DNA of 64,000 nucleotides from Candidatus Nitrososphaera gargensis Ga9.2. GTDB taxonomy: Archaea > Thermoproteota > Nitrososphaeria > Nitrososphaerales > Nitrososphaeraceae. Below the pieces are notes generated by a model. It had not been told where the DNA came from, did no database searches, and saw only the letters and a program-made list of their open reading frames with translations. Made by a program: the position numbers and the translations under genes. Of the stretch, positions 1-64,000 are shown piece by piece; the stretch's first letter is position 1, and each line of letters starts with the position of its first letter. The stretch spans positions 2,728,001-2,792,000 of the forward strand of contig NC_018719.1 of NCBI RefSeq assembly GCF_000303155.1. The letters run 5' to 3'.

Positions 1-178
1 TTGGCTTTCTAATCGAATACTAATAATATTTTCCAGTATCTAAAGCTCTTCTTCGGCTAAATCTGAACCTTTGCTTGCTTGTGCATCTGCTGCATTAGCT
101 TTGAGGCAATGTTCGTACTTCCTATATTGCGGTTTAACATCTACATGATATTATATAGCTACGCTCTTGCCTAGTTAG

Positions 179-325
179 TCAGTCAAAGTATTTCTTCATA
201 AAGTCGGCCATCCTTAACTTGCCGGCCACTTCTGCCTCATAGATATCCCTGTGCTTGTCCGAGAAATGCTTGAGCGTGAGCCTCACCTCGTCCCCGCAGA
301 CCTTGCATCTGACTTTGATAAACAT
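179..325 (-). CDS. Small CxxC protein, 48 aa
   Basis: A 48-codon open frame runs from ATG at 325 to TGA at 179. It begins MFIKVRCKVC and has one CxxC pair (residues 7 and 10) followed by a charged helix ending KKYFD. Coding character is good: the frame has a clear start and a Lys/Glu-rich, non-repetitive composition. The family is not recognised. One CxxC pair suggests half a zinc ribbon that may bind metal as a dimer, or a redox pair; this is inference. The next 178 bases to the window edge hold only start-less open frames, including one on the minus strand that ends near position 40. Confidence 0.6.
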   Translation of the reverse strand: MFIKVRCKVCGDEVRLTLKHFSDKHRDIYEAEVAGKLRMADFMKKYFD

Positions 326-372
326 ATTCCTTCTTTTTTGCCTATCCCACCGTTAGGCGCTCGGGTAAAAAA

Positions 373-705
373 CTATAGCGGCCCGGGCGCCGTCGGCAAC
401 AACAGTCCCACGATCGTCGCCGCTATCCATACAATTACGGCTATCACGAATGCCTTGAGCCACCCGATGTCGTAGAGTCCCCTCAGGGCTATCAGCCATA
501 CAAAGCCGCCAACTATTGCGGCAATCCAGCCGGTGCCAAATATGAAATACATTATCGAATATACAATAGTGCCGATAATGGCGGTGACAAACGCTCTGCC
601 TATGCCTTCCTTTTGTCCGAGCAGTTTTGCCGCGATGTAAATGATGACCGTCGATATGAGAAGCCCTACTACAAATACGATGGCAGACCAGAGCTCGTTA
701 GCCAA
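373..705 (-). CDS. Four-helix membrane protein, 110 aa
   Basis: The protein has four hydrophobic segments at about residues 5-28, 38-60, 61-82 and 84-104, separated by very short loops, so it is a small polytopic membrane protein. The linkers contain few charged residues (KLLGQKEG, LYDIG). No catalytic motif or transporter signature is visible. It lies 48 bases upstream of the small CxxC gene on the same strand and could be co-transcribed with it. Function is unknown. Being a spurious frame is unlikely given the regular helix spacing and Gly/aromatic pattern. Confidence 0.7.
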   Translation of the reverse strand: MANELWSAIVFVVGLLISTVIIYIAAKLLGQKEGIGRAFVTAIIGTIVYSIMYFIFGTGWIAAIVGGFVWLIALRGLYDIGWLKAFVIAVIVWIAATIVGLLLPTAPGPL

Positions 706-1200
706 TACATCTATAGACGCAGCGCCTCTTGCTTTAAAGGCGACTGGAGAACCGCTCTAGTGGTATAGAGGAATTAATTTCTGCTATTACTGGAAACACG
801 CACGCCTACAAGTACACACTCGTTACTTGCTAAATATGTACGAGAATAGTTCGGCAAGTGCCCCAGATGCTCCCGCCGTTCCACCAAATCTCTGCATTGC
901 CTTTCTTTTTTGCAGATATCTTCTTGTAGCAGTCCTCACAGGTATGAAATTCAGTACCTATCTCTTTGCCACAGATTAGACGGCAACTTTCTCATTTATA
1001 TTTACTGTATCAGCTTTTTAAATTATTGTTAGGGGACAATCCCAAACTGCATAATCTGGCAACACCAAGACAGCATTATCATGTACATGGCAGGTTTCCA
1101 CTGGAACTAAATTGCACCGTTTTTTCTACACACATACATACTCCAATGGAAACGCGGTGCATAGCAAGGTTAAATTAGCCCTTTGGCAAATGTTTGGGTA
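706..1200. other. Gene-poor spacer before 5S rRNA
   Basis: No convincing gene lies here. On the minus strand, 830-991 is open and encodes a Cys-rich peptide with CRLIC and CEDC pairs that looks like a zinc ribbon, but it lacks an in-frame ATG, GTG or TTG and is probably a decayed gene. Near the 5S gene, 1094-1104 is the imperfect inverse of 1143-1153 (10 of 11 bases) and 1113-1119 is the exact inverse of 1155-1161. The pairs interleave rather than nest. The role of these repeats is unknown. Confidence 0.4.
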
Positions 1201-1316
1201 AGCCGGTCATAGCGGCAGGGTGCGACCCGGTCCCATTCCGAACCCGGAAGTCAAACCTGCCGTCGCTGCTGTGTTACTGATCTGCGTGAGCGGTCGGGAA
1301 GCAGCAGTGCTGGCAT
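1201..1316 (+). rRNA. rrf: 5S ribosomal RNA
   Basis: The block carries the conserved 5S core: GGGTGCGACCCGGTCCCATT near 1218-1237, followed by CCGAACCCGGAAG. The terminal stem pairs GCCGGT at 1202-1207 with GCTGGC at 1309-1314. The length, about 116 nt, is normal. No 16S or 23S gene lies within the window, so this is a free-standing 5S gene, as known in Thaumarchaeota. The exact ends are uncertain by a few bases. Confidence 0.93.
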
Positions 1317-1319
1317 CTT

Positions 1320-1895
1320 TTACTTATCAATATACTCGCCCAAGTGTATCGTCTTTACCAGCCGCCTGATGTTATGCGCTATCCTATCTATTGTCGCAAA
1401 CGCCGACGCAAGGCCGACTGGCTCCCACGCCCTGGTCTCAATGATGCAGCAATAGTTTGCAGCCTTGACCGTTATCATCTTCACTTCCTCCTTCATGATG
1501 TTGCACGCAAACTCCTCCGACAGCGCTGTGTCCTTGGCCAACATGTTTGCTATCACGCCCCCGCTCCACCCCATGCTGGTAACCTTGCCGTTATGCAGCT
1601 GGAAGTAGGGTGCAGCATCGAGCAGCTTATGGGCGTTGTCGTCGGTGTCGACGATAAAGTCGTTTTCTACAAGACAGTAGACGTTGTAAAACGGCCCCAT
1701 GCGCACCACGTCCTCTATGCCGATAAAGTCGACGCTGCCGCTTGCCATTCTAAGGAAGCCGTCCCTGTTCGAAAGCCAGCGCTCAAAGTACGGCCGCTTC
1801 ATCGGGTGGACGTCCAGCTCCATGCTGCCTACCCTGCAGCTAAAGCCCTGCTCTTCAAGGGCATCAATGAGGGCGCTCAGCTGGAACACAGGCAT
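1320..1895 (-). CDS. Uncharacterised protein downstream of pepA, 191 aa
   Basis: This soluble protein begins MPVFQLSALIDALEEQGF and is a mixed alpha/beta sequence without signal peptide or membrane segment. It starts 18 bases after the leucyl aminopeptidase stop on the same strand, so the two are probably one transcript. Two adjacent cysteines (YCCIIE) and a Trp-Gly motif (GWSGG) stand out, but no known domain is recognised. The stop codon lies only a few bases from the 3' end of the 5S gene on the other strand, a tight convergent arrangement. Confidence 0.75.
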   Translation of the reverse strand: MPVFQLSALIDALEEQGFSCRVGSMELDVHPMKRPYFERWLSNRDGFLRMASGSVDFIGIEDVVRMGPFYNVYCLVENDFIVDTDDNAHKLLDAAPYFQLHNGKVTSMGWSGGVIANMLAKDTALSEEFACNIMKEEVKMITVKAANYCCIIETRAWEPVGLASAFATIDRIAHNIRRLVKTIHLGEYIDK

Positions 1896-1913
1896 GCTGC
1901 ATCGATCATCTCC

Positions 1914-3419
1914 TCATGCTGGCTGCTGCTTTTCGTCCTCCATCAAGAGCTTTACAAGCGTCCTCACGCCAAAGCCTGTCGCGCCGCGCGGGTTGTAGCT
2001 CTTCTCGTATGTCCCGTCCTGCGTCCAAGCGGTCCCGGCGATGTCGATATGCACCCACGGTACGCCGTTGACGAAATTGGAGAGGAACGCGGCGGCCGTT
2101 ATCGCGCCACCCGGCCTGCCCCCGACGTTCTTGATGTCCGCGTAGGTGCTCTTGATCTGCTCGTGGAACTCATCGTAGAGCGGAAGCTCCCACATCCTCT
2201 CACCAGTCTTGTCTGCAAGCTTGCGCAGCCTGTCGGTCAGCTGCTTGTTGGTGCCGACGATCGCTGCAACGTTGGCGCCAAGCGCGATTACGGCAGCGCC
2301 GGTGAGCGTCGCAACGTCAAACACTGCCTTGGGATTGTAAGTTGCTATGCCATAGGCGAGGGCATCGGCAAGTATCATGCGCCCCTCGGCGTCAGTGTTG
2401 AGTACTTCGACGGTCTTGCCGTTGTACATCCTGATGATGTCGCCAGGCCGGTACGAAGTGGAAGAAGGCATGTTTTCAACTGACGGCACGATGCCCACCA
2501 CGTTGACAGCGAGCTTCATTGACGCAACTGCGCGCATCACTGCAAGGACTGTGCAGCCGCCGCACTTGTCAAACTTCATTTCATCCATCTTTTCGCCGGG
2601 TTTTATCGAAATGCCGCCGGTGTCAAATGTGACTGCCTTTCCCACGAGCAAGTACGGCTTTTGCTGCGGGTCGCTGCTGCCATTGTATTCTAGAATTATC
2701 AATTTTGGTGGGCTGTTGCTCCCCTTGCCGACTGCCACAATGCCCCCCATTCCCATGTTCTCTAACTCATAGCGGTCGATGACCTTGGCTTTCATGCCGT
2801 GCTCCTGTGCAAGCGAGAGGGCGATGCTTGCCAGCTGGGCCGGCGGGCAGTCGTTTGGCGGCAGGTTGCCAATGTCGCGGGCAAAGTTGACAGCCTCTAT
2901 GATAAGGCTCGCCTTGTCGGCTATTGACTGGAACTTGGGAGAATCTGAATTGATCAGTATCGTGACTTCCTCGATCTTTGTCGCCGGCTCTTTTGCCTCT
3001 TTGTATTTGTCAAAGGAATAGAGTGCAAGTGTCACCCCCTCTGTCATGGCTTCAATGAGCCCTTCGTCAAGGTTTGAAAACTGCAGGATCGAGAACTCTT
3101 TAACGCCCAGCTCCTTTGCCTTCTGGGCTGCCTTGCCTGCGCATATGCGGGCGCTCTCGTCTGTGAACTTGTCCTTTTTGCCAAGGCCAAGCAGCATTAT
3201 CTTTTTCATCGGCCCCCTGCCCAGAGTGTAGACTAGAATCGACGAGCCAAAAGTACCGCGAAATTCCTTGTTCTCCAGAGTCTCCTTTATTGAAGCAAAG
3301 ACAGTGGGGTCAAGCTCCTTTGACTGCATAAAGTCCTGCTCGCCTTCAAATACACCCATCACCAGAAGCGAAGTCTGCTTCTGATCTATCTTGGCTTTTT
3401 CGACTTTGACCTGCACCAT
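1914..3419 (-). CDS. pepA: Leucyl aminopeptidase, M17 family
   Basis: This is a two-zinc (or manganese) cytosolic exopeptidase that removes N-terminal amino acids from peptides. The M17 signature NTDAEGR is present in the C-terminal half, and the metal and active-site lysine region GKAVTFDTGGISIKP precedes it, so the active site looks complete. The length of 501 aa matches the family. An upstream ATG at 3449 is in frame, but a TATA-like TTTAAAATAAA on the minus strand at 3451-3462 would place transcription start close to the second ATG (3419), so a leaderless start there is preferred. It is followed by the 191-aa gene and preceded by a DCC-type thiol protein. Confidence 0.93.
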   Translation of the reverse strand: MVQVKVEKAKIDQKQTSLLVMGVFEGEQDFMQSKELDPTVFASIKETLENKEFRGTFGSSILVYTLGRGPMKKIMLLGLGKKDKFTDESARICAGKAAQKAKELGVKEFSILQFSNLDEGLIEAMTEGVTLALYSFDKYKEAKEPATKIEEVTILINSDSPKFQSIADKASLIIEAVNFARDIGNLPPNDCPPAQLASIALSLAQEHGMKAKVIDRYELENMGMGGIVAVGKGSNSPPKLIILEYNGSSDPQQKPYLLVGKAVTFDTGGISIKPGEKMDEMKFDKCGGCTVLAVMRAVASMKLAVNVVGIVPSVENMPSSTSYRPGDIIRMYNGKTVEVLNTDAEGRMILADALAYGIATYNPKAVFDVATLTGAAVIALGANVAAIVGTNKQLTDRLRKLADKTGERMWELPLYDEFHEQIKSTYADIKNVGGRPGGAITAAAFLSNFVNGVPWVHIDIAGTAWTQDGTYEKSYNPRGATGFGVRTLVKLLMEDEKQQPA

Positions 3420-3450
3420 ATATGATATGACATAAGACAGAACGAGCAAC

Positions 3451-3462
3451 TTTATTTTAAAC
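3451..3462 (-). promoter_or_regulatory. TATA-like box of pepA
   Basis: On the minus strand the sequence reads TTTAAAATAAAG, centred about 37 bases before the preferred pepA ATG at 3419. It overlaps the 3' end of the upstream DCC gene, so pepA may have its own promoter in addition to read-through. The assignment rests on sequence and spacing only. Confidence 0.45.
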
Positions 3463-3881
3463 TATTCAAACCTGAACTTGGCGCCGTGGCGGAGCATCGT
3501 GGCCAGCCTTTTGAATACGTTGGTCGGCGTGTAGCATGACATTGAAGTGCCGTCGTATTCGCATGCTGCGGCAGCAATGTCGTCATCGCTTGCCTTGCCG
3601 CCCCTGAACAAGCCGACAATAATTTCGCGGACAACTGGCAGCAGCCCTGATCGCGCGCCGTACGCCCCATCCTTGTTGACGAGCCAGAACATTTTTGTCG
3701 CGTCGTAGCCGGGCGGAAAGATCATCTCCTTTGCTTCCTTTGCCTCCTGCGAATAATAGTGCCCGGCGACCCTTATCCAGCCCCGCGAAAGCATGCTTGC
3801 CGCCTTTGCAAACTTGGTACAAGAATAGCACTTGTCGTCGTAAATAAGAAGTGGCCGCTGGAACGTTGACGATAGCGACAC
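3462..3881 (-). CDS. DCC-family (DUF393) thiol-disulfide protein
   Basis: The protein carries the DCC family hallmark near its N-terminus: LIYDDKCYSC, an Asp-Asp followed by a CxxC pair at about residues 18-21. This family is predicted to have a thioredoxin-like fold with a redox-active dithiol. At 139 aa it has the usual length. The last third has CEYDGTSMSCY, a second cysteine pair not typical of the family core. The substrate is unknown. It lies directly upstream of pepA on the same strand and diverges from the transketolase operon. Confidence 0.75.
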   Translation of the reverse strand: MSLSSTFQRPLLIYDDKCYSCTKFAKAASMLSRGWIRVAGHYYSQEAKEAKEMIFPPGYDATKMFWLVNKDGAYGARSGLLPVVREIIVGLFRGGKASDDDIAAAACEYDGTSMSCYTPTNVFKRLATMLRHGAKFRFE

Positions 3882-3989
3882 GTATGTAACATTGCCTTGC
3901 CGATCTTTTAAAGCTTGAGCGGAGAAATTACAGAGCTATCTTTTTATTTTCCTCCAAAGAGCTTTTTCCTATCTTGCAATTTATGCGGG

Positions 3990-5639
3990 ATGAGATACAT
4001 GGGCTTTAACATGCGTTATCTTGACCTCAAGAGAAGGATCAGAGACGTGCGCATGTGGGCAATACAGGGCATCGCAGAGGCCGGCTCGGGCCACCCCGGA
4101 GCATCGTTCTCTGCCGCAGAGATAATGGGCACTCTGTATTTCCGGAAGATGAGGCACGACCCTTCAAACCCAAGCTGGGAAGAGCGCGACTATTTCATAA
4201 ATTCAAAAGCGCATTCAGCACCTGGGTTTTATTCAACACTTGCAGTAGCCGGGTACTTTGCGCCTGAAGAAGTAAAGACGCTTCGCAAGCTGGGCTCCCG
4301 TCTGCAGGGCCACCCTGTCAGGTACTCGGATCACCAAAAGCACCACAGCGTGCCGGGCGTCGAATACTCAGGAGGCTCAGAAGGCATCGGGCTTTCAGTC
4401 GGGATCGGCATCGCGCTTGCAAACAAGCTGGACGGCAAGAAGAACAAGGTGTTTGTGCTCATAGGCGATGGCGAGTCAAACGAGGGACAGATATGGGAGG
4501 CCTCGATGGCCGCCGGCAAATTCAAACTCGACAACCTGGTTGCAATACTTGACCGCAATCGCATCCAGCAGGACGGCTTTACCGAGGACATCATGCCCCT
4601 TGACCCTACAAAGGACAAGTGGGCTGCATTTAACTGGCAGGTCTTTGAAGTCGACGGTCACAAGGTCGAGCAGCTAGTCGACGCGCTGAACAAGGCGGCC
4701 AGGGTGCATGACAAGCCAGTCATGATAATCGCCAACACCATCAAGGGTAATGGCATACGCCACATGGCAAACAACCCCCAGTGGCATGGCAAAGCGCCGC
4801 CCAAGAGGCACACAGAAGTGCTGCTAGAAGAGCTTGACAGCGAGTGCCTTATCGCGCCCTCTATAATCGCCGGCGAGCGGGAGAACTATGAAGACAAGAT
4901 AAGGAAGGTCGAGCGAGAGGGGGTGGACATGATCCACCTTGACGTGATGGATGGCCGGTTTGTTCCAAACACCACGTTCTTTGCCGACACTATCAAAAAA
5001 TTAAGAACTTCTACAAGCCTGCCATTTGACGCTCATCTGATGATCGAGCGGCCATTGGAACAGATACAGGAATACATCGACGCTAGGTGCGACATTATCA
5101 CGGTGCACGCCGAAGCCTGCACTGAAAACGAATTCAGGGAAATTCAGGAGCGGCTTATCGACGCCGGCATTAGCCCCGGCATCGCAATCAACCCCGGAAC
5201 CGCCGTGCCAAAGTGGCTTTACGGCTGTCTGCATGATCTTGATGTCATTATCGTGATGTCGGTCAACCCCGGATTTGCTGGCCAGAAATTCATACCAGAG
5301 GTGCTGCCCAAGATGGTTGCGGTCAACAAGGAGCTCAGAGAGCACGGCTTTAGAGGCTACATCGAGGCCGACGGAGGCATCGATGCTACGACACTCCAGT
5401 ATGCATACGATGCCGGTGCCCGGATCTTTGTGGCCGGTGCAGCGGTTTATGGTGGAGGGGATATACACAGCGCCGTCATACAGCTAAGGCACAAAGCGGC
5501 TGTGGCCCTTGAGAAAAGGCTTCTCAATCATGCGACTCAGCTCAACATAAGGCCCGACTGGATGAAAGCCCGTAAACATATATTGATTCCGTACGCCAAT
5601 GAGCTTGGGATAGAGGAAGAGCTTCATGCTATTAAGTAG
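3990..5639 (+). CDS. Transketolase N-subunit fused to ribulose-phosphate 3-epimerase
   Basis: One continuous frame joins two enzymes. Residues about 8-280 are the thiamine-diphosphate-binding half of transketolase, with SGHPGAS and the TPP/Mg motif GDGESNEGQ followed by the distal Asn. From base 4851 (about residue 288) the sequence becomes ribulose-5-phosphate 3-epimerase: APSII, HLDVMDGRFVPN, DAHLMIERP, VMSVNPGF and EADGGID. These keep the two histidines and two aspartates of the epimerase active site. About 40 extra residues follow. No stop or start separates the halves. Starts at 3990, 3999 or 4011 are all possible; a longer frame to 3915 is unlikely. The C-subunit gene overlaps the end by 14 bases, so the complex could convert ribulose-5-P to xylulose-5-P and use it. 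Confidence 0.93.
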   Translation: MRYMGFNMRYLDLKRRIRDVRMWAIQGIAEAGSGHPGASFSAAEIMGTLYFRKMRHDPSNPSWEERDYFINSKAHSAPGFYSTLAVAGYFAPEEVKTLRKLGSRLQGHPVRYSDHQKHHSVPGVEYSGGSEGIGLSVGIGIALANKLDGKKNKVFVLIGDGESNEGQIWEASMAAGKFKLDNLVAILDRNRIQQDGFTEDIMPLDPTKDKWAAFNWQVFEVDGHKVEQLVDALNKAARVHDKPVMIIANTIKGNGIRHMANNPQWHGKAPPKRHTEVLLEELDSECLIAPSIIAGERENYEDKIRKVEREGVDMIHLDVMDGRFVPNTTFFADTIKKLRTSTSLPFDAHLMIERPLEQIQEYIDARCDIITVHAEACTENEFREIQERLIDAGISPGIAINPGTAVPKWLYGCLHDLDVIIVMSVNPGFAGQKFIPEVLPKMVAVNKELREHGFRGYIEADGGIDATTLQYAYDAGARIFVAGAAVYGGGDIHSAVIQLRHKAAVALEKRLLNHATQLNIRPDWMKARKHILIPYANELGIEEELHAIK

Positions 5640-6597
5640 CGAGAAAAAGACCGCGGACATGAGGGGTGCCTATGGCGACACCCTAGTAGAGCTTGGAAGG
5701 GACGACCCCCGCATAGTCTGCGTCGGCGGCGACACGACCGATTCTCTTAAGACAAAAAAGTTTGGCGACAAGTATCCTGAGCGGATGTTCAACGTTGGGA
5801 TCGCAGAGGCCAACCTTGTCTCGGTGGCGGCCGGCCTCTCGATAGCCGGCAAGATCGCGTTTGCCAGCACGTACGCCGCTTTCATCCCCGGCAGGTGCGT
5901 AGACCAGATCCGAAACACGATATGCTATCCAAGGCTTAACGTCAAGCTGGTCGTTTCTCACGGCGGCCTCACCGTCGGGCCTGATGGCGCTTCCCACCAG
6001 CAGATAGAGGATATTGCAAGTATGAGGGTGATCCCGAACATGAGGGTGATCGTGCCGGCAGATGCAATCGCAGTCAAGCATCTGGTAAAGATAATAGCGC
6101 ATACCCCCGGCCCGTTCTACATGCGACTTGCAAGGCCCTCAAGCGAAGTGATATACGCCGACAATGCCGGGTCATTTGAGATCGGTAAGGGCAATGTCCT
6201 TGAGGACGGCTCTGACGCGACCATAATTGCGTGCGGCCTGATGGTTGGAAGGTCGCTTGAAGCGGCAAAGGAGCTCAAAAGAAAGGGCGTTTCCTGCAGA
6301 GTAGTTGACATGTTCTCGATAAAGCCGATTGACAGCGAGCTTGTGGCAAAGTGCGCCAAGGAGACCGGCGCGATCGCCACTGTAGAGGAACACAATATCG
6401 TCGGCGGCCTTGGAGGGGCCGTGTCTGAAGTAGTTGCCGAAACCTACCCCGTGCCGGTCAAGCGCGTGGGCGTGCGCGATACGTTTGGTGAGTCTGCCCG
6501 CGATGAAGAGATAGACATGCTGCTGGAACAGTACGGGCTGACCGCAACAGAAATAGCAAAGGCAGTACTTGAAGCAAGGAGTAGGAGTAGGAAATAA
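5626..6597 (+). CDS. Transketolase, C-terminal subunit
   Basis: This is the pyrimidine-binding and C-terminal half of a split transketolase, 323 aa. It contains FNVGIAEANLVS, whose glutamate activates the thiamine cofactor, the Gly-rich HGGLTVGPDG loop, and the C-terminal domain ending in DTFGESARDEE. It pairs with the N-subunit encoded just upstream, which it overlaps by 14 bases, so translation is likely coupled. Together they transfer two-carbon units between sugar phosphates. A second in-frame ATG 16 codons on is an alternative start. Confidence 0.95.
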   Translation: MLLSSEKKTADMRGAYGDTLVELGRDDPRIVCVGGDTTDSLKTKKFGDKYPERMFNVGIAEANLVSVAAGLSIAGKIAFASTYAAFIPGRCVDQIRNTICYPRLNVKLVVSHGGLTVGPDGASHQQIEDIASMRVIPNMRVIVPADAIAVKHLVKIIAHTPGPFYMRLARPSSEVIYADNAGSFEIGKGNVLEDGSDATIIACGLMVGRSLEAAKELKRKGVSCRVVDMFSIKPIDSELVAKCAKETGAIATVEEHNIVGGLGGAVSEVVAETYPVPVKRVGVRDTFGESARDEEIDMLLEQYGLTATEIAKAVLEARSRSRK

Positions 6598-6601
6598 TAA
6601 A

Positions 6602-7267
6602 ATGAAGATCTTCCTCGACACTGCAAACATTGAATCGATCAAGAAATACAACGACATGGGCCTAGTAGACGGCATCACGACCAACCCCACTCTGTTGTCA
6701 AAGGAGAAGGGCAACCCTGCTGAAATCATGCGGCAGGTAGTGAAAATAGTCAAGGGACCGGTGAGCCTCGAGGTAGTCGGCACCACCACGGCTGAAATGA
6801 TCGAAGAGGCCCATAGGCTTAAAAAGTACGGGCAGAATGTCGTGGTCAAGATCCCCATGATCCCTGACGGCCTGAAGGCTGTGAAAAAGTTGAAAGAAGA
6901 AGGCATCGAGACAAACGTTACCCTGATATTTTCTGCAAACCAGGCGATCCTGGCTGCAAAGGCCGGCGCAGCATATGTCAGCCCGTTCATCGGGAGGCTG
7001 GATGATGCGGGTCAGGAAGGCATGGCAATCATCAGGGAGATCGTGCAGATATTCAAGAACTACCAGTTTGACACAAACGTGCTTGTCGCAAGCGTCAGGC
7101 ACCCGCTGCATGTGATTGAAGCAGGCAAGATCGGGGCCCAGGTGGTCACCCTACCGCCAGACATACTGGGCAAGATGCTTGCGCACCCGCTGACTGACAA
7201 GGGGCTTTCTGCATTCCTGAGCGATTGGGAAAAGGTCAAGAGGGAAAACCCGAACCTTACGATCTGA
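6602..7267 (+). CDS. tal: Transaldolase, small MipB/TalC type
   Basis: The 221-aa protein starts MKIFLDTANIESIKKY and keeps the first conserved Asp, the TTNPTLLSKE motif and the Schiff-base lysine in VVVKIPM. The length fits the single-barrel transaldolase / fructose-6-phosphate aldolase group; the sequence alone does not distinguish the two activities, but the operon favours transaldolase. An upstream in-frame start at 6569 would add Met-Lys-Gln-Gly residues overlapping the transketolase gene; ATG at 6602 gives the canonical N-terminus. With the two upstream genes this makes a full non-oxidative pentose phosphate operon. Its end overlaps the convergent VWA gene by 11 bases. Confidence 0.93.
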   Translation: MKIFLDTANIESIKKYNDMGLVDGITTNPTLLSKEKGNPAEIMRQVVKIVKGPVSLEVVGTTTAEMIEEAHRLKKYGQNVVVKIPMIPDGLKAVKKLKEEGIETNVTLIFSANQAILAAKAGAAYVSPFIGRLDDAGQEGMAIIREIVQIFKNYQFDTNVLVASVRHPLHVIEAGKIGAQVVTLPPDILGKMLAHPLTDKGLSAFLSDWEKVKRENPNLTI

Positions 7268-8846
7268 GAAGCTTGATCACTCTTTTAGGGATGTCCTGCA
7301 GTCTGCTGACGGATACCGCCTTTTCGTAGTTGAGGTACTTTAGGTTTTGGCCGATGCCTACAGAGTCATTGATGTTCCGGCCCACCCCTATCGCCACCAT
7401 CCGAATGCCCATCTTCCTGTATGATAGCACCATCGTCCTCACTGCATCAAAGTCTGAAGGTTCTCCGTCTGTCAGCGTGACAAAGATGTCAGGCTTGAAC
7501 GATTTTAAGACAGGCTCCAGCAGGCCGTAGACTTCTGCCAAGGGTGTGCCGCCGCTTGCCCTTATTTGCGCTAGACGCCGGGCGCTTACCACAGACCACT
7601 TGATATTTGGCGGCTTGATGACCCAGCATTTCACCTGACGCTTGTCAGTGCTGAACGCATAGACTGCAAACTTGATCCCAAGGTAATGCAGCGCTTCGCA
7701 GAGCGCGGTAGTCGCCTGCTTGTATTCCAGCTCGACGTCTGCGATGCTGCTAGAGTGATCGAGCAGGATCGCGACCTTGGTCTTGATCGACAATTTGAAA
7801 TCACTGATGAAGGTCTTGGGCAGCGCCTCGACATAGCTCTCCGTGTCAAACTCGTCGCCGGTCTCATCGTGCCGCTCAACCCACCCAGTCTTCCACTCCC
7901 TAAAGGCTGCCTTGACCTTTTGTATCAGGTCGATATCATAGATCTGGGTCTCGTCAACGTCCATCTTGTCTGGCACGCTCAGCCCAAAATCTTCCAAGGA
8001 TTCGTAGCCCTTGTTCTCTGTCTTTTTGCTTTCCTTGACAAGGGTCTCAAACTCGTGCAGGACATCGTGGCCTTCGTAGATCTCTTTGGTCTTTTCCTCC
8101 ACGTTTTCTTTTTTGTGCCGCATCTTCACCACCTTTTCTACCTGCTTGAGCAGGTCTGTCTGGTTGAGCGACGCGCCGACACGGGTCCTTGGAGCCAGAA
8201 CGGGGATTGAAACAAGCGGATCGAGCTCAAGCATCTTGATCAACTTTGGAATGTGTTGCTCTACCCATTCGGTGCCATAGTTGTTATCTATTGCTTCCTT
8301 TACGATCTCGTTTGCATAGTCAGTTGCTCTTTTCACCTTGTCAAACTCGCCTCCGAAAAGCTCACCCTTTATGTAGCCGGTCAGGAAGTATTGTGAAAAC
8401 GCCTCCGCTATCTTGTACCGGCCATAGATCGAGTTGAGCAGCTGGCGAGACATCCAGGAAATGCCTTCATTGAAGAACAGCTCGCCGGCCATCCCCTCCC
8501 ATTCCCGCAGGCCCAAGATTTCTATCCTCTTTGTCTCAAGCGTGTTGAGCAGAAAGCCAAAGGCATGCTCGTAGCTCAGCACCTTTGTAGAATGCTTCAT
8601 TCTCATTGACTCGTACCAGAGGGCGACGCGCCACTGTCGGTACTTCTGAAAGTCGGTGCCCGGGTAATAGTTGAGCAGCGGAAGCGTTATCTGGTTCTTG
8701 TCCGGCTTGGCCATTGGGACCTTGTCCGGCATCAAGATAATGACTACCCTGTCGTTGCCGGACCACCTTCGGGATAGAAAAGTTGCGATGTCAAGCAGGA
8801 CATCGTTTCGCATTGCAGAGCTGGCAATCTTGGTGGCTGCTGCCAT
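7257..8846 (-). CDS. VWA-domain protein with intact MIDAS (NorD/CoxE-like)
   Basis: The 529-aa protein has a von Willebrand A domain at its C-terminus (about residues 348-529). The metal-ion adhesion site is complete: D363-x-S365-x-S367, Thr434 in SGGTP and Asp460 in LTDGEPSD. The N-terminal 250 residues are helical, and residues about 245-300 are highly charged (MRHKKENVEEKTKE). It begins directly at the stop of the AAA ATPase gene upstream. MoxR-type ATPase plus VWA pairs act as metal-cofactor or assembly chaperones (NorQ/NorD, CbbQ/CbbO, CoxD/CoxE). The client here is unknown, and no obvious client gene is adjacent. Confidence 0.88.
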   Translation of the reverse strand: MAAATKIASSAMRNDVLLDIATFLSRRWSGNDRVVIILMPDKVPMAKPDKNQITLPLLNYYPGTDFQKYRQWRVALWYESMRMKHSTKVLSYEHAFGFLLNTLETKRIEILGLREWEGMAGELFFNEGISWMSRQLLNSIYGRYKIAEAFSQYFLTGYIKGELFGGEFDKVKRATDYANEIVKEAIDNNYGTEWVEQHIPKLIKMLELDPLVSIPVLAPRTRVGASLNQTDLLKQVEKVVKMRHKKENVEEKTKEIYEGHDVLHEFETLVKESKKTENKGYESLEDFGLSVPDKMDVDETQIYDIDLIQKVKAAFREWKTGWVERHDETGDEFDTESYVEALPKTFISDFKLSIKTKVAILLDHSSSIADVELEYKQATTALCEALHYLGIKFAVYAFSTDKRQVKCWVIKPPNIKWSVVSARRLAQIRASGGTPLAEVYGLLEPVLKSFKPDIFVTLTDGEPSDFDAVRTMVLSYRKMGIRMVAIGVGRNINDSVGIGQNLKYLNYEKAVSVSRLQDIPKRVIKLLRS

Positions 8847-9677
8847 TTACCTATCGCCAAAGATCGAAGTTATCATATCCATCACTTTCTGGTACTCTAC
8901 CTGCCCCCACTGATCGTACGCGTTTGCATAGACTACTTCGGCTGCGCTGCGGCCTGAAAGACCGGCATTGAGCATCTTGGCAAACGCTATCGTTTCACGC
9001 AGCGATGGGCTGTAGTACAGCTCTTCAACTGCCGCTGCTTCGCGCAGGTTCTTGGCCAGCTGGATTGCGTGCTTGACGTCCTTGACCTTTGATTCGTCTA
9101 TTGTCACGTGCCGCCGCACTATCTCAAGCTCGACCTCCTCCGGTGGATATTCAAGCCTCATCCTGACTGGGAACCTGCTCAACAGCTGCGGTGGCAGTTC
9201 TTTTGTGCCTACATGCGACAACGGGTTGATGGTGGCTATCACGAACCAGTCGTCGGTTGCCTTTATGACCTGTCCTTCAGCTTCTTTGAGCACGAGCTGG
9301 CGCCTGTCGTCGAGCGCTTCGTCGAGCCGGAGAAGCACATCTGCTTCTGCAGCATTGAGCTCGTCAAGGTACAATATGGTGCCACTGCGCATCGACTTTA
9401 CCAGCACGCCTTCGACAAAGCTTATCTCTCCCTTGTCTAGGGTCCTAGATCCTACTAGGTGTGACTCCCTTGTGCGGAGCGAAAAATTGACGGAATCGAG
9501 GTCTTTTTTCATTCTAGATGCAAACTTTCTCACAAGAGTAGTCTTGCCTGTGCCCTTGGGGCCGATTATCAGGACAAAGAGGCCTGATTTGTGGGCCTTT
9601 TCAAGTATTTCAAGGGCATTGTTCCAGTCAAGATAGATTATTTCTTCGGGGCTGATTTTTGCTGTCGGCGATTCCAT
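8847..9677 (-). CDS. MoxR-family AAA+ ATPase (NorQ/CbbQ-like)
   Basis: The 276-aa ATPase has Walker A GPKGTGKT (residues 39-46), Walker B LYLDE (102-106), a sensor-1 Asn in IATINP and a candidate arginine finger in LLSRFPVRM. The acidic-rich loop and overall size fit MoxR ATPases. It is followed without a gap by the VWA gene, so the two products probably form one ATP-driven complex. A C-terminal helical lid (LREAAAVEELYYSPSLRE) is also typical. It is not a Lon, Cdc48 or MCM protein: there is one AAA domain and no protease or DNA-binding domain. Confidence 0.92.
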   Translation of the reverse strand: MESPTAKISPEEIIYLDWNNALEILEKAHKSGLFVLIIGPKGTGKTTLVRKFASRMKKDLDSVNFSLRTRESHLVGSRTLDKGEISFVEGVLVKSMRSGTILYLDELNAAEADVLLRLDEALDDRRQLVLKEAEGQVIKATDDWFVIATINPLSHVGTKELPPQLLSRFPVRMRLEYPPEEVELEIVRRHVTIDESKVKDVKHAIQLAKNLREAAAVEELYYSPSLRETIAFAKMLNAGLSGRSAAEVVYANAYDQWGQVEYQKVMDMITSIFGDR

Positions 9678-9972
9678 CTGCTTTTATAGCAAGCTTAACA
9701 GTATTTGAGCGTTAGCTGCTAGCAAACTTGTAAAAGGTGAGCCGGCCTGCATGCCAGCCTTGTCACTAGGACAACTGTTTTTTCTGTTGTGCGCAGACAG
9801 AGGAAAAACGATAAGGACAGTATGATAAATATGCAATATCCTGTAGTCTTCTTTTTAGCTATCTTGTACTGCTTTTCAGATACTTAATTCAGATTTACAA
9901 TTCTAATTTGTCATTTAGATGATTATGCCTGTCCATTTAACTACCTAAGATTCGTACAGACGCAGAACTAAA

Positions 9973-10191
9973 GTGAAAATGTTGGAAAAGATACTTCAAA
10001 AAATGACCAAAGGATACAACGGAGAGAACAAGGACATAACCTTTCAACACCATGAATCAAGCGCCTACATCTGCCAAAATTGCGGTCACCACGAGTCTTA
10101 TCATGTAGATGAGGAGGGCATATGCAGCTGCAGACAATGCTGCCAGATGGGCGGAGAACCTATCGTTTGCGAAAAATTTGTGCCACAGTAA
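9973..10191 (+). CDS. Small Cys-rich zinc-ribbon-like protein, 72 aa
   Basis: The protein has CQNCGHHES near residue 34, then CSCRQCCQ and a final Cys near residue 67, spaced as in zinc ribbons. The start is GTG at 9973 or ATG two codons later. The preceding 295 bases contain no gene; the stretch is A+T rich. No family is recognised. The His-rich FQHHESS segment may add metal ligands, which is inference. Function is unknown. Confidence 0.6.
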   Translation: MKMLEKILQKMTKGYNGENKDITFQHHESSAYICQNCGHHESYHVDEEGICSCRQCCQMGGEPIVCEKFVPQ

Positions 10192-10361
10192 AAAATGCAA
10201 TAGCAATGGCGTTCTCCCTATTGCCGCGCTATGCTGAGTCCCAGACTATTCAAAATGGGTGGCTGGCTGTGCGCCTTCATGTTCCTGAAGTAACCTATAG
10301 AAATGATGGGCAGGATTCAAGCCCGTCAAGCTGGTGCGAAGCCTTTTAGAGCTTCCAGCTT

Positions 10362-10931
10362 TTAGAATTCAAAGTCTCCGCCAAAGTCGCCCCCGCCGCC
10401 AGCATCAAAGCCAGCAGAGTCTGCACTTCCGCTGTCTGCTCCGGCATCAGCCGCGCCTTGCGCATCTGCATTTGCAGCATCTCCAGCCATCGCCGCTTCT
10501 GCAGGGTTCATTGTCATTCCCATAAACGACATCATTGAGGCAAAAATCATTGCACTTATTATTCCTGAGAATAGCATCATAGGCAACCATGCCCTATTGT
10601 CATCCATGAACGACTCCATGCCTCTCCTGTCCCCGTTCCTGTACATGCCCTTGAGCTCTGCAGCTTTCTCTTCCAGTTCCTGCTTCTTTGAAGAAAGGAG
10701 CCTTCTTCCAGTGTCGGTTATACGCGCCTGGACCTTTTTACCAAAAAGACCTTTCTTTTGCTCTGCAACAACCAGCCTCTGGACTGCAAGGTCGTTCAGG
10801 ATCATTTCAACCTCTACCTTATCGATCTTTGTCACTTTTGCAATCTTGCCAGCATCTTCAATGTCCCTCGAAATCGCGTCAAGCACCATAAAATGCCGGG
10901 GGCTTTCAGTTACTTTGATGTTTTCACTCAT
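10362..10931 (-). CDS. Membrane-anchored winged-helix protein with Asp/Gly tail
   Basis: Residues about 10-80 form a winged-helix-like domain (VLDAISRDIEDAGKIAKVTK, ITDTGRRLL). A short Lys/Glu coiled coil follows (81-100), then one hydrophobic helix (about 114-139, Met-rich) and a 50-residue low-complexity tail of Ala, Asp, Gly and Phe ending in FGGDFEF. The order DNA-binding domain, helix, acidic tail suggests a one-component regulator held at the membrane. Whether the tail lies outside the cell is unknown. The Gly/Phe tail resembles tails on small single-pass archaeal and bacterial proteins of unknown role. It is transcribed away from the Cys-rich gene (convergent). Confidence 0.75.
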   Translation of the reverse strand: MSENIKVTESPRHFMVLDAISRDIEDAGKIAKVTKIDKVEVEMILNDLAVQRLVVAEQKKGLFGKKVQARITDTGRRLLSSKKQELEEKAAELKGMYRNGDRRGMESFMDDNRAWLPMMLFSGIISAMIFASMMSFMGMTMNPAEAAMAGDAANADAQGAADAGADSGSADSAGFDAGGGGDFGGDFEF

Positions 10932-11057
10932 AAAATTAGGGCAGCTAGTATCTTATTTAAGAAAGAAGTCCACTTTGTCTTGCATTGTACTACCTCTTGC
11001 AGGGCTAGCAATGCCGGCAACAATAGTTTTTCATGATATAGCAGCACGGCGCCGTCA

Positions 11058-11618
11058 TCATTTTGCAAAAACAAATGATATGGTATCGCCCACTATGCTG
11101 ATGTCTGCCTTTTTGCCAAGGATATCTTGTGAAAGTTCAGAGATGAGGGTCTTCACATAAAGCGACCACTTTGCTCCAAGGCTGTGCTGGATCTTGAAGT
11201 GATATCTTCCGCTACGCACTTCGAGGTTTTGCTGCATCCACGACACTGTTAGCCATGCACGCATAACCTCTACAAAGTCCTCTACGCTGTTACTGTTCTT
11301 CATAAATGCAAGTATATTTCTGAACTTTTGTTTTTCTAGCTTTTGAGCAAGGTTTACTATCTGCTGGTCAGTGAGCTGGCTTAAGACTTCGCTCAAAAAG
11401 GCTTCTGTCATAGGGAGAAGCCCTACTTTTCGCTCGTACCTTTCCCACTGTACATGGTTTGAGAATATCTTTGCGGCATAACTGTTAAGGCTGACGCCTT
11501 CTAGCTCAGCGTCCATCCTGAGCTCATCAATAAGGGATGATGGGAGTCTAAAGGTAACAGTTTCAGTCTTGGCCTTCCTGCCAATGTCAGAATCATCATT
11601 ATTATTATCTCTCGGCAC
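11058..11618 (-). CDS. Ribbon-helix-helix protein with C-terminal sensor-like domain
   Basis: An Asn/Asp-rich leader is followed by TVTFRLPSSLIDELR, a ribbon-helix-helix strand and helix typical of CopG/MetJ-type DNA-binding proteins (about residues 18-60). The remaining 125 residues form a mixed alpha/beta domain with a WSLYVKTLISEL helix and a final beta strand, which may bind a ligand or mediate dimerisation. The target is unknown. The gene stands alone on the minus strand between two other putative regulators. Confidence 0.7.
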   Translation of the reverse strand: MPRDNNNDDSDIGRKAKTETVTFRLPSSLIDELRMDAELEGVSLNSYAAKIFSNHVQWERYERKVGLLPMTEAFLSEVLSQLTDQQIVNLAQKLEKQKFRNILAFMKNSNSVEDFVEVMRAWLTVSWMQQNLEVRSGRYHFKIQHSLGAKWSLYVKTLISELSQDILGKKADISIVGDTISFVFAK

Positions 11619-11731
11619 AATAGATCAGGTTCCGTTACCTTTTGATTGGATTAAAAGCTTCTCTTTGGGCTGACTTGCAGCTCAAGACCGCATTATTAGG
11701 TGGAGGCCGAGCAAGCAGCAGATGACAGCTC

Positions 11732-11878
11732 TCACCATTTCCTTGAGTCGCCTTCAAGCAGCCCAGAGCCGTGGTGAATCCTGTCAATGTGCTTTGAAAG
11801 CTCTTCGTTGTCTTTGAACTTGGATGCACAGTAGGGACATGATGCGCCGCGGCTGTTATTATTACTATTGTTGACCAT
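11732..11878 (-). CDS. Small C2H2 zinc-finger protein, 48 aa
   Basis: The peptide has one classical C2H2 finger: CPYCASKF, then eleven residues, then HIDRIHH. The start MVNNSNNN at 11878 is preferred because a TATA-like AAATAC lies about 28 bases upstream on the minus strand, giving a nearly leaderless mRNA; a longer frame to 12004 would overlap the divergent TerC gene. Single-finger proteins of this kind are common in Thaumarchaeota and Sulfolobus and may bind nucleic acid. The partner is unknown. Confidence 0.75.
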   Translation of the reverse strand: MVNNSNNNSRGASCPYCASKFKDNEELSKHIDRIHHGSGLLEGDSRKW

Positions 11879-11990
11879 ATCTACTAACGTATAATATTGT
11901 TCTGAGTATTTAGCAAAAGCGTTTACCTTGCAAGACAAAGTATACATCCTAGTCAAATACTTGCTTGAGCAGGCTGCCTTGTAATCAGAA

Positions 11991-13055
11991 TTGGAATTCG
12001 GCATTATATCGGAAGGCTACATTCTCTGGATAGTCTTTGGGCTGTTTGTCGGCATTGCTATGGCAATAGACCTCGGCGCTATAGGTGCATTGAGAAAGAT
12101 GCTGCGCGCCAAGGCAAGTTCTCAGCCCGCAAGCGATAACAACCAGAGTGGCAAAGACAAGAAAAAGAGCACATTCAAACAAGCACTGGCATGGACTATT
12201 GTATGGATATCGCTTGCCATAATTTTTGCAGTGATTATTTATTCGACGTCAGGATATGGCAGCTTTCTTGAATTTGTAACTGGATACACGCTTGAAAAGT
12301 CCCTCAGCGTTGACAACATGTTTGTGTTTATCATCATTTTCTCTTCCCTTGGAATCCCCCACCAATTCCAGCACAAGGTACTTTCTGTTGGGATCATTAG
12401 CGCAATAGCCATGAGGATTCCCCTGATAATTGCTGGGGCAGCACTCCTTGAAAGCTTTCACTGGATGATGTATGTCTTTGGTGCGTTTCTGTTTGTTACG
12501 GCGATACGGATGGCGCTCCAGAGAAAAGAAAGGGAAAAGATCGACATCGAAAAGAACATTGCAGTAAGGCTGTTGAGGAGGTTCGTTCCGCTGACGCCCC
12601 AGCTGCATGAAAATAAATTTCTGATCCGGCTGGCAAACGGTGCTCTCTATGCCACCCCGATGCTCGTAGCTCTTGTAATAGTAGAAATGACTGATCTTGT
12701 ATTTGCCATAGACTCGATACCTGCAGTTCTGGCTATTACTACCGATCCGTTCATAGTGATCACATCGAACATCTTTGCGATACTTGGGCTCCGCAGCCTC
12801 TATTTCCTGCTCGCCGGGATGATGGAAAAGTTCTACTACCTGAAGCCGGCCCTTGTCGCTTTGCTTATCTTCATAGGGGCAAAGATGCTGATGTCCGACT
12901 TGTACAAGATACCGATCGAGGTTTCATTGGGCGTAATTTTTGCAATACTTGGAATCGCATTAGGGCTGTCAGCTATAAAGACAAAAACAGAGAATGAGAG
13001 GCATGCAACAACTCTTCGCAAGGATTCTGATCATAGAGAGTCGAGCAAAAGATGA
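11991..13055 (+). CDS. TerC/Alx-family integral membrane protein
   Basis: The 354-aa protein has eight or nine hydrophobic helices and the TerC signatures: EKSLSVDNMFVF in the first half and EMTDLVFAIDSIPAVLAIT in the second, with conserved acidic residues inside membrane helices. TerC/Alx proteins act in manganese homeostasis or metal loading of exported proteins. The start is TTG at 11991; the first helix begins soon after. A charged, Gln/Ser-rich loop (about residues 40-62) separates helices 1 and 2, and the C-terminus is a hydrophilic tail. The gene diverges from the zinc-finger gene. Confidence 0.92.
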   Translation: MEFGIISEGYILWIVFGLFVGIAMAIDLGAIGALRKMLRAKASSQPASDNNQSGKDKKKSTFKQALAWTIVWISLAIIFAVIIYSTSGYGSFLEFVTGYTLEKSLSVDNMFVFIIIFSSLGIPHQFQHKVLSVGIISAIAMRIPLIIAGAALLESFHWMMYVFGAFLFVTAIRMALQRKEREKIDIEKNIAVRLLRRFVPLTPQLHENKFLIRLANGALYATPMLVALVIVEMTDLVFAIDSIPAVLAITTDPFIVITSNIFAILGLRSLYFLLAGMMEKFYYLKPALVALLIFIGAKMLMSDLYKIPIEVSLGVIFAILGIALGLSAIKTKTENERHATTLRKDSDHRESSKR

Positions 13056-13169
13056 TCTCCACATTGGTATTTGGAGCCGGCTACTTCCAAGGGCTCATAA
13101 AGCTGGTTGCAAGTTTCGATTTAAGAAAAGCTGGCATATAGAAACACTTGATAATGATGCAAGAGCGCG

Positions 13170-13567
13170 ATGATTCCACCAACAAAGATCAGCAAAAGAG
13201 TTTTTTGTTCACTCTGCTACTTTTCTCCCATTGAAGAGCTGGCGTTACATGATTCCATTCCAGTCAATGACATCGAAGGTGATAAAGCAGGCAAAGCAAA
13301 GTGAGGGATGATCAATTATGCCGTCAAGGCCGATTTTCCAAAGAAGCACTTTTGGACGCTTTTCATCTGGAAAGATCGGGATTCGATGAGACGCTTTGTT
13401 ATGGCAAAGCCGCATGCAACTGCAATGAAAAAGTTTGAAGAGTGGCAGGCGACGGTTCTGCTTTTGTAGAATGGACAAGCCCAAGTAATTCAATAGACTG
13501 GGCAGAAGCTATAAAAAGGCTTGAGAAGCCCAGCTTTTACTACAAAAAGAAGCAAACCTTTGGATAG
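13170..13567 (+). pseudogene. Decayed DUF3291-like (monooxygenase-fold) gene
   Basis: Three overlapping frames together encode one recognisable protein. The first (ATG at 13170) runs to a T6 run at 13201-13206; after a one-base shift the frame reads PLKSWRYMIPFQSM; after a second shift near 13306 it reads HFWTLFIWKDRDSMRRFVMA; after a third near 13450 it reads AFVEWTSPSNS and ends YYKKKQTFG with TAG at 13565. The pattern (strand with W..L.W, then H.TAM.KF, then a terminal EA..RLE) resembles small ferredoxin-like-fold proteins of the DUF3291 type. At least three frameshifts mean it is broken, or that the sequence contains indel errors. The family call is moderate. Confidence 0.6.
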
Positions 13568-13599
13568 ACTTACTCTATATCAGTCGCGATTTACTTGAG

Positions 13600-13674
13600 T
13601 GCGAAGTGCGGGATTTGAACCCGCGATCCCGAGCTTGGGAAGCTCGTACCTTAACCAGGCTGGGCTAACTTCGC
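13600..13674 (-). tRNA. tRNA-Gly (CCC)
   Basis: On the minus strand a full cloverleaf can be drawn. The acceptor stem GCGAAGT pairs with ACTTCGC, with discriminator A. The anticodon stem CGAGC/GCTCG encloses the loop TTCCCAA, giving anticodon CCC, and the T arm carries GGTTCAAATCC. No intron is visible and CCA is not encoded. Confidence 0.95.
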
Positions 13675-13713
13675 ACAACTAAAAATCGCAAGAGATGAAG
13701 ATAAAAGCCTTTG

Positions 13714-14271
13714 TTATTTCAGAATAAAGCTCTTGCCTGACCTGAACGCGATTGTTCGTGCCGACGACCTGTCCCGAGCTCCTCGCTTGTTCGCATCGGC
13801 ATTTTGTGATGTGCCGTGCTCGTCCACAATCTCGATGTTTACGTGGTCGCGGAATTTCATTTTCAGCATGCGGGCTATGTTCCTTGCCATCGTGATGTTG
13901 CCATCGCCTATTTTTACGACCTTCTTGTGCGATTCTATGCCGCCAAGCATCGCTGACACCTGATCGATTGCGTCCTGCGGCGAGGACTCGACTGTGCTTG
14001 CAATTTCTTGGTGGAGATACATTGCAGATATCCCTATCCTGCTTCCTGGGTCTATGCCTATGACAAGCTGGTCGTCTGCTGCCTGGTCGCCGATGATGCT
14101 CCGCAGGATCTTTGCTTTTGCTATTGCAGGATATTTTTCAAGCTCGGTGTCAAGCATCATCACTACGCCCTTCCTATTGACGATGCCAGCCTCGTCTCTA
14201 GTCGTAATGATGACCTTGGCTTTTGACACAGCGGCTTCTTCTGGCGACAACGAGTCGAATTGCAGCTCCAT
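13714..14271 (-). CDS. RuvC/YqgF-like RNase H-fold protein
   Basis: The 185-aa protein has VIGIDPGSRIGIS in the middle, the first strand and catalytic Asp of RuvC/YqgF-type RNase H folds, and IEIVDEHGTSQN later, which supplies a second acidic residue. A basic C-terminus (NKRGARDRSSAR) may bind nucleic acid. The N-terminal 70 residues (EEAAVSKAKVIITTRDE) form a separate small domain. It may be a nuclease or an inactive relative. It is not the archaeal Hjc resolvase, which has a different fold. It is probably transcribed after the coiled-coil, NAC and PUA genes, though a 141-base gap separates them. Confidence 0.72.
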   Translation of the reverse strand: MELQFDSLSPEEAAVSKAKVIITTRDEAGIVNRKGVVMMLDTELEKYPAIAKAKILRSIIGDQAADDQLVIGIDPGSRIGISAMYLHQEIASTVESSPQDAIDQVSAMLGGIESHKKVVKIGDGNITMARNIARMLKMKFRDHVNIEIVDEHGTSQNADANKRGARDRSSARTIAFRSGKSFILK

Positions 14272-14412
14272 CAGCTTTAATGCGCAAATGATATTATAGT
14301 ATGACCGGCCGTGGACGGTTGCTACTGCAATATTGCGGTGTAAAAGCTCCTCTGTCAGGGGCGTTTCTTCAACAATAAAGTGTGGACAAAAATCGCTTTT
14401 AAAGCTTGTGGA

Positions 14413-14850
14413 TTAGGCTGCAGGCTTGCCGTCTGAGGTAAGCTTCTTTGCCTTGGCCGGTTGCGCCGCCTTTACCGGCGTTGTGTCGCCAAGGACCGTC
14501 CTGACGATGCTGTCGACCGCCTCGTCAAACGAGGAATTGATGTTCTTTTTCAGGTTGGCAACATTTGCCCTTCCCATTTCTCCTATCTTTTCCGACTCGG
14601 CCTCGGCCTCTGCTCTGGCGCTGTCTACTATTTGCTTGGCCTCTTCATTTGCCATGGCAATTACCTGCTGCTTTAGCTTCTCCACCTCTTCGTTAGAGTG
14701 GGCCATTATGCGCTTCTTCATCTCTTCAACGCGGCTATACAGCCCGTCAATGTCGCCTTCAAGCTCCGATAAAGCACTTACAATAGCTTCAACTGCAGAG
14801 TGCGAGGTTGGTGGAGGAACTTGAGCGTGTGCGGTTTTTTCCTTTGCCAA
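14413..14850 (-). CDS. Coiled-coil protein resembling A-ATPase peripheral-stalk subunit
   Basis: Residues about 20-105 form a long heptad-like helix with repeated Ala/Glu pairs (EEAKQIVDSARAEAEAESE), as in the H/E stalk subunits of archaeal ATP synthases and in many structural coiled coils. An alkaline, Ala/Pro/Lys-rich tail follows (KAAQPAKAKKL). No ATPase genes are adjacent, so the subunit assignment is only a possibility. It lies 40 bases after the NAC gene in the same operon. Confidence 0.55.
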   Translation of the reverse strand: MAKEKTAHAQVPPPTSHSAVEAIVSALSELEGDIDGLYSRVEEMKKRIMAHSNEEVEKLKQQVIAMANEEAKQIVDSARAEAEAESEKIGEMGRANVANLKKNINSSFDEAVDSIVRTVLGDTTPVKAAQPAKAKKLTSDGKPAA

Positions 14851-14890
14851 GCCATTGAAATGAAAAGTAGAGGGATATTAAAACTAAGTG

Positions 14891-15235
14891 CTACGTTGTA
14901 AGGCTGAGAATGGCTTGGGCCATGTCGCCCTTGCTCTCCGTCAGGGCCTGTATCGCCTTTTCTCTTGATACGCTGGCCTGCTGCATGACAAGGATGACAT
15001 CCTCTTCTTTGAACGACGGGACCTCCCGCTGCTTTTCTTCAATATCGCTTGCAACGACCTGGAAGATAGTGCTGTCCTTGCCCTTCATTTCAATAACCTG
15101 CGGCTTGATCAGGTAGAGCTCCTTCTTGTCGGTTTTGATTATCACTTCCTCGACGTTGTCCAGCGTCGACATGTCCAGACCCATCTTGTCCAGCATGCGC
15201 CTCATTTCGCGGTTGCCGCCACGCATCATATGCAA
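14891..15235 (-). CDS. nac: Nascent polypeptide-associated complex protein (archaeal NAC)
   Basis: The 114-aa protein has a basic Met/Arg N-terminus (RGGNREMRRMLDKMG) for ribosome contact, a NAC beta-barrel (EEVIIKTDKKELYLIKPQV) and a C-terminal UBA-like helix bundle (EEDVILVMQQASVSREKA). Archaeal NAC is a homodimer that binds nascent chains at the ribosomal exit. Length and domain order are standard. It is 4 bases downstream of the PUA gene, so the two are translationally close. Confidence 0.95.
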   Translation of the reverse strand: MHMMRGGNREMRRMLDKMGLDMSTLDNVEEVIIKTDKKELYLIKPQVIEMKGKDSTIFQVVASDIEEKQREVPSFKEEDVILVMQQASVSREKAIQALTESKGDMAQAILSLTT

Positions 15236-15239
15236 TCGG

Positions 15240-15725
15240 TTACTCCATTCTACCTTTTAATCCTTCTCGAATCTTGACTGCCACTCCCCTGCTGTACCAC
15301 TTCATTAGGTCGGACGGCAGGATGGCGACTCCCACCGCTATCACCCTGCTGCGGTCATCAACTACTGCCACGTCAGAGCCTACCTGCACGTTCGAGCCGC
15401 ACCACTCTACGTGCCTGCAGAAAAGTGACCGGCCTCCACTTACAAATGGCACGGCTTCTTGCACAGGCGCAACGCAGCTCTCCCGGAACTGCCTCCTGCT
15501 GTTGTCAAAAAAGTGCTGGGCGCCGGCTATTGTCAGTGCAATGCCGCCGTCCGTGCGGAGCGTGCCGGCAAGCCTGCCGCCTATGCTAAAATTCTTTATG
15601 CGACCAGTGCGCTTTGAAAACTCGAACGACACATCTGCCGGCAGTGCTTCGGAAACTCCTACGCCAAACAGCGCGTCAATATGCCTGCACACCTTCTCCC
15701 TAGCGTCAATAGGCAGTGGATTCAA
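15240..15725 (-). CDS. PUA-domain RNA-binding protein
   Basis: The C-terminal 75 residues are a PUA domain: a conserved Gly-rich start, then VAVVDDRSRVIAVGVAIL and a terminal GVAVKIREG. The N-terminal part (RIKNFSIGG and a His at the domain junction) resembles pre-PUA domains found next to tRNA-modifying enzymes. The protein probably binds structured RNA. The start is unclear. TTG at 15725 follows TATA-like ATATAAAAC by about 25 bases and is preferred; ATG at 15803 in the same frame would add 26 residues but overlaps apparent promoter sequence. It heads an operon with NAC. Confidence 0.8.
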   Translation of the reverse strand: MNPLPIDAREKVCRHIDALFGVGVSEALPADVSFEFSKRTGRIKNFSIGGRLAGTLRTDGGIALTIAGAQHFFDNSRRQFRESCVAPVQEAVPFVSGGRSLFCRHVEWCGSNVQVGSDVAVVDDRSRVIAVGVAILPSDLMKWYSRGVAVKIREGLKGRME

Positions 15726-15832
15726 GTAGAAAGTTGCTGTTTTATATGCCACATAAATATAATGGCAGTTGCAGCCAACAACTATATAGTCAAGGCTAGG
15801 CATATATAGAACAGCTGGAAAACCCATCTTGA

Positions 15833-16915
15833 ATGGAAAACAACAATAGCGAAGGCAACAGCAACGGCGAAAATCTGTTGCAGGGCGAAGAGACAAGAAA
15901 ATTGCAATACACCGGCGGCTCTTCTTACATTGTGTCTTTACCAAAGAAATGGATTCAGGACCTTGGCCTCAAGCAGGGGGACCATGTCGTCATTTTAAGG
16001 CAGGGCAACTCTGTTCTGCAGATAGCGCCGGCTTCAAAGAGGATGGCAAAGGAGCAAAAGGAGGCCACAATTGAGGTAGGCAAGGATAACAACCCATATT
16101 TTATCGCACGCAAGCTGATCGCGCTGTATTTTCTAGGCTTTAACGTAATCACGATCGTGCCAAAAGAAGACAGGTTGCTTGTGGAGCAGAGAGAGGTTAT
16201 CAAGAGCATTGTCCGGCGTGTCCTCATGGGTACCGAGATAATCGCAGACTCGGCCACCGGCATTACGCTTCAAGTGCTGATAAACCTACTCGATCTGTCT
16301 GTGGACGCCGCGTTCAAGCGCATGCTGCTTATTGCAAAGTCGATGTACCGCGACACGCTCCTTGCACTCAAGGAAAACAATGTAGAGCTTGCAGAGGAAG
16401 TGGTCAAGTCCGACGACGAAGTTGACAGGTTCAGCTTTTACATCGTAAGGCAGTTAAAGATAGCGATCAAGAACGAGCACCTGCTTAAGGAGATAGGGCT
16501 TGAAGAGCCGCGCAATTGCCTTGGCTACAGGCTGATAGCCAAGTCAGTCGAGCGCGTAGCGGACCACGCAGTCATTATTGCCAAGGACATCATGGAGAAC
16601 CCGCATCCGCTCAACAAGGACATTGTGGAAAAGATAGCTGGCATGAGCTATTTTGCACTGGAAGTGCTAGACGACGCCTGCCTGTCGATGTTCAAGCGCG
16701 ACTATGAAGCGGCTGACAGGGCGATTGAAAAGGCGCGCAAGATAGACGAGGTGGAAAAGATCATACTGAAGGCGGTGTCCGAGCCCCGCGACGTCAGCGA
16801 GCTTTACAGGATCAAGCTGATAACAGAGAATATCCGCAGGGTGGCCGAGTACGCAAGCGACATCGCAGAGATTGTGCTCAACATGACAGTGCAGCAGACG
16901 CTGAGAAAAGGCTAA
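15833..16915 (+). CDS. AbrB-PhoU phosphate-type regulator
   Basis: An Asn-rich leader precedes an AbrB-like swapped-hairpin domain (SSYIVSLPKKWIQDLGLKQG, about residues 28-65), then two PhoU three-helix repeats with the metal-contacting patterns ERVADHAVIIAKD and RRVAEYASDIAEI. Archaeal proteins of this layout are thought to combine DNA binding with PhoU-type sensing of phosphate status; here no Pst transporter is adjacent. It leads an operon with aMBF1, HflX and aTrm56. It diverges from the PUA gene. Confidence 0.9.
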   Translation: MENNNSEGNSNGENLLQGEETRKLQYTGGSSYIVSLPKKWIQDLGLKQGDHVVILRQGNSVLQIAPASKRMAKEQKEATIEVGKDNNPYFIARKLIALYFLGFNVITIVPKEDRLLVEQREVIKSIVRRVLMGTEIIADSATGITLQVLINLLDLSVDAAFKRMLLIAKSMYRDTLLALKENNVELAEEVVKSDDEVDRFSFYIVRQLKIAIKNEHLLKEIGLEEPRNCLGYRLIAKSVERVADHAVIIAKDIMENPHPLNKDIVEKIAGMSYFALEVLDDACLSMFKRDYEAADRAIEKARKIDEVEKIILKAVSEPRDVSELYRIKLITENIRRVAEYASDIAEIVLNMTVQQTLRKG

Positions 16916-16942
16916 ATCGGCCACGCGTGATTGTGAATCCCA

Positions 16943-17365
16943 ATGTCGTATTGCGAGCTTTGTGGACGCCAAACCATGGAGAAGAAAATGGTAATAGTTG
17001 ACGGCACTGTGTTCAACGTTTGCATTGCGTGCTCAAAGCACGGCAAGCCATACGCGCCTGCTCAGGTGGCAGCGGCCAAGAAGAAAAAGCCGATGGCTGT
17101 TATAAGGCAGCAGAAAAAGATTGGGCTTGCGGACGCGACAGTACTCACCCCGGATTTTGCAAGGCTTATCAGGGAAGCCCGGATGAAGATGGGCCTCACA
17201 CATGAGCAGCTAGGTATGAAGATGAACGAAAAGGCGCAGCTGCTGAGAAAGTTCGAGACAGGTGCGCTCAAGCCGGACGAGCTATTTGCAAAAAAGCTGG
17301 AGCGCTACCTTGGGATCAAGCTGTATGTTAGCGCAGAGGGCAGCGGCGATGATAATGAGGAGTAG
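16943..17365 (+). CDS. Archaeal multiprotein bridging factor 1 (aMBF1)
   Basis: A four-cysteine zinc ribbon (C4, C7, C27, C30) is followed by a basic Lys-rich linker and a Cro/XRE-type helix-turn-helix (REARMKMGLTHEQLGMKM). This order defines archaeal MBF1, a ribosome- and transcription-associated protein. The 140-aa length is normal. HflX begins at the next base after its stop, so the genes are co-translated. Confidence 0.94.
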   Translation: MSYCELCGRQTMEKKMVIVDGTVFNVCIACSKHGKPYAPAQVAAAKKKKPMAVIRQQKKIGLADATVLTPDFARLIREARMKMGLTHEQLGMKMNEKAQLLRKFETGALKPDELFAKKLERYLGIKLYVSAEGSGDDNEE

Positions 17366-18499
17366 ATGATGGCATTCCAGAGAAAGGCCATCCTCATAAC
17401 GTATCCTGTCGATCAGGCGATAAAAGAGGCAATATCGCTTGCAGACGCGGCTGGCTACGAGATCGTTGACACCGTGACTCAGCGCCAGATCACAAGATCG
17501 AGGTTTGGCATCGGGCGCGGCAAAGCAGAGGAAGTCAAAGAGCTCGTTGAAGAACTCAGGCCGGACGTCATCATATTTGACGAAGTGATCAAGCCTACCC
17601 AGATGTACAACCTAGCCAGCCTTTGCAAGGTGGAAATAGTGGACAGGGAGCGGCTTATTCTGGAGATTTTTGAGCGGCGCGCAAGCACAACCGAGTCACA
17701 GATCCAGATCAAGCTTGCACAGCTGCGCTACGACATGGCAAGGGCAAGGGAAAAGGTCAGGCTTGCAAGGGCGGGCGAGCAGCCCGGTTTCTATGGGCTT
17801 GGCAAGTACGAGGCGGACATCTATTTTCTTGACATCAGGAAGCGGGCGGCAGTTCTGAAGAAAAAGCTGGAAAAGGAGGAGACCAGGCGCCAGCTGCACA
17901 GGAACCAGAGGACAAGGGCGGGCCTGCCAACTGTTTCGCTTGCCGGCTATACGTCTGCAGGCAAGACCACGCTTTTCAACAAGCTCACGGGCGAGGCCAA
18001 GGCCACCGATAAGCAGATCTTTATCACGCTGTCCACGTTTACCCGCGCAATCGACCTGCATGGCGACAAGGTACTGCTCAATGACACGGTTGGCTTTATC
18101 AGCAAGCTGCCCGCGTACATGATCGACGCTTTCAAGTCAACGCTTGACGAGCTCACCTATGCAAGCCTAGTGCTTTTGGTGATAGATATCAGCGAGCCCA
18201 TAGAAGAGGTTGCCAGAAAATACGATAGCTCGCTTGATGTGATAAATGAGTTCAAGGTACCTGCAACAAAGATAATCCATGTCCTCAACAAAGTAGACCT
18301 GACTACTATCGAGGACGCGTTTGACAAGGCCGGACAGCTGGGCATTCTGGACACCAAGCGCGTGATCCCGGTGTCGGCCAAGACCGGCTACAACATCAAC
18401 CAGTTAAAGAATCTGATAAGGACGGTGCTGTTTGAAATGGAGAAGGGAGAGGATGCGGAAGTAAAGGAAGAGCGCGTGGAGAAGGAAGAGCAGGGATGA
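17366..18499 (+). CDS. hflX: HflX-type ribosome-associated GTPase
   Basis: The HflX N-terminal domain carries the glycine-rich GIGRGKAEEVKE and a basic coiled region (KLEKEETRRQLHRNQR). The G domain follows, with P-loop GYTSAGKTT, switch/G3 DTVGF, G4 NKVD and G5 SAKTG. HflX binds the large subunit and splits stalled ribosomes. The 377-aa length and motif order are standard. Two tandem ATGs (17366 and 17369) are possible starts. Its last four bases overlap the aTrm56 start (ATGA). Confidence 0.95.
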   Translation: MMAFQRKAILITYPVDQAIKEAISLADAAGYEIVDTVTQRQITRSRFGIGRGKAEEVKELVEELRPDVIIFDEVIKPTQMYNLASLCKVEIVDRERLILEIFERRASTTESQIQIKLAQLRYDMARAREKVRLARAGEQPGFYGLGKYEADIYFLDIRKRAAVLKKKLEKEETRRQLHRNQRTRAGLPTVSLAGYTSAGKTTLFNKLTGEAKATDKQIFITLSTFTRAIDLHGDKVLLNDTVGFISKLPAYMIDAFKSTLDELTYASLVLLVIDISEPIEEVARKYDSSLDVINEFKVPATKIIHVLNKVDLTTIEDAFDKAGQLGILDTKRVIPVSAKTGYNINQLKNLIRTVLFEMEKGEDAEVKEERVEKEEQG

Positions 18500-19020
18500 A
18501 AGTCTCGGTGCTGAGGATCGGTCATCGGCTTGTCCGCGACGACAGGGTTACGACGCACGCTGCACTCGTCGCAAGGGCGTTTGGCGCAGACAGGATATAC
18601 ATGACAGGTGTCGACCAGTCAGTCAGCGACACAGTTGCAGGCGTCACCAAGAGGTGGGGCGGCAAGTTTGAGGTTCAAGTCATACAGGACTGGAAGGGGC
18701 TTGCAAAGGCGTGGAAAAAGGAGGGCGGCAAGGTGGCTCATCTCACGATGTATGGCATCAACATCGACGAGGCTGCCGAGCGCCTGCGCAAGGAGGAGAG
18801 GATTCTGGTCATAATAGGAGCGGAGAAGGTGCCGCGGGAAGCGTACGAGCTTGCTGACTATAACATCGCTATCGGCAACCAGCCCCATTCTGAAATCGCG
18901 GCGCTTGCGATCTTTCTTGACAGGATGTTCAAGGGCAAGCAGCTGAAGAAAGAGCTCGCCGGCGGCCGGCTGAAGATAGTGCCGGCTGCAAGGGGCAAGC
19001 AGGTCAGGGAGATCAAGTAA
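18496..19020 (+). CDS. tRNA (cytidine-56-2'-O)-methyltransferase, aTrm56
   Basis: The 174-aa SPOUT enzyme starts MKVSVLRIGHRLVRDDRVTT and keeps HVALTARAFGA-like (here THAALVARAFGA), MYG, VIIGAEKVPREAYE and NQPHSEIAALA motifs that form the trefoil-knot SAM site. It methylates C56 in the T loop of archaeal tRNAs. The length is close to the compact form of the family. It is translationally coupled to HflX by an ATGA overlap. Confidence 0.94.
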   Translation: MKVSVLRIGHRLVRDDRVTTHAALVARAFGADRIYMTGVDQSVSDTVAGVTKRWGGKFEVQVIQDWKGLAKAWKKEGGKVAHLTMYGINIDEAAERLRKEERILVIIGAEKVPREAYELADYNIAIGNQPHSEIAALAIFLDRMFKGKQLKKELAGGRLKIVPAARGKQVREIK

Positions 19021-19153
19021 TCTTTTTAATTGCGTTATGCTGCCTGCAAGGCAGTGATGACACTAACCTGCGCCGATCGCCCATTCAGCGAGATGAGGAA
19101 ATGCACCTCGACTGAGACACATTACTAAAATGTGTGTCTTTAGGTGCACATCA

Positions 19154-19614
19154 TCACTTCTTATTTTTACAATACTCTACAAGCCTTCCTGTGAAGTAAG
19201 ACCAGCCAGCCGTGACATCTTTAAAGTGCTTGTCCATTTCTTTGGTAAATCCGGAATGGACAAGAGTGGCCTTTGTCTTATTTTTCCCACCTCTTCAAGG
19301 CTTCAGGTCACTAGAGTAGGCTTGAGGCGTACGCCATCTGGCCTGTATTCTTCATCAGGTATGAAGGTGTAAACGAGCTTTTTATTTGGAATAATCTCTA
19401 GCACTTCGCCGTAAAGATGATTGTCTTTATCCCCCATTTCTTTATGGCGCTCTGCCAGAAATGTAGAGTGCATCTTTCCTCCTACTCGGGGTTCAAAGGT
19501 CCCGGTGTCAGGGAATCATTGCGTAAGCTCTTTTGGATCCGTTAATGCACTAAAGGCTACTATATGGACCGGCGCGTCGATCTCGATTATTTTTCTAAGT
19601 TCCATATCGCTCAT
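19154..19614 (-). pseudogene. Decayed AHSA1/SRPBCC gene downstream of arsR
   Basis: The frame starts with ATG at 19614, overlapping the ArsR stop (ATGA), and encodes an AHSA1-type START-fold protein. Recognisable pieces are IEIDAPVHIVAFSALTDP, FEPRVGGKMHSTF, GEVLEIIPNKKLVYTF and the terminal TAGWSYFTGRLVEY. In-frame TGA codons lie after ELTQ (19516-19518) and after LVT (about 19303-19305), both where the family normally has Trp, and the total length (461 bases) also requires one frameshift, best placed in the A-rich stretch near 19280. ArsR plus AHSA1 is a common operon. The partner here appears dead, or the TGA codons need checking. Confidence 0.75.
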
Positions 19615-19922
19615 TTCCTCTTTTTCCTCTCCTTGTTCTCGACGTATTCTTTGAGGCTCTTTAGCCGATCGTCCCAGAAGAGGTCAAAGAACCGCATCAT
19701 CTCCGACATTGCGTCCCTGTTGACAGAGTAGTACCTGTTCTGGCCTTCCCTGCGCTCGTTGACAAGCCCGGCGTCCCTGAGCACCTTGAGGTGTGTGGAC
19801 AGGGCGGGCAGCGTAAAGTCAAAATGTGTTGCAATCTCGCTTGGTGTCCTTTCTTTGTCCTTCAAAAGCAAAAGTACCTGCCGGCGGTTGTCGTCAGCAA
19901 TGGCTTTCCATGGCGAACCCAT
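19611..19922 (-). CDS. ArsR-family winged-helix repressor
   Basis: The 103-aa protein has the compact ArsR fold: WKAIADDNRRQVLLLL, TPSEIATHFDFTLPALSTHLKV as the recognition region and REGQNRYYSVN as the wing. The metal-binding ELCV-type motif is absent, so it is not an arsenic sensor. This subtype is usually encoded beside an AHSA1 protein, and here the coupled partner gene is broken. The promoter region upstream (19923-19956) is TA-rich (AATTATT). Confidence 0.93.
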   Translation of the reverse strand: MGSPWKAIADDNRRQVLLLLKDKERTPSEIATHFDFTLPALSTHLKVLRDAGLVNERREGQNRYYSVNRDAMSEMMRFFDLFWDDRLKSLKEYVENKERKKRK

Positions 19923-19956
19923 GCTAGCTTTAATAATTAAGCAATTATTTAAGTAT

Positions 19957-20634
19957 TTAAATCTGTTTCATAAGAGCCACTATAGCCTTTGCGGCCTCTG
20001 ATTTGGCAAAGAGCAGCTTTGCCTTGTCCTCTTTCCGCTTTTTCTCCGGGTTTATCTCCAAGATGTTCAGATGGCCGTTTATCAGGAATTCGATATGGAG
20101 CGACTTTCTGGCCATGCTAGCGTTCCTTATCCCGAACCTCTTGCCCACAAGGCTGTCCTCGCTGACCGGGTCAAGCGACGTGAGCCTGACGACCGTGCCC
20201 ACAAATGAATCGAGCAGTGCAAAGAGCGGATCAGGCTTGTCCTCCTTCTTTTCCTTTGGTACCACTCCCCACTTGACCTTGCTCTTTGTGGCCGACGCGA
20301 GGCTGTCGAACCTCTTTACAAAGTCGCCAAACACCGATTCCATCGTGACATCTATCACGTGGTTCTTTGACCTGACAAACTGCGATGTCACCTTCTGGTC
20401 GGTGAACTCCATGCCGTGGTACTTGGCGTAGAGCAGCGGCTGGCCGTATTTCACGACATAGGCGTCGCAGCCCTCTATCTGGGAGACCAAGTGCAGGAAG
20501 TGGTTGGCCGATGTCGGGTTCTTGACCGCCGCATTCATTTTCGAGATTATCATGAGCTTGAGAAGATCCCTGATAAAGTCGTCCGCATAGCGCGGAAACT
20601 CTTCAAAGTCATAGCGCACTTCCTCCACTACCAA
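19957..20634 (-). CDS. Uncharacterised alpha/beta protein, 225 aa
   Basis: The protein begins MVVEEVRYDFEEFPRYADDF and ends in a Lys-rich helix (KAAIVALMKQI-like). It is soluble, with no signal or membrane helix. Residues about 105-185 are rich in Lys and Val (VKWGVVPKEKKEDKPDP). No known domain is recognised. It is the only gene whose upstream region contains the 20712-20862 repeat block, which may therefore regulate it. Confidence 0.7.
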   Translation of the reverse strand: MVVEEVRYDFEEFPRYADDFIRDLLKLMIISKMNAAVKNPTSANHFLHLVSQIEGCDAYVVKYGQPLLYAKYHGMEFTDQKVTSQFVRSKNHVIDVTMESVFGDFVKRFDSLASATKSKVKWGVVPKEKKEDKPDPLFALLDSFVGTVVRLTSLDPVSEDSLVGKRFGIRNASMARKSLHIEFLINGHLNILEINPEKKRKEDKAKLLFAKSEAAKAIVALMKQI

Positions 20635-20711
20635 GGTATAGCATGCTAACCGGGCACGAACATTTAATGATTTACCAAGTCATCCTGTCTGACTGTACCC
20701 TGCGTGCGCGC

Positions 20712-20862
20712 GTTTCCAGCAGAGCGCGTGTGGAGAAAAAATGATACATTGTGTAGCATTTTACGCACAAAAAATGCTACATTTTACGAACTGCGCTTCC
20801 AGTGGAAAAATGGTGCACTGTGACTCATTTCACGCACGAAAATGGTGCAGTTTGCAAAATAT
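20712..20862. repeat. Tandem palindromic repeat block upstream of the 225-aa gene
   Basis: Two imperfect copies of a unit of about 65 bases lie in tandem. Copy 1 contains TGTAGCATTTT at 20752-20762 and its exact inverse AAAATGCTACA at 20771-20781, separated by ACGCACAA. Copy 2 contains CATTTCACGCACGAAAATG at 20826-20844. Both share the core CATTT-Y-ACGCAC-R-AAAATG. The block lies in the 270-base gap between two minus-strand genes and so would sit in the promoter region of the 225-aa gene. It may be a tandem operator, an RNA structure or a repeat family. No protein is known for it. Confidence 0.55.
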
Positions 20863-20904
20863 GTTTATCGTCATATTGATATCTGCCAGATAGCTCAAAA
20901 AACC

Positions 20905-21543
20905 TCACAGGTTCCCGATTATTGATATGGTCAGTCCGGACAGCAAGGGAACTGTCAGATTGTCAGTGACGCGCAGCGGAAGAAGCTCGATCACCATGCC
21001 GATTGTCGCTGCTATTAGCGCCGTTGCGGGAGAGATGAAAATTGCAGCGCCAGCAAACGCGCAGACGAAACCCGCGAGGCTGCCTTCAACGGTCTTGCCG
21101 CAGGTATAGGGGATCTTGTTCTTTCCATACAGCCTGCCGGCTATTGACGCAAAGCCGTCTCCCAGCGTAATGACCGCTATGGTGGCGTAGTTGAAAGGCG
21201 CGGGGAACATCAAAAGGGACGCCAGTATCCCGGCAGCAAAATACAATGGAGCCTTGACAAAGGTGTCCTGCTTTTCTTCTTCTCCTTCTGCCGCATTGCG
21301 CATCGCTGCCTTTGTGACAGCGGTCAACACTGGAAAGCTGCGCCCCTTGAGGCGGAAGTATTCAGAGACAGAATATACCGCGGCGAGGGCTATTATGATC
21401 GCCGCGGCATAGTAAACCCCCGCTACAAGCGATATGAATGGTATGGAGAACCCAAAGATGTGTATCGCCTTTCTGAACAGCTCTTTTCTGATCAAGGCGT
21501 ACCGCCCATTGCTGCCCAAATGCCTGTCATCTACTTTTGACAT
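20905..21543 (-). CDS. CTP-dependent dolichol/phytol-kinase-like membrane protein
   Basis: The 212-aa protein has six or seven hydrophobic helices and the conserved block TLGDGFASIAGRLYGK...CGKTVEGSLAGF at about residues 128-165. This block marks the SEC59/VTE5 polyprenol-kinase and phosphatidate-cytidylyltransferase superfamily. Such enzymes transfer phosphate from CTP to isoprenoid alcohols. An archaeal isoprenoid substrate (geranylgeraniol or dolichol) is likely but unproven. It diverges from the acyl-CoA synthetase gene. Confidence 0.85.
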   Translation of the reverse strand: MSKVDDRHLGSNGRYALIRKELFRKAIHIFGFSIPFISLVAGVYYAAAIIIALAAVYSVSEYFRLKGRSFPVLTAVTKAAMRNAAEGEEEKQDTFVKAPLYFAAGILASLLMFPAPFNYATIAVITLGDGFASIAGRLYGKNKIPYTCGKTVEGSLAGFVCAFAGAAIFISPATALIAATIGMVIELLPLRVTDNLTVPLLSGLTISIIGNL

Positions 21544-21646
21544 GCGACGCTATTTAATCAAGCGGATGAATTGTCCTAATACAAGCTTGATTTTGGGTGG
21601 CGCAATACTGTTTATTGTTTAGTTATAAAGCTGCCTCTTGCCTACA

Positions 21647-21657
21647 TCTTTTAAACC
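21647..21657 (+). promoter_or_regulatory. TATA-like box of the acyl-CoA synthetase gene
   Basis: TCTTTTAAACC lies about 33 bases before the TTG start at 21685. This spacing implies an almost leaderless mRNA and supports TTG over the first downstream ATG (21730). Confidence 0.5.
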
Positions 21658-21684
21658 AAGACATTTCAAACAAGTAATAACACG

Positions 21685-23583
21685 TTGCCTGCCGAGGAAA
21701 AGTATGTGTTCACCCCATTGCCAGAGCTCATGGCTAAAAGCAACATTGCGCGCTTTATGAACAGGCACGGCATTTCGGGCTGGCGCCAGCTGGTAGAGAA
21801 AGCCAACAGCGACATTGGCTGGTACTGGGACGCAGTCAATGAGGATCTCAGCATCGATTGGTTCCAGAGATACGACAAGACGTTTGATTCGTCTGCAGGC
21901 ATTCCTTGGACAAAGTGGTTCGTAAACGGCAAGTGCAACATTGTAGCCAATGCGGTCGACAAGCACGCAAAGAGCCAGCCTGACAAGGTGGCGTACATTT
22001 TTGCAGACGAGCATGGATCTAAAAAGATCACGTATGGCGAGCTTGACGAGCAGGTGAGCAGGCTTGCGGGAGCGCTGGCAGGAGCGGGCATCAAAAAGGG
22101 CGATGTAGTCGCGATCTATATGCCAATGATCCCGGAGGCGTTCTACGCCATCTTTGCCTGCTCCAAGATGGGAGCGGTCCACACTACAATCTTTTCAGGG
22201 TTCTCTGCGCAGGCGCTCCGCTCCAGGCTCATTGATTCAAATGCGAAATTGCTGATAACTGCAGACACTGTCAGTCGGCGGGGCAAAGAAATCCATCTCG
22301 CAGGCCAGTGGCAAAAAGCCGTGCAGGGCACAAAAGTTAGAAGGATAATCACGGTCGGCCGCGACTACCAGGACTTTGTGAAGAGTGCGCCAAGGGCCAA
22401 GACAGAGGTGATGGACGCAGAAGATCCGCTTTTCATCCTCTATACGTCCGGCACCACCGGCGAGCCCAAGGGCACGCTGCAGGTGCACGGCGGCTTTACT
22501 GTGGTCGCGGCGCAGCAGACCGCGTACCTTATTGACATGAAGCCTGACGACGTGCTGTTCTGGTATGCAGACATTGGCTGGATAACGGGTCAGGTCTGGG
22601 TGGTCTATGGCAGCCCGATAATTGGCGGGACCGCGCTTGTCTATGACAACACGCTGGACTACCCCACAGCAGATGCGTGGTGCAGGCTCATCGAAGACCA
22701 CAAGGTAAGCATCTTTGGCGCGGCGCCTACGGCGATCAGGCTGTTTATGAAAAAAAACGTGCAGGCCGGCAACTACGATTTTTCGTCGCTCCGCGTTCTG
22801 GCGGCGACAGGCGAGCCGATAAACGCCGAGGCATGGCAGTGGTACTTTGAAAACGTGGGGAAGAAGCGATGTCCTGTCATAAACCTGTCCGGCGGCACGG
22901 AAATCGGCGGTGCGATACTGAGCGCGCTGCCTGTGATGCCGCTCAAAGAGTGCACGGTCGGGTGCCAGATACCCGGCTTTGATGCAGACGTTTTTGACGA
23001 CTCGGGCAAGAGGGCAAGCGAAGGCTACCTAGTCATCAAAAAGCCGTGGCCCTCCATGACGCGGGGGCTCTTGAACAACCCTGGCAGGTTCATAGACACC
23101 TACTGGTCAAAGTACAAGGACGTCTGGTATCACGGCGACATTGTGCTTGTCGATCCAGACGGGCTGTGGTACATGCGGGGGCGCGCCGACGACGTCATAA
23201 AGGTGGCGGGCCACAGGATCGGGACTGCAGAGGTTGAGGCGGCAGCCGCGTCGCATCCGGCGGTCGCAGAGGCGGTGGCTGTCGGCAGGCCCGACGAGCT
23301 CAAAGGCGAGGCGATAGTGGTGTGCGTCGTGGTAAAGGACGACGGCAGCCATAGCACGAATGGCAACAATAACAACAACTTGAAGCAAGAGATCATCAGG
23401 TGTGTGGAAGGATCGATAGGAAAGTTCGCCCGGCCTGAAGAAGTGAGGATAGTGGCCGAGCTACCAAAGACCAGAACCGGCAAGCTTGTGAGGCGGCTGG
23501 TCAGGGCAAAGGTTGCCGGCGAGAATATCGCCAGCCAAGATTTGTCAACTGTAGAGAACCCGTGGTCGCTAGACGGCATCTAG
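21685..23583 (+). CDS. acs: Acetyl-CoA synthetase-like AMP-forming acyl-CoA ligase
   Basis: The 632-aa protein has the adenylation motifs in order: P-loop LYTSGTTGEPKGT, NLSGGTEIGG, the YHGDIVLVDPDGLWYMRGRADD hinge region and the catalytic lysine in LPKTRTGKLVRR near the C-terminus. Length and N-terminal domain (ending in WYWDAVNEDLSIDWFQRY) match the acetyl/propionyl-CoA synthetase branch. It activates a short-chain acid with ATP and CoA in the cytosol. The exact acid (acetate, propionate or 3-hydroxypropionate) cannot be read from the sequence. An Asn-rich insert (GNNNNN) lies in the C-terminal domain. The mobile island begins five bases after the stop. Confidence 0.9.
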   Translation: MPAEEKYVFTPLPELMAKSNIARFMNRHGISGWRQLVEKANSDIGWYWDAVNEDLSIDWFQRYDKTFDSSAGIPWTKWFVNGKCNIVANAVDKHAKSQPDKVAYIFADEHGSKKITYGELDEQVSRLAGALAGAGIKKGDVVAIYMPMIPEAFYAIFACSKMGAVHTTIFSGFSAQALRSRLIDSNAKLLITADTVSRRGKEIHLAGQWQKAVQGTKVRRIITVGRDYQDFVKSAPRAKTEVMDAEDPLFILYTSGTTGEPKGTLQVHGGFTVVAAQQTAYLIDMKPDDVLFWYADIGWITGQVWVVYGSPIIGGTALVYDNTLDYPTADAWCRLIEDHKVSIFGAAPTAIRLFMKKNVQAGNYDFSSLRVLAATGEPINAEAWQWYFENVGKKRCPVINLSGGTEIGGAILSALPVMPLKECTVGCQIPGFDADVFDDSGKRASEGYLVIKKPWPSMTRGLLNNPGRFIDTYWSKYKDVWYHGDIVLVDPDGLWYMRGRADDVIKVAGHRIGTAEVEAAAASHPAVAEAVAVGRPDELKGEAIVVCVVVKDDGSHSTNGNNNNNLKQEIIRCVEGSIGKFARPEEVRIVAELPKTRTGKLVRRLVRAKVAGENIASQDLSTVENPWSLDGI

Positions 23584-23587
23584 CAGA

Positions 23588-23626
23588 TTCTGTTGCAAAA
23601 GCGACTGATTTCGGGGTGTGTTGCAA
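23588..23626 (+). repeat. IS6-like end, left boundary of island
   Basis: TTCTGTTGC at 23588-23596 and GTGTTGCAA at 23618-23626 are separated by 21 bases. The same pair with the same spacing occurs inverted at 27330-27368. TTCTGTTGC resembles the CTGTTGCAAA termini of IS6/IS26-family elements. It lies four bases after the acyl-CoA ligase stop codon. Confidence 0.65.
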
Positions 23627-23736
23627 ATCGGCTGATGGCGAAAAATGGTGAATATCTCAAAATGAACCCATTTTTTAGTTCTTTGTCAAAGATTTTTGGA
23701 GAAAAGATGCTAAATCGATTTTTCGACGATTGACCC

Positions 23737-25367
23737 TTGAGCAGCGGATTCAATACCAACAAGCTATTCCATGGCGACAATCTCCAGATATTGAGAGATC
23801 GCATACCGGCCGAATCCGTTGACCTGATCTACCTCGATCCACCCTTTAACAGCAAGGCAGATTACAACATCCTATTCAAGGAAACTACAGGCGAACTCTC
23901 AACGGCTCAGATTTCTGGCATTGGGATGAAGCTGCGCGTCAATCCTACGATTACCTGACAGGCAACGAGGTGGATGTCAAGGTTGCTAATCTTGCTGAAG
24001 CAATGTATAGACTCTTGGGCAAGAATGACATGACTGCTTATCATGATGGCAACGAGGCTGATTGAACTCCATTGTGTTCTCAAGCCTACAGGCTCTCTCT
24101 GGCTACACTGTGATCCAAATTCCAGTCACTACCTGAAATTGATGTTAGATGGAATCTTTGAACCTCATAACTTCCGCAATGAGATAATCTGGAGAAGATC
24201 ACATCCAAAGGGTCACGCATTCACCCGCTTTGCAAGCAATCATGACACACTACACTAGTATATGCCAAGGATGTAAAGAGAACCAAATTCAAGATGATAT
24301 ACAAAGACTATGATCCTGAAAAGGTGGCGAAAATCTATTCTCATAAAGACCCTGATGGTCGTTTGTACACTCTTGATAATCTACTGAATCCGAACATCAA
24401 TAGACCTAACCTCACTTATGAGTTCAAGGGAATAAAGAGAGTTTGGCGATAGACAAAAGAGCGAATGATGGAAGAGGATGCAAGAGGGAGAATAGTCGTT
24501 CCAAAAGGTGGAGGAGTACCAAGGCACAAGCATTATCTTGACGAGCAAGAAGGAGTACCAGTAGATGACATATGGGATGATATCGATTACGTGAAAGGCT
24601 CAGAACGACTTGGCTATCCGACACAAAAACTATTGGAGCTAGTTGAGAGAATCATAAACACATCAACGTATAAAGGAGATTGGGTTTTAGATCCGTTTTG
24701 TGGCTGCGGAACCGCAACAACGGCAGCAGAAAAACTTGGAAGGCATTGGATTGGGATAGACATCACATGGCTTGCAATCAATCTAGTCAAGAACCGAATT
24801 AAAGCGATGTTTCCTGATGCAAAGTTTGATCTTGAAGGAGAACCGAAAGATATTGGCGCAGCAAAAGAACTAGCAAAGAATCGATATCAATTCCAGTGAT
24901 GGGCACTATCATTAATTGGAGCTCGACCGGTAGGCGCAAAAGCCGACAATCCTAGAGAAGGTAAGAAAGGTGCGGATGGGAGCATTGATGGATGGCTTAG
25001 AGATGATGAAAAAATAGAAAGCATAGTTGTTCAAGTCAAAAGCGGTCATGTTAGCGTGAAGGACATTAGAGAGCTAACAGCCGTTGTTGCAAAGCAAAGA
25101 GCAGCAATCGGAATATTCATCACACTTTCAGAACCAACAAGCGAAATGATAAAGGAAGTCAAAGCAACTGATCCTTATGTAATGAAAACTTGGAATCATA
25201 AATATCCAAAAATCCAGATACTAACAATTGAACAGTTGCTCAGAGGTATCAGGGCAGACATTCCGCCTACTTCAAGTGCATTCGAACAGGCTCTCATTGC
25301 CAAGAGGCATCAAGCAAGGCGAACTTCTGATTTGATGATATGCAATCATAACACATCAAATAGATAG
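23737..25367 (+). pseudogene. Ruined DNA methyltransferase fused to Mrr-like restriction domain
   Basis: Across several frames the sequence encodes a beta-class N6-adenine or N4-cytosine methyltransferase: LFHGDNLQIL, the catalytic DPPF in IYLDPPFNSKADYN, later RLGYPTQKLLELVERI and the SAM motif DPFCGCGTATTAAEKLGR. After this comes ALSLIGARPVGAK and IVVQVKSGHVSVKDIREL, resembling an Mrr-like endonuclease domain. Lesions include frameshifts near 23910, 24040 and 24250, TAG at 24450 and TGA at 24897 immediately before the Mrr-like part. The start is TTG at 23737. The 3' end abuts the transposase remnant and may be truncated. Confidence 0.85.
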
Positions 25368-26310
25368 CATGGCCGATTCGTTATTTGCTTTGGCTGCAAG
25401 ACGCATAAGTGACTCGACTCTGTTGCCTGATAAATCTAACTTGATACCAGCTTGCTCTGCGGGTGTCTTCTTCAGTACGGAATGCTCGCGGCAGTAGTTG
25501 TAATGAATCCGTATAGCTTCAATTATTTTCTGTGCAGATTCCTTAGAGTGCATATCGCGCATGACCTTTTCCCTATCTCTCATAGTGCCGTTAAGGCGCT
25601 CTAGAGTTCAAACCTTCATTTCTAACTGATATGCTGCGAATATCCTTAACACGCGGATTCTTCAAAGTGAAGTATTCTCTGAAGATTGCTTCATTGTACG
25701 AACCCAAACCATCATGAATTATCGCTTTTGGTAATGGGGCACGCTGCTTCATTTCTACAAAGACTGACCTAGCATCATTGATTGACCTCTTTTGTGTAAT
25801 TCGGGAGCATATCCAGAATCTAGTTGTACTGTCCATCAAGTTCCATAGCCAAGAACAATGATTATCGAATTTGCGGTTGGTGTGATTTTCTTTGTTCTCA
25901 AGCGTCATATTGGCATCGTTCTTTTCGTTTCTGACGTGCAAAAGCATTCATTGACGTGATAAACACCGCTTAATTGGCTAGGAACAAAGCTGTCAACATA
26001 AGGTTGAACCACTTTGTTGAATTTCCTTATCCAGCGGCAAACACTGGCATAATTGATTTCTGTTCCCTCTGATTGCAAATGCTCAGATATCTTGCGAAAT
26101 GACATGCCTTTAAAATAGAGGTCAATGGCTGCGCTGATTACTCTAGCAGACGCTTTCGCATTTTCAAAAGCTGGATTGAATGTAAATCTGTAGTGACAAT
26201 CCTTGCAGATATAACGCTGGATATCTCCTGCTTTCTTGTTGTGCCTAATGCCACTTCTCTCATAATTCTCACTTCCACATCTTTGGCATACTATCTTGCC
26301 GAGCTTCTTT
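25356..26310 (-). pseudogene. Dead DDE transposase (zinc-ribbon, IS6-like)
   Basis: On the minus strand a zinc ribbon (CQRCGSENYERSG, YICKDCHYRFTF) and a helix-turn-helix (AAIDLYFKGMSFRKISEHL) precede a DDE domain, as in archaeal IS6/IS240-type transposases. Two frameshifts, near 25930 and 25587, split the gene. The first catalytic Asp is Asn (VYHVNE instead of VYHVDE); the second is intact in IIHDGLGSY and the Glu region LERLNGTMRDREKV is at the second frameshift. No start codon is in place. The element cannot be active by itself. Terminal repeats directly flanking the gene were not found. Confidence 0.8.
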
Positions 26311-27003
26311 GCGTCAATGATGCTTTGGTTAATCGGTGTCTGGATAAAGAATGGCTTGCTCAATCCTGACCATATTGGAAATGCGATAATCGAAGCATCT
26401 GATCGGTTGTTGCGATGGTCTGTTTTGTCAGTCGTTAGTAATTTTCTGGCTCGCTTTGGAATAACTCTGGCGGTCATAGTTGGTGATACGACATTACTTT
26501 TTGTGAAACACAATAGATCAAGTGCCACTAAGCGCAATGGCGCATTACAAAATTTGAATAAGGAAGAAGCAGATAGACCGATCTGGCAGCTATTTGTGGG
26601 ATATTTTCTTCTTATCCTCGTCTTTGATCCATTGATACCGAACGCTTCTGTTGCTTCTCTATCATCAGGTACTGGCGATTTTTTTGATCCTCTTGCCTTT
26701 CGACTATATACCATTTGGCTGACTGTTATAGTCCTGTTGGTATCGAGATTTCTCTCAAAGTTCGGTGGAATATTGGCAGATACGAACATTGGACTATTCA
26801 TTATTGCAATATTTGCCGCTGAAGCATTGTTTGAAGTATCCGTTGGAGAAGTACCATTTGTCCAGATGCTTGCGTTTTATTCCAACGATGTTGAATGGGG
26901 CATAGAGTCATCTGTTATTTACTATACGCAAATCATCAGTGCATTTGGTGCGACTGTGCTTGATTGGGCTATAGTCAAGAAACGCTTCCAGAAGCCTCTT
27001 TAG
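26296..27003 (+). CDS. Multi-pass membrane protein, possibly 5'-truncated
   Basis: The 235-aa frame has about five hydrophobic helices (PIWQLFVGYFLLILVFDPL, YTIWLTVIVLLVSRFL, NIGLFIIAIFAAEALF). Its first codons (TTG at 26296) overlap the 5' part of the opposite-strand transposase, so the natural N-terminus was probably lost on insertion. It is A+T rich. The function is not recognised. Its last 29 bases overlap a broken gene on the opposite strand. Confidence 0.5.
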   Translation: MPSFFASMMLWLIGVWIKNGLLNPDHIGNAIIEASDRLLRWSVLSVVSNFLARFGITLAVIVGDTTLLFVKHNRSSATKRNGALQNLNKEEADRPIWQLFVGYFLLILVFDPLIPNASVASLSSGTGDFFDPLAFRLYTIWLTVIVLLVSRFLSKFGGILADTNIGLFIIAIFAAEALFEVSVGEVPFVQMLAFYSNDVEWGIESSVIYYTQIISAFGATVLDWAIVKKRFQKPL

Positions 27004-27276
27004 CTTCGGCTTTTCTCATCTTGATAAAGAAGATTAGTGCAGGCGTCCAGCTTATCCAAGACGATGCGCCCCATACGGTCATATCTTTTGAAGTGGTGTA
27101 CTGTTTGTGTAGCACAGGTCTATTAGTAGTGAATCACTCGTACATCTTGGAACTATAAGGTTTATCATATTCATGTAGACATAACCTGCAAAAATAGAGG
27201 CTATCCAGTTTGCAAGAAATATGTAAAAGAAGATTTGAGCTTGGCTTTGCTCAAGCCAAAAGCTCCCTCCTCTCAT
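26975..27276 (-). pseudogene. Broken small membrane-protein gene
   Basis: ATG at 27276 opens MRGGSFWLEQ, followed by a hydrophobic helix (IFFYIFLANWIASIFAGYV). The frame stops at about 27080 after TPLQKI; a one-base shift there continues as MTVWGASSWISWTPALIFF and ends KEASGSVS with TGA at 26975. The coding content on both sides of the shift suggests one gene of about 100 codons with a frameshift. The family is unknown. The start codon is three bases from the miniature IS repeat. Confidence 0.5.
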
Positions 27277-27278
27277 GG

Positions 27279-27368
27279 TTCTATTGCAGAAACGAGATTG
27301 CCTCCCGACGTGCAACAAAAACTCCCGCGTTGCAACACGTCAGGAAACCTCCCGTTTCCGCAACAGAA
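27279..27368. mobile_element. 90-bp miniature element made of two IS6-like ends
   Basis: TTCTATTGC at 27279-27287 and GCAACAGAA at 27360-27368 are outward ends of an imperfect palindrome covering the whole 90 bases. The inner boxes are CGTGCAAC near 27309-27316 and TTGCAACAC at 27330-27338, and both arms share GAAACG and CCTCCCG-type blocks in inverse order. It has no coding capacity. The structure is that of a MITE derived from the same family as the island's left end. Confidence 0.65.
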
Positions 27369-27483
27369 CTCGATCCATTAGCTTATATCCCTATCGCTAG
27401 CGATATAAGAACTGAAAACCCGTCTCATGAGGTGTCGGGATACCTTTATTTTGTCAAGCGCTGCGAGTAGCGCTTACCCCACA

Positions 27484-29958
27484 ATGCACACCACTCACGG
27501 CGAGGACGATGCCCGCAAAAAGTTCGAGCTGCCCGGCAGCAGGCCGCATTACCCCCCGTCGCTTCTGTTTACCATCACCCACATGCGCCTTGCAATAGAG
27601 CCTGACCTGCAGGAGCGCTCGATCAGCTGCGAGCAGAAGTTATCGATCACGATCCTGCACGACACGGACACGATAGAGCTTGACGCGGCAGAGCTGCAGA
27701 TCAAGTCGGTTTCTGCCGCAAGCAAGCTGGAATTCCGCAGCCTTGACGATAAATTGGCAGTCAAGCTTGGAAGGATAATAAAGGAGGGGAGCAAGATCGA
27801 GCTTGCGATCGCATACAGCGCCAAGCCGCGCCAAGGGTTCTATTTCGTCGCGCCAGACAAGCATTACCCTGACAAGCACTTGGAGGCGTGGACGCAGGGC
27901 GAAACCACCCAAGCAAAGCACTGGTTCCCCTGCATAGACCACCCGCAGGTGAAATTTTCAAGCGAGATTTCAGTCACCGTCCAGTCAGGGTTTACCGCGA
28001 TCTCTAACGGCAGGCTGCAAAGAGTGGAGCAGCGGGGCAACAAAAAGCAGGTCTTCCACTGGTTAGAATCGAACCCTCATCCGGCATACCTTGCATCGGT
28101 GGTAGTCGGCAAGTACGCCGAGATAAAGGACGGCAGCTTGCAGTACTATGTACCACCAGAGAGAAAGGCGGACGCGCCAAGGACGTTTGACCAGACGCCC
28201 AAGATGATTAAGTTCTTTGAAGAGTACCTCGGCACCAAATACCCGTACGAAAAATACGCGCAGGTGGCCGTGCAGGACTTTATATATGGCGGCATGGAAA
28301 ATTCCAGCTGCACGACACTGACGCTTGACACGCTGCATGACAAAAAGGCGCATGTTGATTTTACGAGTGACTATCTGATATCGCACGAGCTGGCGCATCA
28401 GTGGTTTGGCGACCTTGTGACGTGCAGGGACTGGCAACACATCTGGCTCAACGAAGGCTTTGCGACCTACTGCGAGGCTCTGTACTGGGAGGCGAGCAGG
28501 GGCAACGACGAATTTCAATATTACGTGATGCAGACTGCCGACGACTATTTCGAGGAGGCCGGGACAAGGTACACCCGGCCCATCGTCACAAAAGTCTACA
28601 AGCACCCTGATGACCTCTTTGACAGGCACACGTACGAAAAAGGTGGCTGCGTGCTCCACATGCTCAGGCATCACGTGGGCGACAAGTACTTTAGAAGATC
28701 GCTCAAGACCTACCTCCAGCGCTTTGCCAACAGCACTGCAGAGACTGACGACCTTCGCAAGATCTTTGAGCTTGAAACGGGCAAGAGCCTGCAGCAATTC
28801 TTTGACCAGTGGATCTTTAGGGAAGGCCACCCGGAGCTCAAGGTCGATTTTTCCCAAGACGGTGATATTGCCAAGATAAAGGTGGAGCAAGTGCAAGCCG
28901 GGGATCCCTTTGAGTTTGCGCTGGACGTCAATCTTGCGTTTGCAAGGGGCAAAAAGACCCGCTACACTTTCAAAATATCTGAAAAAGAGAGCGTGTTCCA
29001 GATCCCAGTGGACAGCGAAGTCGAATGGTTTTCTGTCGACCCCGAGTTCAAGATCTTGAAAACAATATCGATCAGGGCGCCAAAGGAGATGCTTGTCAGG
29101 CAGCTCCGCGACGGCGACACTGTCATAGAGCGAGTCGAGGCGGCCCGCGCCCTCAAGGACAAATCATCCGATGCAGTCATTGACGCTCTGAAAGACGCGG
29201 TTCTGCACGACAAGTTCTGGGGAGTGGCCGCCGAAGCAGCAAAGGCGCTTGGCGCGATAAGGACCGACTATGCTTATGAGGCTCTGAAAGGATGCCTATT
29301 GGTAAAGCATCCAAAGGCAAGGCGCGCCGTCGTAAAGGCGATAGGCGAGTTCAAGAAGGAAGAGACGCTGGAACTTCTAAAGCCCGTGCTGCAAAAGGAC
29401 GAGAGCTACTTTGTCGAGTCGGAGGCTGCGACTGCGATCGGCAAGACAAAGAGCAGGCAGGCTATTGCGATATTGAAAAAGGCGGCTGCCACCGAGACCT
29501 TTCAGAATGTCGTCGCACAGGGCGCGATAGCGGGATTGAAAGAGTTTGCCGGCGACAAGGACATTGCTGACTTTTTAGTTGAAAAGAGCAAATACGGAAA
29601 CTACCACAGAGTGAGAGAGGCTGCCACATTTGCCCTTGGCAAGTTTGCAGACAACCACGCTGTCTTTGATCATTTGAAATCATTGCTGACTGATCGGTGG
29701 TTCAGGGTACGCATCAACGCGTGCAGGGCCCTTGCAGACGCGGAGCTGACAAAGGCGATCCCCGATCTTACGTGGGTAGCCGAGCATGACCTTGACCACA
29801 GGGTTAGGAGGGTGGCCGATGAGTGCATAAATATAATCAAGGAAGCAACAAAGAAGCCAAAGGAAGTCGCCCAGATGAGAGAAGAGCTTGACAGGGTCAA
29901 GTCAAAGAACCTAGAGCTCCTGCAAAAGGTGGACAGGCTAGAGCGCGAGCTACGCTAG
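27484..29958 (+). CDS. M1-family aminopeptidase with C-terminal HEAT repeats
   Basis: The 824-aa zinc aminopeptidase has the substrate motif GGMEN (269-273), the zinc site HELAH (301-305) with the third ligand Glu324 in NEGFATY, and the transition-state Tyr in HTYEKGG. The M1 N-terminal beta domain precedes these. After about residue 540 the sequence becomes HEAT/PBS-lyase-like helical repeats (EAARALKDKSSDAVIDALKD, VREAATFALGKFADN), and it ends in a short coiled coil. HEAT repeats replace the usual ERAP1-like C-terminal domain. ATG 27484 is chosen because TATA-like CTTTATTTTG lies about 35 bases upstream; the frame is open to 27427. It probably trims peptides from the proteasome, as tricorn-interacting factors do. 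Confidence 0.93.
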   Translation: MHTTHGEDDARKKFELPGSRPHYPPSLLFTITHMRLAIEPDLQERSISCEQKLSITILHDTDTIELDAAELQIKSVSAASKLEFRSLDDKLAVKLGRIIKEGSKIELAIAYSAKPRQGFYFVAPDKHYPDKHLEAWTQGETTQAKHWFPCIDHPQVKFSSEISVTVQSGFTAISNGRLQRVEQRGNKKQVFHWLESNPHPAYLASVVVGKYAEIKDGSLQYYVPPERKADAPRTFDQTPKMIKFFEEYLGTKYPYEKYAQVAVQDFIYGGMENSSCTTLTLDTLHDKKAHVDFTSDYLISHELAHQWFGDLVTCRDWQHIWLNEGFATYCEALYWEASRGNDEFQYYVMQTADDYFEEAGTRYTRPIVTKVYKHPDDLFDRHTYEKGGCVLHMLRHHVGDKYFRRSLKTYLQRFANSTAETDDLRKIFELETGKSLQQFFDQWIFREGHPELKVDFSQDGDIAKIKVEQVQAGDPFEFALDVNLAFARGKKTRYTFKISEKESVFQIPVDSEVEWFSVDPEFKILKTISIRAPKEMLVRQLRDGDTVIERVEAARALKDKSSDAVIDALKDAVLHDKFWGVAAEAAKALGAIRTDYAYEALKGCLLVKHPKARRAVVKAIGEFKKEETLELLKPVLQKDESYFVESEAATAIGKTKSRQAIAILKKAAATETFQNVVAQGAIAGLKEFAGDKDIADFLVEKSKYGNYHRVREAATFALGKFADNHAVFDHLKSLLTDRWFRVRINACRALADAELTKAIPDLTWVAEHDLDHRVRRVADECINIIKEATKKPKEVAQMREELDRVKSKNLELLQKVDRLERELR

Positions 29959-30738
29959 CAAAAAGTCAGACACGATCTTGTTGAACAGCTCCGGTCGCTC
30001 AAAGTGCGGTCGGTGGCCGCAGTTCTCAATCAGGATTATCCGGCAGTTTTTTTCCATCTTGACAAAGGGCTCGGCGAACTTGACTGGGATCATGTAGTCA
30101 TTCTTGCCCCACAAAAGCAGCATGGGCGCCTTTATCCTGTTCAGCCGGTTGGTCAGCCGTGGCGCCCGCGCGCTCCCTGCCAGAGACGACAGGAACGCCT
30201 CCTTTGCACCTGGCATCAGGAATTTCTGGTAGACCATTTGCGCGTACGAGTCGCTGACAGGCTTGTTATCGATCGCTGAAAGCAGCCGCTTGACCTGCTG
30301 GGGCGATTTTGCGTTTATCACCCTGACGTATTTCCGGAGTGCCGGCGATCCCTTGAAAGAGCGCGGGAGCGCGCCCGCCGGGCTTATCAGCACGAGCCTT
30401 CTCACAAGGAAAGGATGGTTTATAGCGACTTCGGCCGCAATGTGGCCGCCAAGCGACGATCCGACTATCGATACCTGATCCAGCTGTAGGAGCTTTAGGA
30501 ACTGGACGACAAATCCTTTGTAGAATTTGATCGTGTAGTTGATTTTCGGCTTGTCGCTCAACCCGAACCCTGGCAGGTCAACTGCTATGACCCGGAAGCT
30601 TTTTGCCAAGTGATCGATGTTGTTTGTCCAGCTTTTGATCGAGCCTCCAAGGCCATGAATCAGGAACACGGGCTCGCCGCTGCCAACATCGACATATCTA
30701 AGGCGCAGGTTGTCAACCTGCAGGTACTGGTAGTTCAA
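29950..30738 (-). CDS. Alpha/beta-hydrolase
   Basis: The 262-aa protein has the hydrolase fold: oxyanion HGLGGS, nucleophile elbow GSSLGG (Ser), acid in LLWGKNDYMIP (Asp) and the final His in NCGHRPHFERPE, so the triad is complete. The size and cap region fit soluble esterase or C-C hydrolase-like enzymes. The substrate cannot be predicted. It is the last gene of the operon dCMP deaminase, 228-aa protein, acetyltransferase, hydrolase, and overlaps the M1 gene convergently by nine bases. Confidence 0.9.
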   Translation of the reverse strand: MNYQYLQVDNLRLRYVDVGSGEPVFLIHGLGGSIKSWTNNIDHLAKSFRVIAVDLPGFGLSDKPKINYTIKFYKGFVVQFLKLLQLDQVSIVGSSLGGHIAAEVAINHPFLVRRLVLISPAGALPRSFKGSPALRKYVRVINAKSPQQVKRLLSAIDNKPVSDSYAQMVYQKFLMPGAKEAFLSSLAGSARAPRLTNRLNRIKAPMLLLWGKNDYMIPVKFAEPFVKMEKNCRIILIENCGHRPHFERPELFNKIVSDFLLA

Positions 30739-30746
30739 TTATGTTA

Positions 30747-31643
30747 TTATCTGGAAGGCGCAGCTTTTGCTGTAAATACTTTGTTGTAGAGCAGGAACTG
30801 CTCCTCGTCCTTGGCCATGAATTTTTCAATGAATGATGTCAGCCTTTTACTATTGTGGCAGACCACTTGGAGCTCTTTGAACCCGCCGTCAAGGTATATG
30901 TTCGCGACAAATGAGACAAGGTGGTCAAGCGGGCGGACCGATGCGGCGTCAAGGTACACCACCTGCAGTATGTTTTCCCTGTCCCAGTAGCCATGCCGGT
31001 TGATTATTGCGATGCCATTTATAGGCCGGCGGCCGGTAACTATTATCACGCTCTTGTCCCTTATGAAGCTGCGGAGTACCTTTTTATCGAGCATGTACCA
31101 GTGCCACGATTTTACGTATCGTTTTGCAGAAAGGCTATAGATTTTTGAGTTCTGCAGGTACTCCCAGATGTCGCCAAGATCGGCCACAGTAGCCAACCTT
31201 GCCGCTGACCTTTTCTTTCTCTTCCTCCCCGGCCTGCCGTCTGCTGTGCTATAGTACGCCCACCTTGAAACCACTTCAAAGCCGTTCTTTTCCATCATGT
31301 GCTGCGAGGCGACATTTGTCACGTCGACGATGGCAGACGCCTGCAGTGCCCCCTTTTTCTTGCCGTACTCGATCATTTTTTCCAAGAGCTGTGTCGCTAT
31401 CTTTGATCGCCGGTAGTCCGGGTGCACCCTCACCCCTTCAAGCCACATGCTTTTGCTGTCCGGGCATATCGCCACGTGCGACATTCCAATTTTCTTGCCT
31501 TCATTCTCTGCCACCAGCAGCCGGCCCGACCTGAACCAATAGTCCCACACCCTGTGGATATAGTCGCCCCAGCTGAACGTGTTTATGCAAAAGCTCAGGA
31601 TCTCCTCCCTGTCCGATTTCTTGGCTGGCCGGATGATGTTCAA
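30747..31643 (-). CDS. GNAT-family N-acetyltransferase with extra C-terminal domain
   Basis: The first 150 residues are a GNAT domain: GVRVHPDYRRSKIATQLLEKM holds the acetyl-CoA loop, and NVASQHMMEKNGFEVVSRW the typical end of the fold. A Lys/Arg-rich linker (RPGRKRKKRSAARLA) follows, and the second half is a second, divergent GNAT-like lobe (YLDAASVRPLDHLVSFVANIYL). Tandem GNAT proteins of this shape are of unknown substrate. Its start overlaps the upstream gene by four bases (ATGA). Confidence 0.85.
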   Translation of the reverse strand: MNIIRPAKKSDREEILSFCINTFSWGDYIHRVWDYWFRSGRLLVAENEGKKIGMSHVAICPDSKSMWLEGVRVHPDYRRSKIATQLLEKMIEYGKKKGALQASAIVDVTNVASQHMMEKNGFEVVSRWAYYSTADGRPGRKRKKRSAARLATVADLGDIWEYLQNSKIYSLSAKRYVKSWHWYMLDKKVLRSFIRDKSVIIVTGRRPINGIAIINRHGYWDRENILQVVYLDAASVRPLDHLVSFVANIYLDGGFKELQVVCHNSKRLTSFIEKFMAKDEEQFLLYNKVFTAKAAPSR

Positions 31644-32326
31644 GTCCCTTTAACAGCTGCCGCCTCTTCCATCTCGCGCATAAGGGTTGCGACGAACTGC
31701 CTGACGCCCCTGATAAAGTCGAGCGCGGCGGCAAGCGAGTCGGTCTCATTGAATATGGTAACCACATAGGAATGGGTATCAAACTGGCTTATCCTCATAT
31801 CATTCCAGAATTTCTGCGACAGCTCGTTGCCCGTCTTGGATGTTAGCTGTATGGCGTCCATCGGGTTCTTGTGGCCGACGTACTTGCCGGCAAGGCTTGG
31901 GATGCCTTCTATGCTGTCCAGCTTTGTCAGTATCCGGTGGATGTTGTTGTCTTTACCAGTCACAATTGAATGGAATACCACCCTCACCGCGTAAATGTCG
32001 TTTTCAATGTCAGCGCCAAGGTGCTGTCTGAGCGCGGCGGCCACGTAATGGAGGCACGACATTGTGTCTTGATCCGGGTTTTGCAGCGCGTTTGGGTAGC
32101 TCATCACCTGCAATATCCTGAACGGCAGGACGTTTGATTGCACGGGCGCGATCCGAAAGCCTTGCCGGAAGAACGACATTGTATCCTGCATCGGGTGGTC
32201 CCCCGGCCGCATCTGGCTGGCGGAAAAGCCTTCCGACTCGCTAAAAGCTGCGTTCAGCCTGTCCATGCCCAAGATCGGCTGCTTGAAGTAAAGTTGCACG
32301 TTGAACTGGGTGATGTGGACATCCAT
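31640..32326 (-). CDS. Uncharacterised protein in dCMP deaminase operon, 228 aa
   Basis: The protein begins MDVHITQFNVQLYFKQPILG and has a Gln/Asp/His-rich middle (AALRQHLGADIENDIYAVRVVFHS). It ends in a short Glu-rich helix. There is no membrane segment. The start at 32326 is chosen because it lies six bases after the deaminase stop; a frame to 32632 inside the deaminase gene is a shadow. No family is recognised. Its position between dCMP deaminase and GNAT acetyltransferase, with overlaps on both sides, suggests a joint role. Confidence 0.7.
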   Translation of the reverse strand: MDVHITQFNVQLYFKQPILGMDRLNAAFSESEGFSASQMRPGDHPMQDTMSFFRQGFRIAPVQSNVLPFRILQVMSYPNALQNPDQDTMSCLHYVAAALRQHLGADIENDIYAVRVVFHSIVTGKDNNIHRILTKLDSIEGIPSLAGKYVGHKNPMDAIQLTSKTGNELSQKFWNDMRISQFDTHSYVVTIFNETDSLAAALDFIRGVRQFVATLMREMEEAAAVKGT

Positions 32327-32331
32327 TTTTC

Positions 32332-32862
32332 TTACCTGCTCACTGCCTTTGCCGACGATTCCGGGTCTGCTGGGATGATCGTGAGCCACGGCTTTAGCCG
32401 CTCCGTGTCCAGCTTTACCAGCTCGACGTTTGCCTCCTTTAGCAGCTGGGTTCCGTCCTCGGGGTAGTCGGCGATCACCACTATTCTCTTGATCCCAACG
32501 CTTATCGCCATCTTGCTGCACTCTATGCAGGGCGCAAAGGTGGAGTAGAGCGTCGCCCCTCTGGTGCTTCCCGCGTTGCCAAACAGCGCGCATTGCATTA
32601 TCGCGTTTGCTTCTGCGTGGGTGCACAGGCACCGGTCCAGACCTTCTCCGGACTTGATCTCGCCCTTGAGCCGGGCCATGCAGCGCGGGCAGCCTCCTTC
32701 AAAGCAGTTCTTTATCCCCGGCGGGGTGCCGTTGTAGCCGGTGGCTATCTGCCGGTTGTCCTTGACAATGACTGCGCCGATGTGCCGGGTCAGGCAGTTT
32801 GAGCGGAGCTTGGCTATCTCTGCCTGGAGCATGAAATAGGTGTCCCAGTCTGGCCTCTGCAT
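32332..32862 (-). CDS. Deoxycytidylate (dCMP) deaminase
   Basis: The 176-aa zinc enzyme has the cytidine-deaminase motifs HAEANAIMQC (His zinc ligand and catalytic Glu) and TFAPCIECSK (two zinc Cys). The dCMP-type extra zinc loop is present (FEGGCPRCMARLKGEI, with further His/Cys). It converts dCMP to dUMP for thymidylate synthesis. The length is typical. It heads a five-gene minus-strand cluster, 48 bases after the preceding small gene. Confidence 0.93.
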   Translation of the reverse strand: MQRPDWDTYFMLQAEIAKLRSNCLTRHIGAVIVKDNRQIATGYNGTPPGIKNCFEGGCPRCMARLKGEIKSGEGLDRCLCTHAEANAIMQCALFGNAGSTRGATLYSTFAPCIECSKMAISVGIKRIVVIADYPEDGTQLLKEANVELVKLDTERLKPWLTIIPADPESSAKAVSR

Positions 32863-32910
32863 GTATTGTTCTCTGGTAGCAGTAAAATCATGATTGCTAT
32901 AAAATGTTAG

Positions 32911-33186
32911 CTAGCTGGTGGCCGCAGCGCCTTCAGGGTCAAGGATGCTTTTGTCCTTCTTGCGCGTACGGTCGCCGGTCTTTTTGCCCATGCTATCCAC
33001 CGTGCCCAGCGCAAAGACATACCGCACGCCCTCCGACCTCATTTCCGGCGTCAGCATCGCGTTCATCTTTTCAACGTCGCCTCTGACGTAATTCTCAGAG
33101 TGCTTGTTTGTGCGAGCCACGACGTAAAGGAACGACTCTCCCCTGTACTTGTGGATTTCATAGACCTGCCCCATATAGTGCCACAT
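32911..33186 (-). CDS. Uncharacterised protein, 91 aa
   Basis: The sequence begins MWHYMGQVYEIHKYRGESF and continues as short strands (FLYVVARTNKHSENYV), then a basic Lys/Arg-rich tail (KKTGDRTRKKDKS). A second ATG (MGQVY) four codons on is an alternative start. It may precede the dCMP deaminase gene in one transcript. No known domain is recognised. The Ser/Thr/Lys tail could bind nucleic acid, which is speculation. Confidence 0.6.
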   Translation of the reverse strand: MWHYMGQVYEIHKYRGESFLYVVARTNKHSENYVRGDVEKMNAMLTPEMRSEGVRYVFALGTVDSMGKKTGDRTRKKDKSILDPEGAAATS

Positions 33187-33340
33187 ATTATTATCCCAGC
33201 GCAGGGAGGTCGGTCCTTGCGGTCAACAAAAGCTTGCAACAGGTCAGCAGCCTTTTGTTGCTGGCTAAAATTGCACCAAGGACTGTAATTAAATTTACAC
33301 CAACTTTGAAAGCAAAGGTCCTGCATCCGACGTTATATAA

Positions 33341-33595
33341 ATGTACAAGACAGACATTGCAAAGGCACTTGAGAGGTCGCTTGGCATGCTGGGCGAGCCG
33401 TCAAAAAAGGCGCTACTGTTCCACCTCACGCACACCTACAAAATCCCAGTCGACAAGAAGGATTGTTGCCCGCTTGAGGAGATCAAGGGCGCACTGAGGC
33501 AGATCCTAGGGGAAGGGGCCTCGCTCGTGGTGGCCTCGATAAACAAGGAGCTGGCAAAGCAAAGTGAGAGAGGAGCCGGCACCACCACTGTTTGA
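33341..33595 (+). CDS. NitrOD5-like single-domain protein, 84 aa
   Basis: The protein is a compact helical domain with LGEPSKKALLFHLTHTYKIP and a C-terminal LGEGASLVVASINKEL helix. The pattern (xLGExxKxxxxxHLxxxYxIP, then ILGEGA) resembles NitrOD5, an output domain described in Nitrososphaera signal-transduction proteins. Here it stands alone, without a receiver or sensor domain. It may be a free output or adaptor module. The start ATG is preceded by TTATATAAA-like sequence (CGTTATATAAATG), giving a leaderless mRNA. Confidence 0.72.
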   Translation: MYKTDIAKALERSLGMLGEPSKKALLFHLTHTYKIPVDKKDCCPLEEIKGALRQILGEGASLVVASINKELAKQSERGAGTTTV

Positions 33596-33620
33596 GCGCC
33601 GGCCTTCAAAGAAATAATTA

Positions 33621-33755
33621 TTATTGTTGTTCTACTAGCGTTTTGCGTCTTAGCAGCATTTCATCCTTTGCCAGTCGGAACCCTACCAGCGCTGCTGCAA
33701 GCGCCACGGCAGCCAGTGCTGCTATTGTGTAGTAATCTATCATCATTATTATCAT
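33621..33755 (-). CDS. Single-helix membrane microprotein, 44 aa
   Basis: The frame starts ATG at 33755, overlapping the stop of the 40-aa gene before it (TGATG). It encodes one hydrophobic helix (IAALAAVALAAALVGF) and a basic tail (RLAKDEMLLRRKTLVEQQ). It is too short for domain recognition. Translational coupling to the upstream microprotein suggests that the two form a membrane pair. A frame extending to 33854 is open but spans the neighbour. Confidence 0.6.
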   Translation of the reverse strand: MIIMMIDYYTIAALAAVALAAALVGFRLAKDEMLLRRKTLVEQQ

Positions 33756-33877
33756 CAGCGGACCCCTGCCTCGGCTAGAGCCAGCCGGCGCTTGCCTATC
33801 CTCCATGCAGCTTCCATTACAACCAGAGTCGGCGCGAATCCAAGCACGATCCATCCGAGCGATTCGAGCATTTCCAT
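33755..33877 (-). CDS. Single-helix membrane microprotein, 40 aa
   Basis: ATG at 33877 opens MEMLESLGWIVLGFAPTLVV and then a basic segment with WRIGKRRLALAEAGVR; TGA ends at 33755, overlapping the next start. It has one hydrophobic helix and a positive C-terminal side, matching its partner's layout. The function is unknown. The coupled pair of similar-sized single-pass peptides is unusual and may be a complex, a sensor accessory pair or a toxin-like pair; there is no direct evidence for any of these. Confidence 0.6.
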   Translation of the reverse strand: MEMLESLGWIVLGFAPTLVVMEAAWRIGKRRLALAEAGVR

Positions 33878-34060
33878 ACAGCCATGTTAACGATGGGATG
33901 AAAGATTAATCCTGCTCAGAGGCGCGGTGTAATCATCGCAACCTGCCAACATTATCAGCGGCGCTTTAGAGTAATCAAACATGCTTATGATAGCGCACGA
34001 ACGCGTTTTACCAAAGGTAAAATCGCATGCTGTCTTGCTGACAATTACACATACAAGGCA

Positions 34061-34247
34061 CAACATGGGAACGGGCAAGCAATAAAAACGGCATTTCCAC
34101 CCGTTTCCATGTTGTTGTTTTTTAATGTTTTCAAAAATTGGGCTTTGTGTAAAAAGTAATAACTCATAAAAACAAAGTCATGCAATCAAACAGCTATCCA
34201 AGCATGGATTGTTGACTTTTTAAACAAAGCCCAAAAATTGGAAACGG
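34061..34247. repeat. Nested inverted repeats, MITE-like
   Basis: 34061-34075 (CAACATGGGAACGGG) is the inverse of 34100-34114 at 14 of 15 bases. 34133-34157 and 34215-34239 are inverse repeats of 25 bases (21 matching, sharing TTGGGCTTTGT and AAAAAGT), with a 57-base loop. CCGTTTCC at 34101-34108 and GGAAACGG at 34240-34247 form an outer pair. The block is A+T rich and non-coding, and fills the 34-kb gap before PolX. It could be a miniature transposable element or a long hairpin. Nearby CCGTTTCCGCAG at 34276 resembles the IS6-like end motif in the 27-kb element. Confidence 0.55.
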
Positions 34248-34359
34248 CTCAGCGCTAGAAAAGCGGTCATCATCACCGTTTCCGCAGTTAACAGCATTCT
34301 TGTTGGGGCAGCCGGGCAGATAAATGTTAAGAAGCAGGCTGGCCGGTCTATACTATTGC

Positions 34360-36093
34360 TTGACGAAGAAAAATTCTGACGTTGCCAAGGTGATGCGGGA
34401 CCTTGGCTTTCTTACCGAGGTGGGCGAGGACGACCCAAACGCGCAATTCAGGGCGCGAGCCTACTACAGGGCGGCAGACACGATAGCGAGCTTGCCGGAG
34501 GACGTTGCCGTCATGTACAGCAGGAACGGCATCAAGGGGCTTTTAGAAATCCCTTCAATCGGCAAGGCGATCGCGGCAAAGATAGAGGAGTACATCAAGA
34601 CAGGCAAGGTGCACACGCTTGAGAAGATGAAGGCAGAGATCCCAATCAACATCGACGAGCTGTACGGCCTAGAGGGCGTCGGCCCAAAGACGATCAGGGC
34701 GCTGTACGACAAGCTGCAGGTAAAGAACCTTGCAGATCTGGAGAAGGCCGCCAGAGAAGGCAGGCTGCGGACGGTGCCGGGCTTTACTGAGAGAAAAGAG
34801 CAGGACGTGCTGAAAAAGATCGAGTTTTTCAGGACAGGAAGGGGTCGGCACATAATAGGCGAGGTCTACCCGCTCATAAAGCAGATCGAAAAGAGCCTGT
34901 TGCAGGTCGCAGGCGTGAAAAACGCTGTTGCCGCCGGCTCGGTGCGCCGGATGAAAGAGACCATAGGCGACATCGACTATCTGGTTGCTGCCAGCGATCC
35001 GGAGCCCGTGATGGATTTTTTCACAAAAATGCCTGAGGTTCAGGAGGTGTTCGGCAGGGGACCGGCCAAGGCGTTTGTCAGGCTGACAAGCGGGATAGAC
35101 GCCGACCTGTTGGTAGTGCCGGAGGAGAGCTGGGGCTCAGCGCTCCAGTATTTCACCGGGAGCAAGGAGCACTCGGTCGAGCTGCGCAAGATAGCGCTTT
35201 CAAAGGGCCTGCGGCTGAACGAGTGGGGCGTTTTCAAGGGAGAAAAGAGGGTTGCAGGTGCGGCCGAGGAGGAAGTCTATCAGGCGCTTGGCCTGCAGTG
35301 GATGCCGCCAGAGATGCGGGAGAACGCCGGCGAGATAGAGCTTGCCCGGCAGAACAGGATCCCAAAGCTAGTGGAATATGGAAGCCTGAAGGGCGACCTG
35401 CAAGTCCACAGCGAAAACAGCGACGGCACGGCCACGATAGAAGAGATGGCGCGCGGAGCCAAGGCGTTTGGGCTCGACTACATAGCGATCACCGACCATA
35501 CAAAGAGCCTTGCGCTTGCCGGCGGCCTTGACGGGCAGGAGCTTTTGGAGCAGGCACAAAAGATAGCAGAGCTCAACGACAGGCTGGAAGGAGGATTCCG
35601 AGTCCTTGCGTCTGCAGAGGTCAACATCATGAAGGACGGCTCGCTTGACATAGCAGACAATGTGCTTGATAAGCTCGACATCGTAGGTGCGGCCATCCAC
35701 TCACACTTTAACCTGCCAGTCGAAGCGCAGACAGAGCGGCTGACAAGGGCTGCAAAGAACCCAAACGTAGACATACTGTTCCACCCGACTGGCAGGCTCA
35801 TCAACAAGCGGCTCGGCTACCCCGTCGACATTGAGCAGGTAATCGAGGTCGCAAAGGACACCGGCACCGTCCTTGAAATCGATGCCCACTATGACAGGCT
35901 GGACCTGAAGGACGAGTATGCTAGGATGGCAGTGAAAAAAGGCGTGAAACTGGTTGTCGACTCTGACGCCCACCACCCGATCCACTATGCGTTCCTCATG
36001 TTTGGCGTCGCGCAGGCAAGGCGTGGCTGGGCGACGCCCGCAGACGTACTCAACACGCTCCCGGCAGACAGGCTGCTAAAAGTACTCAAGTAA
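34360..36093 (+). CDS. polX: Family X DNA polymerase with PHP domain (PolX)
   Basis: The 577-aa protein has helix-hairpin-helix modules (LLEIPSIGKAIAAKIEEY), the nucleotidyl-transferase motifs AAGSVRRMKETIGDIDYLV and DADLLVV, and a C-terminal PHP phosphoesterase domain with DLQVHSENSDGT, AITDHTKSL, HSHFN and DSDAHHP metal ligands. PolX proteins fill gaps in base-excision repair, with the PHP part as a 3'-exonuclease or phosphatase. The start is uncertain: TTG at 34360 matches the family N-terminus (MTKKNSDVAKVMRDLG); ATG at 34324 is also in frame. A 183-aa membrane gene follows. Confidence 0.94.
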   Translation: MTKKNSDVAKVMRDLGFLTEVGEDDPNAQFRARAYYRAADTIASLPEDVAVMYSRNGIKGLLEIPSIGKAIAAKIEEYIKTGKVHTLEKMKAEIPINIDELYGLEGVGPKTIRALYDKLQVKNLADLEKAAREGRLRTVPGFTERKEQDVLKKIEFFRTGRGRHIIGEVYPLIKQIEKSLLQVAGVKNAVAAGSVRRMKETIGDIDYLVAASDPEPVMDFFTKMPEVQEVFGRGPAKAFVRLTSGIDADLLVVPEESWGSALQYFTGSKEHSVELRKIALSKGLRLNEWGVFKGEKRVAGAAEEEVYQALGLQWMPPEMRENAGEIELARQNRIPKLVEYGSLKGDLQVHSENSDGTATIEEMARGAKAFGLDYIAITDHTKSLALAGGLDGQELLEQAQKIAELNDRLEGGFRVLASAEVNIMKDGSLDIADNVLDKLDIVGAAIHSHFNLPVEAQTERLTRAAKNPNVDILFHPTGRLINKRLGYPVDIEQVIEVAKDTGTVLEIDAHYDRLDLKDEYARMAVKKGVKLVVDSDAHHPIHYAFLMFGVAQARRGWATPADVLNTLPADRLLKVLK

Positions 36094-36126
36094 TCAATAT
36101 ATCTGGAATGTCGATACTTTTACGCC

Positions 36127-36678
36127 GTGCGTGCGACCGTTGAAAAGGACGACCTGAAGGCGAGAAAGATATTCCTTGGCATCTTTTACTTTTGCGCCTT
36201 TATGATGGCCATCATAACGTTCTATGCCATCTATGTCAGCCTCAATGAATACATGCAGACGGGCAGGGTCGTGATAGGCGAGGTGCTGGTGGAAACCGAG
36301 TTTCCGTTCCCCGGCCTTGCTAAGCTTGTGACGTACCTGATGATAGTTTCTGTAGTCGGCTGGTACTGCGTGGTCAGGCTTGGCGGGGATAAGGTAAAGA
36401 GTATCCCCAAGTGGCTCAAGTCAATACTGCAGCTGATAGTGCTTGCAATCGCGGTCGTGTCGCTCTATGAATTCGTCTACAACTTTATCGTGTGGAACTC
36501 GCTCATGACGGCAGATGTGATGAGAGGCATAATAAATTTCGATGACATCAATGTAGAATATCCCAGTCCCAATACGCCGTGGAACTTGGTGTTTGCGACC
36601 AAGATGTCGCTTGCCGCGTTCCTGATCTCGGCCCATGGCTTTTACACCATGAGCAAGCCGGAGAGAAAGCTAGAGTAG
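36127..36678 (+). CDS. Four-helix membrane protein, 183 aa
   Basis: The protein starts with GTG at 36127 and has hydrophobic segments at about residues 17-41, 63-84, 97-121 and 150-172. An extracellular-type loop (MTADVMRGIINFDDINVEYPSPNTP) separates the last two. It has few charged residues in the membrane helices. Family and role are unknown; it probably shares the PolX transcript (gap 33 bases). It overlaps the convergent flavoprotein gene by nine bases. Confidence 0.75.
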   Translation: MRATVEKDDLKARKIFLGIFYFCAFMMAIITFYAIYVSLNEYMQTGRVVIGEVLVETEFPFPGLAKLVTYLMIVSVVGWYCVVRLGGDKVKSIPKWLKSILQLIVLAIAVVSLYEFVYNFIVWNSLMTADVMRGIINFDDINVEYPSPNTPWNLVFATKMSLAAFLISAHGFYTMSKPERKLE

Positions 36679-37827
36679 CCACTCTTTTACCCTAATTCTT
36701 TCAAAGTCCTGCTTTTTCTGGAAATTCTGCTCGGACGGCGCTTCAAGTCTGACCGCCGGGCCGGCTGGGTTGAAAAAGTCGGCCTCTAGGTAGCCAGCGC
36801 GCCCGTTGCCCATTTCCATGAAGCAGTAGCCCTGCCCGGCAAACGCCGCGACCGCTGGCCTGCCGCTGATCTCGTCGATGATCTGCCTAGCGGCGACCTT
36901 TGCCTGCTCCTCGGCAAATATGCCAGCCTTGGGCAGGGCCATAGCGCCCACCTTTATCTCGGTGACATCGCCTACCGCAAAGACGTTCTTGAATCTGGTC
37001 TTCATGGTGTTCCTGTCGATTGCCACCCAGTTGCTGTTGCCCTCTGCTGCTATCAGGCCGGCGCTCCTGACCACCTCTGGGACCCTGTGGGGCGGGATGC
37101 CCACAAGCACGTCATAGTCTGCCTTGCTCCCGTTCTCAAACTCAAGCGTGTCGTCTGTGACCGACTTTAATTTGTGAGAAGAGTGGAAGCTTATGCCGCG
37201 CTGCGAAATTATCTCAACTACGTTTGCGCTTACCTGAGGGCCGGCAACAGGCATCGCTATCGGGGCTGGCGCGTAGATGTCGATCTCTATGTTGTTTCTG
37301 GTGCCCTGCCTTGACAACATGCTGTCAATTATCAGCGACGCTTCATAGGGCGCCGGCGGGCACTTGTAGGGCATCCCCATTATCGCAATCGCCACTTTGC
37401 CGCGCTCAAGCTGGAGCAGCCTGTCCCGCAACTTTGGGACTTGCTGCGCGTCATAGAGGTTGTATCCTCTCCCGACAAAGCCGGCTATCCTGTCAGGAGC
37501 GAGCTCGGCTCCAAGCGCTACTATCAGGTAGTCGTATTCGATCCAGCCATGATCCCTTGCCTGCACCCTGCTCTGTGCAATCTCAATCTTTGTTACTTCA
37601 TCATTGAGGTACTCTATCCGCTTTGCGTTCAGCCCGTCAAGCGGAGTCAGGGACTCTTGTAGGTTGCGGCTCCCTTCCAGCACCCACAATTTCACAAGCC
37701 CCATCATGAATGACTTTTTCCTGTCTACTATAATGACACGATGATCCAAGCTCAAGTTTTTCCTGAGCTCTGTTGCCGCCGCCAGGCCGCCAAAGCCGGC
37801 CCCAAGGATCAAAATTCGCTTGCCCAT
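36670..37827 (-). CDS. FAD-dependent sulfide:quinone-reductase-like oxidoreductase
   Basis: The 385-aa protein begins MGKRILILGAGFGGLAAATEL, the FAD-binding Rossmann motif, and has VFAVGDVTEIKVG for the FAD ribityl contact. YKCPPAPYE is typical of sulfide:quinone and flavocytochrome-c sulfide dehydrogenase families. A second Cys lies near GYCFMEMG. Two-cysteine chemistry would fit sulfide oxidation to sulfane sulfur with electrons to quinone, but type-II NADH dehydrogenase cannot be excluded. It has no strong membrane helix; the end is basic (FERIRVKEWLL). ATG at 37827 is preferred over an in-frame start at 37869. Confidence 0.85.
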   Translation of the reverse strand: MGKRILILGAGFGGLAAATELRKNLSLDHRVIIVDRKKSFMMGLVKLWVLEGSRNLQESLTPLDGLNAKRIEYLNDEVTKIEIAQSRVQARDHGWIEYDYLIVALGAELAPDRIAGFVGRGYNLYDAQQVPKLRDRLLQLERGKVAIAIMGMPYKCPPAPYEASLIIDSMLSRQGTRNNIEIDIYAPAPIAMPVAGPQVSANVVEIISQRGISFHSSHKLKSVTDDTLEFENGSKADYDVLVGIPPHRVPEVVRSAGLIAAEGNSNWVAIDRNTMKTRFKNVFAVGDVTEIKVGAMALPKAGIFAEEQAKVAARQIIDEISGRPAVAAFAGQGYCFMEMGNGRAGYLEADFFNPAGPAVRLEAPSEQNFQKKQDFERIRVKEWLL

Positions 37828-37884
37828 CAGTGAAAAGATCGGAATACTATGTAAAAACTTTTTAGTCATGATTGCGATTCACAA

Positions 37885-38049
37885 ATGATGCCAGAGAAAA
37901 AGGACTATGCATTGTATGATGATGCAACCATTGAGAGGATGAAGCATTATTTCCGGCAGGAAGATCACGACGCGCTGCTAAGGTACATCAAGACCCACGG
38001 CATGCGAAGACACTTCGATGTTTTTGAAGAGATAAGTTCTTCTTCATAA
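37885..38049 (+). CDS. Small charged protein, 54 aa
   Basis: The frame begins MMPEKKDYALYDDATIERMK and ends EEISSSS with TAA at 38047. It is helical, His/Asp-rich and soluble. The in-frame second ATG is one codon on. Codon use is like the neighbours. Unknown family; it diverges from the flavoprotein gene. Confidence 0.6.
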   Translation: MMPEKKDYALYDDATIERMKHYFRQEDHDALLRYIKTHGMRRHFDVFEEISSSS

Positions 38050-38109
38050 CCATCATCCTAGCCTGTCTGTCGCATTATCCGCTTTTGCTGCGCAATGAAG
38101 GAAAGAAGC

Positions 38110-38859
38110 CTAGCGTTCCTGCGTCGTCGGCCTTATCAGTATCTCGTTCACGCTCACATGATCTGGAGCTTGAACGGCGAACAGGATCGCGTTTGCAATA
38201 TCCTCGGACTGCAGCTGCTGCGCCTCCTGCTGCTTAGTTGTCTGGACGTACTTTTCAAGCGACTTGTCGGTTATGGTGTTTAAAAGCTCTGTCGCAACTA
38301 CACCCGGCTCGATGCAGGTGACTCGTATGTTTGCCCTTTGGCTGACTTCTTGCCGCAGCCCTTCGCTGAAGGCCACTACCGCGTGCTTTGTCGCGCAGTA
38401 GACGCTTCCGGCAGGGAATACCGTCCTACCGGCCACGGAAGAAATGTTGATGATGTGCCCTGATTTTTTGTTGATCATGTGCGTGATGACAGCTGCGGTG
38501 CAGTAGAGCACTCCCTTGATGTTGACATCAATCATCCGGTCCCACTCATCAACCTTGAGGTTCTTGAAAAAGCTCAGTGGCATGAGGCCGGCGTTGTTGA
38601 TCAGAATGTCCACGGTTCCCCACTTCTTGATGACGGCATCGACAAAGGCATCGCACTCTTGCTTTTTAGTGACATCCAGCCTTTGGATGAAAACCTCGCC
38701 GCCGTTCTTTGCGATCTCGCTTTGCAGGGATTCTAGCCTGTCGGTGCGCCTTGCGCCTGCCGCTACCTTGGCGCCGGCCTTGGACAAAGCAAGCGCGGTG
38801 GCGTAGCCTATGCCGCTGCTCGCCCCTGTTATTATCGCAACTTTGCCCTTTATTGTCAT
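38110..38859 (-). CDS. Short-chain dehydrogenase/reductase
   Basis: The 249-aa enzyme has the NAD(P) motif [13 protein letters not shown] (about residues 10-22), NNAG at about 89, catalytic Ser in ISSVAG, and the YxxxK pair in YCATKHAV. The Arg in [10 protein letters not shown] suggests NADP preference. It follows the classical SDR layout with 3-oxoacyl or alcohol substrates; the substrate is unknown. It stands alone on the minus strand. Confidence 0.93.
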
Positions 38860-38959
38860 ATTATTATTCTATTATCATCCAGTTATGCTCGTCGTAATAT
38901 GCTTTTGCAATGGGCGTCAACCTTAAGTACGATGTGTACATCCTTAGAGTTGTGCGCTC

Positions 38960-39139
38960 ATGAGCCTCGATGACAATGACGAGCTGGCCTACCTGTGGAC
39001 CAAGGTGAAATTTGTCCAGAGATACATGAGCAAGAACAACTGCACTTTTGAAGTTGCCGAGCGCGAATTCCACACATGGATCGAGGGCCTGATGGATAGC
39101 AGGATCGAGCGCGCAAACAAGATGCTCAATTCGCGGTAG
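38960..39139 (+). CDS. Small acidic/basic helical protein, 59 aa
   Basis: ATG at 38960 opens MSLDDNDELAYLWTKVKFVQ and the frame ends TAG at 39137. The sequence is an amphipathic helix-rich protein with one Cys, and it starts divergently from the SDR gene. Coding character is convincing (no stops, mixed composition). No family is known. Confidence 0.6.
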   Translation: MSLDDNDELAYLWTKVKFVQRYMSKNNCTFEVAEREFHTWIEGLMDSRIERANKMLNSR

Positions 39140-39141
39140 AG

Positions 39142-39426
39142 CTAGGTGCTCTGTTCTTCCTGCCGCTGTATCTTTTGCTTCCTTGCCATGAACAGCAGTA
39201 GCATGCCAAACATGCCAAGTACTATTGCAAGCCCCTGAGCGCCGCCGTTAGGCACCACGAAAATATAGGCGACTGCGAACGTGATGCACGTTATCGCCTG
39301 TATGAAGTACGACATCCCCGGGTGCATATGGGTCTTTTTTGCAATATAGCCGATGACAAAGAACGCGGCTGCAGGATAGATGGTGAGCAGGATGTACTGG
39401 TCGATGTCAATGCCTAGGTGAGGCAT
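39142..39426 (-). CDS. Three-helix membrane protein, 94 aa
   Basis: Three hydrophobic helices (about residues 11-29, 41-59 and 63-81) with a basic end (MARKQKIQRQEEQST) make this a small polytopic membrane protein. The first loop is short and His/Met-rich (KKTHMHPGMS). The role is unknown. It lies 40 bases downstream of the GINS gene on the same strand and may be co-transcribed. Confidence 0.7.
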   Translation of the reverse strand: MPHLGIDIDQYILLTIYPAAAFFVIGYIAKKTHMHPGMSYFIQAITCITFAVAYIFVVPNGGAQGLAIVLGMFGMLLLFMARKQKIQRQEEQST

Positions 39427-39466
39427 CAGCTAAGAGAGCGCAAAATAGGTATTTATTTGCTTATTA

Positions 39467-40096
39467 TTATTCGACATGCACTTCGACCGCCGCGCCGCCC
39501 TCGATTATCGAGCGCGCGTTTTCAAAAGGCAGCGACGCGACATCTTCCTGCTGGAAGGGGCCGTACTTGTTCATGTCTACGCCTACAAATGCCTCGGTCG
39601 GCCTGAGGAACCTGACCACTATTTGCTTTGAGCGCATCCTTGCAGAGATCGACTCGAGCACCTTTGGCCGCCCCTTGATGGTGGCGGCGACAACTTCATC
39701 AATCCTGCTTTCGGACTCGCGCCTGCCGTCAAGGACGTACTTTTCCTCGTCTGTCAACTTGGAGTAGTCAAGCGGCTCGCCACCGGAGCGGATCTTGGCC
39801 TGCCTTGCTTCTATCAGCAGCTGCGCCGAGCTTGCAAGGAGCTCGGCCATGCGATCCCTTACCTTTGCCTCGACACCTTCGTAGCCCTGCCCCCTCAGGT
39901 TGCCAAGTGCCGCGGCTATCTTTTGGAAAGTGTCGGGCTCTATCGCCTGAAGCAACGGTGTTTCGATCTCTTTTTTCAAGAGCTTGTAGACATCCTTGAG
40001 CGCAAGGTGGCCGCCGCTGTTGCTGTCGTCCCCGGCATCCATTTCGCCGCGATTTTGCGCCTCAGCGGTTGATGACATTTCTAGATCACTTGACAA
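39467..40096 (-). CDS. GINS-like replication factor (Gins51 type)
   Basis: The 209-aa protein has a helical A domain (VYKLLKKEIETPLLQAIEP ... EAKVRDRMAELLASSAQLLIEARQAKI) and a C-terminal B domain, VRFLRPTEAFVGVDMNKYGPFQQEDVASLP, which is the conserved Gins51/Sld5-type barrel. The order A then B identifies the Gins51 class. In archaea it stabilises the MCM helicase complex and ties it to primase. An Asp/Ser-rich leader precedes the A domain. It diverges from glutamine synthetase. Confidence 0.9.
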   Translation of the reverse strand: MSSDLEMSSTAEAQNRGEMDAGDDSNSGGHLALKDVYKLLKKEIETPLLQAIEPDTFQKIAAALGNLRGQGYEGVEAKVRDRMAELLASSAQLLIEARQAKIRSGGEPLDYSKLTDEEKYVLDGRRESESRIDEVVAATIKGRPKVLESISARMRSKQIVVRFLRPTEAFVGVDMNKYGPFQQEDVASLPFENARSIIEGGAAVEVHVE

Positions 40097-40117
40097 GCCT
40101 TAAATTATAGCGTTTTA

Positions 40118-41605
40118 GTGCCTACTGATGGGATATTCCAGTTGCCTTATAAACTAGTTGACGGCAGGATCGAACCGTTAACATTTACAGCAGATCAGGT
40201 AATGAGCCGGCTCAAGGAAGACAAGATCAAGTTCCTTGACTTGCAGTTCACTGGGCTCTTTGGCCGGTTCCACCATACCACGATGGATTCCAAGATGTTC
40301 AGGGCGGAGGATTTCACCGACGGCCTGCCCAAGCTTGACGGGTCGTCTATCCGTGGCTTTACCGAGATCCACGAATCGGATCTCATCATAAGGCCGGACC
40401 CTTCCACATTTGCCACCGTGCCTTGGATCGGGACGCCGACAGCCAGGCTGATATGCGACATCCTGAGTGGCGGTAGCAAGCGCGAAATATTCCCCCGCGA
40501 CCCCCGCGGCATTGCAAAGAGGGCCGAACAGTACTGCATAGATCAGGGATTTGACACGTCCTACTGGGGTCCGGAAGTAGAGTTTTTCGTGTTTGACAAG
40601 CTCGAAGTCAACACCATGACCCCATATCAGGGTCAGAGCTACCACATACAATCGAGGGAGGCGCCTTGGTCAACGGATAGCGTGGGCTATGCCCTGAGGC
40701 TAAAGGAAGGCTACCTGCCAAGCGCGCCCGGCGACACCCTGATGGAGTACAGAAACGAGTGCGTTGACGTCCTCACCAACAACTTTGGCATAGTGTGCGA
40801 TGCGCACCACCATGAGGTTGCGACCGCCGGTCAGTGCGAAATAGATATTCGCTTTGACACTCTGGTCAACGCGGCCGACGCTGTGCAGAGCTACAAGTAC
40901 ATCGTCAAGAACATCGCCAAAAAACATAACATGATAGCGACGATGATGCCCAAGCCAATTGCGCTTGATAACGGCTCCGGGATGCACGTCAATGTCAGCC
41001 TCTGGAACAAGGGCAAGAACCTGTTCTACGACTTTGCAGACGAGTATGCCGAAATGTCGCAGACTGCGCGCTATTTTGGCGGCGGCATCATAGAGCACGC
41101 GCAGGCACTTGCCGCGATTGTTGCGCCCACGACCAACTCGTACAGGAGGCTCGTGCCCGGCTACGAGGCGCCGGTATACGTTGCATGGAGCACCGGCAAC
41201 AGATCCGCGATAATCAGGATCCCAGCGCACTACAAGGGACCCAAGTTTGCCAATCTAAAACGCATAGAGTTCAGGGCGCCGGACCCGTCGTGCAACCCGT
41301 ACTTGGCGTTCTCGGCCATACTTGCGGCCGGCATCGACGGCATCAAGAAAAAGAGGGACATTGGCGACCCTGTCAACGAGGACATTTTCAAGATGAGCCC
41401 CAAGAGGAGGCGCGAGTTTGGAATAACTCAGTTGCCCGCAAGCCTCAGGGAAGCGTACGAGGAACTAGAGAGCGACAACGCTTTCTTGAAGCCGGTATTT
41501 GACAGCGAAACGATAGACAGGATAATAGAGCACGAAGAAAAGGAGCACGTCGAGCTGGCAGTCAGGCCGCACCCACACGAGTTCTCTATGTACGCGGACG
41601 TCTAG
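40118..41605 (+). CDS. glnA: Glutamine synthetase, type I
   Basis: The 495-aa enzyme forms glutamine from glutamate, ammonia and ATP. Visible motifs are the Mg/Glu site VEFFVFDKL, the Glu-binding latch NGSGMHVNVSLW, NSYRRLVPGYEAPVY, RIEFRAPDPSCNPYLAFSA and NEDIFKM. The start is GTG at 40118 (MPTDGIFQLPYKL) close to the probable transcription start. The C-terminal adenylylation-type tyrosine region found in bacterial GSI is absent. It shares a divergent promoter of about 20 bases with the GINS gene. It assimilates ammonia, the key nitrogen source in an ammonia oxidiser. Confidence 0.96.
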   Translation: MPTDGIFQLPYKLVDGRIEPLTFTADQVMSRLKEDKIKFLDLQFTGLFGRFHHTTMDSKMFRAEDFTDGLPKLDGSSIRGFTEIHESDLIIRPDPSTFATVPWIGTPTARLICDILSGGSKREIFPRDPRGIAKRAEQYCIDQGFDTSYWGPEVEFFVFDKLEVNTMTPYQGQSYHIQSREAPWSTDSVGYALRLKEGYLPSAPGDTLMEYRNECVDVLTNNFGIVCDAHHHEVATAGQCEIDIRFDTLVNAADAVQSYKYIVKNIAKKHNMIATMMPKPIALDNGSGMHVNVSLWNKGKNLFYDFADEYAEMSQTARYFGGGIIEHAQALAAIVAPTTNSYRRLVPGYEAPVYVAWSTGNRSAIIRIPAHYKGPKFANLKRIEFRAPDPSCNPYLAFSAILAAGIDGIKKKRDIGDPVNEDIFKMSPKRRREFGITQLPASLREAYEELESDNAFLKPVFDSETIDRIIEHEEKEHVELAVRPHPHEFSMYADV

Positions 41606-42368
41606 CTACACTCCTCTTGCGCAGGATGAATCTTATCGCCTTGACATAGACGCTCTCGCCCTTGCCCTTTGTAATATAGGAAGCAACTACCGCAAATAGT
41701 ATCCCAAGCCCGGTGGCAGTTGACGTGAGCCATGTGATATAGTTGTTGTCAAGGGCCAGCCTGCCGCTCCAGAACTCTAGCGCGATGCGGATCAGGACCG
41801 TGATCAGCCCCTGCCCGGTTCCGACAAATACAAGGAACTTGCCAATGTTTACCCGGTTTGCCGCAAACAGCCCGGCGCCCATGAGCACAGTCAGGCCGCC
41901 AAGCTGGCTCAGGAGCGCCAGAAACCCTATCGGGATCACGGCATAGGTCCAGAAATCTCTGGCGGTGTTTATCACCAGCTGGTCGCGTATCAGGTTGTAG
42001 ATCTCGATGTTTGCCCGGTAGCCGGACAATAGGAACAGGATGCCAGAGACAAATGCGATGCCTGCTGCGAGCCTGTTCCTTGTCGTGCTGTAGCGCAGCG
42101 TCTGGAGGCGGTCGTAGACGATTCTCTGCTGGACGGCCGACTTGGGCACCTGCCCATAGATTGCTAGGCGCTTCATCTTTGAATGTGAGTACTTGTGCCT
42201 CGCTTCGTACGCTGTTATCCTCAGCCTGATCCCCTTTTTGTCCACGGACTCGGCAAGCGACTTGGGTATCAGGTAGCTTGAAAGCCCTATCAATCCCTTC
42301 TTCACGACCATGTATTCTGGCAGAGTTTTCCGAAGGAATCCTACCTTTTTCCGGTCTGACGAGTACAC
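41586..42368 (-). CDS. Multi-helix membrane protein with basic N-terminus, 260 aa
   Basis: A basic cytoplasmic-type N-terminus (residues 1-90; KYSHSKMKRLAIYGQVPKSAV) precedes four or five hydrophobic helices (about 96-112, 130-160, 166-185, 192-210 and 217-234), and the C-terminus is basic. No recognisable domain is present. Its end overlaps the glutamine synthetase gene by 20 bases. The function is unknown. The long overlapping frame 41749-42858 is a shadow. Confidence 0.7.
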   Translation of the reverse strand: MYSSDRKKVGFLRKTLPEYMVVKKGLIGLSSYLIPKSLAESVDKKGIRLRITAYEARHKYSHSKMKRLAIYGQVPKSAVQQRIVYDRLQTLRYSTTRNRLAAGIAFVSGILFLLSGYRANIEIYNLIRDQLVINTARDFWTYAVIPIGFLALLSQLGGLTVLMGAGLFAANRVNIGKFLVFVGTGQGLITVLIRIALEFWSGRLALDNNYITWLTSTATGLGILFAVVASYITKGKGESVYVKAIRFILRKRSVARRPRT

Positions 42369-42562
42369 CGACCTGTTGATGAGCGCTGCCCAGTCTGAAA
42401 ATGGATCGTGCGGTGTCGTACACTAGATATATGCTGACAGGGCTATTATGGGTTCTCTCCATACTACTCCCTGAAAGTGAGCCCCAAAAGTGAACCCTGC
42501 AAATGAACAAGTGCATGAGAAGGGGCGAAAAAACATGCAAAAACAAGTGATAAGACAAGCCA

Positions 42563-43633
42563 ATGTATACAATACGTGTGAAAAGCAATAATATTCCAGC
42601 CGCCGTCATTTCGTCTGCCGTGGCCGCGCTCTTGATAGTCGGCCTTGCCAACCAGGCATATGCTGCACAGATCAACGCGTCGTTGATACCGGAATTTGAC
42701 AGGGCAGCAGGCAGCTTTATTGGAGTAAAGTTTGTGCAAATGAGATACGAGCCGGGGAGCGCGGTGGCAGATCTGTTCAATGGCAGGACAGAGAGGATCG
42801 AGTTTTCCATACCGGGGACAAACTCAAGCGGAATTGACAGGCTGATAGCGGCGGCCAACCAAGCGCTGCTTAGGGTTCAGAGCCCAGTCCAGATAGTAAG
42901 TGCCAACCTCACATACTCTGGCGCAATCAGGGGCGAGGCTGACAGGCTCATGCTTACATACAGCGTCGAGTTCATCCCAACATTCTCCGGGTTCAAGCTC
43001 GATAGGAACGCCACTGACAACATACCCATAGACATCAACTGGAGGGGTTTTGTGATCGATGGGCCGGTGCTGGTCGATTCCCCGGAGCACGGCACGGTGA
43101 ACGTCAACCAGCCGATCGGGCTCTTGTCACTGGCGTTCCCTGAGTTTGCAGAAGGGCTCGCCGGCTCTTCTGAAGAAGCGCGGCAGATCATGGAAGAGCC
43201 GATACTTGACTTTAGCGAAGTGGGAGCGATGTCCATGGAAAGGTGGCACTGGCTCTTTGATCCGACTTGGAGCCAAGCAAGCACCGGAGGCATACTGAGC
43301 GGCGAGGGCATAGGCAGGGCCAAGGTTATGTCGGTATACTCGCTTGGCGAATGCAGCATCAGGGAAGGGTGCCCGCCGCCGAAAGAGAGTGACACAACAG
43401 TGAGCATTGACGGCACGCCGGTGCAGGTGCACATCTCCACCCCGCAACCAAACTCACAGATAGAGATCGCAGGGTTCACTAGTATCGAGAAGGCAGGAGG
43501 TCAGGAAATAATCAGAGTTGAGATGGACAACCCCAGCCTGTCGCTGCCACCCTTTACGATGCAGGTGCTCATGGTGCTTGCCGGCATGATGGGGGCGATA
43601 GCCTTCTTTGTGCTCTTCAAGTCCAGAAAGTAA
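42563..43633 (+). CDS. Secreted type-I membrane protein with signal peptide
   Basis: A signal peptide (residues about 1-36: VISSAVAALLIVGLANQAYA) leads to a 290-residue extracellular domain of beta-strand character, with two Cys near residue 275 (GECSIREGC). A C-terminal membrane helix (LMVLAGMMGAIAFFVLF) and a basic RK tail anchor the protein. This resembles surface proteins of Thaumarchaeota but no family is recognised. It starts a plus-strand gene between membrane gene pairs. Confidence 0.75.
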   Translation: MYTIRVKSNNIPAAVISSAVAALLIVGLANQAYAAQINASLIPEFDRAAGSFIGVKFVQMRYEPGSAVADLFNGRTERIEFSIPGTNSSGIDRLIAAANQALLRVQSPVQIVSANLTYSGAIRGEADRLMLTYSVEFIPTFSGFKLDRNATDNIPIDINWRGFVIDGPVLVDSPEHGTVNVNQPIGLLSLAFPEFAEGLAGSSEEARQIMEEPILDFSEVGAMSMERWHWLFDPTWSQASTGGILSGEGIGRAKVMSVYSLGECSIREGCPPPKESDTTVSIDGTPVQVHISTPQPNSQIEIAGFTSIEKAGGQEIIRVEMDNPSLSLPPFTMQVLMVLAGMMGAIAFFVLFKSRK

Positions 43634-43636
43634 AGC

Positions 43637-43888
43637 CTAGTACTTCCACTCGGCCGAGATGCCGTTCCACCACGCCCGGTACGGCCGGGCGTCCTGCCCG
43701 ATCTCTTCTTTTACCCTATGTTCTATTGAAAAGAACATATTTTCAAGGGCATCGGTCCCGCCGTCGGCGTAAAGCTCGCGCCCTATCTCCTGCACCCGCC
43801 CCTTTTTGTCAGCAAAGTCCGGGGCCTGCGGGCTCTGGATGCAGTAGGTGAGCAAATCGTACAGCTCTTCTTCCAGATAAGCGTCCAA
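43637..43888 (-). CDS. Small acidic helical protein, 83 aa
   Basis: The protein is rich in Glu, Asp and aromatic residues (MDAYLEEELYDLLTY) with an all-helical pattern. It follows the parvulin gene by three bases on the same strand. Conserved Trp-Trp-Asn near the end (AWWNGISAEW) stands out. No family is known; the pairing with parvulin could indicate a partner. Confidence 0.65.
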   Translation of the reverse strand: MDAYLEEELYDLLTYCIQSPQAPDFADKKGRVQEIGRELYADGGTDALENMFFSIEHRVKEEIGQDARPYRAWWNGISAEWKY

Positions 43889-43891
43889 TTT

Positions 43892-44170
43892 TCAGTCAAT
43901 CCTCTTGATGATGTGGTAGCCAAATTCTGTCTTGACCGGCTCTGACAGCTGACCCTTTTCCAGCTTGAAGGCAGCATCCTCAAAGGGCTTGACCATCATG
44001 CCGCGGCCAAAGTATCCTAGGTCGCCCCCGCGCTTGCCACTGCCCCTATCGATTGATAGCTCCTGCGCTAGCTTGGAGAAGCTTTCGCCTTTCTTCAACC
44101 TGTCAAGTATTGCAATGGCCTCGCTCTGCTTCTGCACTAGAATGTGAGAGCATTTGATCTTGTTTGCCAT
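43892..44170 (-). CDS. Parvulin-type peptidyl-prolyl isomerase
   Basis: The 92-aa protein is a minimal parvulin: CSHILVQKQSEA, FSKLAQELSIDRGSGKRGGDLGYF and the terminal GYHIIKRID are the canonical blocks. Catalytic His and Asp/Cys positions are in place. It has no targeting sequence, so it acts in the cytoplasm. Parvulins of this compact size are known from Thaumarchaeota (CsPinA). It heads a two-gene unit. Confidence 0.95.
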   Translation of the reverse strand: MANKIKCSHILVQKQSEAIAILDRLKKGESFSKLAQELSIDRGSGKRGGDLGYFGRGMMVKPFEDAAFKLEKGQLSEPVKTEFGYHIIKRID

Positions 44171-44257
44171 TTTCTAGAGTATTGAAGAAAAGACAGAGGA
44201 ATTAACTTTTCCTTTGCACAAAAAATGAAAAAGGAGATGGTGGCAATAACCTAGTTG

Positions 44258-45229
44258 TTATTGCGCTGTATAGTTGCTGTTGTTGCTGCTGGCACTCTCT
44301 GAAGAGGTTGTTGCGTTATCTGAAGAAGGAGCGGGCATTGTTGCTGCTGCCCCGTCGTCTCCACTTTCAGCCTCTATTTCTCCGCCTTCGGCCGCCGCTG
44401 TCAGCGTCTCGCCGTCAAACTCGAAGATGCCGGTCCTTTGCGTTCCGGTCTCTACGAATTTGAGCTCGGCGCTGCTAGCAGTGTTGTTGCCGGCTGCTGT
44501 TGACGCCGTCCCGCCGCTGTTAGGCACTGGGATCTTTATTTCGATGCTTCCGTCCTTGGCGACTTCGTCTATTCCAACCAGCGCGCCTTCATAGAATATC
44601 AGGACTGCTTGCCTTGGTACGAAGTCCTGGCCCTCTATCACTAGAATCTGGTCGTCAGATTCCGGCGCGCTTGCGGTCGATGTTCCATTGGATGCAGTGG
44701 CGGCATCTGCTCCGTCGTCCTTGGCCTTACTGGCTGTTGAAGTCGAGCCGCCTTTACCCATCGATACGCAGTCAATCGATGATGAGGTCGTTGATGTTTC
44801 TTCTTTATCTGCTGCAGATGATGATGCCGCTGTTGTTGTCGTCGATGTCTCGTTGGCAATCTCTGCCTCGGTCATCACCTTTACAGAGACTGTTGGCGTG
44901 GTGAGTGATTCCTTGTCAAACCCTGCCGTCTGCGTCTTACCTGAGACCTCGGTGGTGCCTACATCGCAGAGTACCAGACTATCGAATAACGACGAAACTT
45001 CAGCTATCGTCGTAGTGCTACTGCTATCATCGGTGATGCCGTCTGATCTTGCCTTACTCTCCATGTCTTCAAACTTTTCTCCAGCTTTGATCGCCTCTTC
45101 TTCAAACGTGGTCAGCTCGCTGTCATCAGTCCCCTCCGCGTATATCGAGACGCCTACAAAGGCAGTCGATACAACAACGAGAGCTGATAAGATCGACAGC
45201 AACGCGAATTTTTTTCGTTCCTTGAACAA
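44258..45229 (-). CDS. Secreted Ser/Thr-rich surface protein with Ig-like segment
   Basis: A signal peptide (KKFALLSILSALVVVSTAF) precedes a Thr/Ser/Glu-rich, probably glycosylated region (residues 60-190). An Ig/IPT-like beta segment follows (VIEGQDFVPRQAVLIFYEGALVG, then VAKDGSIEIKIPVP). The C-terminus is an acidic, Asn/Ser-rich tail ending NSNYTAQ. Three Cys residues are present. Composition indicates an extracellular stalk-like protein. The function is unknown. Confidence 0.75.
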   Translation of the reverse strand: MFKERKKFALLSILSALVVVSTAFVGVSIYAEGTDDSELTTFEEEAIKAGEKFEDMESKARSDGITDDSSSTTTIAEVSSLFDSLVLCDVGTTEVSGKTQTAGFDKESLTTPTVSVKVMTEAEIANETSTTTTAASSSAADKEETSTTSSSIDCVSMGKGGSTSTASKAKDDGADAATASNGTSTASAPESDDQILVIEGQDFVPRQAVLIFYEGALVGIDEVAKDGSIEIKIPVPNSGGTASTAAGNNTASSAELKFVETGTQRTGIFEFDGETLTAAAEGGEIEAESGDDGAAATMPAPSSDNATTSSESASSNNSNYTAQ

Positions 45230-45389
45230 TCCGACTCAAACAAAGAGCCATTAAAAGAGATTTAACGAGTTGTTCAGTATTTTGAAGAAAATCTCTTCTA
45301 ATACAAGTTAGGTAACACGATCCGGTAGCCGGACTACACAAAATTCTGTTTCGAAATCATGATATAATCGCCAGTGGTTAGCTAGTGGA

Positions 45390-45698
45390 ATGTCATCTGG
45401 CGACGCTTCCTCGTCACCGGCGCCTGCGGCCGCGATACCTTTTCCGACTCTCACGATACTGTACCTGCCGTCTGAGGCCAAGGCGGTGATCGACGAAGTG
45501 GGCCAGAAATACCCAAACAGCACCGTCGAAGATTGCGTCGGGTTTTTCCACGGGAGCCAAAAGCATTACAAAAAAGTCACGATCTGGAGTCAGGGCATAG
45601 ACAGCCTTTGGCTCAACGCAGTAGTGGCAAGGACAAAAGAGCTGGCAGGGGTCGAGTTTGTGACGCTTGTCTCTGGCGGCATGATGTATGTGCTGTAA
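45390..45698 (+). CDS. Uncharacterised protein, 102 aa
   Basis: The protein begins MSSGDASSSPAPAAAIPFPT and then has a ferredoxin-like or small alpha/beta domain (TLTILYLPSEAKAVIDEVGQ ... VEFVTLVSGGMMYV). The Ser/Pro/Ala leader is disordered. No known family is recognised. It stands alone between two membrane-protein genes on the other strand. Confidence 0.65.
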   Translation: MSSGDASSSPAPAAAIPFPTLTILYLPSEAKAVIDEVGQKYPNSTVEDCVGFFHGSQKHYKKVTIWSQGIDSLWLNAVVARTKELAGVEFVTLVSGGMMYVL

Positions 45699-45744
45699 TA
45701 ATGAACACTTCAAGTAGCTCCATATTTATCCGCGCAATGACACG

Positions 45745-46395
45745 TCAGGCAGCTACGTCCTTTTGGGTAGTTTCGCTCTGTTCCGTTCGCTTTTTCAGTA
45801 TCACGGTACTGGTCACCATTGAGGTATTGGAGGCGAGCATTTCGTCGCCGTTCTCCAGCGTCAGCCGGGTATAGAGCATGCCTATATCGTGCACCACTCC
45901 CACCTCTCCAAACACCTTAATCCTGTCGTCAATCCTAAACGGCCTAGCAATTGCCAGGTACATCCCGGCAATGACGTTGCCGATAATGTTGGCAGAGGAA
46001 AACCCGATAACAAGACCGGATATCGTGCTTATCGACGCTGCGATTACCGGGTCTTGGCTCAGATAGGAAATGATAAAGGCTATGATAATGATTGCGCCGG
46101 TGATCCTCACAAGGCTCTTTATTGACTTGGCAGTCTGCGCGGAATGGGCCAGTGTAAGGTTGTAAGAAATGCTGCTTAAGATTTGTATAACAAAAAAGCC
46201 TGCCATAGCCACTTCTGCCGCGTGGAAATAAAGCACATACTGATCTGGAAAGATTGGCCGGAGCAGAAATGTCGTGGCGGCAAGCACAACTCCAAGAGCG
46301 GCTGCAAGGACTATAATTTGCCAAAGAGCCTTCCTTTTCTCTGTTCTTCTCGCCGCAGGGCCTTCATGACGTAAACTTGATGTCGTCATCACCAC
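45745..46395 (-). CDS. MscS-family mechanosensitive channel
   Basis: The 216-aa protein has four hydrophobic helices and the MscS pore/middle-domain region ISTISGLVIGFSSANIIGNVIAGMYLAIARPFRIDDRIKV. It is short: the beta domain ends soon after LENGDEMLASNTSMV and the C-terminal alpha/beta domain is missing. Pore-forming Gly/Ala/Ser packing is visible. It protects against osmotic down-shock. Start ATG 46395. Confidence 0.92.
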   Translation of the reverse strand: MVMTTSSLRHEGPAARRTEKRKALWQIIVLAAALGVVLAATTFLLRPIFPDQYVLYFHAAEVAMAGFFVIQILSSISYNLTLAHSAQTAKSIKSLVRITGAIIIIAFIISYLSQDPVIAASISTISGLVIGFSSANIIGNVIAGMYLAIARPFRIDDRIKVFGEVGVVHDIGMLYTRLTLENGDEMLASNTSMVTSTVILKKRTEQSETTQKDVAA

Positions 46396-46478
46396 ACCAA
46401 TGACCCTAATGCAAGATAAACATGAAAGAAAAATGTAACCTCAAATAGCGGCCATGGCTACATAATAGCATAGAGCAT

Positions 46479-46607
46479 ATGGAGGAAAAGGAGGAGAAGA
46501 TAAAGCACTGTCCGATATGTGGGTGCAGCGAGCACAGGATGATCGGCTGTGGCAAGCACTGGGCCAAGCACAAGGTCGATCCTGACGGCAAATGCGTGCA
46601 CCGCTAG
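46479..46607 (+). CDS. Small zinc-binding protein, 42 aa
   Basis: ATG at 46479 opens MEEKEEKIKHCPICGCSEHR and the frame ends TAG at 46605. It has CPICGC and then CGKHWAKHK, with Cys/His spacing like a compact zinc ribbon (four or five Cys, three His). Its size is close to that of other Thaumarchaeal mini zinc proteins. It stands alone between MscS and the HD-domain gene. Function unknown. Confidence 0.65.
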   Translation: MEEKEEKIKHCPICGCSEHRMIGCGKHWAKHKVDPDGKCVHR

Positions 46608-46625
46608 CTAGTAATAGTAGTATAG

Positions 46626-47165
46626 CTATTTCAGCTCATAGAGCGCGACTGAAAGCTTGAACGCAAGTCTGTCGTCAGTAGCAGTCGCGATTGGCACGAC
46701 GTACTTTTCCGTTTCGTCCTTGAACCTTATCATCTTGTCTCTAAATGCGTGATTCTTCATCGATCGGGCGCTGTCCAGCCGCTCGGCGAGCCTGATGTAT
46801 TTCACATCCTTGGGCGCCTTGGACATGGCAGCAAACTGATCATCGGCGCTGGCCTGCGTAGCGGCAGCGCGCACGATAGAGTAGACCCGCTCGCCGTGCT
46901 CTTTGAGTTCTTCGTCCACTATGCTGCCATGGGCGTCGTGCAAAAGGGCAGCACATGCAAGGTCGGCATCGCGCATCTGGAGCTCCTCGACCAGAATGAG
47001 GGCCACCCTCAGCGGGTGGTTGATGTACGGCTCGGTCTTGTTCAAAAGCTCGCCCTTGTGGATCTTGGTTGCAAGGCCAAATGCCCTTGTAAGCTTGACA
47101 ACATCATCAGTATTGGTAAAGAATTTTAGCAGCCTGGCAAAGCCGGCCTTTGGAAAATCGCTCAT
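46626..47165 (-). CDS. RelA/SpoT-type HD-domain protein
   Basis: The 179-aa protein is an HD-domain module: KIHKGELLNKTEPYINHPLRVA provides the first His, and LACAALLHDAHGS the HD pair, followed by AERLDSARSM (Asp). The layout is that of the small SpoT-like hydrolases (MESH1/YfbR-like), which remove (p)ppGpp or nucleotide phosphates. No synthetase domain is present. The nucleotide substrate is not certain. Confidence 0.85.
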   Translation of the reverse strand: MSDFPKAGFARLLKFFTNTDDVVKLTRAFGLATKIHKGELLNKTEPYINHPLRVALILVEELQMRDADLACAALLHDAHGSIVDEELKEHGERVYSIVRAAATQASADDQFAAMSKAPKDVKYIRLAERLDSARSMKNHAFRDKMIRFKDETEKYVVPIATATDDRLAFKLSVALYELK

Positions 47166-47228
47166 ATATACACTCTTGTTGGGATTGATCCCATATATAA
47201 TTTGGATTCGAATAAAAAGAAAGGACGT

Positions 47229-49172
47229 TTACTGCCTGTAGTAGGCAGTAAGCACTATGTTGCTGTTGTTGCCGTCAGGCGTTATGATCCGTGATCTGCT
47301 GGTGCTTCCGTTGTCCCAGTGGTCGAACCTGTAGTTCTGCCATTCGCCCATTGTTATCGTGTACTGCGAGCCTATGTTGGCAGTGTAGGACAACGGGGTA
47401 AAGCCGGTGGCCGAGCCTGCGCCACTTATGACAGTCCAGAGCCCTGTTATGGGCGAGCCGTCAAGCCCCACCGACTTTATGGTGATAGTCATCTTTGACG
47501 ATCTGGTATTGTAGTAGGCGGTGAGGGTCGTGTCGGCATTCACCGTCACCTGCCTTGTGCTGCTCTTGCTGCCGCTCTCCCAGTGGTCAAAGACATAGTT
47601 CTTGTAGTTGGCCACAGAGACTTCGTATGTCGAACCGACCTGCGCGCTATACGTCAGCGGGGTGTAGCCGGTCTTGACGGTCGCGCCGTTCTTCTTTATC
47701 ACCGTCCAGAGGCCCGTCACCGTCTTGCCGCTGAGGTCTACCGACGTTACTGTCAAGGTCGCTTCTTCCTGCAGCGGCACCTCCGTCGTCTTGGACTTGT
47801 AGTGCGCCGTGAGAGTCGCTGACTGCTGCAACGTGACTGTCTTTTGCCTTGTGGTGCTTCCGTCGTTCCAGTGATCAAACACATAGTCGCCATAGTCCGC
47901 AACAGCCACCTGGTACGTCTGGCCGCTGTTGAGCGTGAACGAGGCCGGTGAGAATGCTGTCTTAATTGTCGCGCCATTCTGCGACAACGTCGTATAGTAG
48001 CCGTTTATCGCCTCGCCGGCAGAGTCGACCGTGTTCACTGTGAGCGTAACAGTCGACGGTTGCTGCGGCGGCGAGGGGGCCTCGCCGTTGTTGTAGTGGG
48101 CCGTTATCTCGGTGTTGGCGGACAGGTTCACCGATATCGTGCTTGACTGGGTGGTGCCGTCAGACCAGTGATCGAATATGATCTGCTTGTAGTTGGCAGC
48201 AGACACGGTGTACGTCCCCTGTTCCAGCGTCAGGCTGAGCGGCGTAAAGCCCGTCCTGATGGTCGAGCCGCCCGCCTTCTTGACCTCCATCCACATGCCG
48301 TTGATGGCCTTGCCATCCTGGTCAACTGACCTGACGGTGAGCGTGTATTTTGGCACTGAAGGATTTGGCCCTGGCTCCTCTGGCGTCGAGCCGTTGTCAA
48401 GGAGTGCAGTCATTTCGTCATAGTATGGCGGCAGCGAGTCCCACGGGTTTGGCAGGACATCGTTTGTGACATATATCCAGCCTACCAGCTTGGCGGCGTT
48501 ATTGATCCAGTTGGTTGGGAGCGAGCCCACGCCAAACGGGATCATGCCAAGCTTGCCGTTATCATATGACGACCATGACTGGTAGTTGTTCAGGTTTGGC
48601 AGTCCGGGGCTCTCGTAAATGAGCACCACGTCCACTGTATCAAGGTATGACGGGATCGAGTTTGCGCCGGGGTTGCCTACGGTAAAGTCAAGCCCCTTTG
48701 ACTCTGCATAGTCGCCAGCCTGCGTGTAGTACCATTCTTTGCCGGCCCAGTTCGTCTGCTCGTCAAAGAATATGCCGTCGATGTCGTACCAGCTGGCCCA
48801 CTTGTCGATGTCGCTCTTGACCGCGCTGAGGGCTCTGTTGGTGTAGGCAGTGGAAACATAGCCAATCACGATGACGCCGGCATCCTTCAGCTTGCCTATG
48901 CCGGACACGTAGTTAGAGTCCCTCGATCCTCCAGGGCCGCTGGCCGGGTTGACAATGGCCACAACCGGCACGTCTGGGTGATCGTTCTTTGTTTCTATGA
49001 CTCTATTCCATGTCCCTCCCGGGTATGTGTAGAGAGGGACCATGATTCCGGTTGCTGTTGCCGCGTCTGCAGCCTGCATGTTGTTGCCGCTGTTGATTCC
49101 GGCCGCAGCTGGAACCATCAGCAGCAGGGCAAGCGCTCCTGCGACGAATCTTATAGAACTTTGTTTCATCAT
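47229..49172 (-). CDS. Secreted spherulin-4-type glycosidase-like protein with four repeats
   Basis: A signal peptide (about residues 1-26) leads to a 215-residue spherulation-specific family 4 domain: MVPLYTYPGGTWNRVIE, IGYVSTAYTNRALSAVKSDID, IDGIFFDEQTN (the conserved acidic Asp-Glu) and VLIYESPG. Relatives act on galactosaminogalactan-like polymers (GH135). Four tandem repeats of about 88 residues follow, each with an FDHW motif (FDHWSDG, FDHWNDG, FDHWESG, FDHWDNG) and ending in AHY or AYY. They are carbohydrate-binding or stalk modules. The start is chosen at 49172 (MMKQSSIRF); the frame is open to 49208. It probably degrades or remodels an extracellular polysaccharide. Confidence 0.88.
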   Translation of the reverse strand: MMKQSSIRFVAGALALLLMVPAAAGINSGNNMQAADAATATGIMVPLYTYPGGTWNRVIETKNDHPDVPVVAIVNPASGPGGSRDSNYVSGIGKLKDAGVIVIGYVSTAYTNRALSAVKSDIDKWASWYDIDGIFFDEQTNWAGKEWYYTQAGDYAESKGLDFTVGNPGANSIPSYLDTVDVVLIYESPGLPNLNNYQSWSSYDNGKLGMIPFGVGSLPTNWINNAAKLVGWIYVTNDVLPNPWDSLPPYYDEMTALLDNGSTPEEPGPNPSVPKYTLTVRSVDQDGKAINGMWMEVKKAGGSTIRTGFTPLSLTLEQGTYTVSAANYKQIIFDHWSDGTTQSSTISVNLSANTEITAHYNNGEAPSPPQQPSTVTLTVNTVDSAGEAINGYYTTLSQNGATIKTAFSPASFTLNSGQTYQVAVADYGDYVFDHWNDGSTTRQKTVTLQQSATLTAHYKSKTTEVPLQEEATLTVTSVDLSGKTVTGLWTVIKKNGATVKTGYTPLTYSAQVGSTYEVSVANYKNYVFDHWESGSKSSTRQVTVNADTTLTAYYNTRSSKMTITIKSVGLDGSPITGLWTVISGAGSATGFTPLSYTANIGSQYTITMGEWQNYRFDHWDNGSTSRSRIITPDGNNSNIVLTAYYRQ

Positions 49173-49306
49173 TTCCCTGCTCGAAATTAGCAGGAAAATA
49201 TTAAACAATAGTGTGAGTCAAAAATGTAAAGAGTCTCCATATTGTGATAGTCGCCTCTGTGCGGTCTCCCTAATGCAACAGAGGCGTTTTTCCAGTTTCT
49301 TTTTTC

Positions 49307-49651
49307 TTACATTGATGTGCCGTTGTTGTCATCGGTCGAGGTGAACCCGCTGTCGCCAGTTCCCATTGATTCAGTCGACGATGATGATCCCTTCACCGGC
49401 TCTTCAGGCGTTTCCGGCGCGGATGGCGTTATTTCTTCCGGCGCAATTTCAGTGAATGCTGCTGAAGGAGCAGACGCCGTCTCTGTGCGGGTGACCCGTG
49501 GCTTTGGCGCTGCTTTTCGCTTGGCTACTGCCTTTTTCTTGGCACCCTTGCGCTTTGCCGCGACTTTCTTTGCGCTCCCCTTCTTATTTCCCTTTGAGAG
49601 CTTGGCTTGCTTTCCCTTCTTTCCCTTGCTTTTGGCTTTGGCTTTTGCCAT
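49307..49651 (-). CDS. Lys-rich protein with acidic Ser/Thr tail, 114 aa
   Basis: Residues 1-50 are almost entirely Lys, Ala, Gly and Arg (KSKGKKGKQAKLSK, AKKVAAKRKGAKKK), like histone-H1 tails. The last 60 are acidic and rich in Ser, Thr and Pro (APEEITPSAPETPEEP, SSSSTESMGTG). The Met at 49651 (MAKAKAKSK) is preferred over the upstream frame. A nucleic-acid binding or nucleoid role is plausible. No structured domain is visible. Eukaryotic-type H1-like proteins with this layout also occur in bacteria. Confidence 0.7.
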   Translation of the reverse strand: MAKAKAKSKGKKGKQAKLSKGNKKGSAKKVAAKRKGAKKKAVAKRKAAPKPRVTRTETASAPSAAFTEIAPEEITPSAPETPEEPVKGSSSSTESMGTGDSGFTSTDDNNGTSM

Positions 49652-49769
49652 ACGGTTAGCATTGATAAGCACTTGTTCTTAAGCTTGTTCTTTTTGGGTC
49701 GGATCAATCCGGAATCGCATATTGATATCGCTAGCGATATTTGAGCTGTTAAGAAGTACTGAAACCCTA

Positions 49770-50135
49770 CTAGGCGAACATCTTTTTTGCCTTCTGGATT
49801 ATTTTCACGCCGGACTTGCCGTCTTTAGCGCCTTTACTAGCTTAATGAATTTGATCGGCATGAACACCGGGATCAGTGATGATGTCAGGCCAGTGTTGCC
49901 TGACAAGCGCCCTCCAGTCGCTGCCCAGCTTTACATATTTGACGTAAATGTCTGCCATCAAAAGGCCGAGGATGACCCAAGGCAGGACTTCAAAGTAAGG
50001 CTCGGCTTCGTGTGGAATTGGAATGATAGGTTCGGACAATCCAAAATATGCGACCTCAAATGCCAGCACCCCGATGAAAAAGACGACGAGCAGGCCAAGT
50101 ACAGCTAGATCCAGAATTTTTGAAATCGTATACAT
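49770..50135 (-). pseudogene. Frameshifted small ion-channel-like membrane protein
   Basis: The first frame begins MYTISKILDLAVLGLL and has two hydrophobic helices, then VKYVKLGSDWRALVRQHWPDI. It stops early at 49842. Downstream frames continue as SLIPVFMPIKFIKLVKALKTA (frame 2) and KSGVKIIQKAKKMFA with TAG at 49770 (frame 3). Thaumarchaeal two-helix proteins related to ion-channel fragments have the same order (RxHWxDxL, then LKxAKLxK, KAKK). Two single-base shifts, at about 49915 and 49815, would restore one frame. It is either a pseudogene or a sequencing artefact. Confidence 0.6.
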
Positions 50136-50255
50136 TATTGATTGTGGGGCTGGCAAAGGCACGAAACGGGATCTTTGACAACCGATTTGCAGTTAAATAC
50201 GTTCGTTATTTTGGAATAAGACATAATAGTTGATTGAACCATCATCTGTCCAATC

Positions 50256-50837
50256 TTGGCTGATAGCAAGGGCTACTATGCAGTTCTCGGCGTTTCGGAA
50301 AAAGCCAGCTACAAGGAGATCAGGCATGCCTATCGGCGGCTTGCTCGCAAGTATCATCCTGACAGGAACAACTCTGCCTTTGCTGAAGAGATGATCAAAA
50401 AGATAAACGCCGCGTTTGAAGTGCTGTCTGATGAAACAAAAAGGGCGCAGTACGATAGGAGCGAGTTTGACAGTGCGCCAGAGCCTGAGCCTACGTACGA
50501 GCCAGAGCCGGTGCAGCAGCCAAACAGCCCGGAGCCTTGGAAAATGGCGAACGAAAACGTGGTCGCGGACTTTTTCAATGGGCCGTATTTCCTTGACACG
50601 CCAAAGGGAAGGTTCCACATTATTGTCGAGCCGTCTCTCTGCATGGCGTTTGGCAGCTGCGAGACCCTTGCACCAAAGGTCTTTGTAGTTGAAAAGAACA
50701 AGAGGGTCAACCCCAAGGCGGTAGTGGAGTGCGAGACCTGCGCCGACTATGAAAGGATACACGCCGCAGCTGCCACGTGCCCCACCAAGGCGATCAAGAT
50801 AATCGACCGTTACACGGGCGAACAACTGTACCCGTAG
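50256..50837 (+). CDS. J-domain protein fused to ferredoxin (DnaJ-Fer)
   Basis: Residues 5-68 are a J domain with the HPD tripeptide at 34-36 (KYHPDRN). A Glu/Pro-rich linker follows, and from about residue 110 there is a single-cluster ferredoxin domain (SLCMAFGSC ... ATCPTKAIKI). The start is TTG at 50256. Thaumarchaeal DnaJ-Fer fusions are established and have been attributed to gene transfer from a plastid-type lineage. The J part would recruit DnaK, and the Fe-S part may sense redox state. Two cobalamin genes follow directly. Confidence 0.93.
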   Translation: MADSKGYYAVLGVSEKASYKEIRHAYRRLARKYHPDRNNSAFAEEMIKKINAAFEVLSDETKRAQYDRSEFDSAPEPEPTYEPEPVQQPNSPEPWKMANENVVADFFNGPYFLDTPKGRFHIIVEPSLCMAFGSCETLAPKVFVVEKNKRVNPKAVVECETCADYERIHAAAATCPTKAIKIIDRYTGEQLYP

Positions 50838-50872
50838 TAGACTTAAATTGCCGTGAGAGGGTGCAGCAACCC

Positions 50873-51598
50873 ATGAAGCTTTTCTGTGTTGGATGCGGAC
50901 CCGGCGACCCCGAGCTTCTTACGGTGCGGGCCGTCAACCTGATAAAAAGCGCGGAGGTGGTATTCGCGCCCACTGCAAGGGAGGGCAAGTCAAGCATCGC
51001 GCTTTCAGTTGTTGAAAAATATGTTAGCAAGACGGCCAAGACCGCTAGCCTTGTCTTTCCAATGGTCAAGGACAAAGAGTCGCTCAAGGACTATTGGAAG
51101 AGGAACGCCGACGACATTGCGGCAGCAGTCAGGTCCGGCAAAAAAGTGGTCTACCTTACGGTGGGCGACCCGGCGCTGTACAGCACGTGGATCTATGTCC
51201 ACCGCGAGCTGAAAAGGAACCACAAAGACATTGAAGTTGAAATAGTGCCGGGGATCGCGTCGATGTTTGCCATCGCTGCAAAGGCAGGCATCAGCCTAGC
51301 AGAAGGCGAGGAGACGGTGGCCATAGTGCCGGCGTGCTACGACATGGACAGGGTCAGGCGCACCGCGGCCGCGTGCGACACGGTCATTTTTCTCAAGGAC
51401 GGGCGGTACTTTGACAGCGTGATCGAAATGCTGGGCGAGTCCGGCTTTCCCGATAATGCAAACATTGCGATAGCGCAGGACGTTTCAGATGAGGGCGAAA
51501 TACTTGACGTGAAAAAATTGTCAGAGCTTCGCGGCAAGAAAGGCCCAACTGAAAAGTACTTTTCAATAATGGTGGCAAAGAAAAATGCCAGAGAGTAG
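50873..51598 (+). CDS. cbiL: Cobalt-factor II / precorrin-2 C20-methyltransferase
   Basis: The 241-aa SAM-dependent tetrapyrrole methylase has GCGPGDPELLTVRAVNLIKSA, the PTAREGKS loop, LTVGDPALYSTW and IVPGIASMFA. These fit CbiL/CobI among the class III methylases. It adds the C20 methyl of the corrin ring in cobalamin synthesis. ATG at 50873 is chosen. The next gene (cbiF) overlaps by 14 bases. It lies 35 bases after DnaJ-Fer in the same direction. Confidence 0.93.
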   Translation: MKLFCVGCGPGDPELLTVRAVNLIKSAEVVFAPTAREGKSSIALSVVEKYVSKTAKTASLVFPMVKDKESLKDYWKRNADDIAAAVRSGKKVVYLTVGDPALYSTWIYVHRELKRNHKDIEVEIVPGIASMFAIAAKAGISLAEGEETVAIVPACYDMDRVRRTAAACDTVIFLKDGRYFDSVIEMLGESGFPDNANIAIAQDVSDEGEILDVKKLSELRGKKGPTEKYFSIMVAKKNARE

Positions 51599-52385
51599 TA
51601 ACACCGTATATTTCGTGGGCTCTGGACCGGGCGACCCCGAGCTTATCACGCTCAAGGCCAAAAAGCTGGTAGAGCAGGCAGACGTTATCATTTACTCCGG
51701 CTCGCTCTTTAACCCAAAGAACTTGGAGTATGCAAGAAAGGATGCCAAGCTATACGACGCGGCAGTCATTGACAGGGAAAAGATCTACCAGATCCTCCGG
51801 GATTCTGCAAAGGAGGGCAAGCTTGCGATAAGGTTCCACGATGGCGACCCGGCGCTCTTTAGCACCATTCGCGAACAGATAGACAAGCTCGAAGCTGACG
51901 GCATAAAGTGCAAGGTAGTACCCGGCGTCACTGCGATACTTGGGGCCGCGGCCGACCTCAACCTCGAGCTGACGCTGCCGGGCATCACCCAGACCCTGAT
52001 AGTGACGAGGGCAGAGCTTCGAACACCTGTACCAGCTCGCGAATCAATAGCCGAGCTTGCAAAGCACGGCGCCACGATGGTGTTCTACCTGAGCGTGCAC
52101 CTGATAGGCGACGTTGTCAAGGAGCTGCTAAAGGGTGGCGTCTACACTGAAAATACGCCGGCCGCCGTTGTATACAGGGCGACTTGGGAGGACGAAAAAA
52201 TAATCAAGGGGACGTTAGGCGACATTGCGAAAAAAACAAGGGAAGCAAAAATAATCAAGACTGCGCTGATAATCGTAGGCGACGTGATCGCTCCTGCAAA
52301 ATACGAATATTCCAAGGTGTATGATGCAGGATTCACGCACGGATACAGAAAAGCAGTAGTAAAAGAAGAAGAAAAGAAAGGATAG
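51585..52385 (+). CDS. cbiF: Precorrin-4 / cobalt-precorrin-4 C11-methyltransferase
   Basis: The 266-aa enzyme has GSGPGDPELITLKAKKLVEQAD, YSGSLFNPKNL (CbiF-type), FHDGDPALFST and VPGVTAILGAAADL. Together with CbiL it belongs to the anaerobic-type cobalamin pathway. ATG at 51585 overlaps the upstream gene by 14 bases. The C-terminus is Lys/Glu-rich. Cobalamin synthesis is widespread in ammonia-oxidising archaea. Confidence 0.93.
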   Translation: MPESSNTVYFVGSGPGDPELITLKAKKLVEQADVIIYSGSLFNPKNLEYARKDAKLYDAAVIDREKIYQILRDSAKEGKLAIRFHDGDPALFSTIREQIDKLEADGIKCKVVPGVTAILGAAADLNLELTLPGITQTLIVTRAELRTPVPARESIAELAKHGATMVFYLSVHLIGDVVKELLKGGVYTENTPAAVVYRATWEDEKIIKGTLGDIAKKTREAKIIKTALIIVGDVIAPAKYEYSKVYDAGFTHGYRKAVVKEEEKKG

Positions 52386-52395
52386 GGTAGGGTTT

Positions 52396-52596
52396 TTACG
52401 GTCTTCTCGCCCATAGGCTTACTACTGTAGTGCTGATCGCTGCCCCTGCTGCACCGCTGATGGTTGCAAAGGCCAGAGCCTGATCTATCACTATCGAAGG
52501 CACCCAGTTTGCGATCAGAGGCGCGGCCAGGAACGATAGGAACCCTATTGCAAATCCTATCGCCCCAAATATTGCAAGTACAGGCCCTCTTGCCAT
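52396..52596 (-). CDS. Two-helix membrane protein, 66 aa
   Basis: Two hydrophobic segments (VLAIFGAIGFAIGFLSFLAA and an Ala/Gly-rich second, SGAAGAAISTTVVSL) with a short loop between make a hairpin membrane protein. The C-terminus is WARRP. It follows CdvB by 24 bases on the same strand and is convergent with cbiF. Role unknown; co-transcription with CdvB suggests a division- or membrane-associated function, which is inference. Confidence 0.7.
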   Translation of the reverse strand: MARGPVLAIFGAIGFAIGFLSFLAAPLIANWVPSIVIDQALAFATISGAAGAAISTTVVSLWARRP

Positions 52597-52620
52597 GTCT
52601 TCTCCTCCTCCTTCTCTCTC

Positions 52621-53274
52621 TTACTGTTGATGACTTTCGGTATCGGAGATCCTGAAGCTTCCAGCCGGGATGGATGGGAACTTGTCGTTCACCTTCTGCT
52701 CTGCGACTGCCGACGCTTCCATCATGATCTGGTCGATATCTGCTCCACCGGCGCTGGTGTTGAGCTCGATTCCAACGCTGCTTCCCTGCAGAGACTCCAT
52801 CATTATTCCATTCAGCAGAGTCTGCATGTTGTTTATCTCGCTGTCTGCGCCTGGAACGAACCTTCCAAGGCTCGGCTTGAGGCTCTTTATCGAGGATATC
52901 GCCGGGCCGAGCGCGACCATAGCGTCTCCCATTTCGTGTATCGTTGACAGCCTCATTGATACCTGCTCTAGCGCCATTCTGGCCTGTCCCAGAGTTCTTG
53001 CGATCTTGCGCACTTCTGCAAGCTCGTTTGAGAGCACCTTGGCGCTGTCTGTGTCGTGCCTCTGCATGGCATCGACCACCCTTCGGAACAGCGAGGCGTC
53101 CCTCTCGTTCAGCTTTGTAATCATTGTGTCTAACTTTGATGTCTGCAACTGCAGCTTGTTAACGGCAGTCTCGATCCTTGGCTTGAGCGGGCCCTGCGGC
53201 CTCAGCGACTCTTTGAGTTTCTCGCTGGCGCTTGCCCTACTCTGGTTGCTCCAGTTCTTATCGAAACCAGTCAT
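52621..53274 (-). CDS. cdvB: CdvB/ESCRT-III (Snf7-type) division protein
   Basis: The 217-aa protein has the helical Snf7 core: ETAVNKLQLQTSKLDTMITKLNERDASLF, then a helix pair through AKVLSNELAEVRKIARTLGQARMALEQ, and a Ser-rich MIM-like region. The C-terminal ends with an Asp/Met-rich segment (ADIDQIMMEASAVAEQKVNDKFP). It forms filaments that remodel membranes at the division site with CdvC. It has no N-terminal wing domain. Thaumarchaeota use Cdv proteins for division, often with several CdvB paralogues. Confidence 0.9.
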   Translation of the reverse strand: MTGFDKNWSNQSRASASEKLKESLRPQGPLKPRIETAVNKLQLQTSKLDTMITKLNERDASLFRRVVDAMQRHDTDSAKVLSNELAEVRKIARTLGQARMALEQVSMRLSTIHEMGDAMVALGPAISSIKSLKPSLGRFVPGADSEINNMQTLLNGIMMESLQGSSVGIELNTSAGGADIDQIMMEASAVAEQKVNDKFPSIPAGSFRISDTESHQQ

Positions 53275-53364
53275 GCGAATGCCTACTAGGATTTGCTATT
53301 AATTGCGGGTGTGTAATCCGGTAAACCATAAGCTTAGCTAATTACTCCCCGGAGGTTGAGAATG

Positions 53365-53667
53365 TTACAACGGCACCCGGAAGAGCTCCTTCTGGCTAAC
53401 AGAGCCCCACGCACCCATGCCTCGCCCGCCGCCACCACTGCCACTTCCACCGGTGCCGGTGATCTGGCTCACCACGATCTCTTTAGCTGCCATTGGCGGC
53501 CACAGCATCGCTACGTACTCGCCTGCCTCGCCTGCCTTGTCAAGCGACGCCGGCTGCATGTTCTCCCGCTTGAACCTGCCTGCAAGCTTGTCCTTCACCG
53601 GCTCTAGTAGCTGGCGCTGGCCGTGAACTATAAGATGAACCTTTTTCGTGCTGTCTATTTCGGACAT
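53365..53667 (-). CDS. Uncharacterised Gly-rich protein, 100 aa
   Basis: The N-terminal 70 residues form a small alpha/beta domain (KVHLIVHGQRQLLEPVKDKL). A Gly/Ser-rich tail follows (GTGGSGSGGGGRGMGAWG) and the end is a short hydrophobic strand. No known family is recognised. The Gly tail resembles those of membrane-associated regulators. It precedes CdvB in the same orientation with a gap of 90 bases. Confidence 0.6.
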   Translation of the reverse strand: MSEIDSTKKVHLIVHGQRQLLEPVKDKLAGRFKRENMQPASLDKAGEAGEYVAMLWPPMAAKEIVVSQITGTGGSGSGGGGRGMGAWGSVSQKELFRVPL

Positions 53668-53736
53668 TGTGTATGTATGCGAGATGCATAGGGCTATAAA
53701 GATGATAAATGTTTTGTTTTTCAGACGGCGTATATT

Positions 53737-54312
53737 ATGATAGTCTTAGACTCGTACATGGCAATGGTGCTGCCAGACGATATCGCGACACGCATTTCAG
53801 AGTTTATCGCCGGCAGGCGCAGCTTTCCGATTGTCGGCCGTGATGAGCTGATGTGCATGATGTACCTGTACGGCAAGACCGGAGGGGTTATCGGCGAAAA
53901 ACAAGTTGAAGAGGTCAACGGGTTTGCGCAGCGCACCGCTTCGCAGCTGGGCCAAGAGATCGACATTTACGCCAACAGCTCGGCAAAGCTGGACCCCGAA
54001 TACATCAGGGGCAAGTACATCAACAGGCAGCTGCAGTTGACTGTTGAAAACAAGCCTGAGCGAATGGCCGGCGACCCGGCCATACTGTCTGACTGCTTTG
54101 CGCAGCACATCGCCTATTACAAGCAGGACTATTTTTTTGAGCTGTACGGCCCGCTCAAGGACTCAGAGATAACGTCTGACATCCGGCCGATGCTTGCCGG
54201 CAGGATGGTCATGGTGTGCTGCAACAGAAAGGGGGCGCAGGAAACAGGATTGGCTCACCCTCTTATACCAGTGTACGTGTGGTTCCGCGATCAGGCCGGC
54301 GCAAACCCGTGA
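53737..54312 (+). CDS. Uncharacterised protein, 191 aa
   Basis: The protein begins MIVLDSYMAMVLPDDIATRI and has Cys-Cys (MVMVCCNRKG) near the end. It is soluble and mixed alpha/beta, with no known motif. It overlaps the convergent VOC gene by 22 bases. Codon use is like the neighbours. Confidence 0.65.
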   Translation: MIVLDSYMAMVLPDDIATRISEFIAGRRSFPIVGRDELMCMMYLYGKTGGVIGEKQVEEVNGFAQRTASQLGQEIDIYANSSAKLDPEYIRGKYINRQLQLTVENKPERMAGDPAILSDCFAQHIAYYKQDYFFELYGPLKDSEITSDIRPMLAGRMVMVCCNRKGAQETGLAHPLIPVYVWFRDQAGANP

Positions 54313-54686
54313 TAGTAGGGGATCTGCGCAAGCTCTTCCTGAGGCATCTGGACTATTGATATCAAGTGCCCGTCTGGGTCCTGAATTATCGCGTGCTTGC
54401 CAAACGGCTCCTCCTTTGGCTTTTTGTAAAACTTTACCTTTTTCTTTTTCAGACTACTAACCACATCGTCAAAGTCGCTTATGCTGAAACCTACGAGCAT
54501 GCTATTGTTCTTTTTTATCCTTTTCTTGCTTGATGGGTGGAGTGCAAGCACCGTGCCCCCTTCTGAAAATTCTGTCCAGTCCTTTGACTGTTGTTTTAAT
54601 TTCATGCCAAGCGTGTCGCGGTAGAATTTGGTCGACCTTTTCATGTCTGAAACAAGCAGGATGACGGCGCCTATCTTGTGGAACAT
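54291..54686 (-). CDS. VOC/glyoxalase-family protein
   Basis: The 131-aa protein is a vicinal-oxygen-chelate domain: KIGAVILLVSDMKRSTKFYRDTLG, SMLVGFSISDFDDVV and HAIIQDPDGHLISIVQ. Metal-site residues are partly conserved (Asp and His at the usual places). Typical functions are glyoxalase I, dioxygenase or antibiotic binding; the substrate cannot be predicted. ATG at 54686 (MFHKIG) is preferred over a nine-residue longer start. Confidence 0.88.
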   Translation of the reverse strand: MFHKIGAVILLVSDMKRSTKFYRDTLGMKLKQQSKDWTEFSEGGTVLALHPSSKKRIKKNNSMLVGFSISDFDDVVSSLKKKKVKFYKKPKEEPFGKHAIIQDPDGHLISIVQMPQEELAQIPYYHGFAPA

Positions 54687-54766
54687 TGCTACTATAATAC
54701 ATTGTAGGCTCAAAGATATAACATTGACGTAGCGTTATATACCGATTTGAGCCTCAGTGAGGCAGG

Positions 54767-55216
54767 TTGCAAGATTCTTCCGCTACCCCGCTCGTCAGGT
54801 TCTCAGACTTTCTTGGGATAGGCTACTTTGGCGACAACAGGCAGCACATCATTGCCCCCATCTTTGACTTGCAGCAGAGCGCCGAGCGGGCTTGGGCGAG
54901 GGTGATGGAGCCGCAGCTGTTTCACGCAGTGTTTGTAGAGCACACGGGAAAATACGAGTTTATCGCCTATCCGGTGGAACTAAAGCCGGACAAGATAAAC
55001 CACATACTTTATAGGTCATTTTCAAGTCTGGATAGCTTGCACAAGTTCAAGAGCAGCTATGGCGGCAGGACGTTCATCAAGTTTGGCTGGCACGACCTGA
55101 CAAAGCCGCAAAAATTTGACGTGCTTGCGCAGTACGCTATGGTCGACTCGGTAGAATTTGTTAAAGTGGACGAGATCAGGTCCGGGACTCTTGTCGACCA
55201 GATAAGGAGAAGTTAG
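54767..55216 (+). CDS. Uncharacterised protein, 149 aa
   Basis: The start is TTG at 54767, 27-33 bases after a TATA-like GTTATATA (54734-54741), so the mRNA is leaderless. The protein has FLGIGYFGDNRQ near the N-terminus and two aromatic-rich strands (LFHAVFVEHTGKYEFIAYPV). It contains no signal or membrane segment. No family is recognised. It stands before a 625-base gene-free region. Confidence 0.65.
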   Translation: MQDSSATPLVRFSDFLGIGYFGDNRQHIIAPIFDLQQSAERAWARVMEPQLFHAVFVEHTGKYEFIAYPVELKPDKINHILYRSFSSLDSLHKFKSSYGGRTFIKFGWHDLTKPQKFDVLAQYAMVDSVEFVKVDEIRSGTLVDQIRRS

Positions 55217-55372
55217 CCAGATAATACTTGCAGCCCGCTTCTGGCAATAACACATGATGATATCTAAGGTGAACTTTCATTGCAATGATTTTTCTTTCAT
55301 TGCGCGTCCGGCTGTTGTTGCCAGCATATGTTCTGTTTCACTTTCTTGTCTGTCAGGAAAAGCTGGAGAGGA

Positions 55373-55403
55373 GCCTGCCCAGCATGTTGCTAGCTGGGCA
55401 GGC
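55373..55403. other. Perfect 11-bp hairpin
   Basis: GCCTGCCCAGC pairs exactly with GCTGGGCAGGC around a nine-base loop (ATGTTGCTA). No T-run follows on the plus strand. It could be part of a structured RNA or a terminator for the upstream 149-aa gene. Confidence 0.4.
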
Positions 55404-55452
55404 GGGTGTTTGATGACTCGTTGTTGGTAGATGCCAACGCCAGACTTCCTTA

Positions 55453-55490
55453 ATTAGGCACGCCTAATTAGGCGTGCCTAATATTTAAAC
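55453..55490 (+). promoter_or_regulatory. DtxR-like tandem operator next to TATA box
   Basis: 55453-55482 is a perfect 30-bp palindrome built from two joined sites, TTAGGCACGCCTAA and TTAGGCGTGCCTAA, each itself an imperfect palindrome. These resemble DtxR/IdeR-type metal-repressor boxes (TTAGG...CCTAA). The TATA-like ATATTTAAAC at 55481-55490 starts inside the last two bases, so a bound repressor would block TBP/TFB. Transcription would run rightwards into a stretch without an obvious gene, or towards the DUF1264 gene 350 bases on. Confidence 0.6.
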
Positions 55491-55841
55491 GCTCTTGAGA
55501 TATGTTGTTAACTTTTCGTCTGCTCAATAACACACTGGAGAGAGATAGAAGCATAGCTGACAATAAGTTAACAGAGCCCATTCAACATGAAAAATGGATA
55601 ATAATAAGCAGCAACATATTCTACCTTCTAGTGCCTAAGGAGCAGTTCTGGATTTAGTGTTCAGAAACAAAAGATAGAGCCAATGGGCCGATTTAGCTAC
55701 CATTACAGTGAATCTAGGCGTAATTTGGAAAATGATCTCCAATAAAATAAGTAAGACAATTTAAGAGTAAATGAATGAAATGTTAATTTTAGCAGTGCTA
55801 GTTTCCGACCACGTAAATATTCTATAACACGTACTCTTTCA

Positions 55842-56468
55842 ATGTCAGCGTATACCGACAGGAGAAAAATACTTCTTGGCGCGATGATAGCTACAGTGGC
55901 TGCCATTCTGATTGGAGGAGTAATGTCATTTCAAAGTTCGATTGCGGCGAATGACAGCAACAGTGAGAGCCCCACAGAGGGGTTTAACATTCATGTGACT
56001 GTAAACAAGCACGACAGCGAGAACCTTGACCACGACATGGATCATTACTGCAAGCTAGATGACAAGATAGTTGCAGTGTGTCTGCTCTTTGATGGCACCG
56101 ACACTAAAGCACATCTTGCTCAGGTAGAATTCATCATCACAGACGAGCAGTACCAGCAGCTTCCAGAAAAGGAAAAGTTTAACTGGCATAACCATGCAGT
56201 TGAGCTAACACCTGAAAGAGGAGAACCACAAATAATCAGTCTCCCAGAGGGTGTTGACGGTGCAGCGTTGCTTGATACACTGAAACATACATACGGCAAA
56301 GTAGTAACGCTTTGGGATCCAAGCGATGAGGTACCAGACTTTCCACCATACGTCTTTGCAGTAGATAGTCCGCATGCGCTAGGCCAAGATGAAAATGATG
56401 ACCTTGAATGTGAATGGCCAGAAGCAGGCAAGGAGATAACCGAATCGTGTGGTGAAGACAAAGATTAG
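55842..56468 (+). CDS. DUF1264 (oil-body-associated-like) protein with signal anchor
   Basis: The 208-aa protein has an N-terminal hydrophobic segment (LLGAMIATVAAILIGGVMSF) that may be a signal peptide. DUF1264 follows: DHYCKLDDKIVAVCLLFD, VEFIITDEQYQQLPEKEKFNWHNH and DEVPDFPPYVFAVDSPHALG. The family is shared with plant and fungal oil-body-associated proteins. The role in archaea is unknown. A YTDRRK leader precedes the hydrophobic segment. It is the only clear gene in this A+T-rich patch and could be controlled by the palindrome upstream. Confidence 0.85.
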   Translation: MSAYTDRRKILLGAMIATVAAILIGGVMSFQSSIAANDSNSESPTEGFNIHVTVNKHDSENLDHDMDHYCKLDDKIVAVCLLFDGTDTKAHLAQVEFIITDEQYQQLPEKEKFNWHNHAVELTPERGEPQIISLPEGVDGAALLDTLKHTYGKVVTLWDPSDEVPDFPPYVFAVDSPHALGQDENDDLECEWPEAGKEITESCGEDKD

Positions 56469-56546
56469 TAGAGAGGAAAAACAATGTCTCCTCTTCAACC
56501 CAATCTTTTTTCTTATTATTTTTATTTTTCAACGCAGCATATATTA

Positions 56547-57173
56547 TTATCCAATGAACTTGTCAACTGTCAAGACATTGCGTTTCCAGAAAAAGAAGAG
56601 GTATGATGATGTTCTTGTCTCTGGTAATTGCTCGTCCTTTCTATAAAATATGCAGACTGCAATGACTCCTGCTATGATCACGATATAATGACCAACTCCC
56701 ATGACAATTAACCGGTCTACAAAAACGTCAGCTTTGCCTTTCCATTCCTCACCTATTATTCCGCCGGACAACTCTGCATCACGGCTAAACTGAGCCTTGA
56801 ACGATTCAATTGAATATACCCAAGTAACTCCGCCGATTATGGCTAAAATGCCGGCGGCCAGAGCAATAGTTGACGGCAGCGACGACCTTTTTTCACGTAT
56901 TTTTTCTCAATGCTGTGAAAATGACTGCTGCAATATGGTTATGATAGATACTGGATACAATACCACCATACTGAGAATAAAAGAGGACGAACTGTTTGGG
57001 TAAACCGATCTTAAATCTGACAGAACTGGATCATCATTTCTTGATGCATTTGAACTATTCTCTTCTTCATCTTCTTCTTGCAAATTGGCTAAGAACCTCA
57101 TATTATCAAGCCTAGAGTATGATCGTTGTCCAAAGGGATTGACTACCAACCAAGGCATACCAAGGGAAATCAA
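56547..57173 (-). pseudogene. Membrane protein interrupted by in-frame TGA
   Basis: One frame holds two membrane-protein parts. The upstream part (TTG at 57173) has MPWLVVNPFGQRSYSRLDNM, an acidic loop (EEDEEENSS) and the helix FILSMVVLYPVSIITIL, then TGA at 56907. Right after it, still in frame, come IALAAGILAIIGGVTWVYSI and later the helix VGHYIVIIAGVIAVCIF. The frame is open upstream of 57173 to about 57320 with more hydrophobic sequence but no ATG, GTG or TTG. TGA may replace a codon for Trp. It is a broken gene or has a changed start. Confidence 0.6.
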
Positions 57174-57684
57174 CAGCAGGCCTAACGATATAGAAACAAG
57201 ATTATTATTTGGTAATTCAATGAAAATAAAATGCGTAAGAAACTCATAAACACTATGTAAAAGAATTCTGGTAAGTTGTTGATGGCAGACATGATTGGCG
57301 GGGCCGCCCTTAACTTATCGTCGGGGCTAGGCTTTTATCTTAAATATCTTTTTGAGCAAACGACAAGTTATAGCAGCCCTTATGAGAGGTTAAGCGGATC
57401 GTAGAAAATGCTGTCAAATATCGACCCATGCAGTGATACTATTCAATTAAGGTGCATAGAGACTCAGATTAACCCCTGATTACCAGAACCGCTATAAAGA
57501 TGGCAAAAACCCCAGATATAGAAAACCGAGTTTCATCAGCAGGGTTGCTCTTTCGATATTATTCTTTCCAGTTCACACGTAGAGATAGGAGATTTCAAAG
57601 AATGCAATATCTGCCAGAAGAATAGCCATCCTAATCAAGTTAGACATAATAGCATCCGGGTAATAGTTGGAAAGAAGATTTTAT
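57174..57684. other. A+T-rich gap with remnants of a membrane gene
   Basis: The part to about 57320 continues the membrane-protein frame of the neighbouring broken gene without a start. A second short frame on the minus strand near 57490-57645 reads MSNLIRMAILLADIAFF and stops after about 24 codons; it may be another relic. No intact gene is visible. Confidence 0.4.
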
Positions 57685-57891
57685 CTACCTGACCTTCTTT
57701 TCTTTCCATCTTTCGTACAACACGATAAGAATCACTACCGCTATAATAATTGGCGCATAAAATGCAGCTAATGTGATAACCGAAAGCCCAAGAAATATGA
57801 ATGCAATTCCAGCTAGGACGATGATTGCGATTTTTGCAAACTGCCAGTTTTTGGTTTCGCTGTCTTTTGCCAATTCAAACGCCATAGGCAA
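57685..57891 (-). CDS. Two-helix membrane protein, possibly 5'-incomplete
   Basis: TTG at 57891 opens a 68-aa protein with two hydrophobic helices (IAIIVLAGIAFIFLGLSVITL, PIIIAVVILIVLY) and a basic end. The frame remains open upstream and encodes IICASCGFSDL, a CxxC pair as in zinc-ribbon membrane proteins, but no normal start codon precedes it. Either the gene starts at TTG or the true start has been lost. Confidence 0.5.
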   Translation of the reverse strand: MPMAFELAKDSETKNWQFAKIAIIVLAGIAFIFLGLSVITLAAFYAPIIIAVVILIVLYERWKEKKVR

Positions 57892-58164
57892 GTCGGAAAA
57901 TCCGCAAGAAGCACAGATTATTTCCTTCGAAGTATCAAGGTTTCTTCATATATATCTTGATGCCTGCATTGTGGGCAAACTAGACGAATGATTGTCAATT
58001 CCTAGCCTTCCTTACCAATTGCAAATAGCGATTCCAGCTATAACCTATGCCTTATGCAACAGATAAGGTTTTGTAAGAATGGGGGAAACACACGATTTGG
58101 AGCAATTCGACTGACTATGTTGCCTTTAGTTTAGAAGCTTATGAGCCTGCATCACTTCTTTTAA

Positions 58165-58557
58165 TTAGCTATCTAACAGGTCTCTAATTTCCTGTATAAT
58201 CATAGGGCCGCTCTCGTATGGAGCCCTTCTTGTAACGTTGCAATAGCCAACCTTCAGCAACCTGTCATAGGAAGTATCGTAAGCTTCTGTCCTGATGTAT
58301 TTCATGCCTTCCTTCTTCTGAGCAACATTGACATAGACTTTGTTCTGGGTTTTGTAATCCATCACATAGAACTTGTCTTTACCCTTCTCAATCAGCTCGA
58401 TGACCTCTGACACTGGAATCAGGTAGTGTGAATCTATTGTACCCATATACTCTATGCAGGTGCAGTCTGTAGGTATTGCTGCCACAATTGAATATGAACT
58501 GATCATGATGAAGAGAGAGAAGTAGAAAATGGTAATGACACCGCTGCAAGACGTCAT
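58165..58557 (-). CDS. Secreted protein with DUF3892-like end, 130 aa
   Basis: A signal peptide (VITIFYFSLFIMISSYSIVAA) leads to a small domain with three Cys (DCTCIEY, VGYCNVT). The end, MKYIRTEAYDTSYDRLLKVGYC, resembles DUF3892, though the match is loose. It is A+T rich like its surroundings. It is probably extracellular; function unknown. Confidence 0.6.
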   Translation of the reverse strand: MTSCSGVITIFYFSLFIMISSYSIVAAIPTDCTCIEYMGTIDSHYLIPVSEVIELIEKGKDKFYVMDYKTQNKVYVNVAQKKEGMKYIRTEAYDTSYDRLLKVGYCNVTRRAPYESGPMIIQEIRDLLDS

Positions 58558-58915
58558 AAAATGATGGCAGAGATTAGCGTTTGCCGATTATTAGCCTGTT
58601 TAAATATTCTTATTGCCATTTTCGCAGATTCATTCACCTTTCCAATCACCCCTAATCCAGTCAATCTTCAAATTATCCCTTACTTTCACCACAGTACTCC
58701 CACATACAACACATGGGGAAGATGTCGTACGTGATCAGGCAGGATCATTGATACAGAAAGGTGTACATACATATTAATTTGCCAGCCTCTTTACTTGTTG
58801 CAATTGCAAGATGCCATAACAAGTTGTTGTTGGGCGATTGCTTTCATAATGCCTATGTTATAGCTGCCACAAGACCATTGTTTTAGGAGGACTCAGTATG
58901 ATCTTCCTCTTTCTT
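58558..58915. other. Gene-free A+T-rich region
   Basis: Only short frames are present. On the minus strand 58630-58734 is open and encodes SPCVVCGSTVVKVRDNLKI and more, with a CxxC pair, but has no start codon, so it is probably a gene relic. Nothing else is recognised. Confidence 0.35.
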
Positions 58916-59359
58916 TTACTCCTCTTCGCCTTTCTTGATCAATTTAGAGATGTGAGGTATCCTCGGCACCCCAACTGCAAACGCAGTAGCTACAGCTACC
59001 AGGAAATAGAATTCGTAGCCTATGGCCATGCCGATCGCTGCTGCGTACCAGATGGCTGCGGCGGTGGTCAGGTTTGTGATCCTCTTTTCTGATTCGCTCT
59101 TTAGGATGATACCTGCTCCAAGGAAACCAATGCCACTTACTATCTGCGCTGCGATTCTTGATGTAGAGTTGGGATCAATCAGTGACGAGAGGAATGTAAA
59201 AATCGCCGCTCCGCCAATTACAAGGCAGTGCGTGCTGATCCCTGCGGGTTTTCCTCTTGATTCTCGCTCTGCGCCTATGGCAAAGCCGGACGCCAGTGCG
59301 ATCCCGATGTCTACCAGAAAGCGCAGCTCATAGCCTGTCGGTATCCCCTCAAAGACCAT
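58916..59359 (-). CDS. MgtC/SapB-family membrane protein
   Basis: The 147-aa protein has four hydrophobic helices and the MgtC motifs: LASGFAIGAERESRGKPAGISTH, SRIAAQIVSGIGFLGAGIILK, ITNLTTAAAIWYAAAIGMAIG. Conserved Arg and Glu of the family are present. The family helps cells cope with low magnesium. C-terminal extension is short and basic/acidic (KLIKKGEEE). Confidence 0.93.
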   Translation of the reverse strand: MVFEGIPTGYELRFLVDIGIALASGFAIGAERESRGKPAGISTHCLVIGGAAIFTFLSSLIDPNSTSRIAAQIVSGIGFLGAGIILKSESEKRITNLTTAAAIWYAAAIGMAIGYEFYFLVAVATAFAVGVPRIPHISKLIKKGEEE

Positions 59360-59638
59360 CTTTTCTATTTTCTTGCATGTCAGAATTCCATATTAAAATT
59401 ATAGTATTTGTTCGAGATTTGTACTAAAGATTGACTCCATGTTGCAACGATGCATGATTTCGATCTACAAGCAATTGATTTACCGATGTCAATCATCACT
59501 GTGTGTGCAGCGACAGTCGTACTGTGTAAAACACGTGGAGTCAATTGCAGAATATCTCGCATAGCAACTTTTCTACATACTATAACAACACTTCGCGTTC
59601 CTTAAATCACATGCATGTTATGGGTTGGAAGATGCAAA

Positions 59639-59797
59639 ATGACTGCAAAAAGCGGTTTACCAGCACAGAGCCTAGAAAGGTACCAGCATTCCGAATACGA
59701 AGACATAGTACAGATCGACGGGCTCGTGCGTTATTTCTGGCTTGAAGGTTATAGCGAGCTGAAATGGTTTTTGTGGAGCGTGAAAAAATATCAATGA
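59639..59797 (+). CDS. Trp-rich small protein coupled to AsnC-domain gene
   Basis: ATG at 59639 opens MTAKSGLPAQSLERYQHSEY and the protein ends RYFWLEGYSELKWFLWSVKK, with three Trp in the last 20 residues. TGA at 59795 overlaps the next start (ATGA), so translation is coupled to the AsnC-type gene. A TATA-like CTTAAATCAC lies near 59601-59610, about 30 bases before. No family is recognised. Confidence 0.6.
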   Translation: MTAKSGLPAQSLERYQHSEYEDIVQIDGLVRYFWLEGYSELKWFLWSVKKYQ

Positions 59798-60066
59798 CGC
59801 AGGCGCTTATCTTTGTCAACTGCGACACAAACAACCAGGAAACGATAAGGGATCATGTCAGCCAGATAAAGGGAGTGCTTGAAGTGCACATGACAACGGG
59901 GATCTACGACCTGATACTCAAGGCAGAGACAGAAAGCGAGGAGAAGCTAAGGGAAGATGTCATCAGGCAGATAAGAAAGATAGGCGGCATAAGATCAACC
60001 ACGACAATGATCGTTTTCAAGCCTGATGCAGCGGTGCCGGCGGCCGGCGACGCGCTTGTTGTATAG
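59794..60066 (+). CDS. Lone Lrp/AsnC ligand-binding (RAM) domain
   Basis: The 90-aa protein is a RAM domain without DNA-binding part: ALIFVNCDTNNQETIRDHVS, VLEVHMTTGIYDLILKAE and GIRSTTTMIVFKP are the conserved strands. Such single RAM proteins sense amino acids or assemble with full Lrp proteins. ATG at 59794 is chosen because it overlaps the upstream small gene. A longer start at 59764 overlaps more. The C-terminus is Ala/Val-rich. Confidence 0.92.
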   Translation: MTQALIFVNCDTNNQETIRDHVSQIKGVLEVHMTTGIYDLILKAETESEEKLREDVIRQIRKIGGIRSTTTMIVFKPDAAVPAAGDALVV

Positions 60067-60376
60067 TTGTTGTTCCCGCAGTGCCGCTAAAACAAATAGC
60101 ATAAGAGCTGCCGCAGCAAGACTCTCTTGCCAGACAAAAGCCTCCTCTGCTATTGTCGAATAATCAGGCAAAGAGCCCGATGAGGGCAGCTACAAAAACG
60201 ATACCAGCTGCTATTATTACTGCGCCCTTTATGCTCACGATCAGTCATTGGCAATCATTTCAAGGGTGCTTTAAAGATAGCACTTCAAGTTTTGTTAGGT
60301 TGCGGGTCATGATTTTGTAAATGTTACCTCTAGACTGTACATTTATTTTACATCATAACCTAGAGAACGGCAACAG
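60067..60376. other. Spacer with possible 24-aa membrane peptide
   Basis: On the minus strand 60164-60238 encodes a 24-residue single hydrophobic helix (GTG start; AAGIVFVAALIGLF, TGA). Its reality is uncertain because hydrophobic frames arise by chance. Nothing else is seen before the TTG start at 60377. Confidence 0.35.
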
Positions 60377-61177
60377 TTGACGAACAACCCTGTCGCCGTG
60401 TTTGACTCTGGCATAGGCTCGCTCTCGATAATACGGGAGCTAAAGCGTGAGGTGCCAAACGAGGACCTGCTCTACTTTGCAGACAGGGCCCACTTTCCTT
60501 ACGGCAACAAGTCTCACCAGCAGCTGCGCGAGATTATGGTCAATACCATAAACTACCTCAGGCGATACAAGCCAAAACTCGTGGTGGTCGCCTCAAACAC
60601 GCCTTCTGTCCAGGTGCTCGATGAGGTAAGGAGGATGATAACCGACCTCCCTATCATTGGGGTCCGGCCTCCCCTCAAGGAAGCAGCCAGGCTCACAAAG
60701 AAAAAGCACATCGGGATCATGGCCACCGAGGGCACGATAGGAAGCAAGGAGCTGAAGATCCAGATCAGGAGAGAGGTGCCGCAGCACATCCTTGTAACCA
60801 AGTTCAACGCCTCGCCCATAATTGAGCTGATAGAGCACGGCGTCCATCTTGAGAACGAGCGGCGGACGTTTGACATAATATCCCGGGTGCTGGGTGAAGG
60901 CGTGGACGAAAAGATGGACGTCATAACGCTCTCTAGCACCCACCTGCCGTTTGTGAAAACATACCTCAACGCGCTCCTGCCGACAGTCAGATTCGTCGAC
61001 CCAGCGCAGATCGTGGCCAAGGACGTGAGAAAGTTTCTAAAGTTCTACAGGATGGCGAAAAAGAGCGGGACAGGCAAGCTTCAGATCCTCGTGTCGGACG
61101 GCAAGCGCGAGTTTGAAAAGTCGGTGCGGGCTATGGGCATAAGGGAGCCGGTTGAGGAAGTTTTTCTGACCTTTTGA
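60377..61177 (+). CDS. Glutamate-racemase-like protein without catalytic cysteines
   Basis: The 266-aa protein has the glutamate-racemase fold: VAVFDSGIGSLSII (Asp10, Ser11), FADRAHFPYGNKS and two lobes. The two catalytic Cys are replaced: VVASNTPS has Ser73 in place of Cys, and TLSSTHLPF has Ser186-Ser187 in place of Gly-Cys. Substrate-contact residues (YG, NT, TH) are kept. Start is TTG at 60377. With no peptidoglycan, archaea do not need D-glutamate for walls. The protein may bind an acidic ligand or do another reaction. It precedes the cis-prenyltransferase gene by 76 bases. Confidence 0.9.
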   Translation: MTNNPVAVFDSGIGSLSIIRELKREVPNEDLLYFADRAHFPYGNKSHQQLREIMVNTINYLRRYKPKLVVVASNTPSVQVLDEVRRMITDLPIIGVRPPLKEAARLTKKKHIGIMATEGTIGSKELKIQIRREVPQHILVTKFNASPIIELIEHGVHLENERRTFDIISRVLGEGVDEKMDVITLSSTHLPFVKTYLNALLPTVRFVDPAQIVAKDVRKFLKFYRMAKKSGTGKLQILVSDGKREFEKSVRAMGIREPVEEVFLTF

Positions 61178-61253
61178 TACACGATAGTAACACACCACAT
61201 ATATGGAAACACATGATAACAATGCAGTAGAGTAAAAAAGCTGACAGCGAAAT

Positions 61254-62075
61254 ATGGGGCTCCAGACAGATATTGACAAGGGAGGCAGGGCACTTGCGCA
61301 CACATTCCTACAGCTCAGCGGCATCTACTCTTTCTACGAAAAGCGTCTGGAGTCAGAAATTCTAAAGTCGCCTCTGCCAAACCACGTTGCGATAGTGCTT
61401 GACGGCAACAGGAGGTGGGCCAGGTTCCACCTGCTTGATCCGGCCATCGGCCACAACCACGGGGCCGACAAGGCAGAAGAGCTGCTCAACTGGATCCACG
61501 ACATTGGAGTCAAGATTACCACCCTATACATCCTTTCGACGGAGAACCTTGAAAGGAAAGACGAAGAGCTTGAAAACATCTACAAGCTGTTAGAGATCAA
61601 GCTTAAAAAGCTCTACAACGACCAGCGCGTGCACAACCGCAGGATGAAGATAAAGGCGATAGGCGACACCAAACTGCTACCGCGCAAGCTTCAGGAGATA
61701 TTGACAAAGCTGGAAGAGTCAACTGCAGAATATGACTCGATGTTCCTGAACATCGCCATAGCGTACGGCGGGCAGAAAGAGCTTGTCGAAGCGGTAAGGA
61801 AGATAGCGCAGATGGCCAAGGATGGCAAGATCAAAGTTGACGAAATAAACGAAAAGACGATCGAGTCGTGCCTGTACACGTCGCACTTGCCGCAGCCGTC
61901 GCCGGACCTTATCCTGAGGACGTCGGGTGAAAAGAGGCTGAGCGGCTTTTTGATATGGCAGAGCGCCTACAGTGAGCTGATGTTCATGGATGTGTTCTGG
62001 CCAGAGTTCCGCAAGATAGACCTCATGAGGGCAATAAGGACGTACCAGCGCAGGGTGCGCAGGTACGGCAGATGA
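61254..62075 (+). CDS. uppS: Cis-prenyltransferase (UppS-type)
   Basis: The 273-aa enzyme has VAIVLDGNRRWARFH (catalytic Asp), GHNHGADKAEELLNWI, TLYILSTENLERKDEE and RTSGEKRLSGFLIWQSAYSELMF. It elongates farnesyl or geranylgeranyl diphosphate to dolichyl-type polyprenols for N-glycosylation. The first 35 residues are extra, amphipathic and may bind the membrane. It follows the racemase-like gene in the same direction. Confidence 0.95.
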   Translation: MGLQTDIDKGGRALAHTFLQLSGIYSFYEKRLESEILKSPLPNHVAIVLDGNRRWARFHLLDPAIGHNHGADKAEELLNWIHDIGVKITTLYILSTENLERKDEELENIYKLLEIKLKKLYNDQRVHNRRMKIKAIGDTKLLPRKLQEILTKLEESTAEYDSMFLNIAIAYGGQKELVEAVRKIAQMAKDGKIKVDEINEKTIESCLYTSHLPQPSPDLILRTSGEKRLSGFLIWQSAYSELMFMDVFWPEFRKIDLMRAIRTYQRRVRRYGR

Positions 62076-62139
62076 TTCGACACAATCCTCTGTGTAGCCT
62101 TATTCATGAAACTACCACATTGTCATATGCATATAGAAT

Positions 62140-63147
62140 GTGACAAGTTTAAAACAGTGCTACTGCCTTGCATCAGTTGTGGGAGCTGCCATCATTCCTG
62201 TTCTGGTTGGCCTTGCAGCAGGGATTGCATTTGTACTTTTGTTCAACTACTTTGTAACTACACAGCCGGCTGGCGCATATTACGTGTACGAGGCTCCGCA
62301 ATCATACGAGGTTTTGCCCGGCATCAAGCCAATCAGTCTGCTTGCAAAGGACCCAGAAGAGATTGCAACCGTGATTGCAAATGCTGAAGATGACGAAATA
62401 GTCAGTGAAAAGCGTGGAGACGGCGGGCAGGCGATGACGAGATTATACGCTACAAGGAACGGAGGCGAAATTGCCATTTCGAGGGAAATGATCCCGGAGT
62501 GCAGAAGCGGATGCGACTATCTGATCACATACAGCACTAATTCATCAATTGGCCCAGACGTGGGATTTCCTATCACTGAACAACAAGCACTCGACTATGC
62601 AGAATCGTTCCTAGAGAGGTCTGGCTATCAGTTAAACAAACATGAGATATTTGATGTTGATTATGAACCGGACGACAGGTTTGGCAAAATGGTGCAGGTA
62701 TACCAGATCATAGATATCTGCAGCCACGTTCAACCACGCGAGGAGGGTGGTGCCATATGCAAAGCAGAAGGGTTTGCAGCAGATTTTCATTTCCTTTCTG
62801 ACAATACTATCATCCAGCTTGGCATGTGGTACGATGAAAGCGACGTTCGCAATTATGAAATGAGGGTCAGCTTGGAAGAGGCCGAAAAGATCGCCCGAGA
62901 ACACATGGACTTGCAACTGAGGACTCACTCTGACTTGAGATTCCGCAGCTACCTGTACGAATTTGACCGTGCTAGTGCAGATAGGACGATGATGTTTATT
63001 TCGTCAACCGGCCAGTTGCTATACAACGTCGAGGTCCGGTACAAGACAAGTGAAATATGGCACTGCACGCCTTACAGAGGGTTTCACGTAATGGTGGACG
63101 CAGGCAGTGGCGAGGTGACCCATTCGCGCTCTTTTACCTGTCAATAA
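62140..63147 (+). CDS. Secreted or membrane-anchored protein, 335 aa
   Basis: An N-terminal hydrophobic helix (IIPVLVGLAAGIAFVLLFNYF) anchors or exports the protein. The extracellular part is acidic with Cys pairs (PECRSGCDYL, ICSHV...CKAEG) and ends in a beta-rich domain reminiscent of PepSY-type repeats (DYAESFLERSGYQL; LEEAEKIAREHM). GTG starts at 62140 and 62179 are possible. Function unknown. Confidence 0.7.
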   Translation: MTSLKQCYCLASVVGAAIIPVLVGLAAGIAFVLLFNYFVTTQPAGAYYVYEAPQSYEVLPGIKPISLLAKDPEEIATVIANAEDDEIVSEKRGDGGQAMTRLYATRNGGEIAISREMIPECRSGCDYLITYSTNSSIGPDVGFPITEQQALDYAESFLERSGYQLNKHEIFDVDYEPDDRFGKMVQVYQIIDICSHVQPREEGGAICKAEGFAADFHFLSDNTIIQLGMWYDESDVRNYEMRVSLEEAEKIAREHMDLQLRTHSDLRFRSYLYEFDRASADRTMMFISSTGQLLYNVEVRYKTSEIWHCTPYRGFHVMVDAGSGEVTHSRSFTCQ

Positions 63148-63233
63148 TCAACTAAAAGGTATTTTATTATTGTATATCCCGATAAATGTGTGCGCGCGCA
63201 CCGATATACCAGAATCTAATTCCCCAGATCCGT

Positions 63234-63425
63234 TTATCTCAGCCTAGCCTTGAGCTTTGTGTTGTGCGGTCGAGCCCGCAAAATTTTTGCGCAACAGGGG
63301 CATTTTGGCCCATCCCACCTAAGAAACAATTCGCACTCGTTGCACCGCTTGTAGCCGCTGCTGTAGTAGCTGCCATGCTCCTGCCTTGTAGCCTTGTATG
63401 ATGTGCAGATGTCCCTGCAGGGCAC
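63234..63425 (-). CDS. Conserved zinc-ribbon protein, 63 aa
   Basis: The protein begins MPCRDICTSYKATRQEHG and has a zinc ribbon RCNECELFLRWDGPKCPCC with four or five Cys in the order CxxC...CxCC. The sequence LRARPHNTKLKARLR follows. The pattern KRCxxCxxFxxWxGxxCPCC recurs in thaumarchaeal short proteins of unknown role. It probably binds zinc and RNA or protein. Confidence 0.75.
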   Translation of the reverse strand: MPCRDICTSYKATRQEHGSYYSSGYKRCNECELFLRWDGPKCPCCAKILRARPHNTKLKARLR

Positions 63426-63524
63426 AGATGACGATTAGTGTGGTAATACTTGCCCTTTTCTATTGGAAAAATTTTGTTAAAACAAAAAGGCGATGCTGCC
63501 GCTTGTGTGTGGCAGCACTGGATT

Positions 63525-64000
63525 CTAGCCTGCTTCGACGGTGCCTTCGAGCGTCAGCTCCCAGTCTCCAAGCCGGTTGTTCAAGGGGCCGCTGCTTCCT
63601 TCAAATGTCAGGTCAATCGAGCCTGACTCCATCGGGAATTCAGCGTCATCTTCTTCAGCAGTTCCGCGCAGCTTGAGTTTGTAGACATTGCCGTCGTCAT
63701 CGACAACCAGCGCTCCTACTCTCAGCGTGTCGTGGGGTATCATGTATAGCGCATACCCGAGCACAACTGTGTAGGTCTGGTTTCCAATTTCGACCGTGCC
63801 GTCGAGCACATCAAGCAGTATTATTGCTCCAGTTGACTTCCATACCGTCATGTTGATGTCAACCGTGGCAACTGGTCTGTCGGCAATTCCACTCTGGTTA
63901 CGTTGCATGGCTGTGCCATTGGCCGTCAGCACGTAGTTCCAGCCAAGCTCGTACTCGCCTGGGTTCGCAGCGTTCTCACTGCGGTGCCTCTCGTGGATTT
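63525..64000 (-). CDS. Partial secreted beta-rich protein (5' end outside window)
   Basis: The frame is open from the window edge to a stop at 63525 and encodes a beta-strand-rich protein: GEYELGWNYVLTANGTAM (upstream of the first ATG at 63932), VDINMTVWKSTGAIILLDV and DDDGNVYKLKLRG. Several NxT/S sites suggest glycosylation. The N-terminus lies beyond 64000, so signal peptide and length are unknown. No domain is recognised. Confidence 0.65.
   Translation of the reverse strand, partial: IHERHRSENAANPGEYELGWNYVLTANGTAMQRNQSGIADRPVATVDINMTVWKSTGAIILLDVLDGTVEIGNQTYTVVLGYALYMIPHDTLRVGALVVDDDGNVYKLKLRGTAEEDDAEFPMESGSIDLTFEGSSGPLNNRLGDWELTLEGTVEAG

What the first reader, a model, noticed from the sequence alone, without database searches (positions are those of the whole stretch)
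60377..62075. Glutamate-racemase-like protein with both catalytic Cys changed to Ser, next to cis-prenyltransferase
Seen: ASNT in place of ACNT and SSTH in place of GCTH, with the remaining fold motifs (DSGIGS, FPYGNKS) kept. Known: racemases of this family need two Cys for proton transfer. Inference: it lost racemisation and may bind an acidic amino acid or have been adapted to another reaction, perhaps linked to polyprenol-dependent glycosylation through its neighbour.
Basis: partly seen in the sequence, partly recalled or inferred. Interest (0 to 1): 0.62.

Follow-up and report, generated by a model that had tools for sequence, protein, structure and literature searches.

The report
Serine-serine version of glutamate racemase
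Ammonia-oxidising archaea carry a conserved protein that looks like the bacterial enzyme making D-glutamate, but both of its essential catalytic cysteines are always serines, so the published view that these archaea use it to consume D-glutamate rests on an enzyme that probably does something else.

Summary
The ORF at 60377-61177 is a full-length MurI-type protein with Ser73 and Ser187 in place of the two catalytic Cys. Among 156 distinct relatives aligned, 118 are Ser/Ser, 38 are Cys/Cys and none is mixed. The Ser/Ser proteins form one clade (support 100/99). It covers all four amoA-bearing families in the window's order and no other family there. It also includes anammox planctomycetes, a Kaiserbacterium and scattered bacteria, several of which keep a separate Cys/Cys MurI. 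All other MurI catalytic residues (Asp10, Ser11, Asp36, Tyr42, Thr75, Glu153, Thr188, His189) are invariant in the archaeal branch. dN/dS is about 0.02-0.16, so this is not decay.

The cis-prenyltransferase neighbour is confined to the window's own genus. The ancestral neighbours are a divergent CdvB/ESCRT-III gene and cobalamin methyltransferases. The gene is broken in two, and undetected in a few other, marine archaea, so it is not essential.

A 2025 paper calls this protein a working glutamate racemase; published Cys-to-Ser mutants lose about 1000-fold activity. Best reading: an ancient, functional, non-racemase subfamily that keeps the glutamate pocket. Its reaction was not identified. New variant of a known kind.

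The parts
60377..61177 (+). MurI-like (glutamate-racemase-fold) protein with Ser73/Ser187 in place of the two catalytic Cys; 266 aa, TTG start
   Evidence: TIGR00067 163.9 bits (cut-off 146.65); AlphaFold2 pLDDT 95.8; Foldseek top hits all glutamate racemases, TM 0.85-0.88
60593..60595 (+). codon TCA, Ser73 (position of first catalytic Cys; motif A-S-N-T-P-S)
60935..60937 (+). codon AGC, Ser187 (position of second catalytic Cys; motif S-S-T-H-L-P)
61254..62075 (+). cis-prenyltransferase (UppS family), neighbour only within this genus
   Evidence: PF01255 E 1.3e-74; adjacency
52621..53274 (-). CdvB/ESCRT-III-like protein; in the f2, f3 and f9 families it is the immediate divergent neighbour of the Ser-Ser gene
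   Evidence: orthologue cluster C2; naming as CdvB from own knowledge (no Pfam hit)
50777..51598 (+). corrin/tetrapyrrole methylase (CbiL-like)
   Evidence: PF00590; cluster C1
51585..52385 (+). corrin/tetrapyrrole methylase (CbiF-like)
   Evidence: PF00590; cluster C1

Best explanation
The protein belongs to an ancient, functional subfamily of the MurI (glutamate racemase) fold. In its common ancestor both acid/base cysteines became serines while the rest of the glutamate pocket was kept. It was present in the ancestor of the amoA-bearing archaea and also occurs in anammox bacteria and sporadically elsewhere. Shown here: the Ser-Ser state, its fixation, single clade, purifying selection, retained pocket and distribution. 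Inferred: it is not an efficient glutamate racemase, because serine hydroxyls are poor carbon acids/bases compared with thiolates. Inferred with less certainty: the two hydroxyls, each next to its old helper (Asp10 for Ser73; Glu153/His189 for Ser187), now act on a glutamate-like dicarboxylic amino acid in a reaction needing no strong thiolate. Examples are a one-sided elimination/dehydration or proton transfer on a substrate with a more acidic alpha-hydrogen, as happened in the proline-racemase superfamily when Cys-Cys became Cys-Thr or Ser-Thr.
For: 118 Ser/Ser, 38 Cys/Cys and 0 mixed among 156 distinct proteins; the patterns used to collect genome relatives do not include either Ser site. 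One clade, 100/99, 35 against 26 sequences. Invariant D10, S11, G12, Y33, D36, P41, Y42, G43, K45, S73, T75, E153, S187, T188, H189 in 43 archaeal orthologues. PMC6927343 reports the essential MurI residues as D7, S8, C70, T72, E150, C181, T182, H183 (H. pylori numbering) and a 1000-fold loss for Cys-to-Ser; all are matched here except the two Cys. dN/dS 0.02-0.16. Families f1, f2, f3 and f9 with archaeal amoA are the ones that carry the gene; f4-f17 lack both. Hosts of bacterial Ser-Ser genes also hold Cys-Cys MurI. Precedent for residue-pair switches: PMC4364671.
Against: No activity was measured. Cys-to-Ser MurI keeps about 0.1% activity (PMC6927343), so slow racemisation is possible. No operon partner names a substrate: neighbours differ between lineages. 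The DAG branch in bacteria changes two pocket residues (S11A, T75A) and seven of 26 archaeal-type sequences have Asn74 to Ile, so the substrate may not be glutamate.
Confidence: 0.6

Rival explanations
1. It is a true pseudoenzyme: a glutamate-fold ligand-binding or regulatory protein (for example a nitrogen-status sensor) with no catalysis, the serines only holding the ligand.
For: Both catalytic thiols absent while pocket residues are invariant; no stable enzymatic operon partner; loss tolerated in some Nitrosopumilaceae.
Against: Both helper residues of the old acid/base pairs (Asp10, Glu153, His189) are also invariant, which a mere binder would not need; no fused or neighbouring effector domain was seen.
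Confidence: 0.25
2. It is a working, if slow, glutamate racemase that lets ammonia-oxidising archaea use D-glutamate, as proposed in PMC12363236.
For: Fold and pocket match MurI; the paper reports co-occurrence with glutamate dehydrogenase and amoA; Cys-to-Ser MurI is not completely dead.
Against: The paper states that N. maritimus GLUR has the necessary catalytic residues, but the orthologue in the genome of matching size (G110) reads VVASNTPSL and TLSSTHLPFL, so both thiols are missing. All 118 members of the subfamily are Ser-Ser. Bacteria that need D-glutamate keep a separate Cys-Cys MurI.
Confidence: 0.12
3. It supplies a missing step of cobalamin synthesis (or of CdvB-linked cell division), explaining its place between these genes.
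For: In all 15 f2, f3 and f9 loci examined it sits beside a divergent CdvB gene, with corrin methylases and CbiT within about 5 kb. CbiJ is not found in archaea (PMC4303638).
Against: In G155 and G163 the gene is a frameshifted pseudogene while CdvB, the corrin methylases and CbiT remain intact. Other archaeal cobalamin makers lack CbiJ too. The fold is not that of a nucleotide-dependent reductase.
Confidence: 0.08
4. It is linked to polyprenol-dependent glycosylation through the adjacent cis-prenyltransferase.
For: Same strand, 77 bp apart in the window; adjacency within 1.5 kb in 11 of 13 loci of the genus.
Against: The neighbour is absent in all other genera and families examined.
Confidence: 0.03

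Closest known systems
MurI / RacE glutamate racemase (TIGR00067, EC 5.1.1.3)
   Same: Fold (TM 0.85-0.88 to solved MurI structures), length, DSG, PYG, NT and TH motifs, and all catalytic helper residues
   Different: Both acid/base Cys are Ser; Gly15 is Ser and Tyr/Phe190 is Leu; separate clade
Proline racemase superfamily (Cys-Cys racemases, Cys-Thr and Ser-Thr dehydratases; PMC4364671)
   Same: Precedent for replacing paired Cys by hydroxyl residues with a change from racemisation to dehydration
   Different: Unrelated fold (DapF-like); only an analogy
Archaeal 'GLUR' of PMC12363236 (mSystems 2025)
   Same: By annotation and distribution the same protein group: glutamate racemase family protein in ammonia-oxidising archaea, absent from non-oxidising Nitrososphaeria
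   Different: That paper treats it as catalytically complete; the sequences here lack both catalytic Cys
Other Asp/Glu racemase superfamily members with altered Cys pairs (arylmalonate decarboxylase, L/D-Asp/Glu racemases with Thr-Cys; own knowledge)
   Same: Same superfamily; catalytic Cys pair altered with altered chemistry
   Different: They keep at least one Cys; this subfamily keeps none

Membership tests
MurI glutamate racemase | Match to the curated family model (TIGR00067) over its cut-off | tested here: met
   163.9 bits against 146.65 for the window protein. Many orthologues fall below it (for example 117.7 bits in G110)
MurI glutamate racemase | Two catalytic cysteines, in (A/G)CNT and (G/A)CTH | tested here: not met
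   Ser73 and Ser187; 118 of 118 subfamily members
MurI glutamate racemase | Other catalytic/substrate residues (Asp10, Ser11, Thr75, Glu153, Thr188, His189) | tested here: met
   Invariant in 43 archaeal orthologues; residue list from PMC6927343
MurI glutamate racemase | Groups within the Cys-Cys MurI clade | tested here: not met
   Ser-Ser and Cys-Cys sequences fall on the two sides of one branch, 100/99
MurI glutamate racemase | Racemises glutamate / supplies D-Glu for peptidoglycan | not testable with these tools
   No assay available; archaea have no peptidoglycan (PMC12363236)
Polyprenol glycosylation partner | Conserved linkage to cis-prenyltransferase | tested here: not met
   Only within the genus
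Cobalamin synthesis enzyme | Retained wherever the cobalamin cluster is retained | tested here: not met
   Pseudogenes in G155 and G163 beside intact corrin methylases and CbiT

The most novel reading that the evidence does not exclude
The Ser-Ser clade is an undescribed enzyme family with its own reaction on a glutamate-like substrate, a near-core function of ammonia-oxidising archaea shared with anammox bacteria, using a serine pair in place of the racemase cysteine pair.
Probability: 0.4. Interest if true: 0.75.

Novelty: new variant of a known kind. Interest (0 to 1): 0.55.

Why it matters
Ammonia-oxidising archaea are among the most abundant organisms on Earth. A 2025 study (PMC12363236) argued that they consume D-glutamate, on the strength of this gene, and counted it in deep-sea D-amino-acid budgets. 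If the gene product lacks both catalytic cysteines throughout the group, that inference and automatic 'glutamate racemase' counts in metagenomes need correction. It also exposes a conserved but uncharacterised protein family with one clear, testable feature, the serine pair.

Tried and rejected
uppS linkage as a functional clue: rejected, confined to one genus. Missing cobalamin step (CbiJ-like): rejected, because the gene decays while the cobalamin genes stay and the bacterial members do not share this context. Decay or sequencing error: rejected by fixation and dN/dS, apart from true pseudogenes in G155 and G163. Solved structure of a Ser-Ser member: none by sequence or fold; all hits are ordinary MurI. 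Bacterial contexts: a membrane protein next door in Staphylococcus (no Pfam hit), DUF362 next door in anammox, a HyuA-like gene next door in Nitrosocosmicus-type genomes; they agree on no substrate. Two early genome searches failed on the 'of' argument and were repeated.

Full report
What is in the window. The window is G000:C1:2728001-2792000 of a 2.83-Mb single-contig archaeon that carries archaeal amoA. The ORF at 60377-61177 encodes 266 aa. It matches PF01177 and passes the glutamate racemase equivalog model TIGR00067 at 163.9 bits. The first catalytic Cys position holds Ser73 (codon TCA) and the second holds Ser187 (codon AGC). AlphaFold2 from 43 orthologues gives pLDDT 95.8. The best solved relatives are all glutamate racemases at TM 0.85-0.88, and none in the PDB is a Ser-Ser protein by sequence.

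Fixation. Orthologues occur in 197 of 300 genomes of the order, all in families f1, f2, f3 and f9. In a set of 61 relatives, archaeal amoA occurs in the same four families, and neither gene occurs in families f4-f17. Every intact orthologue read is Ser-Ser. Over all fetched relatives, 118 distinct proteins are Ser/Ser, 38 are Cys/Cys and none is mixed. The patterns that collected the genome relatives did not include either Ser site, so the sample was not chosen for the serines.

One clade, wider than archaea. The same scan found Ser-Ser relatives in anammox planctomycetes (L151, L154, L155; 45-48% identical) and a Kaiserbacterium (L158). A branch with DAG, ASNAPS and SSTHLPW motifs occurs in a few Staphylococcus species, Bartonella and an alphaproteobacterium, and a plasmid search added Phyllobacterium and Fusobacterium. 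In bacteria it is sporadic: strong matches in 4 of 300 genomes of the Staphylococcus class and 2 of 289 of the Bartonella class. A 61-sequence tree puts all Ser-Ser proteins on one side of a branch with 100/99 support and all Cys-Cys MurI on the other (smaller tree). Staphylococcus and Bartonella hosts keep a canonical Cys-Cys MurI elsewhere, and the anammox genomes keep a Cys-Cys MurI domain fused to a glutamate dehydrogenase. The Ser-Ser gene is therefore an addition to MurI, not its replacement.

What is kept and what changed. In 43 archaeal orthologues the invariant residues are V8 D10 S11 G12 G14 S15 S17 Y33 D36 P41 Y42 G43 K45 P66 S73 T75 E153 L185 S187 T188 H189. PMC6927343, citing Glavas and Tanner, lists D7, S8, C70, T72, E150, C181, T182 and H183 (H. 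pylori) as the essential MurI residues, and reports that Cys-to-Ala abolishes activity while Cys-to-Ser costs about 1000-fold. The subfamily keeps all of these except the two Cys. Other subfamily-specific changes are Gly15 to Ser and Tyr/Phe190 to Leu. The bacterial DAG branch also changes Ser11 and Thr75 to Ala, and seven of 26 archaeal-type sequences change Asn74 to Ile, so substrates may differ between branches. In some Nitrosocosmicus genomes residue 186, just before Ser187, is Cys. It is not at the catalytic position and is not conserved, but an assay should keep it in mind.

Selection. dN/dS between congeners is 0.02-0.16 (YN00, 11 pairs) and the NG86 median is 0.06 (42 pairs). Invariant Ser, never Ala, Gly or Thr, at both sites over this depth suggests the hydroxyls are used. 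The gene is not essential: in G155 and G163 it is broken by frameshifts and stops, and TIGR00067 finds nothing in G143, G156, G165, G166 and G175.

Neighbours. The cis-prenyltransferase lies within 1.5 kb downstream in 11 of 13 loci of the genus, about 3 kb away in a twelfth, and not near the gene in other lineages examined. In all 15 loci of f2, f3 and f9 examined, the gene is divergent from a CdvB/ESCRT-III gene (in three of them seen as its antisense shadow ORF) and lies near two corrin methylases and CbiT. In the window these genes remain 7-10 kb upstream (50777-53274). Because the pseudogenes sit beside intact cobalamin and CdvB genes, the linkage looks inherited rather than a shared pathway. 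In Nitrosocosmicus-type genomes a HyuA-like gene follows, in anammox a DUF362 gene, and in Staphylococcus a membrane protein precedes. These hint at amino-acid or ring-amide metabolism but agree on no substrate.

Relation to published work. PMC12363236 found GLUR throughout ammonia-oxidising archaea and absent from non-oxidising relatives, which agrees with the distribution here. It states that N. maritimus GLUR has the necessary catalytic sites and infers D-glutamate use. The sequences here contradict the first statement at both Cys positions, so the second is unproven. I did not see that paper's figure or its AlphaFold entry directly.

Mechanism. A thiolate-free pocket built for glutamate is unlikely to racemise it efficiently. 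The nearest precedent is the proline-racemase superfamily, where Cys-Cys enzymes are racemases or epimerases and Cys-Thr and Ser-Thr enzymes are dehydratases (PMC4364671). I therefore favour a changed reaction on a related substrate, with a catalytically silent binding protein as the main rival. No tool here can decide between them.

Noticed in passing
L204, L205, L206 (anammox genomes G561, G560, G562): Proteins of about 930 aa that join a glutamate dehydrogenase to a Cys-Cys MurI domain (FACNTVDT ... LACTHYDY) with an insert of about 40 aa before the first Cys motif; apparently the glutamate racemase of these anammox bacteria.
   Followed up: partly
L100 (G155) and L101 (G163): Frameshifted, stop-containing copies of the Ser-Ser gene in two complete Nitrosopumilaceae genomes, beside intact CdvB and cobalamin genes; a few other genomes of the family show no match at all.
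   Followed up: partly
L050/L102 (G444, family f53): An ordinary Cys-Cys MurI in a non-ammonia-oxidising genome of the same phylum, grouping with bacterial MurI; possible transfer or contamination.
   Followed up: no
L081, L082, L087 (Nitrosocosmicus-type genomes): A hydantoinase/oxoprolinase (HyuA)-like gene follows the Ser-Ser gene by about 40-80 bases, then a PRPP synthase and an RNase Z-like gene; assignments by eye, no family search run.
   Followed up: no
window 50256-50837: DnaJ domain fused to a single 4Fe-4S ferredoxin domain (PF00226 + PF13370), directly upstream of the cobalamin methylases; conserved in the genus.
   Followed up: no
L155:4821-5885 and L154:4815-5879: A DUF362 protein with a twin-arginine-like signal lies directly downstream of the anammox Ser-Ser gene.
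   Followed up: no
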